Below are positions 1 through 64,000 of a DNA stretch of 64,000 bases, in pieces. Source of the stretch: Acidiphilium rubrum (GTDB taxonomy: Bacteria > Pseudomonadota > Alphaproteobacteria > Acetobacterales > Acetobacteraceae). A model generated the notes under the pieces. It searched no databases. It saw only the letters and a program-made list of their open reading frames with translations, and was not told the DNA's origin. The position numbers and the translations under genes are program-made. The stretch covers positions 1 through 64,000 of the forward strand of contig NZ_FTNE01000017.1 in NCBI RefSeq assembly GCF_900156265.1, given 5' to 3'. Each line of letters starts with the position of its first letter. Positions within the stretch are counted from its first letter, which is position 1.

Positions 1-2
1 AG

Positions 3-236
3 CGCCGCGACCTGCTCGAGATCGTCGATGATCGCGACGGCAAGGGCGCCCTGCTGATCACCAGCCTGGTTCCCATCGGCCGCTGGCACGAAATCATCGG
101 CGACCCAACCCTCGGCGATGCCATCCTCGACCGCATCGTTCACCGCGCCCACCGCATCGAACTGAAAGGAGAAAGCCTTCGAAAACGCCAGACCCTCACC
201 CCTTCATCTGACGTGACGAACACCACCGAGAAATGA
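3..236 (+). CDS. istB: IS21-family helper ATPase IstB, C-terminal end (cut by window edge)
   Basis: The frame is open from the first bases and stops at TGA 234-236, giving the last 77 residues. It contains the typical IstB end: RRDLLEIVDDR, then GALLITSLVPIGRWHEIIGD and an AILDRIVHRAHRIEL segment (the sensor/lid part of the AAA+ ATPase). IstB is the DnaA-like ATPase that loads onto target DNA and stimulates the IstA transposase of IS21 elements. The Walker motifs and istA lie left of the window, so completeness is unknown. The right inverted repeat of the IS should lie between about 237 and 340, but I could not define it without the left end. Confidence 0.85.
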   Translation, partial: RRDLLEIVDDRDGKGALLITSLVPIGRWHEIIGDPTLGDAILDRIVHRAHRIELKGESLRKRQTLTPSSDVTNTTEK

Positions 237-353
237 CACCTGTTCAACCGTCAGTGGTATCCCACAACACCGCGTCATGCCGTTCCCCAAGCCCGCCTCA
301 GGCATGGTGAACATCATGATCGCGATCAACGGAATACGCAGGGTGCTGCCGGG

Positions 354-806
354 TTGTTTGGCGGCGCGCCCGCCGCTGATGCGCCACCGGCAGTGGATTT
401 GAAATCGCTGCATGCGAAGATCGGAGAACTCACGCTGGAGGTGGAGTTCTGCATCGAGGCGGTCGAGGAGGCGCTCGCCCGGTACGGCTGCCCGGAGATT
501 TTCAACACCGATCAGGGCAGTCAGTTCACCAGCGTGGCCTTCACTGGTCTGCTTTTGAAAAACGATATCGCGATCAGCATGGATGGCAAAGCGGCTTGGC
601 GTGACAACGTGTTTGTCGAGCGGATCTGGCGCTCGGTGAAATACGAGGAAGTGTATCTGCACGCCTATGCCAGCGTGGCGGAGGCGCGCGCCGGGCTCGG
701 CCGTTACCTGAATTTCTACAATGGCCGGCGCCCGCATTCGAGCCTTGGCGCCCGCACGCCCGATGCCGCCTTTTTCACCCAGGCGCCGCTGCTTGCGGCC
801 GCCTGA
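354..806 (+). pseudogene. IS3-family transposase remnant, orfA-orfB fused by internal deletion
   Basis: The 150-residue frame begins with the orfA end (SLHAKIGELTLE) and jumps directly into the C-terminal part of orfB (FCIEAVEEALARYG, NTDQGSQFTS, VERIWRSVKYEEVY, YNGRRPHSSLGARTPD). In intact IS3 transposases about 200 residues separate these, including the first catalytic Asp of the DDE triad. Here only the second Asp (NTDQGSQF) and the Glu (VERIWRS) remain, so it cannot catalyse transposition. Both sides of the junction would read ACGCTGGAG-like sequence, consistent with deletion between short direct repeats. Downstream sequence to about 955 (AACAAACCCGGCCACCTCT) looks like the right end of the IS. 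Confidence 0.85.
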
Positions 807-1189
807 AAATTCACGAACCGGGATCGGGGCGTCGCTCCAGTCGGGCTACGCTCTCCTTGCGCAACGCCCCGATCCCGGCATATGGACAATCAACCCGGCA
901 GAACTTTCACCTATAAAAAGCGAAACGGTGTTCAAACAAACCCGGCCACCTCTGGGCTCGGTGGCGTTGCTGGGGATGATGCTGGTGTGCACATGGGTAT
1001 GCACATTGAACGCGGATTGTGGCGAACGCAAGCTGACGGTGGCGAACGCAAACCCGGTCAGAAGGGAGGGAATTGCTCAGATTTTCGGTGCATACTGAAC
1101 TGTGGCGAACGGGGTCTTGGCGGGCCACGGACGATAGCGATGATCACTACGTTTACGCCATAGCCCTATGACGCTCCGCGCCAAGTCGA
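807..1189. other. Non-coding stretch: IS3 right end and scar sequence
   Basis: No credible gene. The first ~150 bases carry a GC-rich inverted pair (GGGATCGGGGCG / CGCCCCGATCCC, about 821-879) and then the presumed IS3 right end near 940-955. The remainder holds three copies of GTGGCGAACG. It separates the IS remnants from the end of the restriction operon. Confidence 0.6.
1019..1111 (+). repeat. Three direct copies of GTGGCGAACG
   Basis: GTGGCGAACGCAA occurs at 1019-1031 and 1039-1051 (exactly 20 bp apart), with a shorter copy GTGGCGAACGG at 1102-1112. The first two share 13 bp. They could be IS terminal repeats left by nested insertions, or binding sites; the sequence alone does not decide. 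Confidence 0.55.
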
Positions 1190-2716
1190 TCACGGGGTTC
1201 GCAGCGCCGTCGTGAGGGTTTCGACCGCGTCTATGGCCGCAACTACCTCGGCCTCATTGAGCGAGGTCGTGGGGTCGTGCGACAGCGGGTTGAGTATGCG
1301 GGCCTGGTGCGGGGTGATCGCCGCCAGAGCGTCGAGTTTCGGTTGATCTCCGGCGAACTTATTCTCAAGGCCGGTCTTGAGTTGTTCGAACGTGATTTTC
1401 TTCGGATCAGGCTTGTAAGGAAACGCAACCTTCTTGTCCTCGCACTGCTTGCGGAGCAACAACTCGCAGGCGGAGCGCGCGTAATTGGCGGCGGCGGGCA
1501 GATGCTTCTGAGCGATGAAATCGCGGGCCTGCTTGAGCGTGGCTTTAACGATGTCAGACGGAACGGGACGCAGATAGGGCGTGGCCTCGCCCGTCACCGC
1601 GACCATCTCGTACATCTCATGGCAGGTCCAGCGATCGGTTGGGATGGCGGCTCGGATCACTTCGAACCAATGGCGGTCGTGGGTGAGCAACACGATCTGC
1701 CAATCGGCGAAATGCTTATCCAATACGGCCAGGAGCGGCCGGCGATTCGCGTAGTCGAGGCCAACCAGCACATCGTCCAGCACCAACAGCTTGAGCGCCT
1801 GCGAGGGCGCCGAGGGAACGCAGGCAAGACGGCCGGCGAGATAGAAGGCCAGCGCCAAGGCTGAAAGCCGGGCTTCGTTCAGGAAGTGCTGCGGCTGCTG
1901 CGGGTAATATCCTCGAAACTCCAGCTTTGCGTACAGTTCCTTCGCCGCAAAACCGCGATCCTTTTTCAGCCGCGCATTGTTGTAGCGGACGGTTCCGCGC
2001 TCGAAGGCCTCGATCCTCATTTCGTGACGGCCGAGATCGGCAAGTAGGGTGTTGATGATCGGCAGCATGGCGTCGAGCGCTGCTTCCAGGCCGGCGTTGA
2101 ATGCCGCGCAGGCCGCCTCGACCTGGGTCATATAGTCGGTGTTCGAGCTATGGACGTGCGGCCTGGCGCGTTCGGTCTCCGTCCAACGCTCGGCGAGGGT
2201 CTTGCCGGATGTAGCGTCGGCGAAATCGGCGAGCAGGGTTTCGATGGCGAGGTCGAACAGGTTCGGACGGTGCTGACCATGGAAGGCGTTGGTTTCCAGG
2301 AGCGCGTGATAGTCGAGGAAGGAACTGCGCAACGCCGCCAGCGCGACGCGCGGGTCCGCCGTCGGGAGGCCAGGATGCCGCGTCTCCGTCCATTCGAGCG
2401 ACGGCTTGCCATCATTGAAGGTGACGGTAACGCGCGGCGTCAGAAGCGGGTCGAGCGCGTGGACATGGGCATTGCTCTTCAAAGCGTCCCGGCGCGGACG
2501 CCGGGCGAACAGGTCGCGGAGCGCCTTGTATATGGAAGATTTGCCAGCGCCGTTCTCGCCGTAGACGATCAGGTTGCGGCCATTAACCGGAATTTCCATC
2601 GCGACGCTGAACGCGCGATATGCGCGCACCAGCAGGCTTTCGATTCTGAGCGGCAGCGAAGGCGGCGAGTCTAACGCCGTCTCTAAAGTAACCTGTTCCC
2701 CACCCTCATTCGCCAT
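1190..2716 (-). CDS. SMC/RecF-like AAA ATPase of the putative restriction operon
   Basis: This is a 508-residue ABC-type ATPase of the kind found in anti-phage operons. Visible motifs: Walker A YGENGAGKSSI near residue 50, a signature-like LNEARLSALALAFYLA near 277, Walker B KLLVLDDVLVGLD near 312 and an LLTHDRHWF H-loop near 345. There is no long coiled coil, so it is closer to RecF/RloC-like proteins than to true SMC. The last ~100 residues (AANYARSACELLLRKQC onward) look like a helical, HEPN-like domain, but no RxxxxH motif is obvious. I chose ATG 2714-2716 because it lies one base after the TGA that closes the methyltransferase frame (translational coupling); an upstream in-frame extension to 2851 would overlap that gene. 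Confident as an ATPase, uncertain about its role. Confidence 0.8.
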   Translation of the reverse strand: MANEGGEQVTLETALDSPPSLPLRIESLLVRAYRAFSVAMEIPVNGRNLIVYGENGAGKSSIYKALRDLFARRPRRDALKSNAHVHALDPLLTPRVTVTFNDGKPSLEWTETRHPGLPTADPRVALAALRSSFLDYHALLETNAFHGQHRPNLFDLAIETLLADFADATSGKTLAERWTETERARPHVHSSNTDYMTQVEAACAAFNAGLEAALDAMLPIINTLLADLGRHEMRIEAFERGTVRYNNARLKKDRGFAAKELYAKLEFRGYYPQQPQHFLNEARLSALALAFYLAGRLACVPSAPSQALKLLVLDDVLVGLDYANRRPLLAVLDKHFADWQIVLLTHDRHWFEVIRAAIPTDRWTCHEMYEMVAVTGEATPYLRPVPSDIVKATLKQARDFIAQKHLPAAANYARSACELLLRKQCEDKKVAFPYKPDPKKITFEQLKTGLENKFAGDQPKLDALAAITPHQARILNPLSHDPTTSLNEAEVVAAIDAVETLTTALRTP

Positions 2717-2717
2717 T

Positions 2718-3179
2718 TCAAGTTCGACCCTCGATGATCCTAACCGCGTCGATGGATTGCAGGTCGAAGAGGGTGGCGTAGAGGGGGTGGGCGGGGTCGG
2801 CGAGGCAGCGGGACCAGTCTTCGGCGGCGCGGGCGAGCGCAGGGCCTTCAAGGGTGGTGAGGTTCATCAGCCCGGCCTCGCGCGCGGCGGCGAACGGGTG
2901 CAGATTGCGCGCGTGCAGTTCGTCGGCGAAAAACAGCTCGTAGACGAAGGCGTTGATGAGGGCTTCGAGGCGGGGACGGTCGGCCCCGGAGTGTAGCGAC
3001 TTTGCCAAAGTGTTAACCGCAGTCTTTTGCTCGTCCGAAGCATCCGGGACTGGGAATTTTTCTAGGGGAGCTGGTTGAACTTCGTAGAATCCACCCTGCT
3101 TGCTCGCAAAAACCTTTCGGCAAATGTAATTGCTTACAGACGAGTTTAGAACTGCCGAATGATAAAAAGAATTATCGGA
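2718..3179 (-). pseudogene. Detached C-terminal part of the type IIG-like methyltransferase (after in-frame TAA)
   Basis: The codons immediately after the TAA at 3180-3182 stay open in the same frame to TGA 2718-2720. They read SDNSFYHSAVLNSSVSNY, then KVFASKQGGFYEVQPAP, LEKFPVPDASDEQ and a helical tail (LEALINAFVYELFFADELH). LNS, the aromatic-rich QGGFYEVQP and the KFPVP segment are what is expected at the end of Eco57I/TaqI-like target-recognition domains. It is thus the missing end of the upstream gene, not a separate gene. A TTG at 3006-3008 could in theory restart translation but would give only ~96 residues. Confidence 0.85.
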
Positions 3180-6100
3180 TTACAAAAAGTAACTCGTATT
3201 GGCGAGAACGAAGCCCTCAGTGTCGACGGAAAATGTTGGCTCGCTAGATATTTTTGTAGAAATTATCTTAGGTAGGGAAAAGTCATCCCAGTACTTACAG
3301 GACCGAAGCTCCCAATAATATCGACCCTGATCGTCGCGGTCGATGAGCCGCTGCCGCATGATTCCCGCCGTGAACCGTTCAAAGATAGCGGGCCAAGTTT
3401 TCCTGAAGCGCTCCTCCGCCTCGCGGTCAGCCATGCCGGACCACGGATGTTCAACATTAGCCGAGGATTCCAACTTAATTAGCCAATTACCGGATGAATC
3501 CACGTGCCAGCGCTTGACCTCTCGCCCGCCAAGGTACGGAACGATGATGCGATCCGAAGCGGGATGCTTTGCCACAAGCTCCGCTCTTTCCTCGCTATTA
3601 AGCACGAAAGCATCGTTTAGTCCGGTCGTGATTCCCCGTGACACACGCCCATCCACCAAACTCAGGAGAGGGCGACCGACTGCCTGTACTCGTTCCAAAA
3701 GACCGCGTTGCGCCTGTGGTTCAATTTGCCATCCCGAAGAGGCTAGGGCCTGTTGAGGTAAAGCGAACGCCTCGTCAGCGAACCGCTCGGGGAAGCGCTT
3801 GACCGATTCCTTTGGTTCTTCTCCGTCAATCGGTGTCCAATTCAGTGCCTGGATAAGATCATTCGGACCGGGCTGACCCGGCAAAGGCTTGCGAGTGGCG
3901 ACCAGTATGGTCGGGTAAGCAATCGCTTCAAACACGGGTGCATCGTCAAATTCGACGATCTTCAAGATACGAGCGTTGGTGGTGAGCCACTCCCGAAGGC
4001 CCTTGCCGTAAGGCAGCCGATACCATTTATTCGAAGTGACGAAGGCCAGCGCGCCCGCTGGCTTCAGGAGCCGCAGCGCGCGCTCGTAGAAATAGATATA
4101 GATGTCGGCCGTGCCGGCGAAGGTCTTATAGTCCGTTTTGAGTTGCGCCTTGGCGATCACCGGCTTGTCGTTGACGCGGAAGCTTTCGATCTTTTCCTGC
4201 CGGATATAGGGCGGATTGGCGAAGGCGATGTCGAACCAGCCTTCATCGGCCGAGGCGTCGAGCCCAAACATCCATTCGCCATCGAAGAAGGGCGCGAAAG
4301 CGTTGGGATCGAACGGGTCCCACGCTGCAAGCTTCCTGGCGTCATCTCCGGCGAAGGCATGGTCGTGCATAACCTCGTCGGCGATTTCCGCGCGCAGCAG
4401 CTTGATCCTGCGCTGCTCCCGCCGTTTTGCGGCGCTATTCGCGGCGGCAAAGAAGGCGCGATTTGCTTCGCGCAGCGCCCGCTGCTTCCTGAGCAAGTCC
4501 TTGCTGACCAGCCCCGCCTGGCCACGACGGTGCAGCGGCGTCAGCGTATTGGCGGCGACAAATTTTGCTTCGAGGTTCGGCAATGGTGTGATTCCGCGAT
4601 TGGGACGGCCCGGATTTTCCTTCTGCTCGACCGCCAGGCTGATGAAGCAGCGTAGCTTGGCGATTTGTACAGCGATCGGTTGAATATCCACGCCGTGCAG
4701 GCAACGGTCGATCAGGAACAGCTTACGGGTATAGTCGGGATAGTGGCCGCTTTCGAACTTGGCGTCGAATTCACCGAGCGCTTCCTGGGCCTTCTCGATC
4801 TCAGCGGCGCGCTCAGTGGCGGCGGGAATGGCATCGGCCTCGGCGAGCCGGCGTTCGTAATAGAGTCGGTTGCGCGCCTTCCACTTTTCCCCGCCGGGAT
4901 CCAGCACGTCGAGCATGTGAACCAGTTTCTGCAACAGGCCGAGCGGGAAGGCGCCTGATCCTACGGCGGGGTCAATCGCTTTGCAGCTCTCGATGGCGGC
5001 GATCAGGGCATCCACCTGGGCAGGGCTGAAATCGTGCGAACGGCTGGCGAAGCTGAGCAGGGCACGGAGGCGGGTTTCGTCTCCGCCATCGGACTCCAAT
5101 CCCAATTCGCTCGGCAGTTTCGGCAGCAGCCAGGCGACCAGCGCCTCATCGACCATGAAATCGACGACCTCGCGCGGCGTGTAAAAGCTGCCTGACTTGT
5201 TGCGAGCGGTGGTCTTGGTGTCCTCGTTGTAGGAAGCGAGCAGGTTCTCGAACACCTTGCCCAGCAGTTCGGGATCAAGCGCGGCCTCTTCCTCCAGAGG
5301 CGTGTTTTCTTCGACCGTGAATTTATAGCGCTCGAACAGGTCGATCAGGCCGGGTACGTCGCGCGGCGACTTGGCCTTCTCGAACCAGCCGGACAGATCG
5401 ACACCCTTCGCGCCCCCGAAGAACAGGGCGTTGGGTAGCCGCGGCTGCTTGTCTGACTGATCGGAAAAACCGTCGATGCGCAAGATCAGCCGTTGCCGCT
5501 CCCGCTCGGCATCGCCCGCGCGTGGATCGTCGCTGGCGACCTCGGTATCCAGGCATTCGAACAAGCCACCGTTGAGAAATGGCACGTTGGCAAAGGCTTC
5601 CAACGCCTTGTCCGGTTCGGTGAACTGGGCGGCGTGACGATAAACATGGTGGCCGAGGTAATCCTTCGATTGCCCGGCATCGTCTTGCCGCCAACGCCGT
5701 TCGGGCATTTCGGTGTTGAGGGTGGCAAAGAACAGGTTCTGGAGGATGGAAAGATAATAGCCGTGACCGCTGGGCGTCGCAGACGGCGGCTCCTTCAGCA
5801 GCTTCGCCAGCGAAGGTCCATCGAACAGCGCCTCGGGGACGAGGCCCTTTTCCTTGATGAACCAGACGAACATTAGCCGCGTGAGCAGGCGTATCAGTGC
5901 GATTTCTTTCGCGCCCGCGCCATTGCCTTGTCCCTTGGAGAAGGCGAGCGGCGCGCTGGTGCTGGCCCAGGCGAACCAGTCGGCCAGTTCCTCATAGAAG
6001 CGCTTGTTGAGTTCGGCGGCCGACAGCGTCTCCAGCCACAGATCATAGAGCGCTCGGAAATCCGATGGAGCCTTGCGCCCGGCGAGTGCGGCGAGAGACA

Positions 6101-6671
6101 GGTCTGCCAGGATTTCCACATGGGCGCGGTGGGGCCTGGCAAGGTTGATGTCCTTGATCAGGCTGATCCGCCCGCCGACCACGTCGCGCGAGGCGTCGCG
6201 CCGGTTGGCGCGGCGGTCAATCACCGTCAGCGTCGCTTGCCCGTCATGGCGGAACAACACGATCGCGGGCATGGCGAACCCGCGATTGAGGGCACGCACA
6301 ATCGCCACTAGTTGCCGGCGCGACCAACCGCCGTCGTCGAGGTCGATCGCGAGGAAAACGAAAGAATCGATCGCGCCCCGCTGGAAAGCCTCGCCGGTCG
6401 CCGGATCGCCGCCGCGCGACAGGGCGGGCAGTTCGTCGCCTGTGAGCTGGAACAGGAAATGTACCGCACGCCAGCGGCCCGTCTCGAAACGCGCCGCATC
6501 CATGCCCAGTGCAGCAAGAAACTGGGCGGGCGTGGCGGGAGCGTCCAGCGTCTTGGGGCTGCGATAGCCCATGACATCGAGCAGCGTCCGACCCGCGCCC
6601 GCGAGGTTCTCGCCGGCAAGCCCCGAAACCGCGTCGCGGATCGCAGCTAGACGTTCTGCGGCGTGGCTCAT
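3180..6671 (-). CDS. Eco57I-like type IIG restriction-modification methyltransferase, truncated by in-frame TAA
   Basis: This 1163-residue protein belongs to the Eco57I/PglX class: a single large polypeptide that methylates adenine and, in type IIG enzymes, may also cleave DNA. The methyltransferase core shows GSFYTPREVVDFMV near residue 494, the SAM-binding DPAVGSGAF near 565 and the catalytic NPPY (FANPPYIRQEKIES) near 818. A target-recognition region follows (LVDGRVSRGITTGLNDAFVL, IIVPYLGGREVKRW). The frame stops at TAA 3180-3182 right after ANTSYFL, while the same frame continues for another 153 codons to 2718, so the intact gene would encode about 1316 residues. The start ATG 6669-6671 overlaps the helicase stop (ATGA). 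The segment from about 3010 to 3560 is clearly richer in A/T than the rest, suggesting exchange of the recognition domain. No PD-(D/E)xK nuclease was identified with confidence. Confidence 0.88.
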   Translation of the reverse strand: MSHAAERLAAIRDAVSGLAGENLAGAGRTLLDVMGYRSPKTLDAPATPAQFLAALGMDAARFETGRWRAVHFLFQLTGDELPALSRGGDPATGEAFQRGAIDSFVFLAIDLDDGGWSRRQLVAIVRALNRGFAMPAIVLFRHDGQATLTVIDRRANRRDASRDVVGGRISLIKDINLARPHRAHVEILADLSLAALAGRKAPSDFRALYDLWLETLSAAELNKRFYEELADWFAWASTSAPLAFSKGQGNGAGAKEIALIRLLTRLMFVWFIKEKGLVPEALFDGPSLAKLLKEPPSATPSGHGYYLSILQNLFFATLNTEMPERRWRQDDAGQSKDYLGHHVYRHAAQFTEPDKALEAFANVPFLNGGLFECLDTEVASDDPRAGDAERERQRLILRIDGFSDQSDKQPRLPNALFFGGAKGVDLSGWFEKAKSPRDVPGLIDLFERYKFTVEENTPLEEEAALDPELLGKVFENLLASYNEDTKTTARNKSGSFYTPREVVDFMVDEALVAWLLPKLPSELGLESDGGDETRLRALLSFASRSHDFSPAQVDALIAAIESCKAIDPAVGSGAFPLGLLQKLVHMLDVLDPGGEKWKARNRLYYERRLAEADAIPAATERAAEIEKAQEALGEFDAKFESGHYPDYTRKLFLIDRCLHGVDIQPIAVQIAKLRCFISLAVEQKENPGRPNRGITPLPNLEAKFVAANTLTPLHRRGQAGLVSKDLLRKQRALREANRAFFAAANSAAKRREQRRIKLLRAEIADEVMHDHAFAGDDARKLAAWDPFDPNAFAPFFDGEWMFGLDASADEGWFDIAFANPPYIRQEKIESFRVNDKPVIAKAQLKTDYKTFAGTADIYIYFYERALRLLKPAGALAFVTSNKWYRLPYGKGLREWLTTNARILKIVEFDDAPVFEAIAYPTILVATRKPLPGQPGPNDLIQALNWTPIDGEEPKESVKRFPERFADEAFALPQQALASSGWQIEPQAQRGLLERVQAVGRPLLSLVDGRVSRGITTGLNDAFVLNSEERAELVAKHPASDRIIVPYLGGREVKRWHVDSSGNWLIKLESSANVEHPWSGMADREAEERFRKTWPAIFERFTAGIMRQRLIDRDDQGRYYWELRSCKYWDDFSLPKIISTKISSEPTFSVDTEGFVLANTSYFL

Positions 6672-9600
6672 GCCGCCGCCGTCGCCGGCCTGACGATGAG
6701 CCAGGTAATGAGGTCGTAGTCCAGGCTGGCGCGCGCCTGTGCTATCCCGTCGGGCACCCGTGCGCCGCGCGAGCCCGTCAACGCCGCCAATGTGCGGGTC
6801 GCGGAGGTCTCGCCGATGGAGGCCACTGCCGCGCGGATCAACCCGTCATACCGCTCCATCTTCTCGCCGTGGACCGTCTCGTCGTCAAAGTCATTGCACA
6901 GCACCTCGAATGGCTCATCATGCCCAAGGCAGAGCACGCGATAGGCTTCCAGGATCGGCTTAGGTTGACCGAAGCCGAGGCGCACTGAACCGTCATCCTT
7001 CACATAGACGAGATAATATGGATCGAGCGGGTTGATCTTCGCCTGCTCCGTGCTCGGCTCGGGCGGGCGGCGCCTCAGACAGAAAATCACGCCGGGATCG
7101 AGGAGGGCGCCGTCGACATCATTTGGGACAATCGCGTGCAGCCCCAGCGGCGCGTCGCGCAACGCCTGCTCGTTCGTGCGCGCAAAGCCGAGCAGGTCCG
7201 CTCGGAAGTCGTCGAGCGCGAAATCGGCGAGCGTCACACCTCCCCCCGCTTCTTCTAGGTCGAACAGTTCGTCCTTCAGACGGAGCAGTTGCTCGTCGCG
7301 CCAGCGCGCGTCGCCATCGGCCTCGGCCCGCGCATTGAGTAGATCGTCGTCGCCCGTGGCCGAGAGATCGACCAGCGCCATGCGGGCCTCCACTCGATCC
7401 TTGAGGCGCAAATATCTATTCAGGTCTTCGGTCGGCCAGAAATTGACCATACGGATTGTGGCGTTGCGGCTGCCGATCCGGTCGATCCGCCCGAAGCGCT
7501 GGATAAGGCGCACGGGGTTCCAGTGAATGTCCACATTCACCAACAAGTCGGCATCCTGGAGATTCTGGCCTTCCGAGATGCAGTCGGTGGCGATCAGCAG
7601 GTCGATTTCGCCGCCGGTCTCGGCGCCGCGCATCAAGGCACGGCGTTTGGCGCGCGGCGCGAAATTGACCAGCACGTCCTGAAAGCGCGCCGGGCCAAAA
7701 GTCGCCTTGCAGCCGTCGCCCGTCACCAGTGCCGCTTGCAGCCCGCATTCGCGCGCAAGGGGACGCAACTCTTCGTAGAGATAGCGGGCCGTGTCGGTGA
7801 AGGCTGTGAACAGGATGATCTTGCGGTTGGCCTCGCCATCTCGGTTGGTCGTGGGCTTATCCGCCTTGGCGCGGATGATCTCCTTAAGCCGCGCCAGCTT
7901 GGCGTCCCGATCGGGCGTAACCTTGCGCGCTTCGGAGGCCAGCGCGGCGATCCGGTCGCGATCGCGCGTCAACGCCGCCTTCCACGCCGCCCTATCGATG
8001 TGGGCGAGGTTGTATTTCAGCGCGCCGCCGACCTCGAAGGCTTCTTCCAATTCGTCATCCAACTCGATCTCATCTGGCGGCGGCGTGTCGATGGCCGCCG
8101 TCGCTTCGAAGCTGTCGAGATCGCCAAGCCGCTGGTCGATGCGAGCGATCATACGATCCATCGTCAGGCGGAAAGAGCTAACCGAGCTTTCCAGGCGCTT
8201 GAGGAAGCCGATCTTCATCATAGCGATGAGGTATTTTTCGCGATTGGCCTGGTCGAAATTCCCTCCCTTATCATAGTGGGCGCGATACTCGGGAAGCACG
8301 AAGGTCAACGGGCCGTAGAGTGCCAGCTCTAGCTTGCCGATTGCGGCATCTACGTCCTCGAAAGCCGGAAAGCCGCCCTGGCTGTCGATGTTGGCGAATA
8401 TGGATTCGGGTGCGGCCCGTTTCGGAAACCCGCCGATCTTTTCCATCGAAGCGGCGTAATGGCGTTCGACGTGTTTGCGCGAACGCGCGATGGTGACGCC
8501 GTCGAGCAGGCCGAACAGCGCAGGCGGCAACTTGTTCAGCAACTCGCCGGCATCACGGCTGCCGCTTTTCGCCCAGTCGGCAAAGCGTCGTCGTGCCCCG
8601 CCGATCAGTGTGCCCAGGTTGGGCACGCCCAGGTCGATGAATCCATCTCCCCTGTCGGCAGAAATCAGGTCGAGTTGCGCTTTGAGGTCGCTTAGATCGT
8701 TGTTCACCGGCGTAGCCGAGAGCAGCAGAACCTTGGTCGGCAGGCCGGCCTTGATGACCTCGTCCATTAGCCGCTCGTAGCGGCTGCGGCGCCCGCCAGC
8801 GGTCTTGTTGCGCGATGCGCTTCGGAAATTATGGGACTCGTCGATAACGACGAGATCGTAGTTGCCCCATTCTATCCGCGCGAGGTCAATGTCGCCGACC
8901 TTGCCCTTCTCACGCGAAAGATCGGTATGAGACAGGACGGTATAGCCGAACCTGTCTTCGCGCAGCGGGTTCATCTCGCTGTTGTTGGTGGCGAGGTAGT
9001 CGGTCCAGTTCTCGCGCAGCTTCTTTGGACACAGCACGAGCACGTTCTTGTTGCGCTTCTCGAACCACTTGATGACCGCCAGAGCGGTGAAGGTTTTGCC
9101 CAAACCGACGCTGTCAGCGAGGATGCAGCCGCCATGTTTTCCGATCTTGCCAAGCACAGCGCGGAGGCCGTCACGCTGGAAATCGAACAAAGCGCGCCAG
9201 ATCGCAGTCTGCTCGAACGCGGTCTGTTGGATCAGCGCATCCTCCGCCGCCTGGTCGGTCAGGAAGTCGCCGAACAGGTGAAGCAGCGTCTTGAAATAGA
9301 CGAACTCGGGAGCGGCGTGGGCATAGCTAGCTTGGAGCGCGCGCAGCACTTCGTCGCGCACGTCTTCGGTCAGGCTGGTGTCGCTCCATAGCTCGTCGAA
9401 CCAGGCCAGAAGGTCCTCCCGGTCGCGATCACTATCGACAATCAGATTGAGTTCGATGTTCGGCGAATCACCCAGTCCGAGCCCGTTGATCGTGAAGTTC
9501 GAACTGCCGAGCACGGCGTGTGGGCGGCGTCCGTCGTCGATATGGATCAGCTTTCCGTGCAACAGGCCGGAGCGCTTGACCGACCGTATTTCGACGCGAT

Positions 9601-9919
9601 CCTTGATCCATTGGGCGCAGCGCCACGCGGCAGAGCGCTGCCGTATTTGCTCGGTGAGGCGCAGTCCAGACTCATCGAACGAGAAGGCTGGCGGCACGAG
9701 GCCAGCGTTGTCCGTATCCTTCAGGAACCGCGGCTCGCCGAAGAGGAAGCGCATGTGGGCGACGCCGTCCAATGTCTTGCGGAGACCATCGTAAGCGAAG
9801 GTCGTGAAATAGGCCGAGACAACGGACAGCCGGCTGTCGGGAACCGCGCGCTCAGTGATGAACTCGTGGACCGCTCCCCTGCTACGATTATCCTTGATGC
9901 CCGATCGTCCCGTTCTCAC
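6668..9919 (-). CDS. PLD-nuclease / SNF2-type helicase fusion
   Basis: This 1083-residue protein has an N-terminal phospholipase-D-type nuclease domain (LLHGKLIHIDD near residue 120 plus GSSNFT near 138, the HxK...GS.N motif). A superfamily-2 helicase/translocase follows: Walker A LADSVGLGKTFTAL near 265, DESHNF near 360, LLLSATPVNNDLSDL near 397, then the second RecA lobe (IILFTAFTDTARYL near 700, ATDCISEGQNLQ and QRFGRIDRIGS near 790-820). Such proteins move along DNA and probably nick or cleave it in phage-restriction systems. I start at GTG 9917-9919: it overlaps the stop of the upstream small gene (GTGA) and has GAGGAG five bases upstream; GTG 9925 sits too close to that site. Motifs appear intact. 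Confidence 0.88.
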   Translation of the reverse strand: MRTGRSGIKDNRSRGAVHEFITERAVPDSRLSVVSAYFTTFAYDGLRKTLDGVAHMRFLFGEPRFLKDTDNAGLVPPAFSFDESGLRLTEQIRQRSAAWRCAQWIKDRVEIRSVKRSGLLHGKLIHIDDGRRPHAVLGSSNFTINGLGLGDSPNIELNLIVDSDRDREDLLAWFDELWSDTSLTEDVRDEVLRALQASYAHAAPEFVYFKTLLHLFGDFLTDQAAEDALIQQTAFEQTAIWRALFDFQRDGLRAVLGKIGKHGGCILADSVGLGKTFTALAVIKWFEKRNKNVLVLCPKKLRENWTDYLATNNSEMNPLREDRFGYTVLSHTDLSREKGKVGDIDLARIEWGNYDLVVIDESHNFRSASRNKTAGGRRSRYERLMDEVIKAGLPTKVLLLSATPVNNDLSDLKAQLDLISADRGDGFIDLGVPNLGTLIGGARRRFADWAKSGSRDAGELLNKLPPALFGLLDGVTIARSRKHVERHYAASMEKIGGFPKRAAPESIFANIDSQGGFPAFEDVDAAIGKLELALYGPLTFVLPEYRAHYDKGGNFDQANREKYLIAMMKIGFLKRLESSVSSFRLTMDRMIARIDQRLGDLDSFEATAAIDTPPPDEIELDDELEEAFEVGGALKYNLAHIDRAAWKAALTRDRDRIAALASEARKVTPDRDAKLARLKEIIRAKADKPTTNRDGEANRKIILFTAFTDTARYLYEELRPLARECGLQAALVTGDGCKATFGPARFQDVLVNFAPRAKRRALMRGAETGGEIDLLIATDCISEGQNLQDADLLVNVDIHWNPVRLIQRFGRIDRIGSRNATIRMVNFWPTEDLNRYLRLKDRVEARMALVDLSATGDDDLLNARAEADGDARWRDEQLLRLKDELFDLEEAGGGVTLADFALDDFRADLLGFARTNEQALRDAPLGLHAIVPNDVDGALLDPGVIFCLRRRPPEPSTEQAKINPLDPYYLVYVKDDGSVRLGFGQPKPILEAYRVLCLGHDEPFEVLCNDFDDETVHGEKMERYDGLIRAAVASIGETSATRTLAALTGSRGARVPDGIAQARASLDYDLITWLIVRPATAAA

Positions 9920-10080
9920 GCCCACTCCTCATTCAATGTCGCCTGATACCAGTGGCGACGACCGTTCAGAACCCAATCTATCTTGACGTGGGTTATCGCT
10001 TCATCGGCCGCTTTTCGACGCCTGCGTGGTCCCCGTTTCCCCCTTTTCCGTGCGTCCGGATTGCACGGAAAGTCGCTCAT
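9916..10080 (-). CDS. Small basic protein between antitoxin and helicase
   Basis: This 54-residue frame begins MSDFPCNPDARKRGKRG, is strongly basic in its first half, and ends ITHVKIDWVLNGRRHWYQ then ATLNEEWA. It overlaps the end of the Phd-like gene by 80 bases in another frame and its TGA overlaps the helicase GTG start. That coupling and the non-random C-terminal half are the evidence that it is real. I do not recognise a family. It could be a DNA-binding accessory factor or merely the leader frame that carries the helicase ribosome-binding site. Confidence 0.45.
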   Translation of the reverse strand: MSDFPCNPDARKRGKRGPRRRRKAADEAITHVKIDWVLNGRRHWYQATLNEEWA

Positions 10081-10207
10081 ATTCTTCCACTGCGACCACC
10101 ACCACCACGCCGCGCCCATGCTTTTCGATCAGCACAGGGCCTGCACGCGCGGTGTCGATCATCAGCCCGAAAGCGTTCTTCGCCTCGCGCGCCGACATGG
10201 TTTTCAT
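10001..10207 (-). CDS. Phd/YefM-family antitoxin or operon regulator
   Basis: This 68-residue protein has the Phd/YefM N-terminal fold: MKTMSAREAKNAFGLMIDTA, then GPVLIEKHGRGVVVVVAVEEYERL. These proteins bind their own promoter as dimers and usually neutralise a toxin through a flexible C-terminal tail. ATG 10205-10207 has AGGA eight bases upstream. No Fic/Doc or RelE-type toxin follows; the next genes are the small basic protein and the helicase. It is therefore either an orphan antitoxin or an autoregulator heading the restriction operon. The C-terminal 20 residues are polar and low in similarity to anything I know. Confidence 0.8.
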   Translation of the reverse strand: MKTMSAREAKNAFGLMIDTARAGPVLIEKHGRGVVVVVAVEEYERLSVQSGRTEKGETGTTQASKSGR

Positions 10208-10623
10208 GGCCGAATCCTGTGGCGATCCATGCAGCCATTTAGGGCAGAATAGCTCCTTTTGGCAACGGCGCATTTGCGGTTTTGATTCGGGGGGCGTGGG
10301 TGCATTTTGAGTTTGATATGAGCCCCGAAGAAGGGGGCGAATTAGGAGGGCAAGATAAAGCGAGTTGCCTCGCCGCCGGAACTTCGTTCCTAAGCGTTTG
10401 TCTGCACATTGTTTTTTGGCGGCTTGCCGCTGAAGGCGCGAGGTGCGCCGGTGCCGGAGAAGTCGATTTCCATAATGTTTTCAATGGCATTTTGGGTGGC
10501 GCCTGCAATGTGCGGCGTGTGCAGTTCCGCCGCTTCTACGCTATAGCAAGTATTTCGACGCCACAGCCCTACGCCGTCATTTTCGACCTTGTGTCGGCCG
10601 TTTGATCTTCCAATCGTCGCGTC
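10208..10623. promoter_or_regulatory. Divergent intergenic region between restriction operon and relaxase; possible oriT
   Basis: No convincing gene. It must hold promoters in both directions and, by position upstream of a relaxase, is the natural place for an origin of transfer. Small inverted repeats are visible: GGAACTTCGTTCC (about 10,379-10,391), GGCGGCTTGCCGC (about 10,420-10,432) and GCGCGAGGTGCGC (about 10,437-10,449), clustered just before the relaxase. No known nic consensus was recognised, so the oriT assignment is an inference from position. Confidence 0.35.
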
Positions 10624-12735
10624 ATGGCGACCGACGAAGACCATTTCCGCATCCGTCCCGGCCGGGTCCGCGACCGTGCTGGCAGGCGCACCACGCGAGC
10701 CGTCCGGCCGCGCCCGAAGACCTTCCTGGCCGAGGTGCATCAGGCCATCCGCCGCGCTGGCGGCGACCCCAATCGGCTGGGCTCGGCCGGGAAGGGAAGC
10801 GGGCGGTTCAACGCGCGAGGCCGGGGCGCTATGGCTGCCGTCGGGCTGAGGGGCCGGAGCGCCTGGAGCCGAGACGCCAGCGGCGGGCGGACCCGCGCCC
10901 GGCGCGTGACGGTGAAGGCGCGGATCGTGAAGCTCAACCCGCAGCGCGGCGCGGCGCGCGGACGGTCATTCGTCAGCGCGAAGGCGGTGGACGCCCACCT
11001 GCGCTATTTGGAGCGCGATGGTGTCAACCGCGACGGCGAGAAGGGACAGGTCTATTCGGCCGAGCGCGACGCCGAGGACGGCAGCACCTTCCTCGACCGG
11101 GGCCGCGACGACCGCCACCAGTTTCGCTTCATCGTCTCCGCCGAGGAAGGCGTAGAGTTGGCCGACCTGCGGGAGACCACCCGCGACCTGATGAAGACGA
11201 TGGAGGCTGACCTCGGCACTAGGCTCGACTGGATCGCGGTCGATCACCACAACACCGGCCACCCGCACACCCACATCCTGCTGCGCGGCGTTACCGACGA
11301 CGGGAAGATACTCAACATCGCCGGCGACTACATCGCCCACGGCATCCGCGAGCGGGCGAGCGAAATCGTCACGCTGGAGCTGGGCCGGCAGACCGAGCAG
11401 GAGGTCAGCCGCCAGCTTGAGCGCGAGGTGGACGCCGAGCGCTTCACCCGCCTGGACCGCATGCTGATCGCCGAACAGGAGGCGAGCCACGGGTTCGCCG
11501 ATCTGCGCCCCGACCAAGACATGCTGGAGACCGCGCGGCGGAATCGGGCGCTGCTGATCGCCCGCGCCCGCAGGCTGGAGAGCATGGGGCTGGCGACCGA
11601 GGTGGAGGTTGGCCGCTGGTCCATCTCCGCACAGGCTGAGCCGACCTTGCGCGAACTGGGCGAGCGCGGCGACATCATCAAGACCATGCACCGTGCGCTG
11701 GCCGACCACGGCCTCTCTGACGAACGCGCCCCAGCGCAATATGCCACCCACGGCAAGCAGATCACCGAACCGATCGTGGGCCGCGTGCTCGCCAAGGGCT
11801 TTGCCGGGGACGAGATGGGCGACCGGTTGCACCTCGTCATCGATGGCGTGGACGGGCGCACCCACTATGTCGAGATGGCGGACGCCGGCCGCCTGGATGA
11901 GATCCGGCGCGGCCACATCGTCGCGCTCGATCCGGCGCCGACCAAGGCCGAGCCCCGGCCGGCGGATGTCAACATCCAGATCATGGCGGAGACCAATGGC
12001 GGCATCTACCAGCCGAGCCTGCATCTGGAAGCGACGCGGGACATCATCGAGCAGCGCCACGGCGACCCCGACGCCTTCATTCGATCCCATGTACGCCGCC
12101 TGGAAGCCTTGCGCCGCGCCGGGCATGTCGAGCGCATCGACGCCGACCACTGGAAAATCCCCGGCGACATCGCCGAGCGGGGCATTGCCTATGACGCCCC
12201 CGGCCGGCCCAAGGATTTCGGCATCCGCACGCTGTCCACACTCGACCTCGACCGGCAGGTTGGCAGCGACGGCGCGACCTGGCTCGACCGTGAGCTGGTT
12301 GCGAAAGACCACCTGCCCCTTGCCGGGACCGGCTTCGGCCAGGAGGTGAACGCGGCACTCGACCGGCGCGCCGCGCGTCTCGTCGAAATGGGCCACGCCA
12401 GCGTGAAGGACGGCTTCATTTCCATCCCCCGGCGCACGATCGCGGCGCTGGAGCGCCAGGAGATCGATCGCGTCGGCAAAGAGATCGCCGCCGAGCGGGG
12501 GCTGACCTACGCCCCGTCTGGGCCCGGCGAATATGTCTCCGGCCGGCTGGCGGGCGTCGCGAATCTCGCCAGCGGTAGCTTCGCCATGATCGAGGACGGA
12601 CTCGGCTTCCAACTCGTGCCCTGGCAACCCGTGCTGGAGAAGCGCCTCGACCAACATATCAGCGGCGTCCGTCGCGACGATGGCGCCATCGAATGGAGTT
12701 TTAGCCGCAAGCGGCAGATCGGACTGGGGCTTTGA
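10624..12735 (+). CDS. VirD2/RlxS-like relaxase with DUF3363 C-terminus
   Basis: This 703-residue conjugative relaxase would nick oriT and stay covalently bound to the DNA for transfer. After a basic N-terminal segment (RRTTRAVRPRPKTF) come a motif-I-like tyrosine region AHLRYLERDGVNRDG near residue 123-137 and the metal-binding histidine motif HHNTGHPHTHILLRG near 208-222. The rest matches the DUF3363 architecture of relaxases common on integrative elements of sphingomonads and other alphaproteobacteria. It appears full length. No type IV secretion genes are in view, so the element may be mobilisable rather than self-transmissible. Confidence 0.88.
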   Translation: MATDEDHFRIRPGRVRDRAGRRTTRAVRPRPKTFLAEVHQAIRRAGGDPNRLGSAGKGSGRFNARGRGAMAAVGLRGRSAWSRDASGGRTRARRVTVKARIVKLNPQRGAARGRSFVSAKAVDAHLRYLERDGVNRDGEKGQVYSAERDAEDGSTFLDRGRDDRHQFRFIVSAEEGVELADLRETTRDLMKTMEADLGTRLDWIAVDHHNTGHPHTHILLRGVTDDGKILNIAGDYIAHGIRERASEIVTLELGRQTEQEVSRQLEREVDAERFTRLDRMLIAEQEASHGFADLRPDQDMLETARRNRALLIARARRLESMGLATEVEVGRWSISAQAEPTLRELGERGDIIKTMHRALADHGLSDERAPAQYATHGKQITEPIVGRVLAKGFAGDEMGDRLHLVIDGVDGRTHYVEMADAGRLDEIRRGHIVALDPAPTKAEPRPADVNIQIMAETNGGIYQPSLHLEATRDIIEQRHGDPDAFIRSHVRRLEALRRAGHVERIDADHWKIPGDIAERGIAYDAPGRPKDFGIRTLSTLDLDRQVGSDGATWLDRELVAKDHLPLAGTGFGQEVNAALDRRAARLVEMGHASVKDGFISIPRRTIAALERQEIDRVGKEIAAERGLTYAPSGPGEYVSGRLAGVANLASGSFAMIEDGLGFQLVPWQPVLEKRLDQHISGVRRDDGAIEWSFSRKRQIGLGL

Positions 12736-12749
12736 TCCGCCTTGAACGA

Positions 12750-12768
12750 TACGGCATTATGCCGTATA
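12750..12768. promoter_or_regulatory. Palindromic operator candidate before the TacAT-like pair
   Basis: ATACGGCATTATGCCGTAT is a perfect 19-base inverted repeat (nine bases each side of one central base), about 25 bases before the antitoxin start. Ribbon-helix-helix antitoxins bind such palindromes, so it is probably the autoregulatory operator. Confidence 0.6.
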
Positions 12769-12791
12769 TGATGGAGTCGAAGGAGGCCCCC

Positions 12792-13082
12792 ATGCCCAAG
12801 CCCCAAATCGAAGCCGAGACCGCCCGATTGGAAGCGCGCATCCCGGTCCTGGTCTACGACCAGATGCAGCGCGCTGCCCGTCTGCGCGGCATGACCCTGA
12901 CCGGCTATCTCATCGCCACGGCCGGCGAGGACGCGCGCCGCGTTGTCGAGGACGCCGACATCATGCGCCTCGCGCGCGAGGACCAAATCCGCTTCGCCGA
13001 GGCGCTGATCAATCCGCCCCAGCCGAACGCGCGGCTGGCTCGTGCGGCAAAGCGCCATGCTGAGCTGATCGAGCGCCGGTGA
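12792..13082 (+). CDS. TacA-like (DUF1778) antitoxin
   Basis: This 96-residue protein starts at ATG 12792, preceded by the strong ribosome-binding site AAGGAGG (12,780s); upstream in-frame starts lack one and overlap the relaxase end. The N-terminal part (TARLEARIPVLVYDQMQRAA) is a ribbon-helix-helix DNA-binding region, as in DUF1778/TacA antitoxins. Its stop overlaps the start of the GNAT toxin (GTGA). The pair is expected to autorepress its promoter between 12,736 and 12,780, where a palindrome ATACGGCATTATGCCGTAT (about 12,750-12,768) is a good operator candidate. Confidence 0.85.
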   Translation: MPKPQIEAETARLEARIPVLVYDQMQRAARLRGMTLTGYLIATAGEDARRVVEDADIMRLAREDQIRFAEALINPPQPNARLARAAKRHAELIERR

Positions 13083-13585
13083 GCGTCCGCTTCGCCATAG
13101 AACCGCTGGCGAAGGCGCACAAGCGGGATGATTTTTTCTCCGGCAACGACCGGATCGACAGCTATTTTCGTGAGACCGTCTCCCAGGACGTGAAGCGTAA
13201 TTACGCCACCTGTTTCGTCGCCAGGGAGATCGCGACGGACCGGGTGGCGGGCTTCTACACGCTGTCTTCCAGCAACGTGCCGTTGACCGAGGTTCCCGAG
13301 CCGCTGGCAACGAGGCTGCCGCGCTACCCGACCGTCCCGGCGGTGCTGATCGGCTGGCTTGGCCGCCATAGCGACTATGCTGGACAAGGGCTGGGAGAAG
13401 CCCTGCTGTTTGACGCCATCAAGACCGTGGCGAACGCGCCGATCGGCGCCCACGCCATCTTCGCCGACGCGATCGACGACCAGGCGGCGGCCTTCTACGT
13501 GGCATTCGGCTTCGCGCCCTTGGTGCAACGGCCGCGCACCCTCTATCTGCCTGTGGCGACGGCGTTGAACCTGATATCGCCATGA
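13079..13585 (+). CDS. TacT-like GNAT acetyltransferase toxin
   Basis: This 168-residue GNAT protein starts at GTG 13079, overlapping the antitoxin stop. It shows IEPLAKAHKRDDFFSGNDRI at the start, as in TacT/AtaT-type toxins, the acetyl-CoA loop SDYAGQGLGEALLFDAI near residue 98, and the usual end FYVAFGFAPL. TacT toxins acetylate the amino acid of charged tRNAs and block translation until neutralised by the antitoxin. The pair probably stabilises the mobile island. Confidence 0.88.
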   Translation: MSVRFAIEPLAKAHKRDDFFSGNDRIDSYFRETVSQDVKRNYATCFVAREIATDRVAGFYTLSSSNVPLTEVPEPLATRLPRYPTVPAVLIGWLGRHSDYAGQGLGEALLFDAIKTVANAPIGAHAIFADAIDDQAAAFYVAFGFAPLVQRPRTLYLPVATALNLISP

Positions 13586-13718
13586 CAACCGCCTTCGCCC
13601 CTACGCCGTTTCAGCCCCGCGCCGCCGCGCGCAGGTCTTTTTGCGCCATGGCGCGCGGAGGCTTCCAGTGTAGAAAAAGGCTATTCTTTGAAGGGCCTCG
13701 TTCGGCGATTCTGGCGCA

Positions 13719-13943
13719 ATGGCAAGACTTCGCAAAGAATGCACCCCAACCGCATCGGAGCAACTTAAAGCGTTGCTCGGTCAACCCTGGCCGTTTCCGG
13801 GCCGGCCGCCGAAGCATGACCTCTCCACCTGGACTGTCACCGACGACTGGCCCGAGCATATCCCGGTCACGGAAGCCGAGGTGGACGTGTTTGAGGCGTG
13901 GTTCGGCGACCTCTTCGATAAGTTGTCCGGGTCGTGCCGATGA
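13719..13943 (+). CDS. Small protein preceding the recombinase
   Basis: The 74-residue frame begins MARLRKECTPTASEQLKALL and contains GQPWPFPGRPPKHDLSTW and HIPVTEAEVDVFEAWFGDLF. Codon use resembles the neighbours and the sequence looks protein-like, with a Pro-rich centre and an acidic amphipathic end. It lies 22 bases before the serine recombinase, so it may be cotranscribed and assist integration or excision, but no known excisionase signature is visible. The ribosome-binding site is weak. Confidence 0.55.
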   Translation: MARLRKECTPTASEQLKALLGQPWPFPGRPPKHDLSTWTVTDDWPEHIPVTEAEVDVFEAWFGDLFDKLSGSCR

Positions 13944-13964
13944 TGTGACAGGGAGACATACGCC

Positions 13965-15662
13965 ATGACCGTGCCGCTACGGGCCGCCCTCTATCTGCGC
14001 GTCTCGACGGCGCGGCAGGCCGAGCATGATGTGTCGATCCCCGATCAGAAGCGTCAGGGTGAAGCCTATTGCGCTTCACGCGGCTACCAGCTCGTCGAAA
14101 CCTATGTGGAGCCGGGCGCATCGGCCACCAATGATCGGCGCCCCGAGTTTCAGCGCATGATCGAGGCGGGCACGTCGAAGCCCGCGCCGTTCGACGTGGT
14201 GATCGTCCATTCGTTCAGCCGGTTCTTTCGCGATCACTTCGAGCTGGAGTTCTATGTCCGGAAGCTCGCGAAGAATGGGGTGAAGCTCGTCTCCATTACC
14301 CAGGAGATGGGCGACGATCCGATGCACGTCATGATGCGGCAGATCATGGCGCTGTTCGACGAATATCAGTCCAAGGAAAACGCCAAGCACGTCATGCGGG
14401 CCTTGAAGGAAAACGCCCGGCAGGGTTTTTGGAACGGTTCGCTGCCGCCCATCGGCTACCGTGTCGTCGCGGCCGGGCAACGCGGCGCGAAGGTCAAGAA
14501 GAAGCTGGAGATCGATCCGCTCCACGCCGAAACGGTACGCCTGATCTACCGGCTTGCGCTCCACGGCGACGGCGCCAAAGGCCAGATGGGCGTGAAGAAC
14601 ATCGTCAGCCACTTGAACCGCAATCGCATTTTCACCCGCGACGGCGGCCGTTGGGGTATCGGCCAAGTCCACCGCATCCTGACCCGCCGCACCTACATGG
14701 GCGAGCATGAGTTCAACAAGCGGTCCAAGTCCAAGGAGTTGAAGCCGGTCAGCGAGATCGTCGTCGTGCCGGTGCCGCCGATCATCGACCGCGAGACCTT
14801 CGACGCGGTGCAGGCGCTGCTCAAAGCCCGACACCCCACGGTGACGCCATCCGCCGTCATCAGCGGTCCAACGATGCTCACGGGCTTGATCTACTGCGCC
14901 AAGTGCGGCGGAGCCATGACCATCCGCACCGGCAAGGGCGGGCGGTATCGTTACTACGCCTGTTCAATGAAAGCCCGGCAGGGGCCGACCGCCTGCGAAG
15001 GCATGGCGGTGCCGATGGACAAGCTGGACGATCTTGTCGCCAGCCATCTCGAAGACCGTCTCCTCCAGCCCGAAAGGCTGGAAACGATCCTCGCCACCGT
15101 GCTCGACCGGAGACAGGAGCGATCCGAGCGCCAGCATGAGCACATTGGCGAACTGAACCGGCGTGCGGCGGAATCCGAAGCGCGCCTCAAACGCCTCTAC
15201 GACGCCATCGAGGCGGGCGTCGCCGACTTGAACGACCCGGCGCTCAAGGACCGCATCGACGGCCTGAAGGCCATCCGCGATCAGTCGAAGGCCGATGCCG
15301 AGCGCGCCCAGGCCATGCTTGAGAACTCCGGCAGCAAGGCCGTTACCCCGCAGATGGTGCGCAACTTCGCCGAAATCGCACGGCGGCGTATCCGCCTTGA
15401 AGGGGGTGGCTATCGCCGCGACCATCTTCGCGCGCTCGCACAGCGCGTGGAGGTCGCCGATGGCGAGGTCCGGATCATGGGATCAAAGTCGCGGCTGCTA
15501 CAGGTGCTGACCGGAAAAAATAGCGCAAATTCAGTGCCCACTCAGGGACTGAAATGGCGGAGGGAGTGGGATTCGAACCCACGGTACGCTTTCACGCACA
15601 CACGCTTTCCAAGCGTGCGCCTTAAACCGCTCGGCCATCCCTCCCGCGTGGGCGGTTCATAG
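13965..15662 (+). CDS. Large serine recombinase (integrase) with C-terminus reading through tRNA-Ser
   Basis: This 565-residue site-specific recombinase carries the resolvase catalytic domain (YLRVSTARQAEHDVSIPDQ, catalytic Ser near residue 13), a recombinase DNA-binding domain (GFWNGSLPPIGYR near 152; RILTRRTYMGEH), a zinc ribbon (YCAKCGGAM ... ACSMKARQGPTACEG, about 310-345) and a coiled coil (about 365-450). It would integrate and excise the island. The last ~30 residues (from EWDSNPRY on) are encoded by the complementary strand of the tRNA-Ser gene and the frame closes 18 bases beyond it, so this tail reflects the attachment site rather than the original integrase. ATG 13965 has GGGAG about eight bases upstream. 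Confidence 0.92.
   Translation: MTVPLRAALYLRVSTARQAEHDVSIPDQKRQGEAYCASRGYQLVETYVEPGASATNDRRPEFQRMIEAGTSKPAPFDVVIVHSFSRFFRDHFELEFYVRKLAKNGVKLVSITQEMGDDPMHVMMRQIMALFDEYQSKENAKHVMRALKENARQGFWNGSLPPIGYRVVAAGQRGAKVKKKLEIDPLHAETVRLIYRLALHGDGAKGQMGVKNIVSHLNRNRIFTRDGGRWGIGQVHRILTRRTYMGEHEFNKRSKSKELKPVSEIVVVPVPPIIDRETFDAVQALLKARHPTVTPSAVISGPTMLTGLIYCAKCGGAMTIRTGKGGRYRYYACSMKARQGPTACEGMAVPMDKLDDLVASHLEDRLLQPERLETILATVLDRRQERSERQHEHIGELNRRAAESEARLKRLYDAIEAGVADLNDPALKDRIDGLKAIRDQSKADAERAQAMLENSGSKAVTPQMVRNFAEIARRRIRLEGGGYRRDHLRALAQRVEVADGEVRIMGSKSRLLQVLTGKNSANSVPTQGLKWRREWDSNPRYAFTHTRFPSVRLKPLGHPSRVGGS
15555..15644 (-). tRNA. tRNA-Ser (anticodon GGA)
   Basis: On the minus strand a 90-nt serine tRNA can be folded: acceptor GGAGGGA/TCCCTCC, anticodon stem CACGC/GCGTG with loop TTGGAAA (anticodon GGA), a long serine-type variable arm, T-arm GTGGGTTCGAATCCCAC and an encoded 3' CCA. 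It reads UCC/UCU codons. Its 3' end faces the mobile island, the usual orientation for integration into a tRNA 3' end. Confidence 0.95.
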
Positions 15663-15713
15663 CCAACAAGTTCAGGGGGAACAAGGGCTTCGGGCGGGGG
15701 TGGTTGGCAGGTA

Positions 15714-17104
15714 TTACGGTTCGGCTTGCGGGGGCAGGCCGAGCAGGGGGGCGGCCTGGGTGTCATCGATGGCTTCGACTTCGCGCAGGGTGCGGCCGAC
15801 GGCGCGGATGCGGATTTGGGTTTTGTCGATTTCGCCGGTCATGTCGGTGGCGCGTTTGGCGAGTTTGTCCATCGCGTCGCCAAGTTTGCCCCATTCGGCT
15901 TTGACGGCGCCGAGGATTTTGCCGATTTCGCCGGCCTTGCGTTCGAGCTGGACGGTGAAATGGCCGACGCGGATGGTGTGCAGCAGGGCGGGCAGAAGGC
16001 TGGGGCTTTGGATCAGCACGCGGGTTTCGCGCTGGATGGTTTCGATCAGCCCGGGGATGCGGGCGACTTCGGCGAACAGGCCTTCGCTGGGCAGATAGAG
16101 GATGGCGATGTCGGTGGTGCGGGGGGGGCGGATGTATTTGGTCGCGATTTTTTTGGCTTCGTTGCGGATGCGTGTGGCGAGGGCGGCGATTGCGGTGTCC
16201 TCGGCGGCGCGGTCGCCGGCTTCGGCGGCGAGGAGCAGGCGGTCGTAGTCTTCGGTGGGGAATTTCGCATCGATCGGCAGGTAGACCGGTTGGTCGCCTT
16301 CGCGCACCGGCATGCGGAGTGCGAATTCGACGGTTTCGGCGCTGGCGGGGTCGGGGCGGAAATTGGCCTCGAACGTGCCGGGGGGGAGGGTGTCTTCCAT
16401 GGTCTGGCGGATCTGCGCCTCGCCCCAGCCGCCGCGGGATTTGACGTTGGCGAACAGGCGTTTGAGGTCGCCGACCTGGACCGCGACGTTCTGCACCTGG
16501 CCGATTGCCTGCTGCACCTGGGCGAATTGCTCGGAGACGCGCTGGAAGCTTTCGCCGATGCGTTTTTCGAGCGCCGATTGGAGTTGTTCATCGACCGCGC
16601 GGCGCATGGCTTCGAGCTTGGCCTCGTTGCCTTCGCGGATCGTCTCGAGCTTGGATTCGACCTGGGTGCGGAGTTTTTCCTGTTCGTCGCGCAGGGTGAC
16701 CGAGACCGCGGCAAGGTCGCGGCTGACGCGGTCGGCGAGGCTGGTCTGGCTTTCGGTGAGGCGGGCGATCACGGCGAGGGTTTCGCTGAGGGTTTGGGCG
16801 CGGCCGGATTGGGCGGCGCTTTCGGCTTCGCCGAGGCGTTGCGTGATCATCAACGACAAATCACCGATCGTTGCGTTGATCGAGCCGAAACTGCGGGCGA
16901 GGTGTTCGGCCTGACTGCGTGCGCCGTCCTGCAGACGCTCGATGCCGCCGGCGAGTGCCTGGCGTGCCGGTTCGGTCATTGCGTGCGGCACTGCGTCGAT
17001 CGACAGGCGCAATGCCTCGATCCGTCGATTTTGTCCGACCAGCAGGACCAGGACGATCAGCAGCAGCAGGCCGAGGACGGCCAGCGCCACCACGATTGGC
17101 AGCA

Positions 17105-17105
<1 letters not shown>
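15714..17105 (-). CDS. rmuC: DNA recombination protein RmuC
   Basis: This 463-residue protein has an N-terminal membrane segment (VVALAVLGLLLLIVLVLLVG), a long coiled coil (about 30-210) and the RmuC nuclease-like domain: SRGGWGEAQIRQTMEDTLP, PVYLPIDAKFPTEDYDRLL, KYIRPPRTTDIAILYLPSEG. RmuC limits DNA inversion and rearrangements. Its ATG overlaps the lepA stop (ATGA), so the two are cotranscribed with lepA upstream. Confidence 0.93.
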
Positions 17106-18910
<1,805 letters not shown>

Positions 18911-19073
18911 GCTGCCGTCATAGTCGAAAAACCGTGCCGTGTCAGCGCTCCGGTCGGACTGGGCGGGGGGCTTCAACGGGGCGGCCGTTTATGCGACAGT
19001 TTCGTGGTGCGATTGAAAACCCCGATCGCTCGCGCCACATCGGCGGAAAGGGCCTTTAGCCGGAGACGACCGA

Positions 19074-19850
19074 ATGGATGTTCCGCTGCATTCCGCCGCG
19101 CCGCTAGGTGCCACCGAGCCCCCGGGTGCCACTGAGCCGGACTTGGTGACATTGGGGATTGATGTGGGCGGCAGCCATATCAAGGCGGCGCTGGTGGCAC
19201 CCGATGGCGCGCTGCTGACCAATTATGAGCGCGTGGTGACGCCGCTCGGGCGCAAGCCGGACGTGGTTGTGGATACGATCAGCGCATTGGTCGCACCGCT
19301 CGGGCGGTTCGACCGGGTTTCGGTCGGGTTTCCCGGGGCGACGCGCGAGGGCACGGTGCTGACCGCGCCCAACCTTGGCAACGATTTGTGGCACGGGTTC
19401 AAGCTGGCCGAGCGGCTGGCGGCGCGCCTGACGCGGCCGGTGCGATTGGCCAATGATGCGACGGTGCAGGGGCTGGGGGCGATTGCCGGGCGGGGGCTGG
19501 AATGCACCATTACGCTCGGCACCGGCATGGGATTTGCGCTGTTCACCGACGGCAAGCCGGCGCCGCATCTGGAGATGGGGCAGCACAATGCGCATAAGCG
19601 ATACAGCTATGACCAATATATCGGCCATGCCGCGCTGATCCGCGATGGGGTCAAAAAATGGAACAAACACGTGCTGCGCACCGTCGATGCGCTGCGGGTG
19701 CTGGTCAATTTCGATCTGCTCTATATCGGCGGCGGCAACGTGACCGCGATCAATTTTGCGCTGCCGGCCGATGTGCATCTGGTGTCGAACGAGACCGGCA
19801 TCACCGGCGGTGTGCGCCTGTGGGACGGTGTGTTCCGGCGCCGGGCGTGA
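19074..19850 (+). CDS. ROK-family glucokinase, polyphosphate-glucokinase-like
   Basis: This 258-residue ROK kinase has the phosphate-1 motif GIDVGGSHIKAAL, RLANDATVQGLG, and the phosphate-2 motif TLGTGMGFALF. ECTITLGTGMGFALF..GK..PHLEMG and IGGGN resemble polyphosphate glucokinases more than GlcK/NagK, because the zinc-binding CxCGxxGC motif is absent. It would make glucose 6-phosphate, the entry substrate for the downstream pentose phosphate operon, from which it is separated by 142 bases. Use of polyphosphate rather than ATP is inference. The first ~25 residues are low complexity, and a later start is possible. Confidence 0.82.
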   Translation: MDVPLHSAAPLGATEPPGATEPDLVTLGIDVGGSHIKAALVAPDGALLTNYERVVTPLGRKPDVVVDTISALVAPLGRFDRVSVGFPGATREGTVLTAPNLGNDLWHGFKLAERLAARLTRPVRLANDATVQGLGAIAGRGLECTITLGTGMGFALFTDGKPAPHLEMGQHNAHKRYSYDQYIGHAALIRDGVKKWNKHVLRTVDALRVLVNFDLLYIGGGNVTAINFALPADVHLVSNETGITGGVRLWDGVFRRRA

Positions 19851-19992
19851 TCACGATGCGGTCACAACCGGCCGCATGGGCGTGACTTCCGGCCGATGCC
19901 GCACCACCTGCCGCCACGGATGACCGGCATCGTGATGTCTCGGCCTGCACTGAAACGATCATCATCCACGACCAACTTCAGGAGATTCTGCT

Positions 19993-22821
19993 ATGAACCC
20001 GCTCAAACAACTCGCTGAAACCGGCCAGGCCCCCTGGCTCGATTTCGTTCAGCGCGACCTGATCGAGGGCGGCGAGCTGGCCAGGATGATCGAGCGGGAC
20101 GGGCTGAAGGGGGTGACGTCCAACCCATCGATCTTTGAAAAGGCGATTGCGCATGCGCCGGAATATGGCGCGGCGTTCGAGCGCTTCGTGCAGCATGGCG
20201 ATCATGAGCCGATGGCGATTTACGAGCATCTGGCGATCGGTGACATCAAGGCGGCGGCCGATGTGCTGCTGCCGGTGTATCAGGCGACCAACGGGCGGGA
20301 TGGTTATATCAGCCTCGAGGTTTCACCGTATCTCGCGATGGACACCGAGGCGACGATCATTGAAGCGCGGCGGCTGCACAAGGCGGTCGACAAGCCCAAT
20401 CTGATGGTGAAGGTGCCGGCAACCACCGCCGGGATTCCCGCGATCCGCACGCTGATCGGCGAGGGGATTTCGATCAATGTGACGCTGTTGTTCGCGGTGC
20501 CGATGTATGAGGCGGTGGCGCATGCGTATATCGACGGGCTGGAGCATTTCGCTGCACAGGGTGGCGATGTTTCGAAAATCGCGAGTGTCGCGAGCTTTTT
20601 CGTCAGCCGGATCGATAATGTGATCGACAAGCAGTTGCAGGGCAAGATCGATGCCGGCGGCGATGCGGCGCTGAAGCCGTTGCTGGGTAAGGCGGCGATC
20701 GCGAATGCGAAAGTTGCTTATGCTGCCTATAAGAAGTTGTTTTCAGGTACGAAATGGCAAGCACTGGAAGCGAAAGGCGCGCATAGCCAGCGCCTGCTCT
20801 GGGCTTCCACCAGCGTGAAGAATCCGGCCTATCCGGATACGCTCTATGTCGAGACATTGATCGGCCGTGATACGGTGAACACCATGCCGCCGGCGACGAT
20901 GGATGCGTTCCGCGACCATGGCAAGGCGATGCCGGATGCGGTGGAGCAGGACCTTGACGGCGCGCTGGCTATTCTGAAATCGCTCGAACAGCACGGTATT
21001 TCGCTTGAGACCGTCACGGATGATCTGGTGATCGATGGGGTGCGCCAGTTCGCGACCGCGTTCGACCAACTGCTCGGCGCGGTGGCGGTCAAGCGTTCGG
21101 CGCTGGTGCCGGTGAACGAAGCCACGATCGAGGCGGATGGCGCGTTGAAGGCGGCGGTTGCCGAGGCCAGCAAGCACTGGCTGGCGGAAGGCACGATCCG
21201 CAAGCTGTGGGCCGGCGACAAGCAGGTGTGGACCGGCGCGGATGAAGACAAATGGCTCGGCTGGCTCGATATTGTTGGCCAGGAGCATGCGCATGTCGGC
21301 ACGCTCGCGCGCTTCGCGGACTCGATCAAGGCGCAGGGTTTCAGCCATATCGCGCTGCTCGGCATGGGGGGCTCGAGCCTCGGGCCGGAAGTGCTGGCGC
21401 GGAGCTTTGGCCACAAGGCGGGATGGCCGCAGTTTCATATGCTGGATTCGACCGATCCGGCGCAGATCCGCACGCTGGAAGCCGCGCTGGATTTGAAGAA
21501 GACGATGTTCATCGTGTCGTCGAAATCGGGCTCGACGCTGGAGCCCAACATATTCCTCGCTTATTTCAAATCGCGCATGATCGAGACGGTTGGTGCGGCC
21601 GATTGGGCGAAGCATTTCACCGCGGTGACCGACCCGGGGTCGGCGATGGAGCGTGTGGCCCAGCATGATCGTTTCGCGCATGTGTTCCACGGCGTGAAAT
21701 CGATCGGCGGGCGGTATTCCGTGCTGTCGAAATTCGGCCTGGTGCCGGCGGCGGCCATGGGCATCGATGTCGAAACATTCCTGACGCATACGGCGCATAT
21801 GGTGAAATCGTGCAGCGCGAGCGTGCCGGTTGATCAGAATCCGGGGGCGCAACTGGGCTTGCTGCTCGGCGTTGCGGCGAAGCAGTTCAAGCGCGACAAG
21901 GTGACGATCATCGCCTCGCCCGGTATTGCCGATCTGGGGGCGTGGCTCGAACAATTGATCGCCGAATCGACCGGCAAACTGGGGCATGGGTTGATCCCGG
22001 TGGATGGCGAACCGCTTGAGGATGTCAGCGTCTATGGCAAGGACCGGGTGTTCGCCTATCTTTGCCTCGCCGGTGACGAGCACAAGGGACAGGCGGCGCA
22101 TGTGGCCGCACTCGCGCGGGCGGGGCATCCTGTCGTACGGATCATGGTGCGTGATGTGATGAGCATCGGGCAGGAGTTTTTCCGTTGGGAAATGGCAACG
22201 GCGATCGCCGGTGCGGTGATCGGGATCAATCCGTTCGACCAGCCCGATGTCGAGGCGAGCAAGATCAAGACACGCGCCTTGACCGATGCCTATGAGCAGG
22301 GCGGGTCGGCCCCGCAGGGTGAGCCGGTGTTTCGCGAGAACGGCATTGCGGTGTTTGCCGATGCGGCAAACGCAGCGGCGTTGGGCCGGCATAATTCGCT
22401 GTCGGCTTATTTGAAGCAGCATTTCGGGCGCGCCGAGGCGGGCGATTACATTGCGATTCTTGCCTATATCGAACGCGACAAGGCGCATCTTGCGGCGCTG
22501 GAGGGCGTGCGCAAGCGGTTGATGACCCACCGCAAGGTTGCGACCTGCCTCTGCTTCGGGCCCCGGTTCCTGCATTCCACAGGCCAGGCCTACAAGGGTG
22601 GGCCGAACAGCGGCGTGTTTCTGCAGATTACGACGGACGATGCGCATGATCTGCCGGTGCCCGACCATAAATACAGTTTCAGCCAGGTGAAGGCCGCGCA
22701 GGCCGAGGGTGATCTGAGCGTGCTGGTCGAGCGCGAACGGCGGGTGATCCGCGTTCATTTGAAGGATGTCGCGAGCGGGCTGAAGGATCTTGCCCACGCG
22801 ATGGAGCACTCGTTTCACTGA
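19993..22821 (+). CDS. tal-pgi: Bifunctional transaldolase / glucose-6-phosphate isomerase
   Basis: A 942-residue fusion. Residues 1-~365 are transaldolase (ARMIERDGLKGVTSNPSIFE, KPNLMVKVPAT with the Schiff-base Lys, ATMDAFRDHGK). Residues ~370-942 are phosphoglucose isomerase (GMGGSSLGPEVL, VSSKSGSTLEPN, TDPGSAMERVA). It links the non-oxidative pentose phosphate branch to fructose 6-phosphate/glucose 6-phosphate. Such fusions are known in Acetobacteraceae and some other bacteria. ATG 19993 has AGGAG nine bases upstream. It is the first gene of the operon. Confidence 0.96.
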   Translation: MNPLKQLAETGQAPWLDFVQRDLIEGGELARMIERDGLKGVTSNPSIFEKAIAHAPEYGAAFERFVQHGDHEPMAIYEHLAIGDIKAAADVLLPVYQATNGRDGYISLEVSPYLAMDTEATIIEARRLHKAVDKPNLMVKVPATTAGIPAIRTLIGEGISINVTLLFAVPMYEAVAHAYIDGLEHFAAQGGDVSKIASVASFFVSRIDNVIDKQLQGKIDAGGDAALKPLLGKAAIANAKVAYAAYKKLFSGTKWQALEAKGAHSQRLLWASTSVKNPAYPDTLYVETLIGRDTVNTMPPATMDAFRDHGKAMPDAVEQDLDGALAILKSLEQHGISLETVTDDLVIDGVRQFATAFDQLLGAVAVKRSALVPVNEATIEADGALKAAVAEASKHWLAEGTIRKLWAGDKQVWTGADEDKWLGWLDIVGQEHAHVGTLARFADSIKAQGFSHIALLGMGGSSLGPEVLARSFGHKAGWPQFHMLDSTDPAQIRTLEAALDLKKTMFIVSSKSGSTLEPNIFLAYFKSRMIETVGAADWAKHFTAVTDPGSAMERVAQHDRFAHVFHGVKSIGGRYSVLSKFGLVPAAAMGIDVETFLTHTAHMVKSCSASVPVDQNPGAQLGLLLGVAAKQFKRDKVTIIASPGIADLGAWLEQLIAESTGKLGHGLIPVDGEPLEDVSVYGKDRVFAYLCLAGDEHKGQAAHVAALARAGHPVVRIMVRDVMSIGQEFFRWEMATAIAGAVIGINPFDQPDVEASKIKTRALTDAYEQGGSAPQGEPVFRENGIAVFADAANAAALGRHNSLSAYLKQHFGRAEAGDYIAILAYIERDKAHLAALEGVRKRLMTHRKVATCLCFGPRFLHSTGQAYKGGPNSGVFLQITTDDAHDLPVPDHKYSFSQVKAAQAEGDLSVLVERERRVIRVHLKDVASGLKDLAHAMEHSFH

Positions 22822-22857
22822 GACGACCGAACGGACCTCAACAAGGAAAGCCGGCAC

Positions 22858-23856
22858 ATGAAAATCGGAATTATCGGCCTTGGCCGCATGGGTGCTAACA
22901 TTACGCGCCGCTTGATGCGTGATAAGCACGAATGCGTCGTGTTCGACAAATCGACCGACGCGGTCAAGGGACTTGAGAAGGATGGCGCGACCGGTGCGGC
23001 TGATCTGGCATCGATGGTCAAGGCGCTCGATGCGCCGCGGGCGATCTGGGTGATGCTGCCATCCGGCAAGATTACCGAGGATACGATCGAGGCGCTGGCC
23101 GGGGCGATGTCGGTGGGTGACATCATCATCGATGGCGGCAACAGTTTCTATAAGGACGACATCCGCCGCGCCGCCAGCCTGAAGGAGAAGGGGCTGCACT
23201 ATGTCGATGTCGGCACCTCGGGCGGGATCTGGGGCATCGATCGCGGGTATTGCATGATGATCGGCGGCGAGACCGAGATCGTCGATCATCTGGACCCGAT
23301 CTTCAAGACGCTGGCACCCGGCATCGGCACGATCGACAAGACGCCGGATCGGAAGGGGCATGATCCGCGGGCGGAGCAGGGCTATATTCATGCCGGCCCG
23401 GTCGGCGCCGGGCATTTCGTGAAAATGGTGCATAATGGCATCGAATATGGGCTGATGCAGGCCTATGCGGAGGGGTTCGATATTCTGCGCAACAAGGCCT
23501 CGACCGATCTGCCGGAGGCGCAGCGGTTCGACCTCAACCTCGCCGATATTTCCGAAGTGTGGCGGCGCGGCAGCGTGATATCATCGTGGCTGCTCGATCT
23601 GACCGCTTCCGCATTGGCCAAGGATGAGAAGCTTGCTGCCTATACCGGATATGTCGAGGATTCCGGTGAAGGGCGCTGGACGATTGAGGCGGCGATCGAG
23701 GAAGCGGTGCCGGCGGAGGTGCTGACCGCATCGCTGTTCGCGCGATTCCGGTCCCGCCAGGAACACACGTTCGGCGAGAAAATGCTCTCAGCGATGCGCC
23801 AGGGCTTCGGCGGTCATCTGGAGCAGGGGCATACGCCGGTTGCGAAAGGCGATTGA
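22858..23856 (+). CDS. gnd: 6-phosphogluconate dehydrogenase, decarboxylating (short NAD-type)
   Basis: This 332-residue enzyme has an N-terminal Rossmann fold ([19 protein letters not shown]), the substrate loop [10 protein letters not shown], a GTSGG motif and the catalytic region [20 protein letters not shown]. The length matches the short GndA/YqeC-like form rather than the ~470-residue one; the short form is often NAD-preferring. It converts 6-phosphogluconate to ribulose 5-phosphate and CO2. AAGGAAA precedes ATG 22858. Its TGA lies next to the zwf start. Confidence 0.95.
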
Positions 23857-23858
23857 TC

Positions 23859-25463
23859 ATGGGCGATCTGATGAACCATCCGCATGGTGAAACCGCGACG
23901 CCGGCGCAGCCTGCTTCGGCCAAGCCGCCTGGACCGTGCAGCATCGTTATTTTCGGGGCCGGCGGTGATCTGACCAAGCGGCTGTTGATGCCGGCGTTGT
24001 ATAATCTGGCGAATACCGGATTGACCCCCGAGAAATTCGTGCTGATCGGTGCGGATATTGCCAAGCGCAGCACCGATGACTGGAAAGCCTCGTTGCACAA
24101 GACGCTGGAGAGCTTCATCGGCGATCCGAATGCGGAAGATCAGATCAAGGCGATCGACGAAGCGAACTGGTCGAAACTGGCCGCGCATATGTCGTATGTG
24201 CAGGGTGATTTCACCGATGCCGGTTTCTACCAATCGTTGAAGACCGAGCTGGAATCGCTGGAATCGCAGCATGGCACCGGCGGCAACCGGCTGTTTTATC
24301 TGGCGGTCGCGGATCGGTTTTTTGGCACGATCGTGGAACATCTAGGTGCGGCCGGGCTGGTTGAGCACAAGGGCGACGAGGGTGCGCCCTGGCGGCGGGT
24401 GGTGATCGAAAAGCCGTTCGGCCACAGCCTTGATTCGGCCAAAGCACTGAACGCGCAGGTGCTTGCGGTACTGAAGGAGGAACAAGTTTATCGGATCGAT
24501 CATTTCCTCGGCAAGGAAACGGTGCAGAACATCATGGCGTTGCGATTTGGCAATGGTATGTTCGAGCCGATCTGGAATCGCGATCGGATCGATCATGTGC
24601 AGATCACGGTTGCCGAGACCGTCGGGGTCGAGGGGCGGGGAAAATTTTATGAGCAGACCGGCGCGCTGCGCGACATGGTGCCCAACCATGTGTTTCAGCT
24701 GCTCGCCATGGTGACGATGGAGCCGCCGGTGGGCTTCAAGCCCGAAGCGATCCGCGCCAAGAAATACGATCTGTTCGCCTCGATCGAGACATTGGCGGAT
24801 GACGATGCGGTGCGCGGCCAGTACGGCGCCGGCACTGTCGCCGGCAAGCCAGTAATTGCGTATCGGGATGAGCCGGATGTCGCGAAGGAGTCCGCGGTCG
24901 AGACTTATGTTGGGATGCGCTTGAAGATCAACAATTGGCGCTGGGCCGGCGTGCCGTTTTATATCCGCACCGGCAAGCACATGACGTGCCGGATGACCGA
25001 GATTGCGATCCAGTTCAAGAAGGCGCCGCTGGCGGCGTTTCAGGACACCTCGCTCGAAACCCTGCCGCCGAACTGGCTGGTGCTGCGCATTCAGCCCGAT
25101 GAAGGGATTGCCCTGCAATTCGAGGTCAAGCGGCCCGGGCAGAGCATGCGCCTGGCACCGGCGAATATGGAGTTCCGCTATAGTGACTGGTTCAAGCCGG
25201 AGCCGAACGTCGGCTACGAGACGCTGCTGTATGATTGCATGATCGGGGATCAGACGCTGTTTCAGCGGGCCGACATGGTCGAGGAAACCTGGCGGGTGGT
25301 GCAGGGGGTGATCGACCATTGGGGTTCGACCACACCTGCCGATTTCCCGAATTACGAGAGTGGCGGTGCGGGTCCGGCGGCATCGGATGCGCTGCTGTCG
25401 CATGATGACAGGACGCGCCACTGGCGCCCGGTCAGCGTGCCGGCGAAGGATGATCGCGCATGA
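23859..25463 (+). CDS. zwf: Glucose-6-phosphate 1-dehydrogenase
   Basis: This ~534-residue enzyme oxidises glucose 6-phosphate to 6-phosphogluconolactone. Motifs: nucleotide loop IFGAGGDLTKRLLMPALYN, active-site RIDHFLGKETVQNI, and NHVFQLLAMVTMEPP. About 25 extra residues precede the family start. ATG 23859 lies two bases after the gnd stop; TTG 23853 and ATG 23871 are alternatives. Its TGA overlaps the next ATG. Confidence 0.95.
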   Translation: MGDLMNHPHGETATPAQPASAKPPGPCSIVIFGAGGDLTKRLLMPALYNLANTGLTPEKFVLIGADIAKRSTDDWKASLHKTLESFIGDPNAEDQIKAIDEANWSKLAAHMSYVQGDFTDAGFYQSLKTELESLESQHGTGGNRLFYLAVADRFFGTIVEHLGAAGLVEHKGDEGAPWRRVVIEKPFGHSLDSAKALNAQVLAVLKEEQVYRIDHFLGKETVQNIMALRFGNGMFEPIWNRDRIDHVQITVAETVGVEGRGKFYEQTGALRDMVPNHVFQLLAMVTMEPPVGFKPEAIRAKKYDLFASIETLADDDAVRGQYGAGTVAGKPVIAYRDEPDVAKESAVETYVGMRLKINNWRWAGVPFYIRTGKHMTCRMTEIAIQFKKAPLAAFQDTSLETLPPNWLVLRIQPDEGIALQFEVKRPGQSMRLAPANMEFRYSDWFKPEPNVGYETLLYDCMIGDQTLFQRADMVEETWRVVQGVIDHWGSTTPADFPNYESGGAGPAASDALLSHDDRTRHWRPVSVPAKDDRA

Positions 25464-26281
25464 GCGGCCGGATCGATCTGGTACTGGCCGATGTGGATGG
25501 CACGCTGGTCACCAATGAGAAGCGCCTGACCGAGCGGGCGCAGCGCGCGGTCGCGGATTTGCGGCGCGCCGGCATCAAATTCGCGATCACCAGCGGTCGT
25601 CCGCCGCGCGGCATGGCGATGGTGAGCACGCCGCTCGCGATCGATACGCCGATTGCCGGGTTCAATGGTGGCGTGCTGCTCGCACCGGATATGACGACCG
25701 TGCTGAACGCCTATGATCTGCCGGAAGACGTGATCGGCAAGGCGGTTGCGCTGCTTGGTGAACATGGGCTCGACGTCTGGATTTATACCAAGACGCGCTG
25801 GTTGATCCGGGATGCCGCGGCGCCGCATGTGGCGCGCGAGACCAGCACGGTGCAGTTCGATGCCGAGGTGGTGGATGATTTTTCGGCCGAAGATTTGAAG
25901 ACTGTCGTCAAGATCGTTGGCGTCACCGATGACAAGGCGAAGATGCAGGCTGCCCTGGCCGCCGCGACGGAAGAATTCGGCGACCACGTGACGGCTGCCT
26001 GCTCGCAGCCCTATTACCTCGACATCACCAACGCGAAGGCTAACAAGGGTGCGGTGGTCGACAAACTTTCCGAATTGCTGAACATCCCCCGCGAGCGGAT
26101 AGCGACGATTGGTGACATGCCGAACGACGTGACGATGTTTCGGCGCAGCGGCGTTGCGATCGCGATGGGTAATGCCGATGACGAGGTGAAATCACACGCA
26201 AAATTCACCACCGACAGCAATGAGGACGAGGGGTTTGCCAAGGCGATCGAGCGCTTCGTTCTCGATGGGCTCGGCGCATGA
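25460..26281 (+). CDS. HAD superfamily (Cof/IIB-type) sugar-phosphate phosphatase
   Basis: This 273-residue phosphatase has motif I DVDGTLVTNEKRL (nucleophile Asp), motif II TSGRPPRG, a large IIB cap domain and motif IV GDMPNDVTMF. The family dephosphorylates small sugar phosphates. Its place between zwf and pgl, with four-base overlaps on both sides, suggests a role in the same pathway, for example releasing gluconate or glucose or clearing a damaged intermediate. Specificity cannot be read from sequence. Confidence 0.9.
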   Translation: MSGRIDLVLADVDGTLVTNEKRLTERAQRAVADLRRAGIKFAITSGRPPRGMAMVSTPLAIDTPIAGFNGGVLLAPDMTTVLNAYDLPEDVIGKAVALLGEHGLDVWIYTKTRWLIRDAAAPHVARETSTVQFDAEVVDDFSAEDLKTVVKIVGVTDDKAKMQAALAAATEEFGDHVTAACSQPYYLDITNAKANKGAVVDKLSELLNIPRERIATIGDMPNDVTMFRRSGVAIAMGNADDEVKSHAKFTTDSNEDEGFAKAIERFVLDGLGA

Positions 26282-27018
26282 AACCGGCGTTCGGTGAGCT
26301 GCTGGTAGTGCCCGATGCCGAGGCTTTCGCGGAGGCCGGGGCTAGATTGTTGGCCGATGCGGCAGCGACGGCGGGTGCGCGGTGCGTGATCGGGCTGGCG
26401 GGGGGCTCGACCCCGAAATCGATCTATCAGCGTCTGGCGTCGTCGCCCTATCATCATCAGGTCCGCTGGAATGCGCTTGATTTCGTGCTCGGTGATGAGC
26501 GGTTTGTCGCGCCGGACGACCCTGACAGCAATATGCGGATGATCGATCGGGCGTTGTTCGATCATGTCGAGCATGATCCGGCGCGGGTTCACGCGGTGCC
26601 CTATGGGGGGCTGACGGTGGAGCAGGCGGCGGACCGTTATGAACAGGCGCTGCAGGCTTTGTATGGTGCCAAAACGCTCAGCCCGGAGCGGCCGTTTTTC
26701 GATCTCTGTTTTCTCGGCATGGGCGATGACGGACACACGGCATCGTTGTTGCCGGGGCAGCAGCGGTTGCTGGAGGAGCGCACACGCTGGGTGCTGCCGG
26801 TGACCGAGGGACGCCCCGAGGCGCGGGTGACGCTGACCTATCCGGTGTTGGACAGCGCAAGGCTGGTTGTCTTTGTTGTTGCTGGCAGCGGCAAGCGATC
26901 GATGCTGGATGGTATTTTGAGCGGTGCGGAGACATCGGTGCCGGCCGCGCGCATCAGGCCATCGGGGCGGGTGCTGTGGCTGGTCGATCGGGATGCGGCG
27001 GGACGATGGGCGCAGTGA
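26278..27018 (+). CDS. pgl: 6-phosphogluconolactonase
   Basis: This 246-residue protein has the NagB/DevB fold: GLAGGSTPKSIYQRLA, FVLGDERFVAPDDPDSN, FDLCFLGMGDDGHTASLLPG. It hydrolyses 6-phosphogluconolactone between Zwf and Gnd. ATGA overlap with the HAD gene upstream; its 3' end overlaps the likely start of rpiA-gntK by 13 bases. Confidence 0.95.
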   Translation: MKPAFGELLVVPDAEAFAEAGARLLADAAATAGARCVIGLAGGSTPKSIYQRLASSPYHHQVRWNALDFVLGDERFVAPDDPDSNMRMIDRALFDHVEHDPARVHAVPYGGLTVEQAADRYEQALQALYGAKTLSPERPFFDLCFLGMGDDGHTASLLPGQQRLLEERTRWVLPVTEGRPEARVTLTYPVLDSARLVVFVVAGSGKRSMLDGILSGAETSVPAARIRPSGRVLWLVDRDAAGRWAQ

Positions 27019-28295
27019 CCGGCGCGACGATGATCGCCACACCCGATCAGCAGAAGCGCGCCGCCGCGCGTGAGGCGGCGCTGCTGGTCGAGACGGGGAT
27101 GTATCTGGGGCTCGGCACGGGTTCGACCGTCGAGTATTTTCTTGATGCGTTATCGGAACGGATAAAGGCTGAGAGTTTGTCGATCACTTGTGTTGCGACC
27201 TCGCTCGTGACCGAGCGCCGCGCGGCTGAACTCGGCATCGGGGTTGTGCCGCTGAGCGGCATGCTCGATCTTGCGATCGATGGCGCGGACGAGGTTGAGT
27301 TCGGTACGCTGCATCTGATCAAGGGATTGGGCGGGGCGCTGCTGCGCGAAAAGCAGATTGCCGAATCCGCCCGCCAGTTCGTGGTGATTGCCGATGAGAG
27401 CAAGCTGGTGCGCCGGCTTGGCGAGCGCACGCCGCTGCCGGTCGAGATCGTGGATTTCGCGGTCGAGCGGACCATCGCGCGGATCGGCGATATCGGCTTG
27501 CCGGGTGTGCTCCGCATGAGCGATGCGGCGACGCCGTATCGGACCGACAATGGTAATCGGATCGTTGACTGTACCATGGCGGTGGCGATGACGCCGCCGG
27601 TGTTGGAGGCGACGCTGAAGACCATTGCCGGCGTGGTCGAGACCGGCCTCTTCACCCATGGCTGTGCCGCGGCGATCATCGGCATGACGGATGGCAGCAC
27701 GCGGCGTTTCGATGGTGACCCCTGGGCACGGGCTGGTGTGGCATCGCATGTGGCAACGCTGCGCAGCATGGGTCTCCCGCTGCCGCATCCCAAGCCGGTG
27801 ATCGCGGTGATGGGGGTTTCGGCTTCGGGAAAATCGACCATCGGCGCTCTGCTGGCGGCGTGCCTGGGGGTTGCGTTCATCGATGGCGATGACCTGCACC
27901 CGCAGAGCAATCGCGCAAAAATGCAGGCGGGGCATCCGCTGAACGACAATGATCGCCTGCCGTGGCTACACCGTATTGCCGGCGCGCTGCGTGGATGGCG
28001 TGATGCCGGTTGCGGCGGTGTGATCGTGAGTTCGTTGCTCACGCGTCATTATCGAGATCTGGTCCGCTCCGGCTGTGCGGGCCTGATTTTGGTGAATTTG
28101 ACCGGCAGGCGCGATCTGCTGGCGAAGCGCGCGGCGGGGCGGCACGGCCATTTCATGCCGCCTGATCTGCTCGACAGCCAGTTTGCGACATTGGAACCAC
28201 CCGGTGCCGATGAAACCGTGATGAATATCGACGTTGACGCATCGCCGATCGCGATTGTCACCTCGATCATGCAACGTCTTGCCGAGGGCGTCTGA
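27006..28295 (+). CDS. rpiA-gntK: Ribose-5-phosphate isomerase A - gluconokinase fusion
   Basis: A ~429-residue two-domain protein. The first ~235 residues are RpiA (GLGTGSTVEYFLDAL, DGADEVEF, KGLGGALLREK). The remainder is a P-loop gluconate kinase (AVMGVSASGKSTIGALLAA, FIDGDDLHPQSNRAKM, GHPLNDNDRLPWL, VSSLLTRHYRDLVR). It would supply ribose 5-phosphate and phosphorylate gluconate into the same pathway, fitting organisms that make gluconate by periplasmic glucose oxidation. There is no stop or frameshift between domains, so the fusion is real. Start uncertain: ATG 27006 or ATG 27030. Confidence 0.93.
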   Translation: MGAVTGATMIATPDQQKRAAAREAALLVETGMYLGLGTGSTVEYFLDALSERIKAESLSITCVATSLVTERRAAELGIGVVPLSGMLDLAIDGADEVEFGTLHLIKGLGGALLREKQIAESARQFVVIADESKLVRRLGERTPLPVEIVDFAVERTIARIGDIGLPGVLRMSDAATPYRTDNGNRIVDCTMAVAMTPPVLEATLKTIAGVVETGLFTHGCAAAIIGMTDGSTRRFDGDPWARAGVASHVATLRSMGLPLPHPKPVIAVMGVSASGKSTIGALLAACLGVAFIDGDDLHPQSNRAKMQAGHPLNDNDRLPWLHRIAGALRGWRDAGCGGVIVSSLLTRHYRDLVRSGCAGLILVNLTGRRDLLAKRAAGRHGHFMPPDLLDSQFATLEPPGADETVMNIDVDASPIAIVTSIMQRLAEGV

Positions 28296-28343
28296 GCGCG
28301 CCGATTGGCGGCACGCAATCACCAGAGATGAAGGAGGGTCCGC

Positions 28344-30113
28344 ATGGCTTTACGGATCGAGGATTATGGGCTGATCGGTGATCGGCAGACGACGGCGCTG
28401 ATCGGGCGGGATGGCTCGATCGATTTCATGTGTCTGCCGCGTTTCGATTCCGATGCGTGTTTCGCGGCGTTGCTCGGCACGCGCGAGAACGGCCGGTGGT
28501 TGATCGCACCGGCTGATCCCGTTGCTCGTACGCATCGGTATTATCGCGACGATACGCTGGTGCTCGAAACCGAAATGACGACATCGGCCGGAAGGGTCCG
28601 GCTGACCGATTGCATGGTGCCGCACCCGCACGATACATCGCGCCTGGTGCGGCAGGTGACCGGGCTCGACGGTGAAGTGGATATGCAGCTGGAGCTGGTA
28701 TTCCGCTTCGGCTTCGGCAAGATCATCCCCTGGGTGCAGCGCCTGCCGCACGGTGAAGGGCTGGTTGCGGTGGCCGGGCCGGATATGGTCGTGATCTGGT
28801 CCGACGTGCCGCTGGAAGGGCGCAACCGTCACACCGAGGCGAAATTTACCGTCAAGGCCGGTGAAACGGTGACGTTTTCGATGGCGTGGCTGCAATCGCA
28901 TCATCGCATCCCGCACGCCTTCGATGCGGAGCACGGCATTGCTCTGGCTGCCGAGCGATCGCAGAAATGGGTCGGAAGGGTGCCTGCTAAAAATCACTGG
29001 GTGGATGTGATCAAGCGCTCGCTGATCACGCTCAAGGCGCTGACGCATTGGGAGACCGGCGGCATCATTGCCGCGGCCACCACATCCTTGCCGGAGGAAT
29101 TGGGCGGCGAGCGGAACTGGGATTATCGCTATTGCTGGCTGCGCGATGCGAGTTTCACGCTGCAGGCGTTTCTGGCGGCGGGGTATCGCGACGAGGCTTC
29201 GGCCTGGCGTCACTGGCTTGACCGGGCGGTGGCGGGTAACGCGGCCGATATCCAGATCATGTACGGCGTCGCCGGCGAGCGGCGGCTGGCGGAGTGGGAG
29301 GTTGATTGGCTCGGCGGCTATGAGGGCTCGAAGCCGGTGCGGATCGGCAATGCCGCCGCAGGGCAGACGCAGCTCGATGTGTACGGCGAGTTGCTCGATA
29401 CGCTCTATCAGGCCCACAAGGGCGGGCTGCTTCATGACGAGAACAGTTGGAGCGTGCGGGTCAATCTGCTCGAACAGTTGGAGACCATCTGGTCGCTCCC
29501 CGATGAAGGGATTTGGGAAGTTCGTGGCGGCCGGCAGCAATTTGTTCATTCGAAGGTTATGGCCTGGGTGGCGTTCGATCGGGCGGTTCGCTCGGTTGAG
29601 GAGTTCGGCTACGACGGCCCGGCTGATCGGTGGCGCGTGATCCGCGATACGATCCACGCACAGGTGTGTACCGAGGGGTACGACGCCGCGCTGGGTAGTT
29701 TCGTGCAGGCCTATGGCTCAAAACTGCTCGATGCGAGCCTGCTGCTGCTGCCGGTGGTGGGGTTTCTGCCGCCAACCGATCATCGGATTATCGGCACCGT
29801 CGCCGCGATCGAGCGGGACCTGATGCAGGACGGTTTCGTCCGGCGTTATAACACGGCGGGCGGCAAAGACGGGCTGAGCGGCACGGAAGGCGTGTTTCTG
29901 GCGTGTAGTTTCTGGCTGGTCGATAACTACACGATGATGGGGCGGCGGCACGATGCCGAAACGCTGTTTGAAAAACTGATTGCGTTACGCAACGATCTCG
30001 GACTGTTCTCGGAAGAGTACGACACCATCAACCGCCGCATGATCGGCAATTTTCCGCAGGCGTTCACCCATGTCGCGCTGGTGAACTCAGCGTTGCGGTT
30101 ATCCGCCGGATAA
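28344..30113 (+). CDS. Glycoside hydrolase family 15 protein (glucoamylase/trehalase-like)
   Basis: This 589-residue (alpha/alpha)6-barrel enzyme starts MALRIEDYGLIGDRQTTALI, with GRDGSIDFMCLPRFDS and the catalytic-region block RNWDYRYCWLRDASFTLQAF near residue 255, and an acidic EEYD late in the barrel. GH15 enzymes release glucose from alpha-1,4-glucans or trehalose. There is no signal peptide, so it acts in the cytoplasm and may feed glucokinase and the upstream operon. A perfect AAGGAGG precedes ATG 28344 by eight bases. It ends with tandem TAATAA. Confidence 0.93.
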   Translation: MALRIEDYGLIGDRQTTALIGRDGSIDFMCLPRFDSDACFAALLGTRENGRWLIAPADPVARTHRYYRDDTLVLETEMTTSAGRVRLTDCMVPHPHDTSRLVRQVTGLDGEVDMQLELVFRFGFGKIIPWVQRLPHGEGLVAVAGPDMVVIWSDVPLEGRNRHTEAKFTVKAGETVTFSMAWLQSHHRIPHAFDAEHGIALAAERSQKWVGRVPAKNHWVDVIKRSLITLKALTHWETGGIIAAATTSLPEELGGERNWDYRYCWLRDASFTLQAFLAAGYRDEASAWRHWLDRAVAGNAADIQIMYGVAGERRLAEWEVDWLGGYEGSKPVRIGNAAAGQTQLDVYGELLDTLYQAHKGGLLHDENSWSVRVNLLEQLETIWSLPDEGIWEVRGGRQQFVHSKVMAWVAFDRAVRSVEEFGYDGPADRWRVIRDTIHAQVCTEGYDAALGSFVQAYGSKLLDASLLLLPVVGFLPPTDHRIIGTVAAIERDLMQDGFVRRYNTAGGKDGLSGTEGVFLACSFWLVDNYTMMGRRHDAETLFEKLIALRNDLGLFSEEYDTINRRMIGNFPQAFTHVALVNSALRLSAG

Positions 30114-30123
30114 TAACGCGAAG

Positions 30124-30876
30124 TTATTTCATCAGCACGGCAACGGTCGGCGCGAGGGCGGCGGCGATTCGCTGCATCCCGGTGGCATCGGGGTGCAGCG
30201 GCGGCTGCGGCGGTTGTAGTCGCGGGTCGACGTAGAGCGACGCTTCGGGTTTGCCGTCATGCTCGAGCACGGCGCCGACGTTGCGGAACGTGACCAGTGT
30301 GTTGTGCTGGTAGATCTGCGCGAGATCGCGATTGATCTTGACTGTCTCTGCGGAAATCCAGGCCGAGCGGATCGAGGGCAGCACGCCGAGCAGCAGGATT
30401 TTGGCGTGCGGCACGTGGCGGTGCAGGTCGGCCACCACCGCCTTGATGCCCGGCACGGTCAGGTGCGCGCCCCAATGCGTGGCACCCAGATTATTGGCAC
30501 CGATCAGCACGATCACCAGTTTCGGGTGCAGGCCGTTGAATTCGCCATGGTCGATCCGCCAGATCACGCTCGATGTGGTATCGCCGATCAGGCCGAAATC
30601 GAGCGGATGATAGCGACCGTAGTAGCGCTGCCAGATCGGCTTGATCTGTTCGAACGGTGCCGCGCCGGTGCGCTGCCAGTAATAGGTGATCGAATCGCCA
30701 AGCCAGACGAGTTGGGCGTTGCGATCGGTCCGGGCCTGCGCCAGCGTGGCCTCGAACCCGGCGCGCCACCAGGGCAGATCCATCCGCCCGATCGGCGCCG
30801 CCGCCAGATTGACACGCGCGGCGGCAATGCCGGGGGCGGCGAGCAAGGCAAAGACCAGCAGCAGACGATTGAGCAT
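30124..30876 (-). CDS. Secreted SGNH/GDSL hydrolase
   Basis: This 250-residue protein has a signal peptide (LLLVFALLAAPGIAAARV). SGNH blocks are visible: WLGDSIT (nucleophile Ser, block I), FGLIGDTTSSV (Gly, block II), VIVLIGANNLGA (Asn, block III) and LHPDATGMQRI (catalytic His, block V). It probably deacylates lipids or polysaccharides in the periplasm. Its ATG adjoins the MFS transporter stop, so it is the last gene of a uppP-MFS-SGNH run. Confidence 0.88.
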   Translation of the reverse strand: MLNRLLLVFALLAAPGIAAARVNLAAAPIGRMDLPWWRAGFEATLAQARTDRNAQLVWLGDSITYYWQRTGAAPFEQIKPIWQRYYGRYHPLDFGLIGDTTSSVIWRIDHGEFNGLHPKLVIVLIGANNLGATHWGAHLTVPGIKAVVADLHRHVPHAKILLLGVLPSIRSAWISAETVKINRDLAQIYQHNTLVTFRNVGAVLEHDGKPEASLYVDPRLQPPQPPLHPDATGMQRIAAALAPTVAVLMK

Positions 30877-32048
30877 CAGGACCTCGATGGATCATGCGCG
30901 GCAAACACGCGCGGGTAGAAGAACAGGTAGGCGCCCTGGAACAAGCCGGCGAGCAGAAATGGCGCGGCGAGGGCACCGGTTTCGAACAGCACCCCGGCCA
31001 GGGCGGGGGCGATGCCGCGGGGCACGAGCACCGAAATCGTGTTCACGCTGGCGGCAAGGCCGCGCCGGTCGCCGCGCACCAGCCCGAGCGCCACCGCCTG
31101 GCGCGCACCGGCGGTGCCGCGGTTGAAGGCGGAGCGGACCGCGTAGATAAACGTTGCCACCACGAAACTTGGTGCGAAGGGCAGCGCGAACAGGCTGACC
31201 AGGCCGATGCCGCGCATCAGCACCACGGTGCGCACCGTGCCCAGCCGCCGCGTCAGATGGCCGGAGGTGAGCGAGGCCACTCCCGCGGCGATGAAGCCGA
31301 TTGCCAGCGCCGGCCCGATCGATGATGCCGAGGCGTGGAATTTCGCGGCGAACCACCAGGACATGAACGGCCCGCTGAGGCCGATGCCGGTGCCGTTCAG
31401 CACGTTCAGCCCGGCGAGCCGCCAGAGCAGGCCGTTCTCGACTTTGCTGGCTGCGGCTTCATTGTTTCGTACCACCTCCACGCTGCGGGCGCGATCCGGT
31501 GTGATGATCAGCAGCGTCGCGGCAACCAGCGATGCCGCGAGCGGCAGGATGAACAGCGGTTGCCGCGCGCCGATCACGCCGGCCAGAACCGCGCCGATCG
31601 CCATGCCGAAAAAGCCGATGGCGATGTTGAGCGATAGCACGGCACCGAAATCGCGCTTGTCGATGTAGCCGGACAGCCAGGATTGCTCGGCGGGCGCGAA
31701 CGGCCCGGCGGCGCCGTTCGCACCCCGGCCGAAGCCGCCGATGATCGCGGCACAGGCGAGCGCGACCGGTGCCTGGCTCAACAGCCCCAGCAGGGAGGCG
31801 ATGATCGCGATGGCTTCGAAAATCAACACGAATCGCTTGCGGCCGAACCGGTCGCTGGCGGGCCCGATCGTTGCGGTGAGCAACACGGCGAACAGGATTG
31901 CCAAGGCGAACACCACGCCCAGAAACGTCGCACTCCAGCCGAGCTTGGTGACATAAAGTGCGAAATCGACAACCAGCGCGCCCTGGGCAATGCTGCGGGC
32001 AAGCCGCGCGCCCATCAGCTTTTTCGCCTCCGGGCGGATCGGCGGCAT
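30876..32048 (-). CDS. MFS transporter
   Basis: About 390 residues with roughly twelve membrane segments. The loop 2-3 motif is visible as GPASDRFGRKRFVLI, and the second half carries GHLTRRLGTVRTVV. ATG 32046-32048 (MPPIRPEAKKLMG) overlaps the uppP stop (ATGA); a longer frame upstream would run into uppP. Substrate unknown; drug or small-molecule efflux is usual for this subfamily. Confidence 0.87.
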   Translation of the reverse strand: MPPIRPEAKKLMGARLARSIAQGALVVDFALYVTKLGWSATFLGVVFALAILFAVLLTATIGPASDRFGRKRFVLIFEAIAIIASLLGLLSQAPVALACAAIIGGFGRGANGAAGPFAPAEQSWLSGYIDKRDFGAVLSLNIAIGFFGMAIGAVLAGVIGARQPLFILPLAASLVAATLLIITPDRARSVEVVRNNEAAASKVENGLLWRLAGLNVLNGTGIGLSGPFMSWWFAAKFHASASSIGPALAIGFIAAGVASLTSGHLTRRLGTVRTVVLMRGIGLVSLFALPFAPSFVVATFIYAVRSAFNRGTAGARQAVALGLVRGDRRGLAASVNTISVLVPRGIAPALAGVLFETGALAAPFLLAGLFQGAYLFFYPRVFAAHDPSRS

Positions 32049-32890
32049 CAGATGCCGGCGGTGAGCAGCACCAGGCTCAGCACGCCGAACACCGCGCAAT
32101 AGGCGGCAAACGGGCCGAGCGCCCAGCGATCGTGATCGCGGAAATAGCGCATCAGGAACGCGGTCGAACCGAATGCGACCAGCCCGGCCACCACCGCCGC
32201 GAGCACGGCCAGCCCGAACATGCCGTGGCTTGCGCTGTGGTGGTGCAGCAGTTTCGGCACTTCCACCACGGTGGCGCCGGCAATCACCGGTGTCGCCATC
32301 AGGAAGGCGAAGCGTGCTGCCGCCTCATGGTCGATGCCTCGGGTCAGGCCGCCGACGATCGCGGCCCCGGAGCGCGACAGACCCGGCAGGAACGCGAGGC
32401 ACTGAAACAGACCGATCACGAAGGCATCGACCAGCGTGAGTTGCGCGATGCCCATACCGCGCGCGGCCTTGCGCCGGCGTAATTGTTCGCCGGCGAGCAG
32501 GAGGCCGCCATTGACGATCAGGAAGACCGCGGCAATCAGCGGGCTCGCGAACAGATGCTGGATCGGTTTTTTCAGAATGAACCCGATCACCACGGCCGGA
32601 ATCGTCGCGACCACCAGGCGCAGCAGCAGGCCGCGCTGCTCGTTCACGCCGGTGCCCCGGCCGAGCAGGCCCATCAGCATGTCCCACCAGTCGCGCCAGA
32701 AATAGGCGAGCAGGGCGGTTGCGGTGCCGACATGCAGCATGACGACGAACGGCAGGAAGGAGGGCGCGTGCTGGTCGATGTGCCAGTGCAGCAGGGCAGG
32801 GACGATCACCGCGTGACCGAGGCTCGAGACCGGAAACAGTTCGGTCGCTCCCTGCATTATGGCGAACAGAACGGCGATCAACGGCGTCAT
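32048..32890 (-). CDS. uppP: Undecaprenyl-diphosphatase
   Basis: This 280-residue integral membrane phosphatase recycles the C55 carrier lipid for peptidoglycan synthesis. Family motifs: QGATELFPVSSLGHAV near the N-terminus (family form (E/Q)GxTExxPxSSxGH) and LPGLSRSGAAIVGGL near residue 165. About eight membrane segments. It sits 115 bases after der. Confidence 0.93.
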   Translation of the reverse strand: MTPLIAVLFAIMQGATELFPVSSLGHAVIVPALLHWHIDQHAPSFLPFVVMLHVGTATALLAYFWRDWWDMLMGLLGRGTGVNEQRGLLLRLVVATIPAVVIGFILKKPIQHLFASPLIAAVFLIVNGGLLLAGEQLRRRKAARGMGIAQLTLVDAFVIGLFQCLAFLPGLSRSGAAIVGGLTRGIDHEAAARFAFLMATPVIAGATVVEVPKLLHHHSASHGMFGLAVLAAVVAGLVAFGSTAFLMRYFRDHDRWALGPFAAYCAVFGVLSLVLLTAGI

Positions 32891-32973
32891 GCAAACTCCT
32901 CAGGCGTGATTGTCGCTACGCCGCCTCTCTCTGGCCAAGCATGGCGGAAAAGGCAATCGGCATGAACGGCGAC

Positions 32974-32995
32974 GCGGCGCTTTGATCAGCGCCGC
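32974..32995. terminator. Hairpin after der (possible terminator)
   Basis: GCGGCGC / GCGCCGC (7 bp) encloses the eight-base loop TTTGATCA, a few bases past the der stop. There is no T-run, so it would be a weak or non-canonical terminator. Confidence 0.35.
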
Positions 32996-33006
32996 GCGCC
33001 TGACGT

Positions 33007-34377
33007 TCAATCATCCGCGTAAGGGTTCTTGGTGCCGCGCAACGACAGCCGCAGCGGCGTGCCTTCCAGATGAAACTGCTCGCGCAACGAATTCATCAGA
33101 TACCGTTGATAGGTCTCCGGCGTCATTTCGCAGCGCGTGCCGAACATCGCGAAACTCGGCGGCCGCGCCTTCACCTGGGTGATATAGCGCAGTTTCAACC
33201 GCCGGCCTTCGACCAGGGGCGGTGGAAACCGCTCCAGCGCGCCCTCGAACCAGCGGTTCAGCGCGCCGGTCGAGACGCGCTTGTTCCAGATCACATCGGC
33301 CTCGCGCACCGCAGGCAGCAATTTACTCATGCCCTCGCCGGTCTCGGCCGATAGCGGGACCGTGACGATCCCCTTCAACTGCGACAGCGAGGATTCCAGC
33401 CGATCCTTGATTACGCGGCGCGTCTTGTCGCGATCCTCGACCAGATCCCATTTCGTCAACGCAATCACACAAGCCCGCCCCTCGCGCTCGACCAGCCGGG
33501 CGATCTGCAAATCCTGATCGTGGATGCCTTCATGCGCATCGATCGCCAGCACCACCGTATCGGCGAATTTCAGGGCTTCGAGCGTCGAGGAGGTCGATAG
33601 TTTCTCGAGCCCCGCCTCGACCCGCGCGCGCTTGCGCAGCCCGGCGGTGTCGAACAGGCGGTAGCGCGTGCCGGTGCCATCGGTCAGTTCGGCAGCAATC
33701 GCATCGCGCGTCAGCCCCGGTTCCGGCCCGGTGATCGAGCGTTCCTCGCCCAGCAGCCGGTTGAGCAGGGTCGATTTGCCGGCGTTCGGCCGCCCGACCA
33801 GCGCCAGATGCAGCGGCCGCTCGCCTTCGGGCTCACCATCGCCGATCGTCGCGGGCAGGGCATCCAGGATCTGGTCGATCAGGTCGGAAACGCCCTCGTT
33901 ATGTTCGGCCGAAATCGCCACCGGCTCGCCGAGCCCGAGCGCATAGGCCTCGAGCGCCGCCGAGCCACCGCCGCGCCCCTCGGATTTATTGGCGACCACG
34001 ATCACCGGCTTGCCAGCGCGCCGCAGCCAGGCCGCGAAATGCCGATCTTCCGGCAGCAGGCCGGCGCGCGAATCGATCACGAACAGCACCAGATCCGCCT
34101 GTTCGACGGCGGTGCCGGTCGAAGCGCGCATCCGCCCCGGCAGGCTGTCCGGCGGTGCCTCTTCCAGCCCGGCGGTGTCGATCAGCTGAACCTTGCGGCC
34201 GTATAGCTCGCCCCACGCCTCCTTGCGGTCACGCGTCACCCCCGGCTCATCGGCGACCAGCGCGATGCGCTTGCCGGCGAGGCGGTTGAACAGGGTCGAT
34301 TTGCCGACATTCGGCCGCCCGCAGATCGCAACCCGCGGCGCCCGGTTTTCGGGGAGGGGCGCCTCGATGTCGCTCAT
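33007..34377 (-). CDS. der: Ribosome-assembly GTPase Der (EngA)
   Basis: This 456-residue protein has two tandem GTPase domains (GRPNVGKSTLFNRLAG near residue 20 and GRPNAGKSTLLNRLLG near 190; G4 NKSE and TKWD) and a KH-like C-terminal domain. It is needed for 50S assembly. The start overlaps the bamB stop (ATGA). Confidence 0.96.
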   Translation of the reverse strand: MSDIEAPLPENRAPRVAICGRPNVGKSTLFNRLAGKRIALVADEPGVTRDRKEAWGELYGRKVQLIDTAGLEEAPPDSLPGRMRASTGTAVEQADLVLFVIDSRAGLLPEDRHFAAWLRRAGKPVIVVANKSEGRGGGSAALEAYALGLGEPVAISAEHNEGVSDLIDQILDALPATIGDGEPEGERPLHLALVGRPNAGKSTLLNRLLGEERSITGPEPGLTRDAIAAELTDGTGTRYRLFDTAGLRKRARVEAGLEKLSTSSTLEALKFADTVVLAIDAHEGIHDQDLQIARLVEREGRACVIALTKWDLVEDRDKTRRVIKDRLESSLSQLKGIVTVPLSAETGEGMSKLLPAVREADVIWNKRVSTGALNRWFEGALERFPPPLVEGRRLKLRYITQVKARPPSFAMFGTRCEMTPETYQRYLMNSLREQFHLEGTPLRLSLRGTKNPYADD

Positions 34378-35732
34378 CGGTACGCGGTCAGCACCGCATC
34401 GCGGGTCATGGCCAGCAAGGTGCCGCCCACCGCGATCGGCGGTTCATCGGCGACGCCGTGCAGTTCGATGCTGTCTTCGGGTCTGGCGAGCAGCACGCCG
34501 GTCCGCGCATCCACCACGATCATTCGCTGGTCCGACCCGGTCAGGATCAGGCCGTTGCCGGCCACCACCGGTCCATGCCAGCGCAGCGGGCCGTAGGATT
34601 TTTTGGGGTTCTTGAAGGCGGGCAGGTCGGTCACCCATGACACATAGCCCTCCGCCATATGAATCGCGGCGAGGCGCTGGTCATCGGTCAGCAGGAACAG
34701 CCATTCGCCGGCAATCGCCGGTGTCTCGGCGCCACCGGCGCCTTTGCCCCAGATCCGCCGGCCGGACCGCAGGTCGAACGCGACCGTGGTGCCAGCGACC
34801 CCGGTCACCACGACCAGATTATTGCCGATCACCGGATTGGCGACGATGCTCGAGACATTGAGCGGATTGGCGGTGTCGTATCCGGCCGCCAGGCTCTGCT
34901 CCCACACCGCCGAACCGGTCGCGGCATTGATTCCGGCCACCAGGCCGGTGCCGAACCCGGCCACCACCACGCCCTGGTCGTAGGCCGGCGCGCCGGCGCC
35001 GAACATCGAGTTCGACGACGAGCCGGTCGGAAACCGCCAGACCAGATTGCCGGTTTTCGCATCGAGCGCGACCAGCGTGTTGTCGATCAGCACGACATAG
35101 ATGTTGCCGCCGCCGACCGTGGGGGCCGAGCGCGCGGGCTGACCGAGCTTGCGGGTCCAGCGCGTTGCCCCGGTTGCCGGATCGAGCATGCGCAACTCGG
35201 CAAAGCCGGTCGCGACATAGAGCGCGCCTTCAGCGTAGGCGAGGCCGCCGCCGAAGGCGAAGCTGCTATCGTGTTTCGGGCGCATCTTCTGGCGCCAGAC
35301 ATGCTGTCCGTTGGCGAACATTACGGCATCGACGAAGCCGTTGGCATCGATCGTGAAGACTTTGCCGGCCGCGACGACCGGCTGCACATGCAGGGAACGC
35401 CGATAGGTCGCCCCGGCGCCGATGCTGGTGCGCCATGCCTCGGTCAGCCGTTCGGGCAGCGCGGCGACGCCGGTGTTGTGCTTGGCATTGCCGCCGGCCT
35501 GCGGCCAGTCGGCGCGTGGCGTCGGTGCCGGCAGCCCGACCGGCGGGGCGTTGTCGTCGACCGAGAGCGGCTCGTGCGGCGGCAGCACCGGGATCTTGAT
35601 GCCCGGCACCGGCTTCTTGTCGGAACCCTCAAACAGGCTGCAGCCCGAAAGCAGGGCCGCCGACATCAGCAGCGCGCCGCGCCGCCCGATGTTGGAAATG
35701 GCGCGTGGTGTTGTCATGGTATGTTCGGTCAT
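34374..35732 (-). CDS. bamB: Outer membrane assembly lipoprotein BamB
   Basis: This 452-residue PQQ-repeat beta-propeller has a lipoprotein signal (MSAALLSGCSLF, lipobox LSGC). Repeats such as LVALDAKTGNLVWRFPTG, TVAFDLRSGRRIWG and MIVVDARTG are visible. BamB is the scaffold of the BAM complex that inserts outer-membrane proteins. It lies between the YfgM-like protein and der, the usual order. ATG 35732 overlaps the upstream stop; ATG 35717 is an alternative. Confidence 0.93.
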   Translation of the reverse strand: MTEHTMTTPRAISNIGRRGALLMSAALLSGCSLFEGSDKKPVPGIKIPVLPPHEPLSVDDNAPPVGLPAPTPRADWPQAGGNAKHNTGVAALPERLTEAWRTSIGAGATYRRSLHVQPVVAAGKVFTIDANGFVDAVMFANGQHVWRQKMRPKHDSSFAFGGGLAYAEGALYVATGFAELRMLDPATGATRWTRKLGQPARSAPTVGGGNIYVVLIDNTLVALDAKTGNLVWRFPTGSSSNSMFGAGAPAYDQGVVVAGFGTGLVAGINAATGSAVWEQSLAAGYDTANPLNVSSIVANPVIGNNLVVVTGVAGTTVAFDLRSGRRIWGKGAGGAETPAIAGEWLFLLTDDQRLAAIHMAEGYVSWVTDLPAFKNPKKSYGPLRWHGPVVAGNGLILTGSDQRMIVVDARTGVLLARPEDSIELHGVADEPPIAVGGTLLAMTRDAVLTAYR

Positions 35733-36397
35733 CCGTTCAGTTTCGCCATCAGCCCTTCGGCCAGATTCCGCACATTGGCCGGTGCCGCCGGATCGGCGGT
35801 GACCTCGCCCAGCAGCGTGGTCGCGGCGCTGGTCTTGCCGTCCTGCATGTCGAGCACCGCGGCACTCACCTGCGCCATGTCGTGCCAGGGGTTGGACCCC
35901 GCCATCAGGGGCTGCAACCGCGCCATCACCGTCGCGTTCGGCACCGTGCCCATCGCGTGCTGCGCCCAGAGCAGGTTGGCAAGGCCGCGCAAGGTCGCAT
36001 CGGCGCCGCTATCCGCCGCGCCCAATTGGCTCCAGAGCGCTTCGGCATCCTTGGTATCGCCCGCGCCCTGATACAGGGCGGCGGCGCGGAAGCGCGCGAG
36101 TGCTGCGTAGCCGGCGGGGGCTTTCGCGGCGAACGCGACCAGCGATTTGGCATCCGCCAGATCGCTCGCTTTGGTGGCGCCGGCGCCGGCCGCGGCGATC
36201 CGGTCGGTCAACGCGAGGTAGGCGGTTGCCGCGCGGGTATTCTCGCGCTGGTGATACCATTGCAGCGTCTTCCACCCGCCGATGCCGATCAGCACCAGCC
36301 CGGCCGCTGCGATGAACACACCGGCATAGCGGACCATGAACTTGCGGGTGCGCTCGGCACGCAGATCATCGGCAACTTCGTCGAAAATATCGGGCAC
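35729..36397 (-). CDS. YfgM-like tetratricopeptide membrane protein
   Basis: A 222-residue protein starting MPDIFDEVADDLRAERTRKF, with one membrane segment (YAGVFIAAAGLVLIGIGGW) and a helical TPR-like periplasmic domain. It is the alphaproteobacterial counterpart of YfgM, which links the SecYEG translocon to periplasmic chaperones. Position upstream of bamB-der supports this. Confidence 0.88.
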   Translation of the reverse strand: MPDIFDEVADDLRAERTRKFMVRYAGVFIAAAGLVLIGIGGWKTLQWYHQRENTRAATAYLALTDRIAAAGAGATKASDLADAKSLVAFAAKAPAGYAALARFRAAALYQGAGDTKDAEALWSQLGAADSGADATLRGLANLLWAQHAMGTVPNATVMARLQPLMAGSNPWHDMAQVSAAVLDMQDGKTSAATTLLGEVTADPAAPANVRNLAEGLMAKLNG

Positions 36398-36540
36398 GCA
36401 GGGTCTCGCTTCAGGAATGCGCGCGCTGCCGGCAGGGCGGCGGCGCGCCGATTTCGGGGTTGACGCGGCCGGACCATAGCGGCGCGCGCGTTTCAGGGCA
36501 ACGTAACCGGATTTTCACTATTTCATGGCATGGAGTGATC

Positions 36541-36912
36541 ATGCGCTTCATCATCGCCCTGCTGTGCCTGATCCCGCTCGCCGGCTGCGGCCTCGGCGCT
36601 GGTGCCGACCTCGGCGTCACCGCCGGCGCCAATGTGCTTGCCATCACCACGATTCACCGCACCATTCCGGATGCGGTGATCTCGCTGGTCACCGGCAAGG
36701 ATTGCTCGATGGTCCGGCTCGACCAGAACAAATCCTACTGCCGCCACCCGCATCCGCTGCCGCCGCCGGTTCCCTATTGCACGCAGACGCTCGGTAACGC
36801 GACGTGCTGGGCCGATCCCTCGCAATTGCCGGACCACGCGCCGCAGGTTGCCGCCGGACCCTATCAGCTCAGCCCGCTGCAACTCGCGAACCGCGACCGC
36901 AGCTGGCCCTGA
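36541..36912 (+). CDS. Small predicted lipoprotein
   Basis: 123 residues: MRFIIALLCLIPLAGCGLGA is a lipoprotein signal with lipobox LAGC. The mature part carries DAVISLVTGKDCSMVRLD and a Pro/His-rich segment with several cysteines (DCSM, YCRH, YCTQ, TCWA). ATG 36541 has GGAG close upstream. Family not named; similar small lipoproteins are common in alphaproteobacteria. Confidence 0.75.
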   Translation: MRFIIALLCLIPLAGCGLGAGADLGVTAGANVLAITTIHRTIPDAVISLVTGKDCSMVRLDQNKSYCRHPHPLPPPVPYCTQTLGNATCWADPSQLPDHAPQVAAGPYQLSPLQLANRDRSWP

Positions 36913-36915
36913 CCC

Positions 36916-37809
36916 TCAGGCCGGCCACAGCCAGGCCGCGCCGCGCACGCCCGACGAATCGCCATGCTTGTTGCGGCGGATCGGCGTGTCGAACGTGTCG
37001 CTGATCACGAAGGGTTTCATCAGGCCCGGCACGTCGCGGTACAGATGATCGAGGTTGGAAAGCCCGCCGCCCAGCACGATTACATCGGGGTCGAGGATGT
37101 TCACGATCATCGCGAGGCCGCGTGCCAGCCGCTCGGCATGGATCGCCAGCGCCCGGATCGCCCGCTCATCGCCGGCCGCCGCCCGCGCCGGCAGCCCGCC
37201 GGCATCGCGCGCGCCGATGCCATCGGCCTCCGCCGCCAGCGCCGGACCCGCGAGATAGGTTTCAAGACAGCCGACCTTGCCGCACCAGCAGCGCCGCATC
37301 GGCACCTCTTCACTGCGTGGCCAGGGCAGGGGGGTGTGGCCCCATTCGCCGGCGATCCGATGCCGCCCTTCGAGCACGGCACCACCGACCACGATGCCGC
37401 CGCCGCAGCCGGTGCCGATGATCACGCCGAACACGCAATGCGCGCCGGCGCCCGCGCCATCGGATGCTTCGCTCATCGCAAAGCAGTTGGCATCGTTGGA
37501 GACACGCACCGGCCTTCCCAGCCGTGCCTCGAGGTCCTTGTCGAACGGATTGCCGTTCAGCCGCTCGGAATTGGCGTTCTTCACAAAACCGGTGGCCGGG
37601 CTGATGGTGCCGGGGATGCCGATGCCGATGCCGTTGGCCCGCCCGAGCGCGCGCTCGGTGCCCGCCACCAGCTCCGCGATCGCCTCGATCGTTGCCCGGT
37701 AATCCGGCGGCGTCGGCACCCGCACCCGGTGTTCAAGGTCGCCGCTGTCCATCAGCGCCGCGATTTCGATCTTGGTGCCGCCGAGATCGATGCCGATACG
37801 ATACGTCAT
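36916..37809 (-). CDS. ROK-family sugar kinase (fructokinase-like)
   Basis: This 297-residue ROK kinase has GIDLGGTKIEIAAL, SNDANCFAMSEA, FGVIIGTGCGGGIVV, the zinc-binding motif CWCGKVGCLETYLAG and VIVLGGGLSN. The MAK/fructokinase branch is the best guess; N-acetylglucosamine or glucose are alternatives. It converges with the lipoprotein gene with only three bases between stops. Confidence 0.88.
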   Translation of the reverse strand: MTYRIGIDLGGTKIEIAALMDSGDLEHRVRVPTPPDYRATIEAIAELVAGTERALGRANGIGIGIPGTISPATGFVKNANSERLNGNPFDKDLEARLGRPVRVSNDANCFAMSEASDGAGAGAHCVFGVIIGTGCGGGIVVGGAVLEGRHRIAGEWGHTPLPWPRSEEVPMRRCWCGKVGCLETYLAGPALAAEADGIGARDAGGLPARAAAGDERAIRALAIHAERLARGLAMIVNILDPDVIVLGGGLSNLDHLYRDVPGLMKPFVISDTFDTPIRRNKHGDSSGVRGAAWLWPA

Positions 37810-37895
37810 GGTCCGTCCTGTGGGTTTTTATTATCGCCTCTATCTCCCGTATGACGCTCTTGCTCAAGAGGGGCCGACACGCCACCATACAGGCC

Positions 37896-38144
37896 ATGGC
37901 GGATGCGATGGTGGACGCGCGATTCCTGAAATGCCCGATGCCGGTGCTGCGCGCCGCGCGCGCACTGCGCGGTCTCGCGCCCGGCGAGCGGCTGCGCGTG
38001 CTGGCGACCGACCCCGGCGCGGTGGTCGATTTCCGCGATTTCTGCCGCGATACCGGCCACGCCCTGGTCTCGTGGAGCGAGTTGAAAGGTGTCCTGAGCT
38101 TCACCATCAAATGCGCCGCCCCGCCATCGCCCGCAAAGGTCTGA
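37896..38144 (+). CDS. TusA-like sulfurtransferase
   Basis: 82 residues with the TusA core: DARFLKCPMPVLRAARAL (catalytic Cys near residue 13, CPMP motif), LRVLATDPGAVVDFRDFC, and TGHALVSWSE. It carries persulfide sulfur for tRNA thiolation or cofactor synthesis. ATG 37896 gives the family length; a longer frame upstream overlaps the divergent kinase. Confidence 0.88.
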   Translation: MADAMVDARFLKCPMPVLRAARALRGLAPGERLRVLATDPGAVVDFRDFCRDTGHALVSWSELKGVLSFTIKCAAPPSPAKV

Positions 38145-38151
38145 CCCTGAC

Positions 38152-39081
38152 ATGCCCGTCGCCCTGATCACCCATCCGGATTGTTTCGACCACGACACCG
38201 GGCCGCACCATCCCGAGCGGCCGGCAAGGTTGCGGGCGGTGCTCGCCGCCCTCGAACAGCCGGAGTTCCAACCCCTGCTGCGCGAAGCCGCGCCGGAAGC
38301 GCCGGAAGCGGCGATTCGCGGCGTGCATCAGGACGCCTATGTCGATGCGATGTTCGCGCTCGCCCCGGCCAGCGACGAAAAAATCCACCTCGATGCCGAT
38401 ACGATCGCGAGCGAAGGTACCCTGCGCGCCGCCCTGCGGGCCGCGGGCGGCGCGATGCGCGGGGTCGATGCGGTGCAGGAAGGCTGGGCGCGCTGCGCCT
38501 TCGTGGCCACCCGCCCGCCCGGCCATCACGCCGAACCGGACCGCGCGATGGGTTTCTGCCTGTTCGGCAATGCCGCGATCGCCGCCAATCACGCCCGCGC
38601 CCACGGGTTGCGCCGCATCGCGGTGGTCGATTTCGATGTTCATCACGGCAACGGCACCCAGGCGATGTTCGAAAATGACCCCGACCTGTTCTATGCCTCG
38701 TCGCACCAGTTTCCCTGCTATCCCGGCACCGGCGGGCCGAGCGAGACCGGGATCGCGGGTAATATCGTCAATGCCATCCTGCCCCCCGAATCGGGTTCGG
38801 CCGAGTTCCGCGCCGCGTGGCGCGACATATTGATCCCGGCACTCGACCGGTTCGCCCCGGAACTGCTGATCATCTCGGCCGGGTTCGATGCTCATCGCGC
38901 CGATCCGCTGGCGCAGCTCAATGTCGAGACCGAGGATTTCGCCTGGCTGACCACCGCGCTGATGGAGGTCGCGGACCGCCATTGCGGCGGCCGCATCGTC
39001 TCGCTGCTCGAAGGCGGCTACGATCTGGCAGCGCTCGCCGCCGGCACCGCCGCGCATGTCCGTGCCTTGATGCGCATCTGA
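38152..39081 (+). CDS. Histone deacetylase-like (class II, AcuC/APAH type) amidohydrolase
   Basis: 309 residues with zinc amidohydrolase motifs: GPHHPERPARL, TRPPGHHAEPDRAMGFCLFG, VVDFDVHHGNGTQAMF, SAGFDAHRADPL. Bacterial members deacetylate acetyl-lysine or polyamines. It lies before xseB-ispA, a recurrent alphaproteobacterial order. Confidence 0.93.
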   Translation: MPVALITHPDCFDHDTGPHHPERPARLRAVLAALEQPEFQPLLREAAPEAPEAAIRGVHQDAYVDAMFALAPASDEKIHLDADTIASEGTLRAALRAAGGAMRGVDAVQEGWARCAFVATRPPGHHAEPDRAMGFCLFGNAAIAANHARAHGLRRIAVVDFDVHHGNGTQAMFENDPDLFYASSHQFPCYPGTGGPSETGIAGNIVNAILPPESGSAEFRAAWRDILIPALDRFAPELLIISAGFDAHRADPLAQLNVETEDFAWLTTALMEVADRHCGGRIVSLLEGGYDLAALAAGTAAHVRALMRI

Positions 39082-39120
39082 TCCGCCGCTATCGGTGGCC
39101 AAAACCGAGGAGTTTTCACC

Positions 39121-39387
39121 ATGGCGGTCACCAAACCAGGGGCGGCGGCGGATGCGGTCGCTGACATCGGCGCGCTGAGTTTCGAGGACGCGCTGGCCGA
39201 GCTCGAGCGCATCGTGCGCGGCCTCGAATCGGGGTCGCAGAAACTCGAGGACGCCATCGCGGCCTACGAGCGCGGTGCCGCGCTGAAACGCCATTGCGAC
39301 GCGCGCCTCGCCGAGGCGGAAAGCCGGGTGCAGGCGATCGTCGCGAAAGCCGATGGATCGCTCGGATTGAAGGATGCCTCGTCATGA
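39121..39387 (+). CDS. xseB: Exodeoxyribonuclease VII small subunit
   Basis: 88 residues, all helical; FEDALAELERIVRGLESG, KLEDAIAAYERGAALKRHC is the family signature. It assembles with XseA to degrade single-stranded DNA. Its stop overlaps the ispA start (ATGA). Confidence 0.95.
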   Translation: MAVTKPGAAADAVADIGALSFEDALAELERIVRGLESGSQKLEDAIAAYERGAALKRHCDARLAEAESRVQAIVAKADGSLGLKDASS

Positions 39388-40289
39388 GTGAAGTCATGCA
39401 GACCGTCGCACTGCGTGACGGGTTGAACGGCGCGGCCGCCCTGATCGAAACCGAGCTCGATGCCTTGCTGCCGGTGCCGGAGGGCGAGGAGCACCGCCTG
39501 GTCGAAGCCATGCGCTACGCCGTGATGGGCGGCGGCAAGCGGATGCGCGGCTTCCTTGCGATCGAAACCGCGCGCATGTTCTCGGTCAACATCACCTGTG
39601 CCGCGCGCGTCGCCGCCTCGGTCGAGATGTTGCACGCCTATTCGCTGATCCATGACGATCTGCCCGCGATGGATGATGACGATCTGCGGCGCGGCAAACC
39701 CTCCTGTCACAAGGCGTTCGACGAGGCCACCGCCATTCTGGCCGGCGATGCGCTGCAGACCCGCGCCTTCGAGGTTCTGGCCGAGCCCGACACCCATTCC
39801 GATGCCGAGGTGCGCTGCGAACTGGTGCTCGCACTCGGTGCGGCCTCGGGTTCGCGCGGCATGGTCGGCGGCCAGATGATCGATATCGTCTCCGAGGGCA
39901 AGGACCTCGCGCCACCCCTGATCACCAGGTTGCAGGCGCTGAAGACCGGCCGGCTGATCCAGTACAGCGCCGAGGCCGGCGCCATTCTCGGCCGCGCCTC
40001 CGGCCCGCAGCGCCATTTCATCGCCGCTTATGGGCGTGATCTGGGGGCCGCCTTCCAGATCGCCGATGACATCCTTGATGCCGAAGGGTCGGATGCCACC
40101 CTCGGCAAGACCGCCGGCAAGGACGCTGCCCAGGGCAAGGCGACCATGGTGTCGGTGATGGGTATCGAACGCGCGCGGATGCAGGCGGAGCATCTGGCCA
40201 AGCAGGCGGCGACCTATCTGGACAGCTTCGGCGAAAAGGCTGCGCTGCTGCGGGCACTCGCGGCCTATACGGTCACGCGCCGGAACTGA
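39384..40289 (+). CDS. ispA: Farnesyl diphosphate synthase
   Basis: 301-residue prenyltransferase: GGGKRMRGFLAIE, first Asp-rich motif DDLPAMDDDDLRRGKP, second motif IADDILDAEG, and GKATMVSVMG. It makes C15 diphosphate for quinones, hopanoids and the C55 carrier. dxs, often next in alphaproteobacteria, is absent here. Confidence 0.95.
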   Translation: MSEVMQTVALRDGLNGAAALIETELDALLPVPEGEEHRLVEAMRYAVMGGGKRMRGFLAIETARMFSVNITCAARVAASVEMLHAYSLIHDDLPAMDDDDLRRGKPSCHKAFDEATAILAGDALQTRAFEVLAEPDTHSDAEVRCELVLALGAASGSRGMVGGQMIDIVSEGKDLAPPLITRLQALKTGRLIQYSAEAGAILGRASGPQRHFIAAYGRDLGAAFQIADDILDAEGSDATLGKTAGKDAAQGKATMVSVMGIERARMQAEHLAKQAATYLDSFGEKAALLRALAAYTVTRRN

Positions 40290-40300
40290 GTATCGCTGCG

Positions 40301-41269
40301 ATGCGCCTTGTATCGGTCACGCGCATCCTGAACGAGGACGACATCGTCGAGGCGTTCGTGCGGCATAATCACGCCAGCCTTGATCACATGGTGTTTCTCG
40401 ACAACGGCAGCACCGATGCGACGCTCGACATCCTGCGCCAGTTGCAGGCGGAGGGGCTGCGCCTGTCGGTGTTTCAGACGATTGCCGCGGGGTTCGACGA
40501 GGTTGCGGTGAACACCTGGCTCTACCGCATGGCCGACCAGATGCATCGCGCCGACTTTGTGGTGTTTCTCGATGCCGATGAGTTCATCACCACGACCGAT
40601 GCGCCATTGGCCGATTTGCTGGCCGCGCGGCCGGTGCAGGACCGTGCGGTGGCGGTGCCGCTGGTGCATTATTTCGACACGGTGGAAGACGATGCGGCCG
40701 AACTGATCGTGCCGGTGCGCCTGCGCTGGCGGGTGCGCGTGCCGACCGGTGTCACCAAAATGATCGTCCGCGGCGGGCTCGGCACCCGGATCACGATCGA
40801 TGCCGGCAATCACGGCGGCACGCTCGATGGCCGGCCGGTGCCGACGCCGCGCGCGCATACCGTCGCCCTCGCGCACTACCCGCGCCGCTCCGGCTGGCAC
40901 GACATGCAGAAATCGGCGATCGGCTGGCTCAAGGTGCTCGCCGCCGGTCAGGCAACCGTCGATCAGGGCAGGTCCGCGCACTACCGCGCCCCGTTCGAAC
41001 GGATGCGCGATGCGCCGGGCACGCTGCTGGTCAACACCGGCTATCTGGCACCGCCGGTCGATCACGAGGGCGCCATCCTGGCGCCGATCACCTATCGCGG
41101 CGGCCCCTTGCGCTATACCAAGGCGAACGATCCGGCGCGCAAGGCCTTCATGCTCGCCCTGCACTACGCTGAGCAGCTCGCCCGCCAACACGGCACCTTG
41201 CAGGATCGCTCGCCGGAAGCCAGGCAGATCGTCACCGCCTGGAACGCCGAGCGACGATTTCTATTTTGA
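40301..41269 (+). CDS. Family-2-like glycosyltransferase
   Basis: 322 residues: RILNEDDIVEAFVRHN, DHMVFLDNGSTDATLDIL and the DxD-type VVFLDADEFI near residue 90. This belongs to the GT2-like group with a core GT-A fold acting on surface polysaccharide. Substrate unknown. It follows ispA by 11 bases. Confidence 0.85.
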   Translation: MRLVSVTRILNEDDIVEAFVRHNHASLDHMVFLDNGSTDATLDILRQLQAEGLRLSVFQTIAAGFDEVAVNTWLYRMADQMHRADFVVFLDADEFITTTDAPLADLLAARPVQDRAVAVPLVHYFDTVEDDAAELIVPVRLRWRVRVPTGVTKMIVRGGLGTRITIDAGNHGGTLDGRPVPTPRAHTVALAHYPRRSGWHDMQKSAIGWLKVLAAGQATVDQGRSAHYRAPFERMRDAPGTLLVNTGYLAPPVDHEGAILAPITYRGGPLRYTKANDPARKAFMLALHYAEQLARQHGTLQDRSPEARQIVTAWNAERRFLF

Positions 41270-41290
41270 ACACGCCATACGGAGGTCCCG

Positions 41291-41773
41291 ATGAGCGCCG
41301 ACATTCAACAGGACGATAACGACCCGATCGTGCTGCGCGCGCGCGCCGTGCTCGAAGCCGTTTCCGATCCCGAACTGCCGATGCTCAGCATCGTCGATCT
41401 CGGCATCTTGCGCGACATCCTGCCCTATCGCGGCGGGGTCGAGGTGCTGATGCTGCCGACCTATCCGGGCTGTCCCGCGCTCGATATGATCGCGCTTGAA
41501 ATCAATGGCGCCCTGACGTCAGCCGGGATTTTTCCGGTCAAGGTCACCATGGTGACCAGCCCGGACTGGAGCACCGACATGATGTCGCCCGATGCGCTGC
41601 GCAAACTGAGTGCTTCCGGCATCGCGCCGCCCGAACGCAACAAGCCGGTGGTTTGCCCGAAATGCCTCTCGCCCGCGGTCGAGGAGGTCAACCCGTTCGG
41701 CTCGACCGCCTGCCGCGCGATCTGGCGCTGCACCGCGTGCGAGACCGGGTTCGATCGGTTCAAGTGCCATTGA
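41291..41773 (+). CDS. paaD: PaaD-like protein (phenylacetyl-CoA epoxidase accessory), isolated
   Basis: 160 residues. A DUF59/MIP18 domain (VSDPELPMLSIVDLGILRDI, MLPTYPGCPALDMI) is followed by a C-terminal zinc ribbon (VCPKCLSPAVEEVNPFGSTA, WRCTACETGFDRFKCH). The ribbon separates PaaD from SufT-type DUF59 proteins. PaaD helps mature the PaaABCE epoxidase, probably by iron-sulfur delivery, but no paaABCE is present here. GGAG precedes ATG 41291. Confidence 0.88.
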   Translation: MSADIQQDDNDPIVLRARAVLEAVSDPELPMLSIVDLGILRDILPYRGGVEVLMLPTYPGCPALDMIALEINGALTSAGIFPVKVTMVTSPDWSTDMMSPDALRKLSASGIAPPERNKPVVCPKCLSPAVEEVNPFGSTACRAIWRCTACETGFDRFKCH

Positions 41774-41785
41774 GTGGCTTGGATA

Positions 41786-41924
41786 AAAGGGAAGGCTTCT
41801 TTTTTGTAAAAAAGAAGCAAAAAACTTTCTGACTCTGGGGCACGGGCGTTTGAAACGGCACGGGCCCAAATTAACAAAGTTTTTTTTGCTTCTTTTTTGT
41901 TCACAAAAAAGAAGATCTTCCCTT
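41786..41924. repeat. Double-hairpin palindromic repeat, copy 1
   Basis: Two AT-rich hairpins flank a ~70-bp non-conserved centre. Left hairpin 41,796-41,817 (CTTCTTTTTT/AAAAAAGAAG), right hairpin 41,889-41,914 (CTTCTTTTTTGT/ACAAAAAAGAAG). Outer flanks AAGGGAAG / CTTCCCTT and inner AAAAAACTTT / AAAGTTTTTT also pair, so the two halves are inverted copies of each other. It lies between paaD and the TonB receptor gene, both plus strand. Confidence 0.85.
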
Positions 41925-42036
41925 GCCTTTGCGTGCCGGACCGCTGGTCACCAAGCTTGTCCCATCGATCCCGCACCCCTACACTCGCCCAATCCGGCAA
42001 CGAACGCGCCATGCCGGGCAGGGACGAAACGAACAC

Positions 42037-44475
42037 ATGATCAGGCTTTCCATGGGTGATCCGCGCCGGTCGGGCTGGCTGATACCGGGTGTCGCGGTTC
42101 TGCTGGCGGCGTCCGCAGCGCGGGCGCAAACCGTGCCGCAAGCGCCGATCATCGTGCTGCCGGCCGCACCGAAATCGAGCATCCACATCCGGAAAATCGT
42201 GGTCGATGCCTCGCCTCTGGCGGACACCGGCATCAACATCGCCAAATTTCCCGCCCTGGTGCAGGTGCTCGATGCGAAGGACATCAGCGCGGGCGGCACG
42301 GCGGATGCGGCGCAGGCGCTCAACCGCCAGGCCGCCGGCGTCAATCTGGTGAACAGTCAGGCCAACCCCTACCAGCCCAACATTCTCTATCACGGCTTCG
42401 AACTCTCCCCGATTCAGGGCACGCCGGCCGGGCTGAGCGTCTATGTCGATGGCGCGCGCTTCAACCTGCCGTTCGGCGATCTCGCGATCATGAGCGCATT
42501 GCCTGACAGCGCGATCCATACGCTCAGCGTCGAGGACGGTAATCCGCTGTTCGGGCTGAACGCGCTGGGTGGTGCGGTCAATATCGCGATGAAGACGGGC
42601 TTCGATTATCACGGCGGCGAGATCGAGTTGTCCGGCGGCTCCTTTGGCAAGATCGACGCCAACCTGCAATACGGTGTCCAGCACGGCAATGTTGCCGCCT
42701 ATGTCGATCTGCAGGAACGCCACGAGGCGGGGTGGCGCGACCTGCAATCCTCCGATCTTCAGAATTTCTATGGTGATCTGGGCTGGCGCGGTCCGCACTC
42801 GACGCTGCATGTCAATGCCACCATCGCCAATTCCGTGCTGAACGGACCAGGCACGGTGCCGATCGAGATTCTCAACATCGCACCGTCCTCGCAGTTCACC
42901 GGCCCCAATCTGATCGCCGATAAATACGCCAAGCTGAGCGCGACCCTCAACGATCAATTGACCAAGGATACCTCGATCCAGGGGGTGATCTATTACGACT
43001 ACCTGCTCGAACATCTGGTCAACGGCAACGGCCCGAACGACCTGCCGTGCGGCCCCGGACCGGATGCGGGCTATCTGTGCCAGGGCGGGCCCGGCAATCC
43101 GGTCAGCACGACGCGCGGCGGCGCCCCGATTCCGAATTTCCTGCCCCAGGCCGATGCCGCGGGTTATTATCAGTATGGGCAGCTCGACCTGAATTCGACC
43201 AACACCAACGGCTATGGCGGATCGATCCAGGTCTCAAACACCACGCCGGTATTCGGCCTGCATAACCACATCATCGCCGGGCTCAGCTTCGATGGCGGCT
43301 TCACCACCTACGACGCGGCCGCTTACGCCGGCGGCATCACGACGTTCTCGCGCGTGTTCTACACGCTGCCCGGCATTCCGAGCCCGGGGTACATCCTCGA
43401 TGAGCCCGGCACCGTGCCGGTCGGCGTCGTGATTCGCAACGAATATTACGGTGCCTATATGTCGGACACGCTCGATCTTACCGACACATTTTCCCTCACC
43501 GCCGGTGCGCGCTTCAATATTGCCAATATCGCGCTGCACGACCAGGATCCGACCGACCCGAACGCCCCCGGCGTTGGTCTGAGCGGGCGGCATTATTACG
43601 AGCATCTGAACCCCGCCCTCGGCTTTGCCGACAACATCACGCCGCTGACGACGCTCTACGGCGGCTATTCCGAGGCGAATGCGGCGCCGACGCCGGCCGA
43701 ATTGTCGTGCGCGAGTCCGCTCGATAGCTGTGCGCTGGCGAATTTCCTGTCGGGCGATCCCAACCTGCGCCAGATCGTGGCGCGCACATTCGCGCTCGGG
43801 CTGCGCGGTGCCACGATCGGGCCGGGCGGGTCGACCTTCAGCTATAATGCTGATTACTATCATACCGTCACAAACGATGACATCGAGTTCCTGCAATCGC
43901 CGTACAACCCGCTTGGCACCGGCTATTTCAGCAATATCGGCAACGTCAAGCGCGCCGGGTTCGACTTGCAACTGCGCCTCGATGCGACACGCTGGCACGC
44001 GTATTTCGGCTATTCGCGTGTCAATGCGACCTATCAGAACGGCTTCACCACACAATCCAACAACCCCGCCGCGGATGCCAACGGCAATATCACGATCCTA
44101 CCCGGCGATTACCTGCCGGGCATTCCGCGCAATTTGTTCAAGGCGGGCGGCAGCTACGATGTCACGCCGAAATGGTCGATCGGGCTTTCCGGCGTCGCCC
44201 AGACGTCGTCGTTTCTGTACGGCGACGCCGCCAACCTGACGCCGCCGCTGCCCGGCTATGTCGTCCTGAACCTGACCACGCGCTACAAACTAACCCCGAA
44301 GCTCGAATTGTTCGGCGTGGTCGATAACATCACCGATACCACCTACTATAATTACGGCACGTTCTCGCCGGCCGGCGGTGTTTACGTGGCGCAGGACCCG
44401 GGCTTCAGCAATCCGCGCAGCTATAGTATTGCGGCGCCGATTGCGGGGATTGTGGGGGTTAAGGTTAAGTTTTAG
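42037..44475 (+). CDS. TonB-dependent outer membrane receptor
   Basis: An 812-residue receptor. Signal peptide LIPGVAVLLAASAARAQ, then a plug domain (FPALVQVLDAKDIS, AQALNRQAAGVNL, PILYHGF-like NILYHGFEL, VYVDGARFNLPFGD, NALGGAVNI) and a 22-strand barrel ending VGVKVKF with C-terminal Phe. No TonB box could be assigned with certainty. Ligand unknown; the plug resembles receptors with unassigned substrate rather than a clear siderophore type. ATG 42037 was chosen because it gives the signal peptide. Confidence 0.92.
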   Translation: MIRLSMGDPRRSGWLIPGVAVLLAASAARAQTVPQAPIIVLPAAPKSSIHIRKIVVDASPLADTGINIAKFPALVQVLDAKDISAGGTADAAQALNRQAAGVNLVNSQANPYQPNILYHGFELSPIQGTPAGLSVYVDGARFNLPFGDLAIMSALPDSAIHTLSVEDGNPLFGLNALGGAVNIAMKTGFDYHGGEIELSGGSFGKIDANLQYGVQHGNVAAYVDLQERHEAGWRDLQSSDLQNFYGDLGWRGPHSTLHVNATIANSVLNGPGTVPIEILNIAPSSQFTGPNLIADKYAKLSATLNDQLTKDTSIQGVIYYDYLLEHLVNGNGPNDLPCGPGPDAGYLCQGGPGNPVSTTRGGAPIPNFLPQADAAGYYQYGQLDLNSTNTNGYGGSIQVSNTTPVFGLHNHIIAGLSFDGGFTTYDAAAYAGGITTFSRVFYTLPGIPSPGYILDEPGTVPVGVVIRNEYYGAYMSDTLDLTDTFSLTAGARFNIANIALHDQDPTDPNAPGVGLSGRHYYEHLNPALGFADNITPLTTLYGGYSEANAAPTPAELSCASPLDSCALANFLSGDPNLRQIVARTFALGLRGATIGPGGSTFSYNADYYHTVTNDDIEFLQSPYNPLGTGYFSNIGNVKRAGFDLQLRLDATRWHAYFGYSRVNATYQNGFTTQSNNPAADANGNITILPGDYLPGIPRNLFKAGGSYDVTPKWSIGLSGVAQTSSFLYGDAANLTPPLPGYVVLNLTTRYKLTPKLELFGVVDNITDTTYYNYGTFSPAGGVYVAQDPGFSNPRSYSIAAPIAGIVGVKVKF

Positions 44476-44607
44476 AAAGCGCTTCTTTTTTGTAAAAAAG
44501 AAGCAAAAAACTTTCACTTATTGGGACTACACCCGCGTCAACGCCACAGCCCCAGATAACGAGAGTTTTTTTGCTTCTTTTTTTGCAAAAAAAGAAGTGC
44601 TTCCTCT
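44474..44607. repeat. Double-hairpin palindromic repeat, copy 2
   Basis: Begins at the stop codon of the receptor gene. Left hairpin 44,481-44,504 (GCTTCTTTTTT/AAAAAAGAAGC), right hairpin 44,574-44,597 (CTTCTTTTTTT/AAAAAAAGAAG), inner AAAAAACTTTC and GAGAGTTTTTT pairing, centre unrelated to copy 1. Next gene downstream is on the same strand. Confidence 0.85.
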
Positions 44608-44655
44608 CCTTACGATCCCCCTTGTCCCACCGCGTCGCTAATTTATAGATCAAGC

Positions 44656-46383
44656 ATGATTCTCCTCACCCTGCTCGATCTGGCCGGCGCCGTCGCCCTG
44701 CTGCTCTGGGGCATCAGAATGGTCCAGACTGGCGTGCAGCGCGCCTTCGGCGCTCGGCTACGCGGCTTTCTCGATACCGCCCTGCGCAACCGATTTTCCG
44801 GCTTCATCGCCGGACTCGGCGTAACCGCCGTGTTGCAGAGCAGTACCGCGACCGGGCTGATGGTAACGGGTTTCGCCGCGGACAGCCTGGTCGGCCTGGT
44901 GCCGGCGCTCGCGGTCATGCTGGGTGCGAATGTCGGCACCACGCTGATCGTGCAGGTGCTGTCGTTCAACGTCAGCGCCGTCGCCCCCATCCTGATCCTG
45001 GCCGGCGTTGCCATGTTCCGCCGGATGACGCAGGGGCCGCGGGATTTCGGCCGCGTGCTGATCGGCCTCGGGCTCGTGCTGCTCGCCTTGCATCAATTCC
45101 TCAGCCTGCTCAGCCCTTATGAGCATGTCGCCGGGCTGCGCGTCGCGCTGCGCGCGATCACCGCCTATCCCGTGCTCGATGTGCTGATCGCGGCGGGGCT
45201 GACCTGGGCGGCGCATTCCTCGGTCGCCATCGTGCTGCTGGTCATGTCGTTTGCGACCAGGGGGGCAATTCCGGTCGAAGCCGCCCTCGCGCTGGTGCTC
45301 GGCGCCAATCTCGGCACCGCGATCAATCCGCTGATCGAAGGGCCGGAGGGCGATGACCCGGCCAACCGCCGCCTGCCGCTCGGCAATGTGTTGAACCGTG
45401 CCCTCGGCGTTGCGATCGCCGTGCCGTTGCTGCCGTGGATCGCCCGTGAAATGAGCGCGATCGAGCCCGATCCGGCGCGCGCCGTGGCCGATTTCCACAC
45501 GCTGTTCAACATCGGGCTCGCGCTGGTGTTTCTGCCCCTGCTGGCCCCTTATGCCGGTCTGCTGCGCCGCCTGCTGCCCTCGCGGATCAACGCGGCCGAT
45601 CCGTCCCGGCCGCGCTACCTCGATGCCTCGGCGGTCGAAACACCCTTTGTGGCGCTCGGCAGCGCGGCGCGTGAATCGCTGCGGCTCGCCGATGTGCTGG
45701 AATCCATGCTCATCGCCCTGCGCCTGCTGATCGAAAAGGGCGACCGCAGGCAACTGGCCGAGACCAAGGCGCTCGACGACGTGCTCGACCGGCTGAACGG
45801 CGCGATCAAGACCTATGTCGTCGGCCTCGATCCGGCGGCGATGACCGAGGATGATCATCGTCGTGCGATGGAGATTTTGCGGTTCGCCACCAACATGGAG
45901 CACGCGGGCGATGTGGTCGATCGCAATCTGCTCGGGCTGGTTTCGAAAAAGATCAAGCGCGGCCTTGCCTTTTCACCGCAGGGCGAAGCCGAGCTGTTGG
46001 GCGCGATCGACCGGCTGCTCGGCAATGTCCGCACCGCGGCCTCGCTGTTCGTGATCGACGATGCGCGGTTGGCCCGCCGCCTCGCCGCCGAGAAACAGGA
46101 GTTCCGCGACATCGAGGCGAGCGCGACCGAGGCGCATTTCCAGCGCCTGCGCGCCGGCCGGCTCGACAGCACGGAGACCAGTTCGCTGCATCTCGACATG
46201 TTGCGCGACCTCAAGCGGGTCAACACCCATCTGGTCGCGGCCGCCGCCTATCCGGTACTGGAAAGCAAGGGCGAATTGCTGCCGAGCCGCATCCGCGATC
46301 GACCCGACCATGCGCCCTCAGGCGTGGGGCCTGATCTAACGCCGGCGGGCGACGGCGATGATCCGCCGCGCCTCGGCCCATAA
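44656..46383 (+). CDS. Na/Pi cotransporter family protein with PhoU-like domain
   Basis: 575 residues. Two inverted membrane repeats carry the QSS motifs (VLQSSTATGLMVTGF near residue 55 and HSSVAIVLLVMSF near 190) and LGANVGTT/LGANLGTA. A C-terminal PhoU-like helical domain starts near 330 (SLRLADVLESM, FATNMEHAGDVVDRN). Imports phosphate with sodium, or regulates phosphate. The last 48 bases overlap the convergent NUDIX gene. Confidence 0.92.
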   Translation: MILLTLLDLAGAVALLLWGIRMVQTGVQRAFGARLRGFLDTALRNRFSGFIAGLGVTAVLQSSTATGLMVTGFAADSLVGLVPALAVMLGANVGTTLIVQVLSFNVSAVAPILILAGVAMFRRMTQGPRDFGRVLIGLGLVLLALHQFLSLLSPYEHVAGLRVALRAITAYPVLDVLIAAGLTWAAHSSVAIVLLVMSFATRGAIPVEAALALVLGANLGTAINPLIEGPEGDDPANRRLPLGNVLNRALGVAIAVPLLPWIAREMSAIEPDPARAVADFHTLFNIGLALVFLPLLAPYAGLLRRLLPSRINAADPSRPRYLDASAVETPFVALGSAARESLRLADVLESMLIALRLLIEKGDRRQLAETKALDDVLDRLNGAIKTYVVGLDPAAMTEDDHRRAMEILRFATNMEHAGDVVDRNLLGLVSKKIKRGLAFSPQGEAELLGAIDRLLGNVRTAASLFVIDDARLARRLAAEKQEFRDIEASATEAHFQRLRAGRLDSTETSSLHLDMLRDLKRVNTHLVAAAAYPVLESKGELLPSRIRDRPDHAPSGVGPDLTPAGDGDDPPRLGP

Positions 46384-46758
46384 TTCATACGCATCGAACT
46401 CAGTCTCAGCCACCCAGGCGACGGCGCTGACATCGCCGCCCGACCGTGCCTCGCCACCCTGGTAGTCGGCGGCGAAATCGAGAATCGTGTAGTGGTATTC
46501 GATGCGGCCCTCGGTGTCGCGATGGATCGAATCCACCGCGCCCGCGAGCCATAATGCCCCGACCGTGAGCCCGGTTTCCTCGAACAACTCGCGCCGCGCC
46601 GCGGCCTCGGCGGTTTCGCCCAATTCCTGCCCGCCGCCTGGCAGGCTCCACGCGCCCTGTGCCGGTGGCTGGCCGCGCCGCACCAGCAGAACAGCCTCGC
46701 CGCGCAGCACGACGATGCCGATGCCCACCCGCGGCGCATCGGGGTAGCGCCGGCTCAT
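46336..46758 (-). CDS. NUDIX hydrolase
   Basis: 140 residues with the full Nudix box GGGQELGETAEAAARREL then FEETGL (residues ~41-64). Hydrolyses nucleoside diphosphate derivatives; the N-terminal VGIGIVVLRGEAVLLVRRG fits the ADP-ribose/MutT-like group. ATG overlaps the recG stop (ATGA). Confidence 0.92.
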   Translation of the reverse strand: MSRRYPDAPRVGIGIVVLRGEAVLLVRRGQPPAQGAWSLPGGGQELGETAEAAARRELFEETGLTVGALWLAGAVDSIHRDTEGRIEYHYTILDFAADYQGGEARSGGDVSAVAWVAETEFDAYELWAEARRIIAVARRR

Positions 46759-48815
46759 CCGGCCACCAGCGCGCGGATCGCGCGCGCCTGGTCGAACAGA
46801 TGCAGCAGCGTGCGCACCGCGAGTCCGCGCGGCGAGGCGAGGGTGGGGTCGGCATCGATCAGCATGGTCGCGTCCTTGTGTGCCATCGGGATCAGATCGC
46901 CGTCGCGCTCGGCATTCGCCAGCACATACCCCGGCAGGCCGGATTGCTTCGCGCCCAGCACATCACCGCCGCCGCGCAGTGAAAAATCCTCATCGGCGAT
47001 GCGAAACCCATCCTCGGTCTCGCGCAGAATGGCGAGGCGCTTGCGCGCTGGCTTGGTCAGCTTGTCGTGCAGCAGCAAGCAGAAGCTCGCTGCCCGGCCA
47101 CGCCCGACCCGGCCGCGCAGCTGGTGCAGCTGCGCGAGGCCGAACCGCTCGGCGTGCTCGATCACCATGACATTGGCATCCGGCACATCGACGCCGACTT
47201 CGATCACCGTGGTCGAGACCAGGATATCGACGGCGCCGCGTGCAAACCCATCGAGTGCCGCGGCCCGCACCTCGATCGTCTGGCGCCCGTGCGCCAGCGC
47301 CACCCGGTTGCCGAACCGCTCGGCAAGCGCTGCATGGCGCAGTTCGGCGGCGGCGATATCGAGCATCTCGCTCTCCGACACCAACGGGCAAACCCAATAG
47401 ACGCGCCCGCCCTGGCCGATCATCCGCTCGATCGCCTCGATCACGTCTGGCATCTTGTCGATCGGGTGGAGCGAGGTGCGGATCGGCGTGCGCCCGGCGG
47501 GTTTTTCGGTGATCCGGCTGATCGTCATCTCGCCCCAGTGCGACAGCAGCAGGGTGCGCGGGATCGGCGTCGCGGTCATCACCAGCATGTCGGTTGCCGC
47601 GCCTTTGGCGCCCAGCGCGAACCGCTGATCGACGCCGAAGCGGTGCTGCTCGTCGATCACGGCGAGACCGAGATCATGGAACTGCACCGATTTCTGAAAG
47701 ATCGCATGGGTGCCGATCACGATCGGGATCGCACCATCGGCGATGCCGGCCAGCGTCCGCCGGCGCTCGGCCGCTTTCAGCGACCCGGTCAGCAGCGCCA
47801 CCGGCACCGGGCAGAGCCGCGACAGCGTGGCGAAATGCTGGCGCGCGAGCAACTCGGTGGGCGCGAGCAACGCGACCTGCGCGCCGGCGCCGACCACGCG
47901 CAGCATCGCCAGCATTGCCACCAGCGTCTTGCCTGAGCCGACATCGCCTTGCAGCAGCCGCAGCATCCGGTGCGGTGCCGCCAGATCGGCGTCGATCTCG
48001 GCGAGCACCGATAATTGGGCTTCGGTCGGCCGATGGCCGAAGCGGGTGAGGGCGGTGCGCCGCAGGTCCGCGCCGCCCTGAAACGACCGGCCCGGCCGCT
48101 TGCGGCGGCGGCGGCGGATCAGCGCGAAGGCGATCTGGCGGGCCAGCAATTCATCATACGCGAGGCGGCGGGCCGGCTTGTCATCGGGGATGTCCGTGGG
48201 TGCCTGCAACGCGCGCAAAGCGGCGTTGAAGCCGGGCCAGCCCCGCGCGCGCAGAATTTGGTTCTGCTGCCATTCGGCGAGGTCCGGCAACCGGGCCAGG
48301 GCCGCGTTCATCGCGCGCGCCACCACCTTGGGCACCAATCCTGCGGTCAGCCCCCAGACCGGCTCGACCAGCGGCAACCCGGCCTCGGCTTCCGCCGGCA
48401 CCACGTAATCGGGATGCGGCAGCGAGACCCGGTCGTTGAACCGCTCGACCTTGCCCGAAACCGTCAGTCGCGCGCCGATCGGAAACTGCGCCAGCCGCCC
48501 GGCATGGAACAGCACGATCTCGCCGAAGCCGCTGGCATCGCGGATCACCACCCGCTGGGGCGATTTCGCGCGCTCGCCCTTGTCGTGGCGCATCACCTCG
48601 ACCGTGAACGTGCCGATCGCGCCGGGTATGGCGTTGCTCAGCAGGTAGCGCGACCGCCGATCGATGAAATGCTCCGGCAGGTGAAATAACAGATCGCGGA
48701 TGGTCGCGCCGCCCACCGCGCGCGCGAGCAGCACCGACAGGCGCGGCCCCAATCCGGGCAGGCTGGTCAGTGGCGCGCGAAAAAATGCAAGCGAATCGGC
48801 AGGATCGGTCGTCAC
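46755..48815 (-). CDS. recG: ATP-dependent DNA helicase RecG
   Basis: 686 residues: N-terminal wedge/OB domain (LTSLPGLGPRLSVLLARAVG), Walker A LLQGDVGSGKTLVAM, DEQH box VIDEQHRFGVDQR, and QLRGRVGRGRA. It unwinds branched DNA at stalled forks. GTG 48813-48815 (MTTDPADSLAFF) gives the family length; a longer frame to 49,298 would overlap sdhE antisense and is not supported. Confidence 0.94.
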   Translation of the reverse strand: MTTDPADSLAFFRAPLTSLPGLGPRLSVLLARAVGGATIRDLLFHLPEHFIDRRSRYLLSNAIPGAIGTFTVEVMRHDKGERAKSPQRVVIRDASGFGEIVLFHAGRLAQFPIGARLTVSGKVERFNDRVSLPHPDYVVPAEAEAGLPLVEPVWGLTAGLVPKVVARAMNAALARLPDLAEWQQNQILRARGWPGFNAALRALQAPTDIPDDKPARRLAYDELLARQIAFALIRRRRRKRPGRSFQGGADLRRTALTRFGHRPTEAQLSVLAEIDADLAAPHRMLRLLQGDVGSGKTLVAMLAMLRVVGAGAQVALLAPTELLARQHFATLSRLCPVPVALLTGSLKAAERRRTLAGIADGAIPIVIGTHAIFQKSVQFHDLGLAVIDEQHRFGVDQRFALGAKGAATDMLVMTATPIPRTLLLSHWGEMTISRITEKPAGRTPIRTSLHPIDKMPDVIEAIERMIGQGGRVYWVCPLVSESEMLDIAAAELRHAALAERFGNRVALAHGRQTIEVRAAALDGFARGAVDILVSTTVIEVGVDVPDANVMVIEHAERFGLAQLHQLRGRVGRGRAASFCLLLHDKLTKPARKRLAILRETEDGFRIADEDFSLRGGGDVLGAKQSGLPGYVLANAERDGDLIPMAHKDATMLIDADPTLASPRGLAVRTLLHLFDQARAIRALVAG

Positions 48816-48857
48816 GGGCTGACAGTGGCGCGGCCGTCCTCTATATCGCAAGCCATC

Positions 48858-49154
48858 ATGCACACCGATCCCACCGACGCGTTGCTGCAACGCCGCCGCC
48901 GCCTGCTCTATCGGGCCACGCACCGCGGCACCTACGAGAACGACCTGATGATCGGCGGTTATGCCCATAAACACATCGCCACGATGGACGAGGTTTCGCT
49001 CGACGAATTCGAGGCGGTGATGGAACACCCGGACGCCGAACTGGCCGACTGGCTGACCGGCCGCCTGCCAATCCCCGACGACGTGGATACCCCGATGCTC
49101 CGCAGCATCCGCGATCAGGCGGCCGAGGTTGCGCAGGCCAAGCAGGGACGATGA
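48858..49154 (+). CDS. sdhE: Succinate dehydrogenase assembly factor SdhE
   Basis: 98 residues: RRRRLLYRATHRGTYENDLM carries the RGxxExD motif needed to attach FAD to SdhA. The recG-sdhE-mfd arrangement is typical of alphaproteobacteria. ATG 48858 chosen by alignment to family length; stop overlaps the mfd start (ATGA). Confidence 0.94.
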   Translation: MHTDPTDALLQRRRRLLYRATHRGTYENDLMIGGYAHKHIATMDEVSLDEFEAVMEHPDAELADWLTGRLPIPDDVDTPMLRSIRDQAAEVAQAKQGR

Positions 49155-52100
49155 GCCTGCTGACCGTCTACGGCGCGCCCGAGGGGTTCGATGCCGCATT
49201 GATCGCCCGCCGTGCCGAGGAAACCGGCACGATCCTGCACATCGCGCGCGACGATGCCCGTCTCGCGCGGCTCGCCGATGCGCTGACCTTCTTCGCACCC
49301 AAGGCCGAGATCATCCGGTTCCCCGCCTGGGATTGCCTGCCCTACGACCGCGTCTCGCCCAATCCCGCCATCATGGCCGAGCGTGTCGCCGCGCTGGCCC
49401 GGCTGCTCGATGCGCCGACCACCCAGCGCATCGTGCTGACCACGGTGAACGCGGCGGTGCAGCGCACCCCGCCGCGCGCCCAGTTCAAGGGTGCCAGCCT
49501 CGCGATCGCGCCCGGCGGCAGTATCGCCCCCGAAGACCTCGCCCGCTTCCTCGAACAGCACGGCTACCACCGGGTCGGCACCGTGATGGAGCCGGGCGAT
49601 TTCGCGATCCGCGGCGGTATTTTCGATGTCTGGCCCTCCGGCGAGGCCACGCCCACGCGGATGGACCTGTTCGGCGATGTGGTGGAAACCCTGCGCCGTT
49701 TCGATCCCGGCACCCAGCGCAGCGGCGAGACGGTGGCCACTCTGGTGTTCCGCCCGGCCTCGGAACTGCCGTTCGACACCGCTTCGGTGAGCCGGTTCCG
49801 CACGGCGTTCCGCGAGATGTTCGGCGCCGATGCAGTCAAGGACCCGACCTACGAGGCGATCTCCGATGGTCGCCGCCAGCCGGGCATGGAACATTTCGCC
49901 CCGCTGTTCGCCGGTGCGATGGAAACCATTTTCGACTATGTACCGAACGCCGCCGTCACCCTCGATCATCAGGCCGAGGCCGCCGCCGCCGCACGGTTCG
50001 AAATGATCACCGATCATTATCAGGCCCGCCTGGCACCTGCCCGGCCCGGCGATCTGCCCTACCGCCCGATCAAGCCGGACCTGCTGTATTTCGACGCAGC
50101 AGGTTTCGAGCAGACCCTCGCCAGACGCCAGGCGACCAGCTTCTCGCCGTTCGGCCGGCCCGAGGGCGCGGCAGGCGTAGAAGCCGGCGGCCGGCCCGGT
50201 GCCATCCTGGCAACCGGCCAATCCGGCGTCTCGGTCTACGACGAATTCAGGATGCTCGCGTCGCGCTGGCGTGAAGCCGGGCGCAAAGTCGTCCTCGCCG
50301 CCTGGAGTGCCGGTTCGCGCGATCGCCTCGCCGCCCTGCTGCGCGACCACGGCATGCGTTCGATCCCGATCGACAACGCAGCCGAAGCCCGTATCGCCCA
50401 GGGCGACGCCGTGCTGCTCGCGGTGCTCGGGCTCGAACGCGGCTATGTCGCCGATGATTTCGCCATCGTCGCGGAACAGGATCTGCTCGGCGCGCGCATC
50501 GCCCGCCCGCCGCGCCGCCGCCAGCGCGCCGATCAGTTCATCGCCGATGCGACCGAAATTGCCGAGGGCGATCTGGTGGTCCACCAGGAGCACGGCATCG
50601 GCCGCTATGACGGGCTGGTTACCCTCAGCGTCGACGGCGCGCCGCACGACTGCCTGCGCCTTTTGTACGACGGCGACCACAAGCTGTTCCTGCCGGTCGA
50701 GAACATCGATCTGCTGTCACGCTTCGGCACCGAAACCGGCGGCGTCGGGCTCGATCGGCTGGGTGGTGCCTCCTGGCAGGCGCGCAAGGCCCGTGCCAAG
50801 AACCGCATCCGCGATATGGCGGCCGGCCTCATCCGCATCGCCGCCGAACGCAAGCTGCACGACGCACCGCTGCTCGCCGCCGAAGACGGCGCATTCGGCG
50901 AATTCTGCGCGCGCTTCCCCTACACCGAAACCGAGGATCAGGCCCGCGCCATCGCCGATGTGCTGGAAGACCTCGCCTCCGGCAAACCGATGGACCGGTT
51001 GGTCTGCGGCGATGTCGGCTTCGGCAAGACCGAAGTCGCCTTGCGCGCCGCCTTCGTCGCCGCCATGGCCGGCACCCAGGTCGCGGTCGTGGTGCCGACC
51101 ACACTGCTCGCCCGCCAGCATTACCGCCTGTTTGCCGAACGCTTCGCTGGCCTGCCGATCAAGGTGGCGCAACTCTCCCGCCTGGTCACCGCCAAGGACG
51201 CGGCAAAGACCCGCGCCGAACTGGCGGATGGCACCGTCGGTATCATCGTCGGCACCCATGCGGTCCTCGCCAAATCGATCGAATTCGCCGATCTGACGCT
51301 CCTGATCGTCGATGAGGAGCAGCATTTCGGCGTCGCCCACAAGGAACGGCTGAAACAGCTCAAGGCCGATGTCCATGTGCTGACGCTCACCGCCACGCCG
51401 ATTCCGCGCACCCTGCAACTGGCGCTGACCGGCGTGCGCGACCTGTCGTTGATCACCACCCCGCCGGTCGATCGCCTCGCCGTCCGCACCTTCATCATGC
51501 CGTGGGACGCGCTGGTGATTCGCGAGGCAATCGCGCGCGAACGCTTCCGCGGCGGGCAGTTGTTCTGCGTCGTGCCGCATATCGAGGATATCGACCGGAT
51601 GCGCGAGCGCCTGGCCGAAATCGCGCCCGATCTGCGCTGCGCCACCGCCCACGGCAGGCTCGCCCCCACCGAAATCGAACGGGTGATGACCGAGTTCAGC
51701 GAGGGCAAATACGATGTCCTGCTCGCGACCAACATCATCGAATCCGGGCTCGACATGCCGGCGGTCAACACCATCCTGATCTGGCGCGCCGATCTGTTCG
51801 GCCTCGGCCAGCTGTACCAGCTGCGCGGCCGGGTCGGGCGCGGCAAGCAGCGCGGCTACGCCTATCTCACCTGGCCCGCGACCCATAAACTCGCGGCCTC
51901 GGCACAGAAACGCCTCGAAGTGATGCAGACGCTCGATACGCTGGGTGCCGGCTTCACCCTCGCCTCGCACGATCTCGATCTGCGCGGTGCCGGCAATCTG
52001 CTGGGCGATGAACAATCGGGCCATATCCGCGAAGTCGGCATCGAGCTCTACCAGCAGATGCTCGAGGACGCGGTGGCCGATCTGCGCGCCTCAGGCAGCA

Positions 52101-52585
52101 AGACCGAGCGCGAATCCGCCCGCGACTGGACACCCAACATCAGCCTCGGCCTGCCGGTGCTGATCCCGGAAGCCTATGTCACGGAATTGCCGGTCCGCCT
52201 TGGCCTGTATCGCCGGATCGGCTCGCTCGGCACCGATGCCGAGAGCGAAGCGCTCGCCGCCGAGCTGGTCGACCGGTTCGGCCCGCTGCCGGCCGAGGTC
52301 GAGAACCTGCTGGCCACCGTCGCCCTCAAGCGCGCCTGCCGCGACATCGGGGTGGAAAAACTCGAAGCCGGCCCGAAAGGCATGGTGATCGGCTTCCGCG
52401 GCAACAGTTTCGCCAACCCCGGCGGCCTGATCGCCTGGCTCGCCACCCGCGCCGGCCTGCTGCGCCTGCGGCCGGACCATAAGCTGGTGATGGCCCGCGA
52501 GATGGACGTGCAGGCAAGACTGGCGGCGGCGCGGGATCTCGTCGCGAATCTCCAGCGCATCATTTCACAGGGAAAAGCTGCGTAG
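49151..52585 (+). CDS. mfd: Transcription-repair coupling factor Mfd
   Basis: 1144 residues: UvrB-like N-terminal module, RNA-polymerase interaction domain (GDLVVHQEHGIGRYDGLV near residue 475), translocase with Walker A CGDVGFGKTEVALRAAF near 617 and DEEQ box IVDEEQHFGVAHKERL near 718, QLRGRVGRGKQRG, and the C-terminal TRG/D7 part. Removes stalled RNA polymerase and recruits UvrA. Complete. Confidence 0.96.
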   Translation: MSLLTVYGAPEGFDAALIARRAEETGTILHIARDDARLARLADALTFFAPKAEIIRFPAWDCLPYDRVSPNPAIMAERVAALARLLDAPTTQRIVLTTVNAAVQRTPPRAQFKGASLAIAPGGSIAPEDLARFLEQHGYHRVGTVMEPGDFAIRGGIFDVWPSGEATPTRMDLFGDVVETLRRFDPGTQRSGETVATLVFRPASELPFDTASVSRFRTAFREMFGADAVKDPTYEAISDGRRQPGMEHFAPLFAGAMETIFDYVPNAAVTLDHQAEAAAAARFEMITDHYQARLAPARPGDLPYRPIKPDLLYFDAAGFEQTLARRQATSFSPFGRPEGAAGVEAGGRPGAILATGQSGVSVYDEFRMLASRWREAGRKVVLAAWSAGSRDRLAALLRDHGMRSIPIDNAAEARIAQGDAVLLAVLGLERGYVADDFAIVAEQDLLGARIARPPRRRQRADQFIADATEIAEGDLVVHQEHGIGRYDGLVTLSVDGAPHDCLRLLYDGDHKLFLPVENIDLLSRFGTETGGVGLDRLGGASWQARKARAKNRIRDMAAGLIRIAAERKLHDAPLLAAEDGAFGEFCARFPYTETEDQARAIADVLEDLASGKPMDRLVCGDVGFGKTEVALRAAFVAAMAGTQVAVVVPTTLLARQHYRLFAERFAGLPIKVAQLSRLVTAKDAAKTRAELADGTVGIIVGTHAVLAKSIEFADLTLLIVDEEQHFGVAHKERLKQLKADVHVLTLTATPIPRTLQLALTGVRDLSLITTPPVDRLAVRTFIMPWDALVIREAIARERFRGGQLFCVVPHIEDIDRMRERLAEIAPDLRCATAHGRLAPTEIERVMTEFSEGKYDVLLATNIIESGLDMPAVNTILIWRADLFGLGQLYQLRGRVGRGKQRGYAYLTWPATHKLAASAQKRLEVMQTLDTLGAGFTLASHDLDLRGAGNLLGDEQSGHIREVGIELYQQMLEDAVADLRASGSKTERESARDWTPNISLGLPVLIPEAYVTELPVRLGLYRRIGSLGTDAESEALAAELVDRFGPLPAEVENLLATVALKRACRDIGVEKLEAGPKGMVIGFRGNSFANPGGLIAWLATRAGLLRLRPDHKLVMAREMDVQARLAAARDLVANLQRIISQGKAA

Positions 52586-52708
52586 TTTCGCCATCGTGAT
52601 TACCCTGCGATGACCGAATTGCAATTTGCATCACAGCCCGGCGACCTCATCTGCCGTGCATGAAGACGTCCCAAGCCGGGTCGTCCCATCAGAAGGAGTA
52701 TTTTGACG

Positions 52709-53125
52709 ATGGAACAGCACACGCGCTTCATGTCACGTCTGGCGCTCGCCGCCGGCCTCATCGCGGTGCCGCTCGCAAGCGGCACGGCCCTGGCACAGAC
52801 CGCCACCACCCACCCCGTCACGCCCCAGGCGATGGGACGTTCGATGCCGGCCGCCAATGTCTCGCGCACCACCATCGCCAAAGCCGGCAAGGCGATGCAC
52901 CAGGTCATGGCGATCAACCAATCCTACGGCGCCAAAATGAGTGCGGCGACCGATCCCTCGACCAAGGCGCGGATCGTCGCGGCTGCCAAGCAGAAGGCCA
53001 TGGCGGCGATCAGCGCACAGGGTCTCACGGTGAGCCAGTACAATCAGGTGCTCGCCTCGGCACAGAGCAACCCGGCCGTCCGCCAGCAGCTGCTCAGCAC
53101 GGCGGGTGCAATCGCCAACAACTGA
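52709..53125 (+). CDS. DUF4168-like secreted protein
   Basis: 138 residues. Signal peptide SRLALAAGLIAVPLASGTALAQ; the mature part is helical, with SAATDPSTKARIVAAAKQKA, AAISAQGLTVSQYNQVL typical of the DUF4168 family (periplasmic, function unknown). AAGGAG lies ten bases before ATG 52709. Confidence 0.75.
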   Translation: MEQHTRFMSRLALAAGLIAVPLASGTALAQTATTHPVTPQAMGRSMPAANVSRTTIAKAGKAMHQVMAINQSYGAKMSAATDPSTKARIVAAAKQKAMAAISAQGLTVSQYNQVLASAQSNPAVRQQLLSTAGAIANN

Positions 53126-53133
53126 ATCTGTGC

Positions 53134-53478
53134 TCAGTTGATCGGGTGAATCAACACCGCCGTGCCATAGGCGGTCACCTCGTTCATCGCCTGACCCTGT
53201 CCCGCGTCGAACTCGCTGGAATCAAACCGCATGCCGACCACGGCATTGGCACCCAGCGAGGCGGCGTGGGCCTTCAGCGCCTCGATCGCCTCATCACGCG
53301 TCTGATTGACCATCGCGATATAGCCGCCCTGCGAGCCGCCGAAAATCGCACGAATGCCGCCGAGCATGTTGCCGATGATGGTGCGGCTGCGGATTGACGT
53401 GCCGTAGACCGGCCCGATCACGCGGCTGATCTGGGCATTCGCGACCTCGTTGACGGTGACGACGAGAATATCGGGCAT
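53134..53478 (-). CDS. YbjQ (UPF0145) family protein
   Basis: 114 residues: RVIGPVYGTSIRSRTIIGNM, ARDEAIEAL-like TRDEAIEALKAHAASLGANA, VVGMRFDSSEF. This matches the YbjQ fold, pentameric and of unknown function. ATG 53476-53478 has GGGGGAG nine bases upstream. It converges with the DUF4168 gene. Confidence 0.9.
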   Translation of the reverse strand: MPDILVVTVNEVANAQISRVIGPVYGTSIRSRTIIGNMLGGIRAIFGGSQGGYIAMVNQTRDEAIEALKAHAASLGANAVVGMRFDSSEFDAGQGQAMNEVTAYGTAVLIHPIN

Positions 53479-53555
53479 CTTCTGCACTCCCCCTGATTGG
53501 TTGCTTCACATAACATTGACCAGCGCGCTCTGCATCGGCTTTATGGTGCACAGAA

Positions 53556-54455
53556 ATGGTCATGGATGTCAGCGCCCCGCACCGGTCAGAAGATGCCCCG
53601 CAAACCGAGGCGCTGCCGCACGAAACCTTCACCATCACCCGCCCGCTCCGCCAGACCGCCCCGATCGTGATCGCATCGCCGCACTCGGGCAACCTCTATA
53701 CGCCGGCGTTTCTCGCCGCCTCCCGCCTCGATGCGCGCTCGCTCCGTAAAAGCGAGGACAGTTTCGTCGATGAACTCTGCGCCGCCGCCCCCAGCCTCGG
53801 CATCCCGCTGATCACCGCCGCATTCCCCCGCGCCTATTGCGATGCCAACCGCGAACCCTGGGAACTCGACCCCACCATGTTCGAGGATCGGTTGCCAGAC
53901 TACGTCAACACCACCAGCCCCCGCGTCGCCGCCGGGCTCGGCACCATCGCCCGCGTCGTCGCCACCGGCGAGCCGATCTACCGCCTCAAACTCACCTTCG
54001 CCGAAGCCTCGTCACGCATCACCAGCTGCTGGCAACCCTACCACGACGCCATGACCGCCCTGATGGCCGAAACCCGCGTGGCGTTCGGCGCCTGCCTGCT
54101 GCTCGATATCCACTCGATGCCGACACCCTACGGCATCACAAACGGTCACGGCCCCGATATCGTGCTCGGCGATGCCCACGGCGCCGCCTGCGCGCGACCC
54201 ATCGTCACCCTCGTCGAACAATCCCTGCGCGCCGAAGGCTACCTCGTCAAACGCAACGACCCCTACGCCGGCGGCTACGTCACCCGCCACTACGGCCGCC
54301 CCCGCGAACGCACCCACGTCCTCCAGATCGAAATCGCCAAACCACTCTACATGGACGAACGTACCATCACCCGCAACGAAAACTTCCCGAACGTCCAAGC
54401 CAGCCTCACCCGCGCCATCGCCACCATCGCACAATCAGCGGCGAGCTTCGTGTGA
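53556..54455 (+). CDS. N-formylglutamate amidohydrolase family protein
   Basis: 299 residues: IVIASPHSGNLYTPAFLA near residue 38, FPRAYCDANREPWELDP, LLLDIHSMPTPYG and NDPYAGGYVTRHYGRP. The zinc-dependent HutG/FGase fold removes N-terminal or side-chain formyl groups. No histidine utilisation genes are near, so the substrate is uncertain. Confidence 0.88.
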   Translation: MVMDVSAPHRSEDAPQTEALPHETFTITRPLRQTAPIVIASPHSGNLYTPAFLAASRLDARSLRKSEDSFVDELCAAAPSLGIPLITAAFPRAYCDANREPWELDPTMFEDRLPDYVNTTSPRVAAGLGTIARVVATGEPIYRLKLTFAEASSRITSCWQPYHDAMTALMAETRVAFGACLLLDIHSMPTPYGITNGHGPDIVLGDAHGAACARPIVTLVEQSLRAEGYLVKRNDPYAGGYVTRHYGRPRERTHVLQIEIAKPLYMDERTITRNENFPNVQASLTRAIATIAQSAASFV

Positions 54456-54456
54456 G

Positions 54457-54761
54457 ACCAGGGGTGGGGCGCTCTTGAGAGCAAGCAAGGCCAGGGGCTC
54501 TCCCTCCGGAGCCATTCCAGCGATGAGGAGCATCGCTGGAACCTTCGGCTCCTCCGCCCCTGGACCCCGTTAAAGGCGGAGCCTTTAAAATCCATTAGTT
54601 TTAGGTAAGGGGAGGGCGCTGCCTCGGACTTTCCGCTGATCTGGCCTGTATCGCCCTCCCCTTGCCTAAAACTAGCGGGTTCTAGGGGCTGAGCCCTTAG
54701 TGGGGGTCGAGGGGGCAAAGCCCCCCGGCTTGCTTGCTCTCAGCAGCGTCCCAGCCCCGGT
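54457..54761. repeat. 305-bp element with terminal inverted repeats and nested hairpins
   Basis: Imperfect ~35-bp inverted ends (GAGAGCAAGCAAGG on the left at 54,476-54,490; GGCTTGCTTGCTCTC on the right at 54,727-54,741; outer ACCAGGGG / CCCCGGT). Inside: a long stem at 54,491-54,563, TAAAGGC/GCCTTTA at 54,571-54,587, a 23-bp stem (22/23 paired) at 54,596-54,618 / 54,652-54,674, CTAGGGGC/GCCCTTAG at 54,682-54,700 and GGGGGC/GCCCCC at 54,711-54,725. No coding capacity. It fills the gap between two convergent genes, so it may also terminate transcription. Confidence 0.85.
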
Positions 54762-55265
54762 CTAACCCGGATCGACCGTGATCTGCGGTGGGTTGCGGAG
54801 GGTTTGCAGCACGACGCAGTAGCGTTCGGTGGTTGCGATCAGTCGTGTGGTGGTGGCGGCATCGGCGTCGGTATCGAGGGCGAATCGGAGGGTGATGTCT
54901 GTGACGCCGACGGGTGCGGTGCGGTCGGTGCCCAGGGTGCCGCGGGCGTCCCAATGGCCTTCGGCGGTGACTGTGCCGTGATGGATGGTGATTCCCATGG
55001 CGGTCGCCACGGCGGCGAGGGTCACGCCGGCGCAGGCCACCACGGCATCGAGCAGCATGTCACCCGAGCAGGCCAGGCTGCCATCGCCGCCGGCGGCGGG
55101 GTGCAGTCCGGCCTTGATTGTGGCGTGTCCGGTTTCGACCACGCAGGCGAGGGCGGCCTGATCGATCCGTCCCGTGGCGCGTGCCGGGATCACGGCGGTT
55201 TCCGGGTGGTCGCGGTAGGCTTGTTTGATCGGCGCCTGCATGGCGCGCAGTTCTGTGGCGTTCAT
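54762..55265 (-). CDS. OsmC-family peroxiredoxin-like protein
   Basis: 167 residues; both redox cysteines present (LLDAVVACAGVTLAAVA and ATTERYCVVLQTL). OsmC/Ohr-like proteins reduce organic hydroperoxides. ATG 55263-55265 is preceded by AAGGGG. Its stop abuts the palindromic element. Confidence 0.88.
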   Translation of the reverse strand: MNATELRAMQAPIKQAYRDHPETAVIPARATGRIDQAALACVVETGHATIKAGLHPAAGGDGSLACSGDMLLDAVVACAGVTLAAVATAMGITIHHGTVTAEGHWDARGTLGTDRTAPVGVTDITLRFALDTDADAATTTRLIATTERYCVVLQTLRNPPQITVDPG

Positions 55266-55343
55266 GGTGTTTCCCCTTGCGGCAGTCTGGTCAATCATGT
55301 TGCGGCGCACCATATCGCGGCGAACCAATTGAAGGAGAGTATC

Positions 55344-55733
55344 ATGCCTCTGCTGCGAATCGATATGCTGGAGGGTCGCAGCGATGCGGAGCTCGAAACC
55401 CTGCTGGATGCCACCCATGGCGCGATGCTGGCGGCGTTCGGTGTTCCCGAGCGCGATCGTTACCAGATTGTTCATGAGCACAAACCGTCGCGCCTGATCG
55501 TGCAGGACACCGGCCTCGGCATTGTGCGAACTGATCGGGTGGTGGTGTTCCAGGTCACTTCGCGTCCGCGCACGCGGGCTGAAAAAGAGGCGTTCTATGC
55601 CGGGCTTTGTGCGGCGTTGCAGGAGCGGTGCGGCATCGCGCCGTCCGACGTGATGATCTCGATCACCGAAAATGCCGATGAGGACTGGTCGTTCGGCAAT
55701 GGCGAGGCGCAATTCCTCACCGGTGCGCTGTAA
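55344..55733 (+). CDS. Tautomerase-family protein
   Basis: 129 residues, starts MPLLRIDMLEGRSDAELETL: Pro-2 becomes the catalytic N-terminal proline after Met removal. Longer than 4-oxalocrotonate tautomerase monomers, similar to the ~130-residue branch (VPERDRYQIVHEH, ITENADEDWSFGNG). AAGGAG upstream of ATG 55344. Substrate unknown. Confidence 0.88.
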   Translation: MPLLRIDMLEGRSDAELETLLDATHGAMLAAFGVPERDRYQIVHEHKPSRLIVQDTGLGIVRTDRVVVFQVTSRPRTRAEKEAFYAGLCAALQERCGIAPSDVMISITENADEDWSFGNGEAQFLTGAL

Positions 55734-56002
55734 GGCGCATTGCCGCGCGCCCACGATCCGCGATGGCGTTCGATACGCCTGCGATGCCGCTATCGCGTTA
55801 CGCCGGGTTCCTGCGTATAACTGTCAGCGATCCTGTCTGACCTGACATGCAATGCCTGGCTACCAGACCGCGACGATCGGATCGGATTCGGGTATCAGCC
55901 GCCTTTCGATGCCGTAACATCAGGCTGACCCGATACGGCGCGGGCTCCCCACCCCCGCCGCCACAGGGGAACCAGCGGCCAATTATGGCTGCTGGTTTTC
56001 TG
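55734..56002. other. Intergenic region without recognisable feature
   Basis: About 270 bases between the converging tautomerase and rnhA genes. GC-rich, no credible reading frame, no clear hairpin with a T-run. Confidence 0.6.
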
Positions 56003-56455
56003 TTATGGCGCCATGGCTTCGCGTGCTTTGGTCGCCAGCACATCCACCCGTTCGTTCATCGCATCACCGGCGTGGCCCCGCACCCACAACCATTCGATGC
56101 TGTGCGGTTTCGCCGCCGCGAGCACGCGCTGCCATAATTCATAATTCGCGACCGGATCGCCCTTGGCGTTGCGCCAATTGCGCCGCACCCAGCCGGAATG
56201 CCAGCGGGTGATGCCGTTGCGGAGATATTCGCTGTCGGTGTGCAGGCGTACCTTGCAGGGGCGTTTCAGCGATTCCAGCGCGGCGGCGGCGGCGGTCAGT
56301 TCCATCCGGTTGTTGGTGGTCGCGGGTTCGCCGCCGGATAATTCCCGCTCATGATCGCCGAATCGCAGCACCGCCGCCCAGCCACCGGCGCCTGGGTTGG
56401 GTTTGCAGCCGCCATCGGTCCAGATTTCCACCAGACGTTCGGTTTCAGAGTCCAT
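56003..56455 (-). CDS. rnhA: Ribonuclease HI
   Basis: 150 residues with the four catalytic acids in context: [40 protein letters not shown], and [12 protein letters not shown]; also VRGHAGD. Removes RNA from RNA-DNA hybrids. Overlaps the end of thrB by 11 bases, a common alphaproteobacterial pairing. Confidence 0.96.
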
Positions 56456-57404
56456 AATCGGTCGCCGATGTGGTTTGGGTATGAAAACGCAGTCGGCGGT
56501 AATAGGGCATCGGGTCCTTGCGGGTCACCAGCGCGCCGTCCGGTGTGTTGATCCAGTCGTATAGCCGTGTCAGCAGAAACCGCATGGCCGCCCCCGCGCT
56601 CAGCACCGGCAGCGCCGCGCCTTCCTTGGCGCCGAGCGGCCGTACGCTCTGATAGCCGCGCAGCAGGGCATGCGATTTGGTGATGTTGAAACTCAGATCG
56701 GCCTCGAAGCACCAGGCGTTCAGGCAGACCGCGATATCGTAGGCGAAAAAATCGGTTGCCGCGAAATAAAAATCGATCAGGCCGGAGATCGCGCCATCGA
56801 GGAAGAACACATTGTCCGGAAACAGATCGGCGTGGATCTGCCCGCGCGGCAAGCTCTGCGGCCATTGATCCAGAATACCATCCAGCGATGCCGCCAGCGC
56901 GTCGCCCAACCCGGGCTCGACGCGGTCGGCGCTGTCGCCGCAGCGTTCGAGCAGCGGTCGCCAGCCCGCCGGGCCCAGCGCATTGACCCGTTCGGCCTGG
57001 TAATCCGCCCCGGCGACGTGCAGCCGCGCCAGGGCCGCGCCGAGCGGTGCGCAATGCGCGGCGGTCGGCCGGCGTGGCCAGATGCCGGGCAGAAACGTGG
57101 TGATCGCGGCGATTCGCCCGGCCAGCGGGTTGAGGTTGCGGCCATCGCGTGCGCGCACCGGCAGCGGGCAGGGCAGGGATTTCGCGGCGAGATGCTCCAT
57201 CAATCCGAGAAACCACGGCAGTTCCGCCGGATCGACCCGTTTTTCGTACAGCGTCAGGATAAAATCGCCCGCGGTGGTGCGCAGCGAATAATTGCTGTTC
57301 TCGACCCCCTCGGCAATGCCGCGAAACGCGACGACGCGGCCGATATCATAGGCTTCAAGAAACCCCGCCAACGCATCGTCGGTCACTTCGGTATAGACTG
57401 CCAT
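56445..57404 (-). CDS. thrB: Homoserine kinase (ThrB, choline-kinase-like fold)
   Basis: 319 residues: [36 protein letters not shown] (catalytic loop) and [20 protein letters not shown] (metal site). This APH-fold homoserine kinase is the usual threonine-pathway enzyme in alphaproteobacteria. Confidence 0.95.
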
Positions 57405-57472
57405 GGACGGTGGAGATGACCGATCGGCGATTTGATGGCAAGGGAGGCTGGACCACTCTTCAGGAGACGCTC

Positions 57473-58006
57473 GTGACCAGACCCGCCCATCACCTCGTTC
57501 GGCTCGCCCCGATCCTGCTCGCGACCCTCACCGTCTCGGCCTGCACCGGCAGCAAGGCGCCGGAACTCTATTGCCCGCAGGTCGCGGTGCTCCAACAGGC
57601 CAGCCGCGTCATCCTGGCCAACGGCAACGGCAACGATATCGCGGCGCAGACGCTCGATGCGCGGATCACCGGCGTGGCCGGCGCATGCCACGAAGCCGGC
57701 AAGGACATGGAAACCGTGACCTTCCGCATCGGCTTCGCCGCCACCAACGGCCCGGCCTCGCGCCTTGCGGAGCAGACGCTGCCCTATTTCATCGCCATCG
57801 TGCAGGGGGATGACATCATCAGCAAGCGGGTGTTTCCGGTCAGCTTCGACTTCAAGAACGGTGCCGATCAGGCGATTGCCAGCACGACGCCGATTACTTT
57901 GAAATTCCCGCGCGCGCCGCGCAGCGCGCATCAGCAGGTGCTGGTCGGGTTTCAGATGAACCAGGCGGAGCTCGACCGCTCCGGCGAACCGGCCGCCGCA
58001 CCATGA
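57473..58006 (+). CDS. Predicted lipoprotein
   Basis: 177 residues from GTG 57473 (AGGAGA eight bases upstream): signal RLAPILLATLTVSACTGSKA, lipobox VSAC. The mature domain (YCPQVAVLQQASRVIL, ARITGVAGACHEAGKDMETV, TPITLKFPRAPRS) looks like a periplasmic beta-sandwich protein; family not named. The stop overlaps the next gene by four bases. Confidence 0.8.
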   Translation: MTRPAHHLVRLAPILLATLTVSACTGSKAPELYCPQVAVLQQASRVILANGNGNDIAAQTLDARITGVAGACHEAGKDMETVTFRIGFAATNGPASRLAEQTLPYFIAIVQGDDIISKRVFPVSFDFKNGADQAIASTTPITLKFPRAPRSAHQQVLVGFQMNQAELDRSGEPAAAP

Positions 58007-58770
58007 GCGAGACCGCCGACCGGGCGATCGAGGTGATGCCCTTTCACGCCGGCATCGACTATTTCGACTGTCTGAGCCGGCTGCAGGATGTGCTGGCCCC
58101 TGCGCGCTACCTCGAAATCGGCGTCTGGCGCGGTGAGTCGCTCGAACGATCGCGCGCCGCCAGCATCGCGATCGATCCGCATTTCCTGATCGATCGCAAC
58201 ATCATGGAGGGCAAACCTTCCTGCCATCTGTTCCAGACCGGCAGCGACGCGTTTTTCGCGACCGAAGACCCGGTCACGACGCTCGGCGGCCCGATCGATC
58301 TCGCCTTCCTCGATGGCATGCATCATTTCGAATTCCTGCTGCGCGACTTCGCCAATACCGAGCGGGTCTGCCATCCCGGCAGCGCGATCGTGCTGCACGA
58401 CTGCCTGCCGATCGACCCGCGCATCGCCCATCGCGATCAATCGGAAGATCTCCGGGTCGATGCCGTGGTGCCCGGCTGGTGGGCCGGCGACGTCTGGAAA
58501 GTGCCGGTTCTGCTCAAGCGCTTCCGCCCGGACCTTACCATGATCGCCTTCGATGCCCCGCCGACCGGGTTGATCGTGATTACCGGGCTCGATCCCGCCA
58601 ACCGCAGCCTGAACGAGCACTATCAGACCATGGTCGATGCGATGATGGCGGTCGATCTCGCAAGCTACGGCACCGCGCGCCTGTTCGACCTGCTGGCGCC
58701 GCATCCGACCCGTCTGCTCGACGACCCGGCCGCCCTGCGCGCCACCCTGTTCCCCGGTGAGCGCCGATGA
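58003..58770 (+). CDS. Class I SAM-dependent methyltransferase-like protein
   Basis: 255 residues. LEIGVWRGESL near residue 37 is the SAM-binding loop; DLAFLDGMHHFEFLLRDFAN and GSAIVLHDCLP resemble Methyltransf_24/cephalosporin-hydroxylase-like proteins. Probably acts on a small molecule or glycan. Overlaps its neighbours on both sides by four bases, forming a lipoprotein-methyltransferase-SDR run. Confidence 0.78.
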   Translation: MSETADRAIEVMPFHAGIDYFDCLSRLQDVLAPARYLEIGVWRGESLERSRAASIAIDPHFLIDRNIMEGKPSCHLFQTGSDAFFATEDPVTTLGGPIDLAFLDGMHHFEFLLRDFANTERVCHPGSAIVLHDCLPIDPRIAHRDQSEDLRVDAVVPGWWAGDVWKVPVLLKRFRPDLTMIAFDAPPTGLIVITGLDPANRSLNEHYQTMVDAMMAVDLASYGTARLFDLLAPHPTRLLDDPAALRATLFPGERR

Positions 58771-59519
58771 GCGGCGCCGCCCTGATCACCGGTGGTGCCA
58801 AGCGCATCGGTGCTGCCATCACCCGCGCCATCGCGGGCGGGGGCATGCCCGTGGTCATCCACTACCGCAGTGCTGCCGATGAAGCCGAGGCGCTGGCCCG
58901 CGCCATTACCGCTGCCGGCGGCACCGCTTATACGATCGGCGCCGATCTGGCGGATGACGCGGCCGTCGGCAGCCTGATCGCGCGGGCCGAAGCGCTTGCC
59001 GGCCCGATCGATGTGCTGGTCAACAACGCCTCGCATTTCATCTTCGATCAGGCCGCCACCGTCACGTCAGACTCGATTGCGGCGCATATGGCCCCCAACC
59101 TCACCGCGCCCGTGATCCTCGCGCGCGATCTGGCCGCGCGGATCGGTGAGCGGCGCGGCGTCATCATCAATATTCTCGACCAGAAACTCTCCAATCTGAA
59201 CCCGGATTTCTTTGCTTACACGCTCTCGAAAGCGGCCCTCGCAACTGCGACCGAAATGCTGGCAATGGCGCTGGCGCCGCGCATCCGCGTCTGCGGCATT
59301 TCTCCGGGCCTGACCATGATCGGTGCCAAACAGAGCCCGGAGAATTTCGCGCGCGGCCAACAGGCGACACCGTTGCAGCACGGCTCGGCGCCGGAGGACA
59401 TCGCCCGGGCGGTCATGTTCATCATCGAAACGCCGTCGATCACCGGCACCACCCTGCTGGTCGATGCCGGCGAGCATCTGATGCGAAGGCAGCGCGATGT
59501 TTCTTTCAACGCGGCCTGA
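58767..59519 (+). CDS. SDR family oxidoreductase
   Basis: 250 residues: LITGGAKRIGAAITRAI (TGxxxGIG-like), LVNNASHF, catalytic YTLSKAALA (YxxxK), and ISPGLT. The GGAKRIG start resembles FolM/pteridine-reductase-like SDRs, so a dihydromonapterin or dihydrofolate reductase role is possible but not shown. Confidence 0.88.
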   Translation: MSGAALITGGAKRIGAAITRAIAGGGMPVVIHYRSAADEAEALARAITAAGGTAYTIGADLADDAAVGSLIARAEALAGPIDVLVNNASHFIFDQAATVTSDSIAAHMAPNLTAPVILARDLAARIGERRGVIINILDQKLSNLNPDFFAYTLSKAALATATEMLAMALAPRIRVCGISPGLTMIGAKQSPENFARGQQATPLQHGSAPEDIARAVMFIIETPSITGTTLLVDAGEHLMRRQRDVSFNAA

Positions 59520-59532
59520 TCCGGCCGGATGG

Positions 59533-59928
59533 TCAGCGCCGTGTGAAGGTCCGGATCAGCCGCGCGAGCGGCAGCACGATGCGGATCGCGCGCGGCCCGT
59601 CCGGCCAGGTAAGGCTCGAAGCCACCGCAGGCAGCCGCGCCGCCTCGACGCTCAAAACCGCCATCTGCGCCGCACACGCCGCCAACCGTGCTGTCTGATC
59701 CGCGATGATGCCGCGCTGACCCTCAAGCTGGCGATGCTGCGCTTCGATGATCTCGACTTGATCACCCAACATGTCGGTCTGCGTCGCGATCGTCCGATCA
59801 CGCGCGGCGATGGCGTCCTCGCGCGCCGCGACCGCCTGTTCCAGCACCGCAATTCTGACCTGCCGATCAACCACCATCCGCCGCAGCACCTGATCGAGCC
59901 CGGCAGGCCGCACGTCCGCCTGTTCCAT
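59533..59928 (-). CDS. Short coiled-coil protein, divergent from glycosyltransferase
   Basis: 131 residues, central heptad pattern (LEQAVAAREDAIAARDRTIA, IIEAQHRQLEGQRGIIADQT) and a basic end RLIRTFTRR. No family recognised. Starts 29 bases from the divergent glycosyltransferase gene, so they probably share a control region; it may be a tether or regulator of that enzyme, but this is a guess. Confidence 0.6.
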   Translation of the reverse strand: MEQADVRPAGLDQVLRRMVVDRQVRIAVLEQAVAAREDAIAARDRTIATQTDMLGDQVEIIEAQHRQLEGQRGIIADQTARLAACAAQMAVLSVEAARLPAVASSLTWPDGPRAIRIVLPLARLIRTFTRR

Positions 59929-59957
59929 AACAATAGTCTACACGGTTGTGGTTTTTA

Positions 59958-62213
59958 ATGAAATCACAACTTCTGATCGATGCGCGCTGTCTGCAACGGC
60001 CCGATTTCGCGTGGCGCGGCATAGGTGTGCATCTAGCCACGATGCTCGCAGCACCGCAGGCCGCAGACTTCGCGATCACTTTGCTGTTCGACCCCGCCCT
60101 GCCGCCGCCCGACCCCGATCTTGCGATGCTCGGCGAGGCCGCGACCATGACCGCCTATGCCGCCAGCCGCACGCCAGGCATTTTTCTGCAACCCGCACCG
60201 TTTTCCCTGCCGCCAGGTCGCATCGCCCGTCTGCTGCAAACAAATTCCCGCCGTAGCATCGCCATCGTGCTGGATTTCATCCCCCACGATGATCCTGCCA
60301 CATATCTGACCACGCCGCACTCCCGCCGCGCCTACGCCGGCCAGCGCGCCGCCCTGCGCCGTTACGATCACTTCCTGCCGATTTCGCACGCCACCGCGCG
60401 CCGCCTCCACGAACTCGTCCCGGCCAGTATCGGCCATAGCGACGTCACCGGTGTCGCGATCCGGCCCGGCCTGATCCGCGCCGGCGCCGCCGCGCCGTTC
60501 ACCGCCCGCGCCGGCATTCTGGTGGTCAGCGGCGATGATCCCCGCAAGAACCCCGCCATCGCAATCCGCGCCGCGCTGGATGTGCCGATCAGTTTTGTCG
60601 GCATCCACGATCCCAGCACGCGCGCCAGCCTCGCCACGCTGCACGCGGAAGCCGGCGGCGATCCGAACGATCTGATCTTCCTGCCGCACCTGACCGATGC
60701 CGAACTGGCCGCGGCCTACGCCGCCGCCCGCCTGGTCATCGCACCCTCGCGCGCGGAGGGCTTCTCGATGCCGGTGATTGAGGCGATCGCCCAGGGCACG
60801 CCGGTGCTCGCGGCCGACGAACCGGCGCAGGCCGAATTGCTCGATCCGGCGTTCCGGTTTCCGCCGGACGATACCGAAACCCTGCGCGAAAAAGCGGCAC
60901 TCCTGCTCGCCGACCCCGCGCGCTGGCAGGAGGCGCAGATGCGCCAGACCGGCATCGCCGATGCCTTCACAGCCGCGGCCGTCGCCGCGCGCTTCTGGGC
61001 GCCGATCGAGGCGTTGGCGAACGCCGTCGTCACATCCCCCGCCATCATGGCCCATGTGCTACCCCGCATCGCGTTCCTGTCACCGCTGCCGCCCGCGACC
61101 TCGGGCTGCGCCGACCACTCCGCCAGCCTGCTCGCCGCACTCCGCCCGCTGGCCACCATCACCGCCTTCAGCGACACGCGCCAACCCAGCCTGCCGCCCG
61201 GCATTGCCTTCGGCGGCGCGGCCGATGCCAATGTCATGCGATCCGCCCGGTTCGATGCGATCATCACGGTGCTCGGCAATTCGCAATTTCATGTGACCGA
61301 GGTGCGGCTGCTGCTCGACTATGGTGCCGCCGCCATCCTGCACGATGCCAGGCTGATCGGCCTCTATCGGGGCACGCTCGGCGTGGCCCGCGCGCTCGGC
61401 ATCGCCGCGGCCGAACGCGGCGCCGATGTTACCCTCGCCGATCTGGACGACTGGGACCGCGATGAAGCGACCATGCCGGTGCGCGGCCTCGCCGAGGTCG
61501 CCACCGCAGCCACGCCGCTGATCGTGCACGCGCGCGATACCGCCGATTTCATCGCCGCGCGCCACGGCATCGTGGCACAATTCCTGCCCTTCGCGCCTTA
61601 CCGCGTGCCCGATCCGGCCAGCCTCACCCCGGCCGCGCGCGCCGCCGCGCGCGCGCGCCTCGGCATTGCGGCCGATCAAACCCTGATCGCGAGCTTCGGC
61701 CATGTCCACACCGGCAAGGACCCGGAGACAACGATCGCGGCGTTCGGCCGGCTGGCACCCACCCGCGCCTGCCGGTTCGCTATGGTCGGCGGCGGCAACC
61801 CCAGCTTGATCGCCGAGTTGCGGGCCACCGCAACCGCCCTCGGCATCGCGCCCGAAACGCTCGATCTCGACGCGGCACAGGTGCCCGAATCGCGCTACCG
61901 CGACTATCTCGCCGCCGCCGATGTCGCGGTCCAGCTCCGCCGCGCCCCGCCCGGCAGCATTTCGGGCGCGGTGGCCGATGTGATTGCCGCCGGTCTGCCC
62001 TGCGTCGCCGCCGCGACACTGGTCGCCGCGCTGGAACCGCCTTCCTATGTGACCGCAATTGCCGATGACGCAGCACCGGCCACGATCGCCGCCGCCATCG
62101 CCACAGCACTCGATCAGGGGCGCGAGCATATCCCCGCCCTGCGCGCCGAATTCATGGCGCAGCGGAGCATGGCCCGCTATGCCCAGTCGGTGCTCGATGC
62201 CGTCCTGGGGTAA
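59958..62213 (+). CDS. Two-domain GT-B glycosyltransferase
   Basis: 751 residues. The first half is a family-4-like glycosyltransferase (GIGVHLATMLAAPQ, SGDDPRKNPAIAIRAAL, VIAPSRAEGFSMPVIEAIAQ with the EX7E-type Glu, GTPVLAADEPAQAELL). The second half (from ~375) is a second, weaker GT-B domain (FGHVHTGKDPETTIAAFGRL, ADVAVQLRRAPPGSISGAV) lacking a clear EX7E. Likely makes surface polysaccharide with two linkages, or the second domain is structural. ATG 59958 chosen; TTG 59946 is possible. Confidence 0.85.
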   Translation: MKSQLLIDARCLQRPDFAWRGIGVHLATMLAAPQAADFAITLLFDPALPPPDPDLAMLGEAATMTAYAASRTPGIFLQPAPFSLPPGRIARLLQTNSRRSIAIVLDFIPHDDPATYLTTPHSRRAYAGQRAALRRYDHFLPISHATARRLHELVPASIGHSDVTGVAIRPGLIRAGAAAPFTARAGILVVSGDDPRKNPAIAIRAALDVPISFVGIHDPSTRASLATLHAEAGGDPNDLIFLPHLTDAELAAAYAAARLVIAPSRAEGFSMPVIEAIAQGTPVLAADEPAQAELLDPAFRFPPDDTETLREKAALLLADPARWQEAQMRQTGIADAFTAAAVAARFWAPIEALANAVVTSPAIMAHVLPRIAFLSPLPPATSGCADHSASLLAALRPLATITAFSDTRQPSLPPGIAFGGAADANVMRSARFDAIITVLGNSQFHVTEVRLLLDYGAAAILHDARLIGLYRGTLGVARALGIAAAERGADVTLADLDDWDRDEATMPVRGLAEVATAATPLIVHARDTADFIAARHGIVAQFLPFAPYRVPDPASLTPAARAAARARLGIAADQTLIASFGHVHTGKDPETTIAAFGRLAPTRACRFAMVGGGNPSLIAELRATATALGIAPETLDLDAAQVPESRYRDYLAAADVAVQLRRAPPGSISGAVADVIAAGLPCVAAATLVAALEPPSYVTAIADDAAPATIAAAIATALDQGREHIPALRAEFMAQRSMARYAQSVLDAVLG

Positions 62214-62217
62214 CGTC

Positions 62218-62354
62218 AAGCAAGCCCTGCTTTTTTTGAAAAAAAAGCAGCAAAAAAACCTCACTCCCATTGAGCCCATGCCCGCGAAACCACCCCGGAC
62301 CCCGACGAATAAAAGTTTTTTGCTGCTTTTTTTCAAAAAAGCAGTGCTCGCCTT
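62218..62354. repeat. Double-hairpin palindromic repeat, copy 3 (compensatory variant)
   Basis: Same architecture as at 41,786 and 44,474, but the stems read CTGCTTTTTTT/AAAAAAGCAG (left 62,227-62,250; right 62,322-62,344), so T-to-G on one side is matched by A-to-C on the other. Inner GTTTTTTGCTGC repeats the pattern; the centre is unrelated. It lies between the glycosyltransferase and grpE, both plus strand. Confidence 0.82.
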
Positions 62355-62418
62355 CCCTTACTTCATCTCCAAGATCCCCCGCTTGTCTCACGCGGACTCT
62401 CGTCCTATTTCCATTGCC

Positions 62419-63024
62419 ATGACCGAAGAAAATCCGCCCCAAACCGCCTCATCCGAAACCGATCCCAGCGTCGCGGCATCGGATGCCGCCGCGCCGGAAA
62501 CAGAGTCGCCCGAGGCGCGCATCGCCGCACTCGAAGCCGAGGTCGCCGATTATCGCGACAAATGGGTGCGTACGCAGGCCGATATGGAAAATCTGCGCAC
62601 CCGCACCCGGCGCGACGTCGATGACGCGCGGCAGTACGCGGTGCAGAAATTCGCGGCCGACGTTGCCGAGACCGCGGAAAACCTGCGCCGCGGCCTCGAC
62701 ACGCTACCGCCGCCGGCCCCTGATGAATCGCCGTTGTTGACCAAGATGCGCGATGGCTTCGCCGGCGTGGAGCGCAGCTTCGTAGCAATGCTGGAGCGCA
62801 ACGGCGTCAAGGCCGAGGAGCCGGTCGGCAGCGCGTTCGATGCCAACCGCCATCAGGCGATGTCCGAGCAGGAAACCACCGACGCGCCGCCCGGCACCAT
62901 CATCCAGGCCTGGAGCCGGACCTGGATGCTGAACGGCCGGTTGTTGAAACCCGCCATGGTCGTGGTGGCGAAGGCGCCGATATCGCAGCCGCCGGTGTCC
63001 CAGCCGCTCGATATCGAGGCTTAA
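62419..63024 (+). CDS. grpE: Nucleotide exchange factor GrpE
   Basis: 201 residues: acidic disordered N-terminus, coiled coil (RIAALEAEVADYRDKWVRTQ, ADMENLRTRTRRD) and the beta domain (GIVEV-like GTIIQAWSRTWMLNGRLLKP, AMVVVAK). Releases ADP from DnaK. ATG 62419 gives the family length; the frame extends upstream through the repeat but without support. Confidence 0.95.
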   Translation: MTEENPPQTASSETDPSVAASDAAAPETESPEARIAALEAEVADYRDKWVRTQADMENLRTRTRRDVDDARQYAVQKFAADVAETAENLRRGLDTLPPPAPDESPLLTKMRDGFAGVERSFVAMLERNGVKAEEPVGSAFDANRHQAMSEQETTDAPPGTIIQAWSRTWMLNGRLLKPAMVVVAKAPISQPPVSQPLDIEA

Positions 63025-63049
63025 GCCCGCCTTAACCATCGCCGGATAA

Positions 63050-64000
<951 letters not shown>

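Follow-up and report, generated by a model that had tools for sequence, protein, structure and literature searches.

A three-gene operon of Acidiphilium rubrum combining known defence parts in a new way, with a predicted restriction-modification-like function

The analysed stretch of Acidiphilium rubrum DNA (64,000 nucleotides, hereafter the window) carries an operon of three minus-strand genes, coding for an HKD/PLD nuclease fused to an SNF2-type helicase, an Eco57I/TaqI-like methyltransferase and a RecF/Rad50-type ATPase. Its parts are known from defence; their arrangement is new. A role in defence is suggested by the sequences of these genes and of their relatives, and we favour, with a probability of about 0.6, a mobile ATP-dependent restriction-modification-like defence, in which the methyltransferase would recognise DNA, the helicase–PLD protein would cut it, and the ATPase would be accessory.

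Gene layout and island setting

The features discussed in the text are the following.
1190–2716, minus strand: ABC ATPase of the RecF/Rad50/SMC type (508 aa), with a helical domain at the C-terminus
2718–6671, minus strand: Eco57I/TaqI-like adenine-N6 methyltransferase (1317 codons, one in-frame stop at codon 1164)
3042–4034, minus strand: target recognition domain region, behaving as an exchange cassette (approximately residues 880–1210)
3180–3182, minus strand: in-frame TAA, ending the methyltransferase 153 residues early
5922–6671, minus strand: DUF4391-like N-terminal domain of the methyltransferase (residues 1–250 searched; Pfam match at residues 119–221)
6668–9925, minus strand: HKD/PLD nuclease and SNF2-type helicase fusion (1085 aa from GTG 9925; start possibly GTG 9919)
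10001–10273, minus strand: Phd/YefM antitoxin-like ORF (Pfam PF02604, E 6.5e-12; internal ATG at 10207)
10624–12735, plus strand: relaxase of the island, MobA/VirD2-like with DUF3363 (95% identical in the related locus L057)
13965–15662, plus strand: ORF of a large serine recombinase, extending across tRNA-Ser (15555–15644)

The helicase (9925–6668) and methyltransferase (6671–2718) genes share an ATGA overlap at 6671–6668, and a single base, at 2717, separates the latter from the ATPase gene (2716–1190). These minus-strand ORFs and both junctions agree with the original prediction, and the combination of parts that it proposed, namely a PLD–SNF2 protein, an Eco57I-type methyltransferase and a small ABC ATPase, is supported by the Pfam matches: the helicase holds PLDc_2, SNF2-rel_dom and Helicase_C, the methyltransferase Eco57I, and the ATPase SMC_N/AAA_21. 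Its count of five separate genes has to be reduced to three, since ORFs 6671–3180 and 3008–2718 lie in one reading frame, broken by the in-frame TAA at 3182–3180, and are thus pieces of one 1317-codon methyltransferase. As for the GTGA gene overlap also proposed at 9919–9916, the four bases are present, and their GTG is the third codon of the helicase ORF in its longest form. The 67-aa ORF ending there (10119–9916), however, gave no match in a Pfam scan at E 0.001 and is conserved only in part in locus L048. The better-supported upstream gene is the Phd/YefM-like ORF (10273–10001), which ends some 80 bp short of the helicase; a homologous ORF immediately precedes the operon in L048, L057 and L059.

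With regard to the interruption, the 13 full-extent methyltransferase homologues of the close clade (1308–1348 codons, the count starting at the first matched residue) are all free of internal stops, and the fourteenth, L045, is frameshifted. Judging from the missing last 153 residues of its methyltransferase, the system in the A. rubrum genome is probably inactive; the loss of a recognition subunit shared by marking and cutting would disarm both together. The helicase next to the truncated gene is intact, a pairing that could also point to an error in sequencing or to a mutation of very recent date.

The operon adjoins the relaxase, the serine recombinase, a TacA/GNAT pair and the Phd-like ORF, surroundings that support the mobilisable-island setting put forward earlier, and the same island element is 91–100% identical in Rhodopila. 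Both observations would also suit a module serving mainly for addiction or exclusion, stabilising the island rather than defending the host against phages. We find this improbable as the main role: among the related loci, this relaxase was found within flanks of up to 10 kb only at L048 (a fragment) and L057, and island stabilisation is compatible with a defence role rather than exclusive of it.

Conservation of the gene order and of the helicase HxK motif

The order helicase–methyltransferase–ATPase is kept in all 14 related loci with enough sequence, which form a close clade from many genera, and each of them also keeps the ATGA overlap between the first two genes. This recurrence of the gene order is far beyond chance. 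Intact three-gene loci are present in, for example, Bosea sp. ASV33 (L051) and Mesorhizobium (L049). The original prediction had called for a survey of co-occurrence and named a lack of it as refuting; in the 14 testable loci the three genes do recur together. The more distant loci (six out of six) harbour the helicase and the methyltransferase with no detectable ATPase. Using an alignment of the methyltransferase N-terminus, five viral or environmental contigs were found: in the environmental L085 and L089, the full set of three stands in the same order; L087, cut at its start, carries the methyltransferase and the ATPase; the environmental L086 has the helicase and the methyltransferase, with the ATPase not detected; and L088 gave only a weak N-terminal match. 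With the helicase as single query, no relatives were found in viral contigs, and the ATPase had no match in phage records and three in plasmid records, one of which (Nostoc, L021) adjoins a recognition-domain protein. At E 1e-8, the ATPase is present in 5 of 385 and 5 of 398 sampled genomes, the A. rubrum genome being counted in each; among the others, only two hold close relatives, one with an operon frameshifted in both methyltransferase and ATPase (G478), the other showing a fusion scar with the helicase N-terminus (G221).

The helicase of the window has an HGKLIHID...GSSNFT motif near residues 123–145, and its Walker A (DSVGLGKT) and DESH motifs are intact. It is matched by the PADLOC model C3a139 HKD+Snf2 (E 1.3e-104; residues 105–1039, model positions 95–921 of 948), so the helicase itself is not unknown; in the open-access literature, the label C3a139 was not traced and no description of this helicase family was found. 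The HxK motif of the PLD site is intact in 28/28 helicases of the operon clade, and lost in 15/15 of a clade associated with DUF4391 and type III loci; the count omits L073, which has no N-terminus, L085–L089, and, from the sampled genomes, the weaker helicases (L003–L020 and L028–L030, L003 being the same gene as L027). A methyltransferase stands beside 25 of the 28 HxK helicases, the three others being two that are cut off (L002 and L058) and one followed by another kind of gene (L064). In the type III clade, 11 of the 15 helicases have an annotated DEAD/DEAH gene downstream, and the three such genes that were scanned all contain a Res endonuclease domain. The helicase tree, from which L058, L070 and L073 are omitted and in which cut loci are grouped with those lacking the ATPase, separates intact from lost HxK on a single branch (support 100/100); the correlation between motif and partner therefore represents one evolutionary event, not 43.

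Recognition, DUF4391-like and ATPase domains

The methyltransferase has intact DPAVGSGAF and NPPY motifs and is best matched by the Eco57I (Pfam) and IIG (PADLOC) models, and its family profile matches the structures of CamA, BseCI and TaqI. A Foldseek search with its predicted model also lists BrxX and the type ISP enzyme LlaGI, which counts as weak support because the model is poor overall (pLDDT 62). The recognition region shares 27–33% identity with that of L057, against 93–100% for residues 1–770, 64% for residues 771–880 and 77% after residue 1210, and its G+C content is lower (0.54 at 3183–4031 versus 0.62–0.63). The recognition domain thus behaves as a cassette swapped between near-identical flanks.

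The N-terminus of the methyltransferase resembles stand-alone DUF4391 proteins (hhalign probability 95.3, E 2.1e-8), while the ATPase, used as a control for this comparison, gave a null result. PF14335 matches 14 of 16 methyltransferases at E values up to 1 (best 1.1e-6), the protein of the window scoring 18.6 bits, below the curated cut-off of 29.9 bits. The first 250 residues of these 16 proteins hold no invariant Asp, Glu or Lys, E80 being nearly invariant, and consequently no obvious nuclease is apparent there; an active nuclease domain in the methyltransferase polypeptide would mark a type IIG enzyme.

For the ATPase (predicted model with pLDDT 78), the best 50 VIA-align matches listed include cohesin SMC, RecF and Rad50 heads (Z 20.7–23.8), the matches covering the ABC head alone, about residues 22–394, with the C-terminal domain outside. 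A different division of labour may be considered, in which this protein would be the effector, sensing infection or failed restriction in the manner of the Septu/retron PtuA and triggering abortive infection by way of the helical domain at its C-terminus, next to an ordinary restriction pair of helicase and methyltransferase. Such a role is unlikely. Retron/Septu-type ATPases (9n69, 9kjx and 9nnh) are indeed listed by Foldseek over most of the model, with E values of about 2e-9 to 3e-10, the PADLOC models mad3, LmuB, GajA and PtuA match weakly, and residues N476 and H480 of the C-terminal domain are invariant in 14/14 and 16/16 sequences. However, Rad50 and SMC heads rank above these ATPases in Foldseek and, together with RecF, fill the VIA-align list. 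Moreover, the Rx4-6H motif of HEPN proteins is not conserved at that place, the Arg occurring in only 4 of 14 sequences; the reading of the C-terminus as a HEPN RNase, for which the window offers an Rx6H (RILNPLSH), was rejected on this count.

Proposed mechanism and relation to known systems

In the restriction-modification-like mechanism that we favour, the methyltransferase would read an asymmetric DNA site via its exchangeable recognition domain and methylate adenine on host DNA. At an unmethylated site, it would engage the SNF2 helicase through its DUF4391-like N-terminal domain, and the engaged helicase would translocate and then cut with its HKD nuclease. In its logic, this scheme would match type ISP enzymes, or recognition led by BrxX, with the work divided between two polypeptides. 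The RecF/Rad50-type ATPase would be an accessory, probably clamping DNA or gating the helicase; lineages without it retain the two-gene core. The ATPase went undetected in all six distant loci and in L086, so that its part in the mechanism is tentative.

Type ISP enzymes carry nuclease, helicase, methyltransferase and target recognition domain in one polypeptide, with an N-terminal Mrr-type nuclease. In the operon, by contrast, these activities are on two separate ORFs, the nuclease is of the HKD type, and an ATPase is added. Common to both are an SF2 motor, an adenine methyltransferase and a recognition domain, and work on LlaGI and LlaBIII describes ATP-dependent translocation before cleavage, the ATPase being activated by target recognition through the methyltransferase and recognition domain (PMC7049714). 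BREX likewise uses its methyltransferase, BrxX/PglX, as recognition subunit, a likeness reflected in the Foldseek and profile matches, and its defence needs site binding by BrxX, according to PMC11842806. The operon differs by the absence of any BrxC-like Pfam match in its proteins and, as the original prediction stated, of PglZ (PF08665: no match in the A. rubrum genome, control matches in 2 of 14 genomes). For DrmA, DrmB and BrxC, whose absence it also stated, the coverage was the Pfam scan of the operon proteins.

The C3a139 helicases of type III loci, found on plasmids, are about 40% identical to that of the operon over the full length and also have a DUF4391 partner, but they have lost HxK, their DUF4391 is a separate protein, and the next gene codes for a type III-like methyltransferase, joined in most loci by a Res-like gene. 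We tentatively propose, as a possibility somewhat short of an even chance, that DUF4391 is an adaptor coupling one SNF2 motor to unrelated methyltransferases. On its own, DUF4391 would join a nuclease-dead helicase, acting as helper motor, to a type III system; fused to an Eco57I-type methyltransferase, it would turn the same helicase, its PLD site being live, into the actual restriction enzyme, the ATPase having been gained or lost several times.

The systems closest in their list of parts are PbeABCD and the DUF499-centred BREX-related Type-2 (Hma) systems. The former, a CxC ABC-ATPase system, also combines an HKD and SF2 helicase with an ABC ATPase, in many cases together with a methylase, which is there of the C5 or N4 cytosine type (PMC10853773). 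The PADLOC PbeA match to the operon is weak (1.5e-11), and membership was rejected, the zinc hook being missing in 14/14 ATPases, none of which has a CxC or CxxC. It is very unlikely that the operon belongs to Hma, despite the correspondence with the HKD fused N-terminally to a Swi2/Snf2 helicase, N6-adenine methyltransferase, ATPase and restriction-like logic reported in PMC12839542, and despite an HmaA match to part of the helicase (PADLOC, E 3.5e-29). The methyltransferase of the operon is Eco57I/TaqI-like, bears a DUF4391-like N-terminus and has its best matches in the Eco57I and IIG models, and a RecF/Rad50-type ATPase stands in place of the DUF499 AAA+ protein, so that the Hma-defining component is replaced; membership was rejected, as the ATPase has no DUF499 match and PF04465 has none in the A. 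rubrum genome (control matches in 1 of 14 genomes). DndE (PF08870) was matched neither in this genome nor in the control genomes. A mere side-by-side placement of an IIG-like enzyme with an ATPase and an unrelated helicase can be dismissed almost entirely. Each part does occur on its own, the helicase in type III loci and distant ATPases elsewhere, but the order and the ATGA overlap hold in 14/14 loci of many genera, and the order also in L085 and L089.

No description of the three-gene combination was found in the open-access literature, and a subscription paper could hold one; with related three-part systems in print (Hma and PbeABCD), the operon is a variant rather than a new kind. On a helicase frame that is conserved, the recognition domain and the ATPase are exchanged independently of each other, which is of help for the prediction of specificity and the annotation of defence islands. 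Furthermore, the C3a139 helicase family is linked through DUF4391 to two different restriction contexts, from which it is predicted that the DUF4391 domain binds the helicase and that the PLD site matters only where a type III Res is absent. If the adaptor proposal were true, a single HxK motif would reveal where members of one protein family had switched between the roles of helper and effector.

Organisation of the operon and its published relatives

The operon consists of three minus-strand genes, running from 9925 to 1190 of the window, in which Pfam detects the following domains:

9925-6668, minus strand: helicase (PLDc_2, SNF2-related and helicase C-terminal domains)
6671-2718, minus strand: methyltransferase (Eco57I domain)
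2716-1190, minus strand: ATPase (SMC_N/AAA_21)

The original prediction described a chain of five overlapping genes, of which the helicase, methyltransferase and ATPase are present, but the count arose from two misreadings. ORFs 6671-3180 and 3008-2718 are a single reading frame broken by an in-frame TAA at 3182-3180, which is no gene boundary, and the GTGA at 9919-9916 is the end of a 67-aa ORF with no match in the Pfam scan; the better-supported upstream ORF, ending at 10001, is a Phd/YefM-like antitoxin (Pfam). In the predicted model of the ATPase (pLDDT 78), the head (about residues 22-394) resembles cohesin SMC, RecF and Rad50, with Z of 20.7-23.8 among the matches listed; retron and Septu ATPases are also among the Foldseek matches over the modelled length. 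N476 and H480 are invariant in the C-terminal helical domain. A HEPN reading of this C-terminus was rejected, the motif not being conserved.

Past the operon lie a relaxase/DUF3363, a TacA-type antitoxin with GNAT and a serine recombinase, the ORF of which runs over a tRNA-Ser gene. The relaxase, TacA/GNAT pair and recombinase (10624-15662) recur with 91-95% identity in Rhodopila globiformis (locus L057, 1265-6905), supporting the proposed mobilisable island. Between the window and L057, the Phd-like ORF is identical, and the tRNA-Ser beside the island differs in anticodon (cga vs gga, L057 vs window). The window starts at the contig start, and the other island end lies outside it.

Related three-part systems are in print, namely, Hma/BREX-related Type-2, combining HKD-SNF2, an adenine methyltransferase and a DUF499 ATPase (PMC12839542), the CxC ABC-ATPase/PbeABCD systems (PMC10853773), and DUF499 operons with PLD-SNF2. 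Compared with these, the window's operon differs in its ATPase and methyltransferase. The helicase is already in PADLOC, as the C3a139 model, and neither DUF499 nor PglZ, the latter correctly predicted to be lacking, has a match in the operon's own genome. The operon is therefore a variant of the kind of HKD-SNF2/methyltransferase/ATPase system already in print, distinct in its ATPase and methyltransferase.

Conservation of gene order and distribution of the ATPase

With the helicase as query, one pattern-based scan across genomes of 84,980 species yielded 26 homologous loci (numbered with the prefix L), and L045 was added from another genome of the same class. L055 and L058, which end too early, were left out of the order count, and 14 loci of the close clade, that is, the window's nearer helicase relatives, had sufficient downstream sequence. 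Co-occurrence across genomes held in all 14, with the methyltransferase and ATPase following the helicase in the same direction and an ATGA overlap of helicase and methyltransferase. The methyltransferase and ATPase are adjacent in all but L057, and the methyltransferase is unbroken in 13 loci (1308-1348 codons, counting from the first residue matched), L045 having a frameshift in both genes.

In L057, methyltransferase and ATPase are separated by roughly 900 bp of additional sequence that looks coding (14159-15072). The L045 operon (8202-13725) is a second damaged copy, with a frameshift between methyltransferase residues 277 and 279 and an ATPase broken into two ORFs. A 294-aa ORF at L036 9937-10821, in which the N-terminal part of the helicase (residues 6-68, 84% identity) is fused to the C-terminal half of the ATPase (48%), is the deletion scar of a former operon. 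In Scytolyngbya (L062, 6081-12256), an insert of about 6 kb with several ORFs splits the methyltransferase gene, and in L063 (3835-8493) the methyltransferase ORF reaches 1553 aa through an in-frame insertion of about 200 residues, which resembles a REP-associated transposase.

Helicase and methyltransferase also occur together in loci from cyanobacteria, Chloroflexota, a deltaproteobacterial and a Pseudomonadales genome. The ATPase was undetected by tblastn in all six distant loci with at least 1 kb past the methyltransferase (L061, L063, L067, L070, L071 and L072), and at E 10 these gave nothing bar one chance-level match in L067, although a very divergent ATPase could escape. Among environmental contigs, L085 and L089 hold all three genes, though the helicase tree places them beyond the close clade, and the ATPase was undetected in L086. 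ATPase presence or absence requires four changes on this tree, with cut loci scored as lacking it. Since the ATPase is undetected in distant loci yet present in L085 and L089, we infer that it is an addition to a two-gene helicase-methyltransferase core, gained or lost several times. In a Nostoc plasmid locus without a helicase match (L021, 10988-13434), a 338-aa TaqI-like recognition-domain protein is followed by a 31% identical ATPase.

The helicase in type III restriction loci

The plasmid search with the helicase matched 499 records, 100 of them with a region that spans 80% or more of the query; the best relatives at this coverage show about 40% identity. In the type III-associated loci compared (14 fetched plasmid loci and L027), a DUF4391 protein always follows the helicase, including L084, where it is annotated as hypothetical and Pfam detects DUF4391. 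Thirteen of the 14 plasmid loci have an annotated DNA methyltransferase downstream, after one or two inserted genes in L075 and L077 (the L078 record ends before that point), and 11 have an annotated DEAD/DEAH family gene; in L024, L025 and L078 the deliberately incomplete annotation shows none. Among the DEAD/DEAH genes, the three scanned encode type III Res proteins that include an endonuclease domain, the single plasmid-locus methyltransferase scanned is type III, and L027 has unannotated ORFs of 706 aa and 1012 aa at the two positions. The insertions between DUF4391 and methyltransferase (L077, 12940-16232; L075, 13295-14032) comprise an ATP-dependent endonuclease, DUF2130 and a hypothetical, and this point is possibly a cargo slot of the type III version.

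With regard to the first 250 methyltransferase residues, 14 of 16 family members match DUF4391 (PF14335) at E <=1 (best 1.1e-6), the window's protein having E 0.0019, under the curated cut-off. Profile-profile comparison of this N-terminus with eight stand-alone DUF4391 proteins gave a probability of 95.3 (E 2.1e-8); the stand-alone profile found the same place in the whole methyltransferase, and had no match in the ATPase, used as control. From this similarity, the stand-alone partner of the type III-associated helicase appears as a fused methyltransferase domain in the window's system. We see no nuclease in it, as no acidic or lysine residue is invariant among the 16 sequences; E80 is nearly so.

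The HxK motif of the PLD nuclease domain is intact in 28/28 helicases of the window's clade vs 0/15 at the same place in the type III-associated group, one of which (L081) carries an unrelated HxK at another position. Conservation is weaker at the acidic residue of HxKx4D, missing in several distant members and L068; GSSN[FL]T is retained. Twenty-five of the 28 (the window's and those of 24 loci) stand beside an Eco57I-type methyltransferase; the sequences of L002 and L058 end before the neighbour, and the 5.2 kb of L064 contain no match to the methyltransferase. There (3969-5241), the intact-HxK helicase adjoins a different ORF, resembling an AlbA-domain ATP-binding protein. Since HxK-intact and HxK-lost helicases form two sides of one fully supported tree branch, the association of motif and partner reflects one event and is suggestive, not a correlation seen repeatedly.

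Modular exchange and proposed mechanism

Relative to the window, the L057 helicase is 94-100% identical, and its methyltransferase 93-100% in the first 770 residues, 64% in 771-880, 27-33% in about 881-1210 and 77% beyond; its ATPase shows 75% in the first 100 residues and 95-100% after. L050 retains 80-94% throughout the methyltransferase and only 30-45% in the ATPase, whereas L051 has an ATPase of 78-93% and a different recognition domain. G+C of the window's recognition domain is 0.54 vs 0.62-0.63. From these contrasting identities, the recognition domain and the ATPase are swapped independently of one another on a conserved frame.

We propose that the methyltransferase would serve as recognition and marking subunit and the helicase as motor and nuclease, with the DUF4391-like domain as their possible contact and the ATPase as a putative accessory clamp or gate. 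Parallels for such a recognition-led mechanism are type ISP enzymes, in which the ATPase is activated once methyltransferase and TRD recognise the target (PMC7049714), and BREX, in which BrxX binding is required for defence (PMC11842806). In the window, the in-frame stop removes the end of the methyltransferase, the shared subunit, and the helicase is intact; such a combination may be tolerable if the helicase needs the methyltransferase to find its target.
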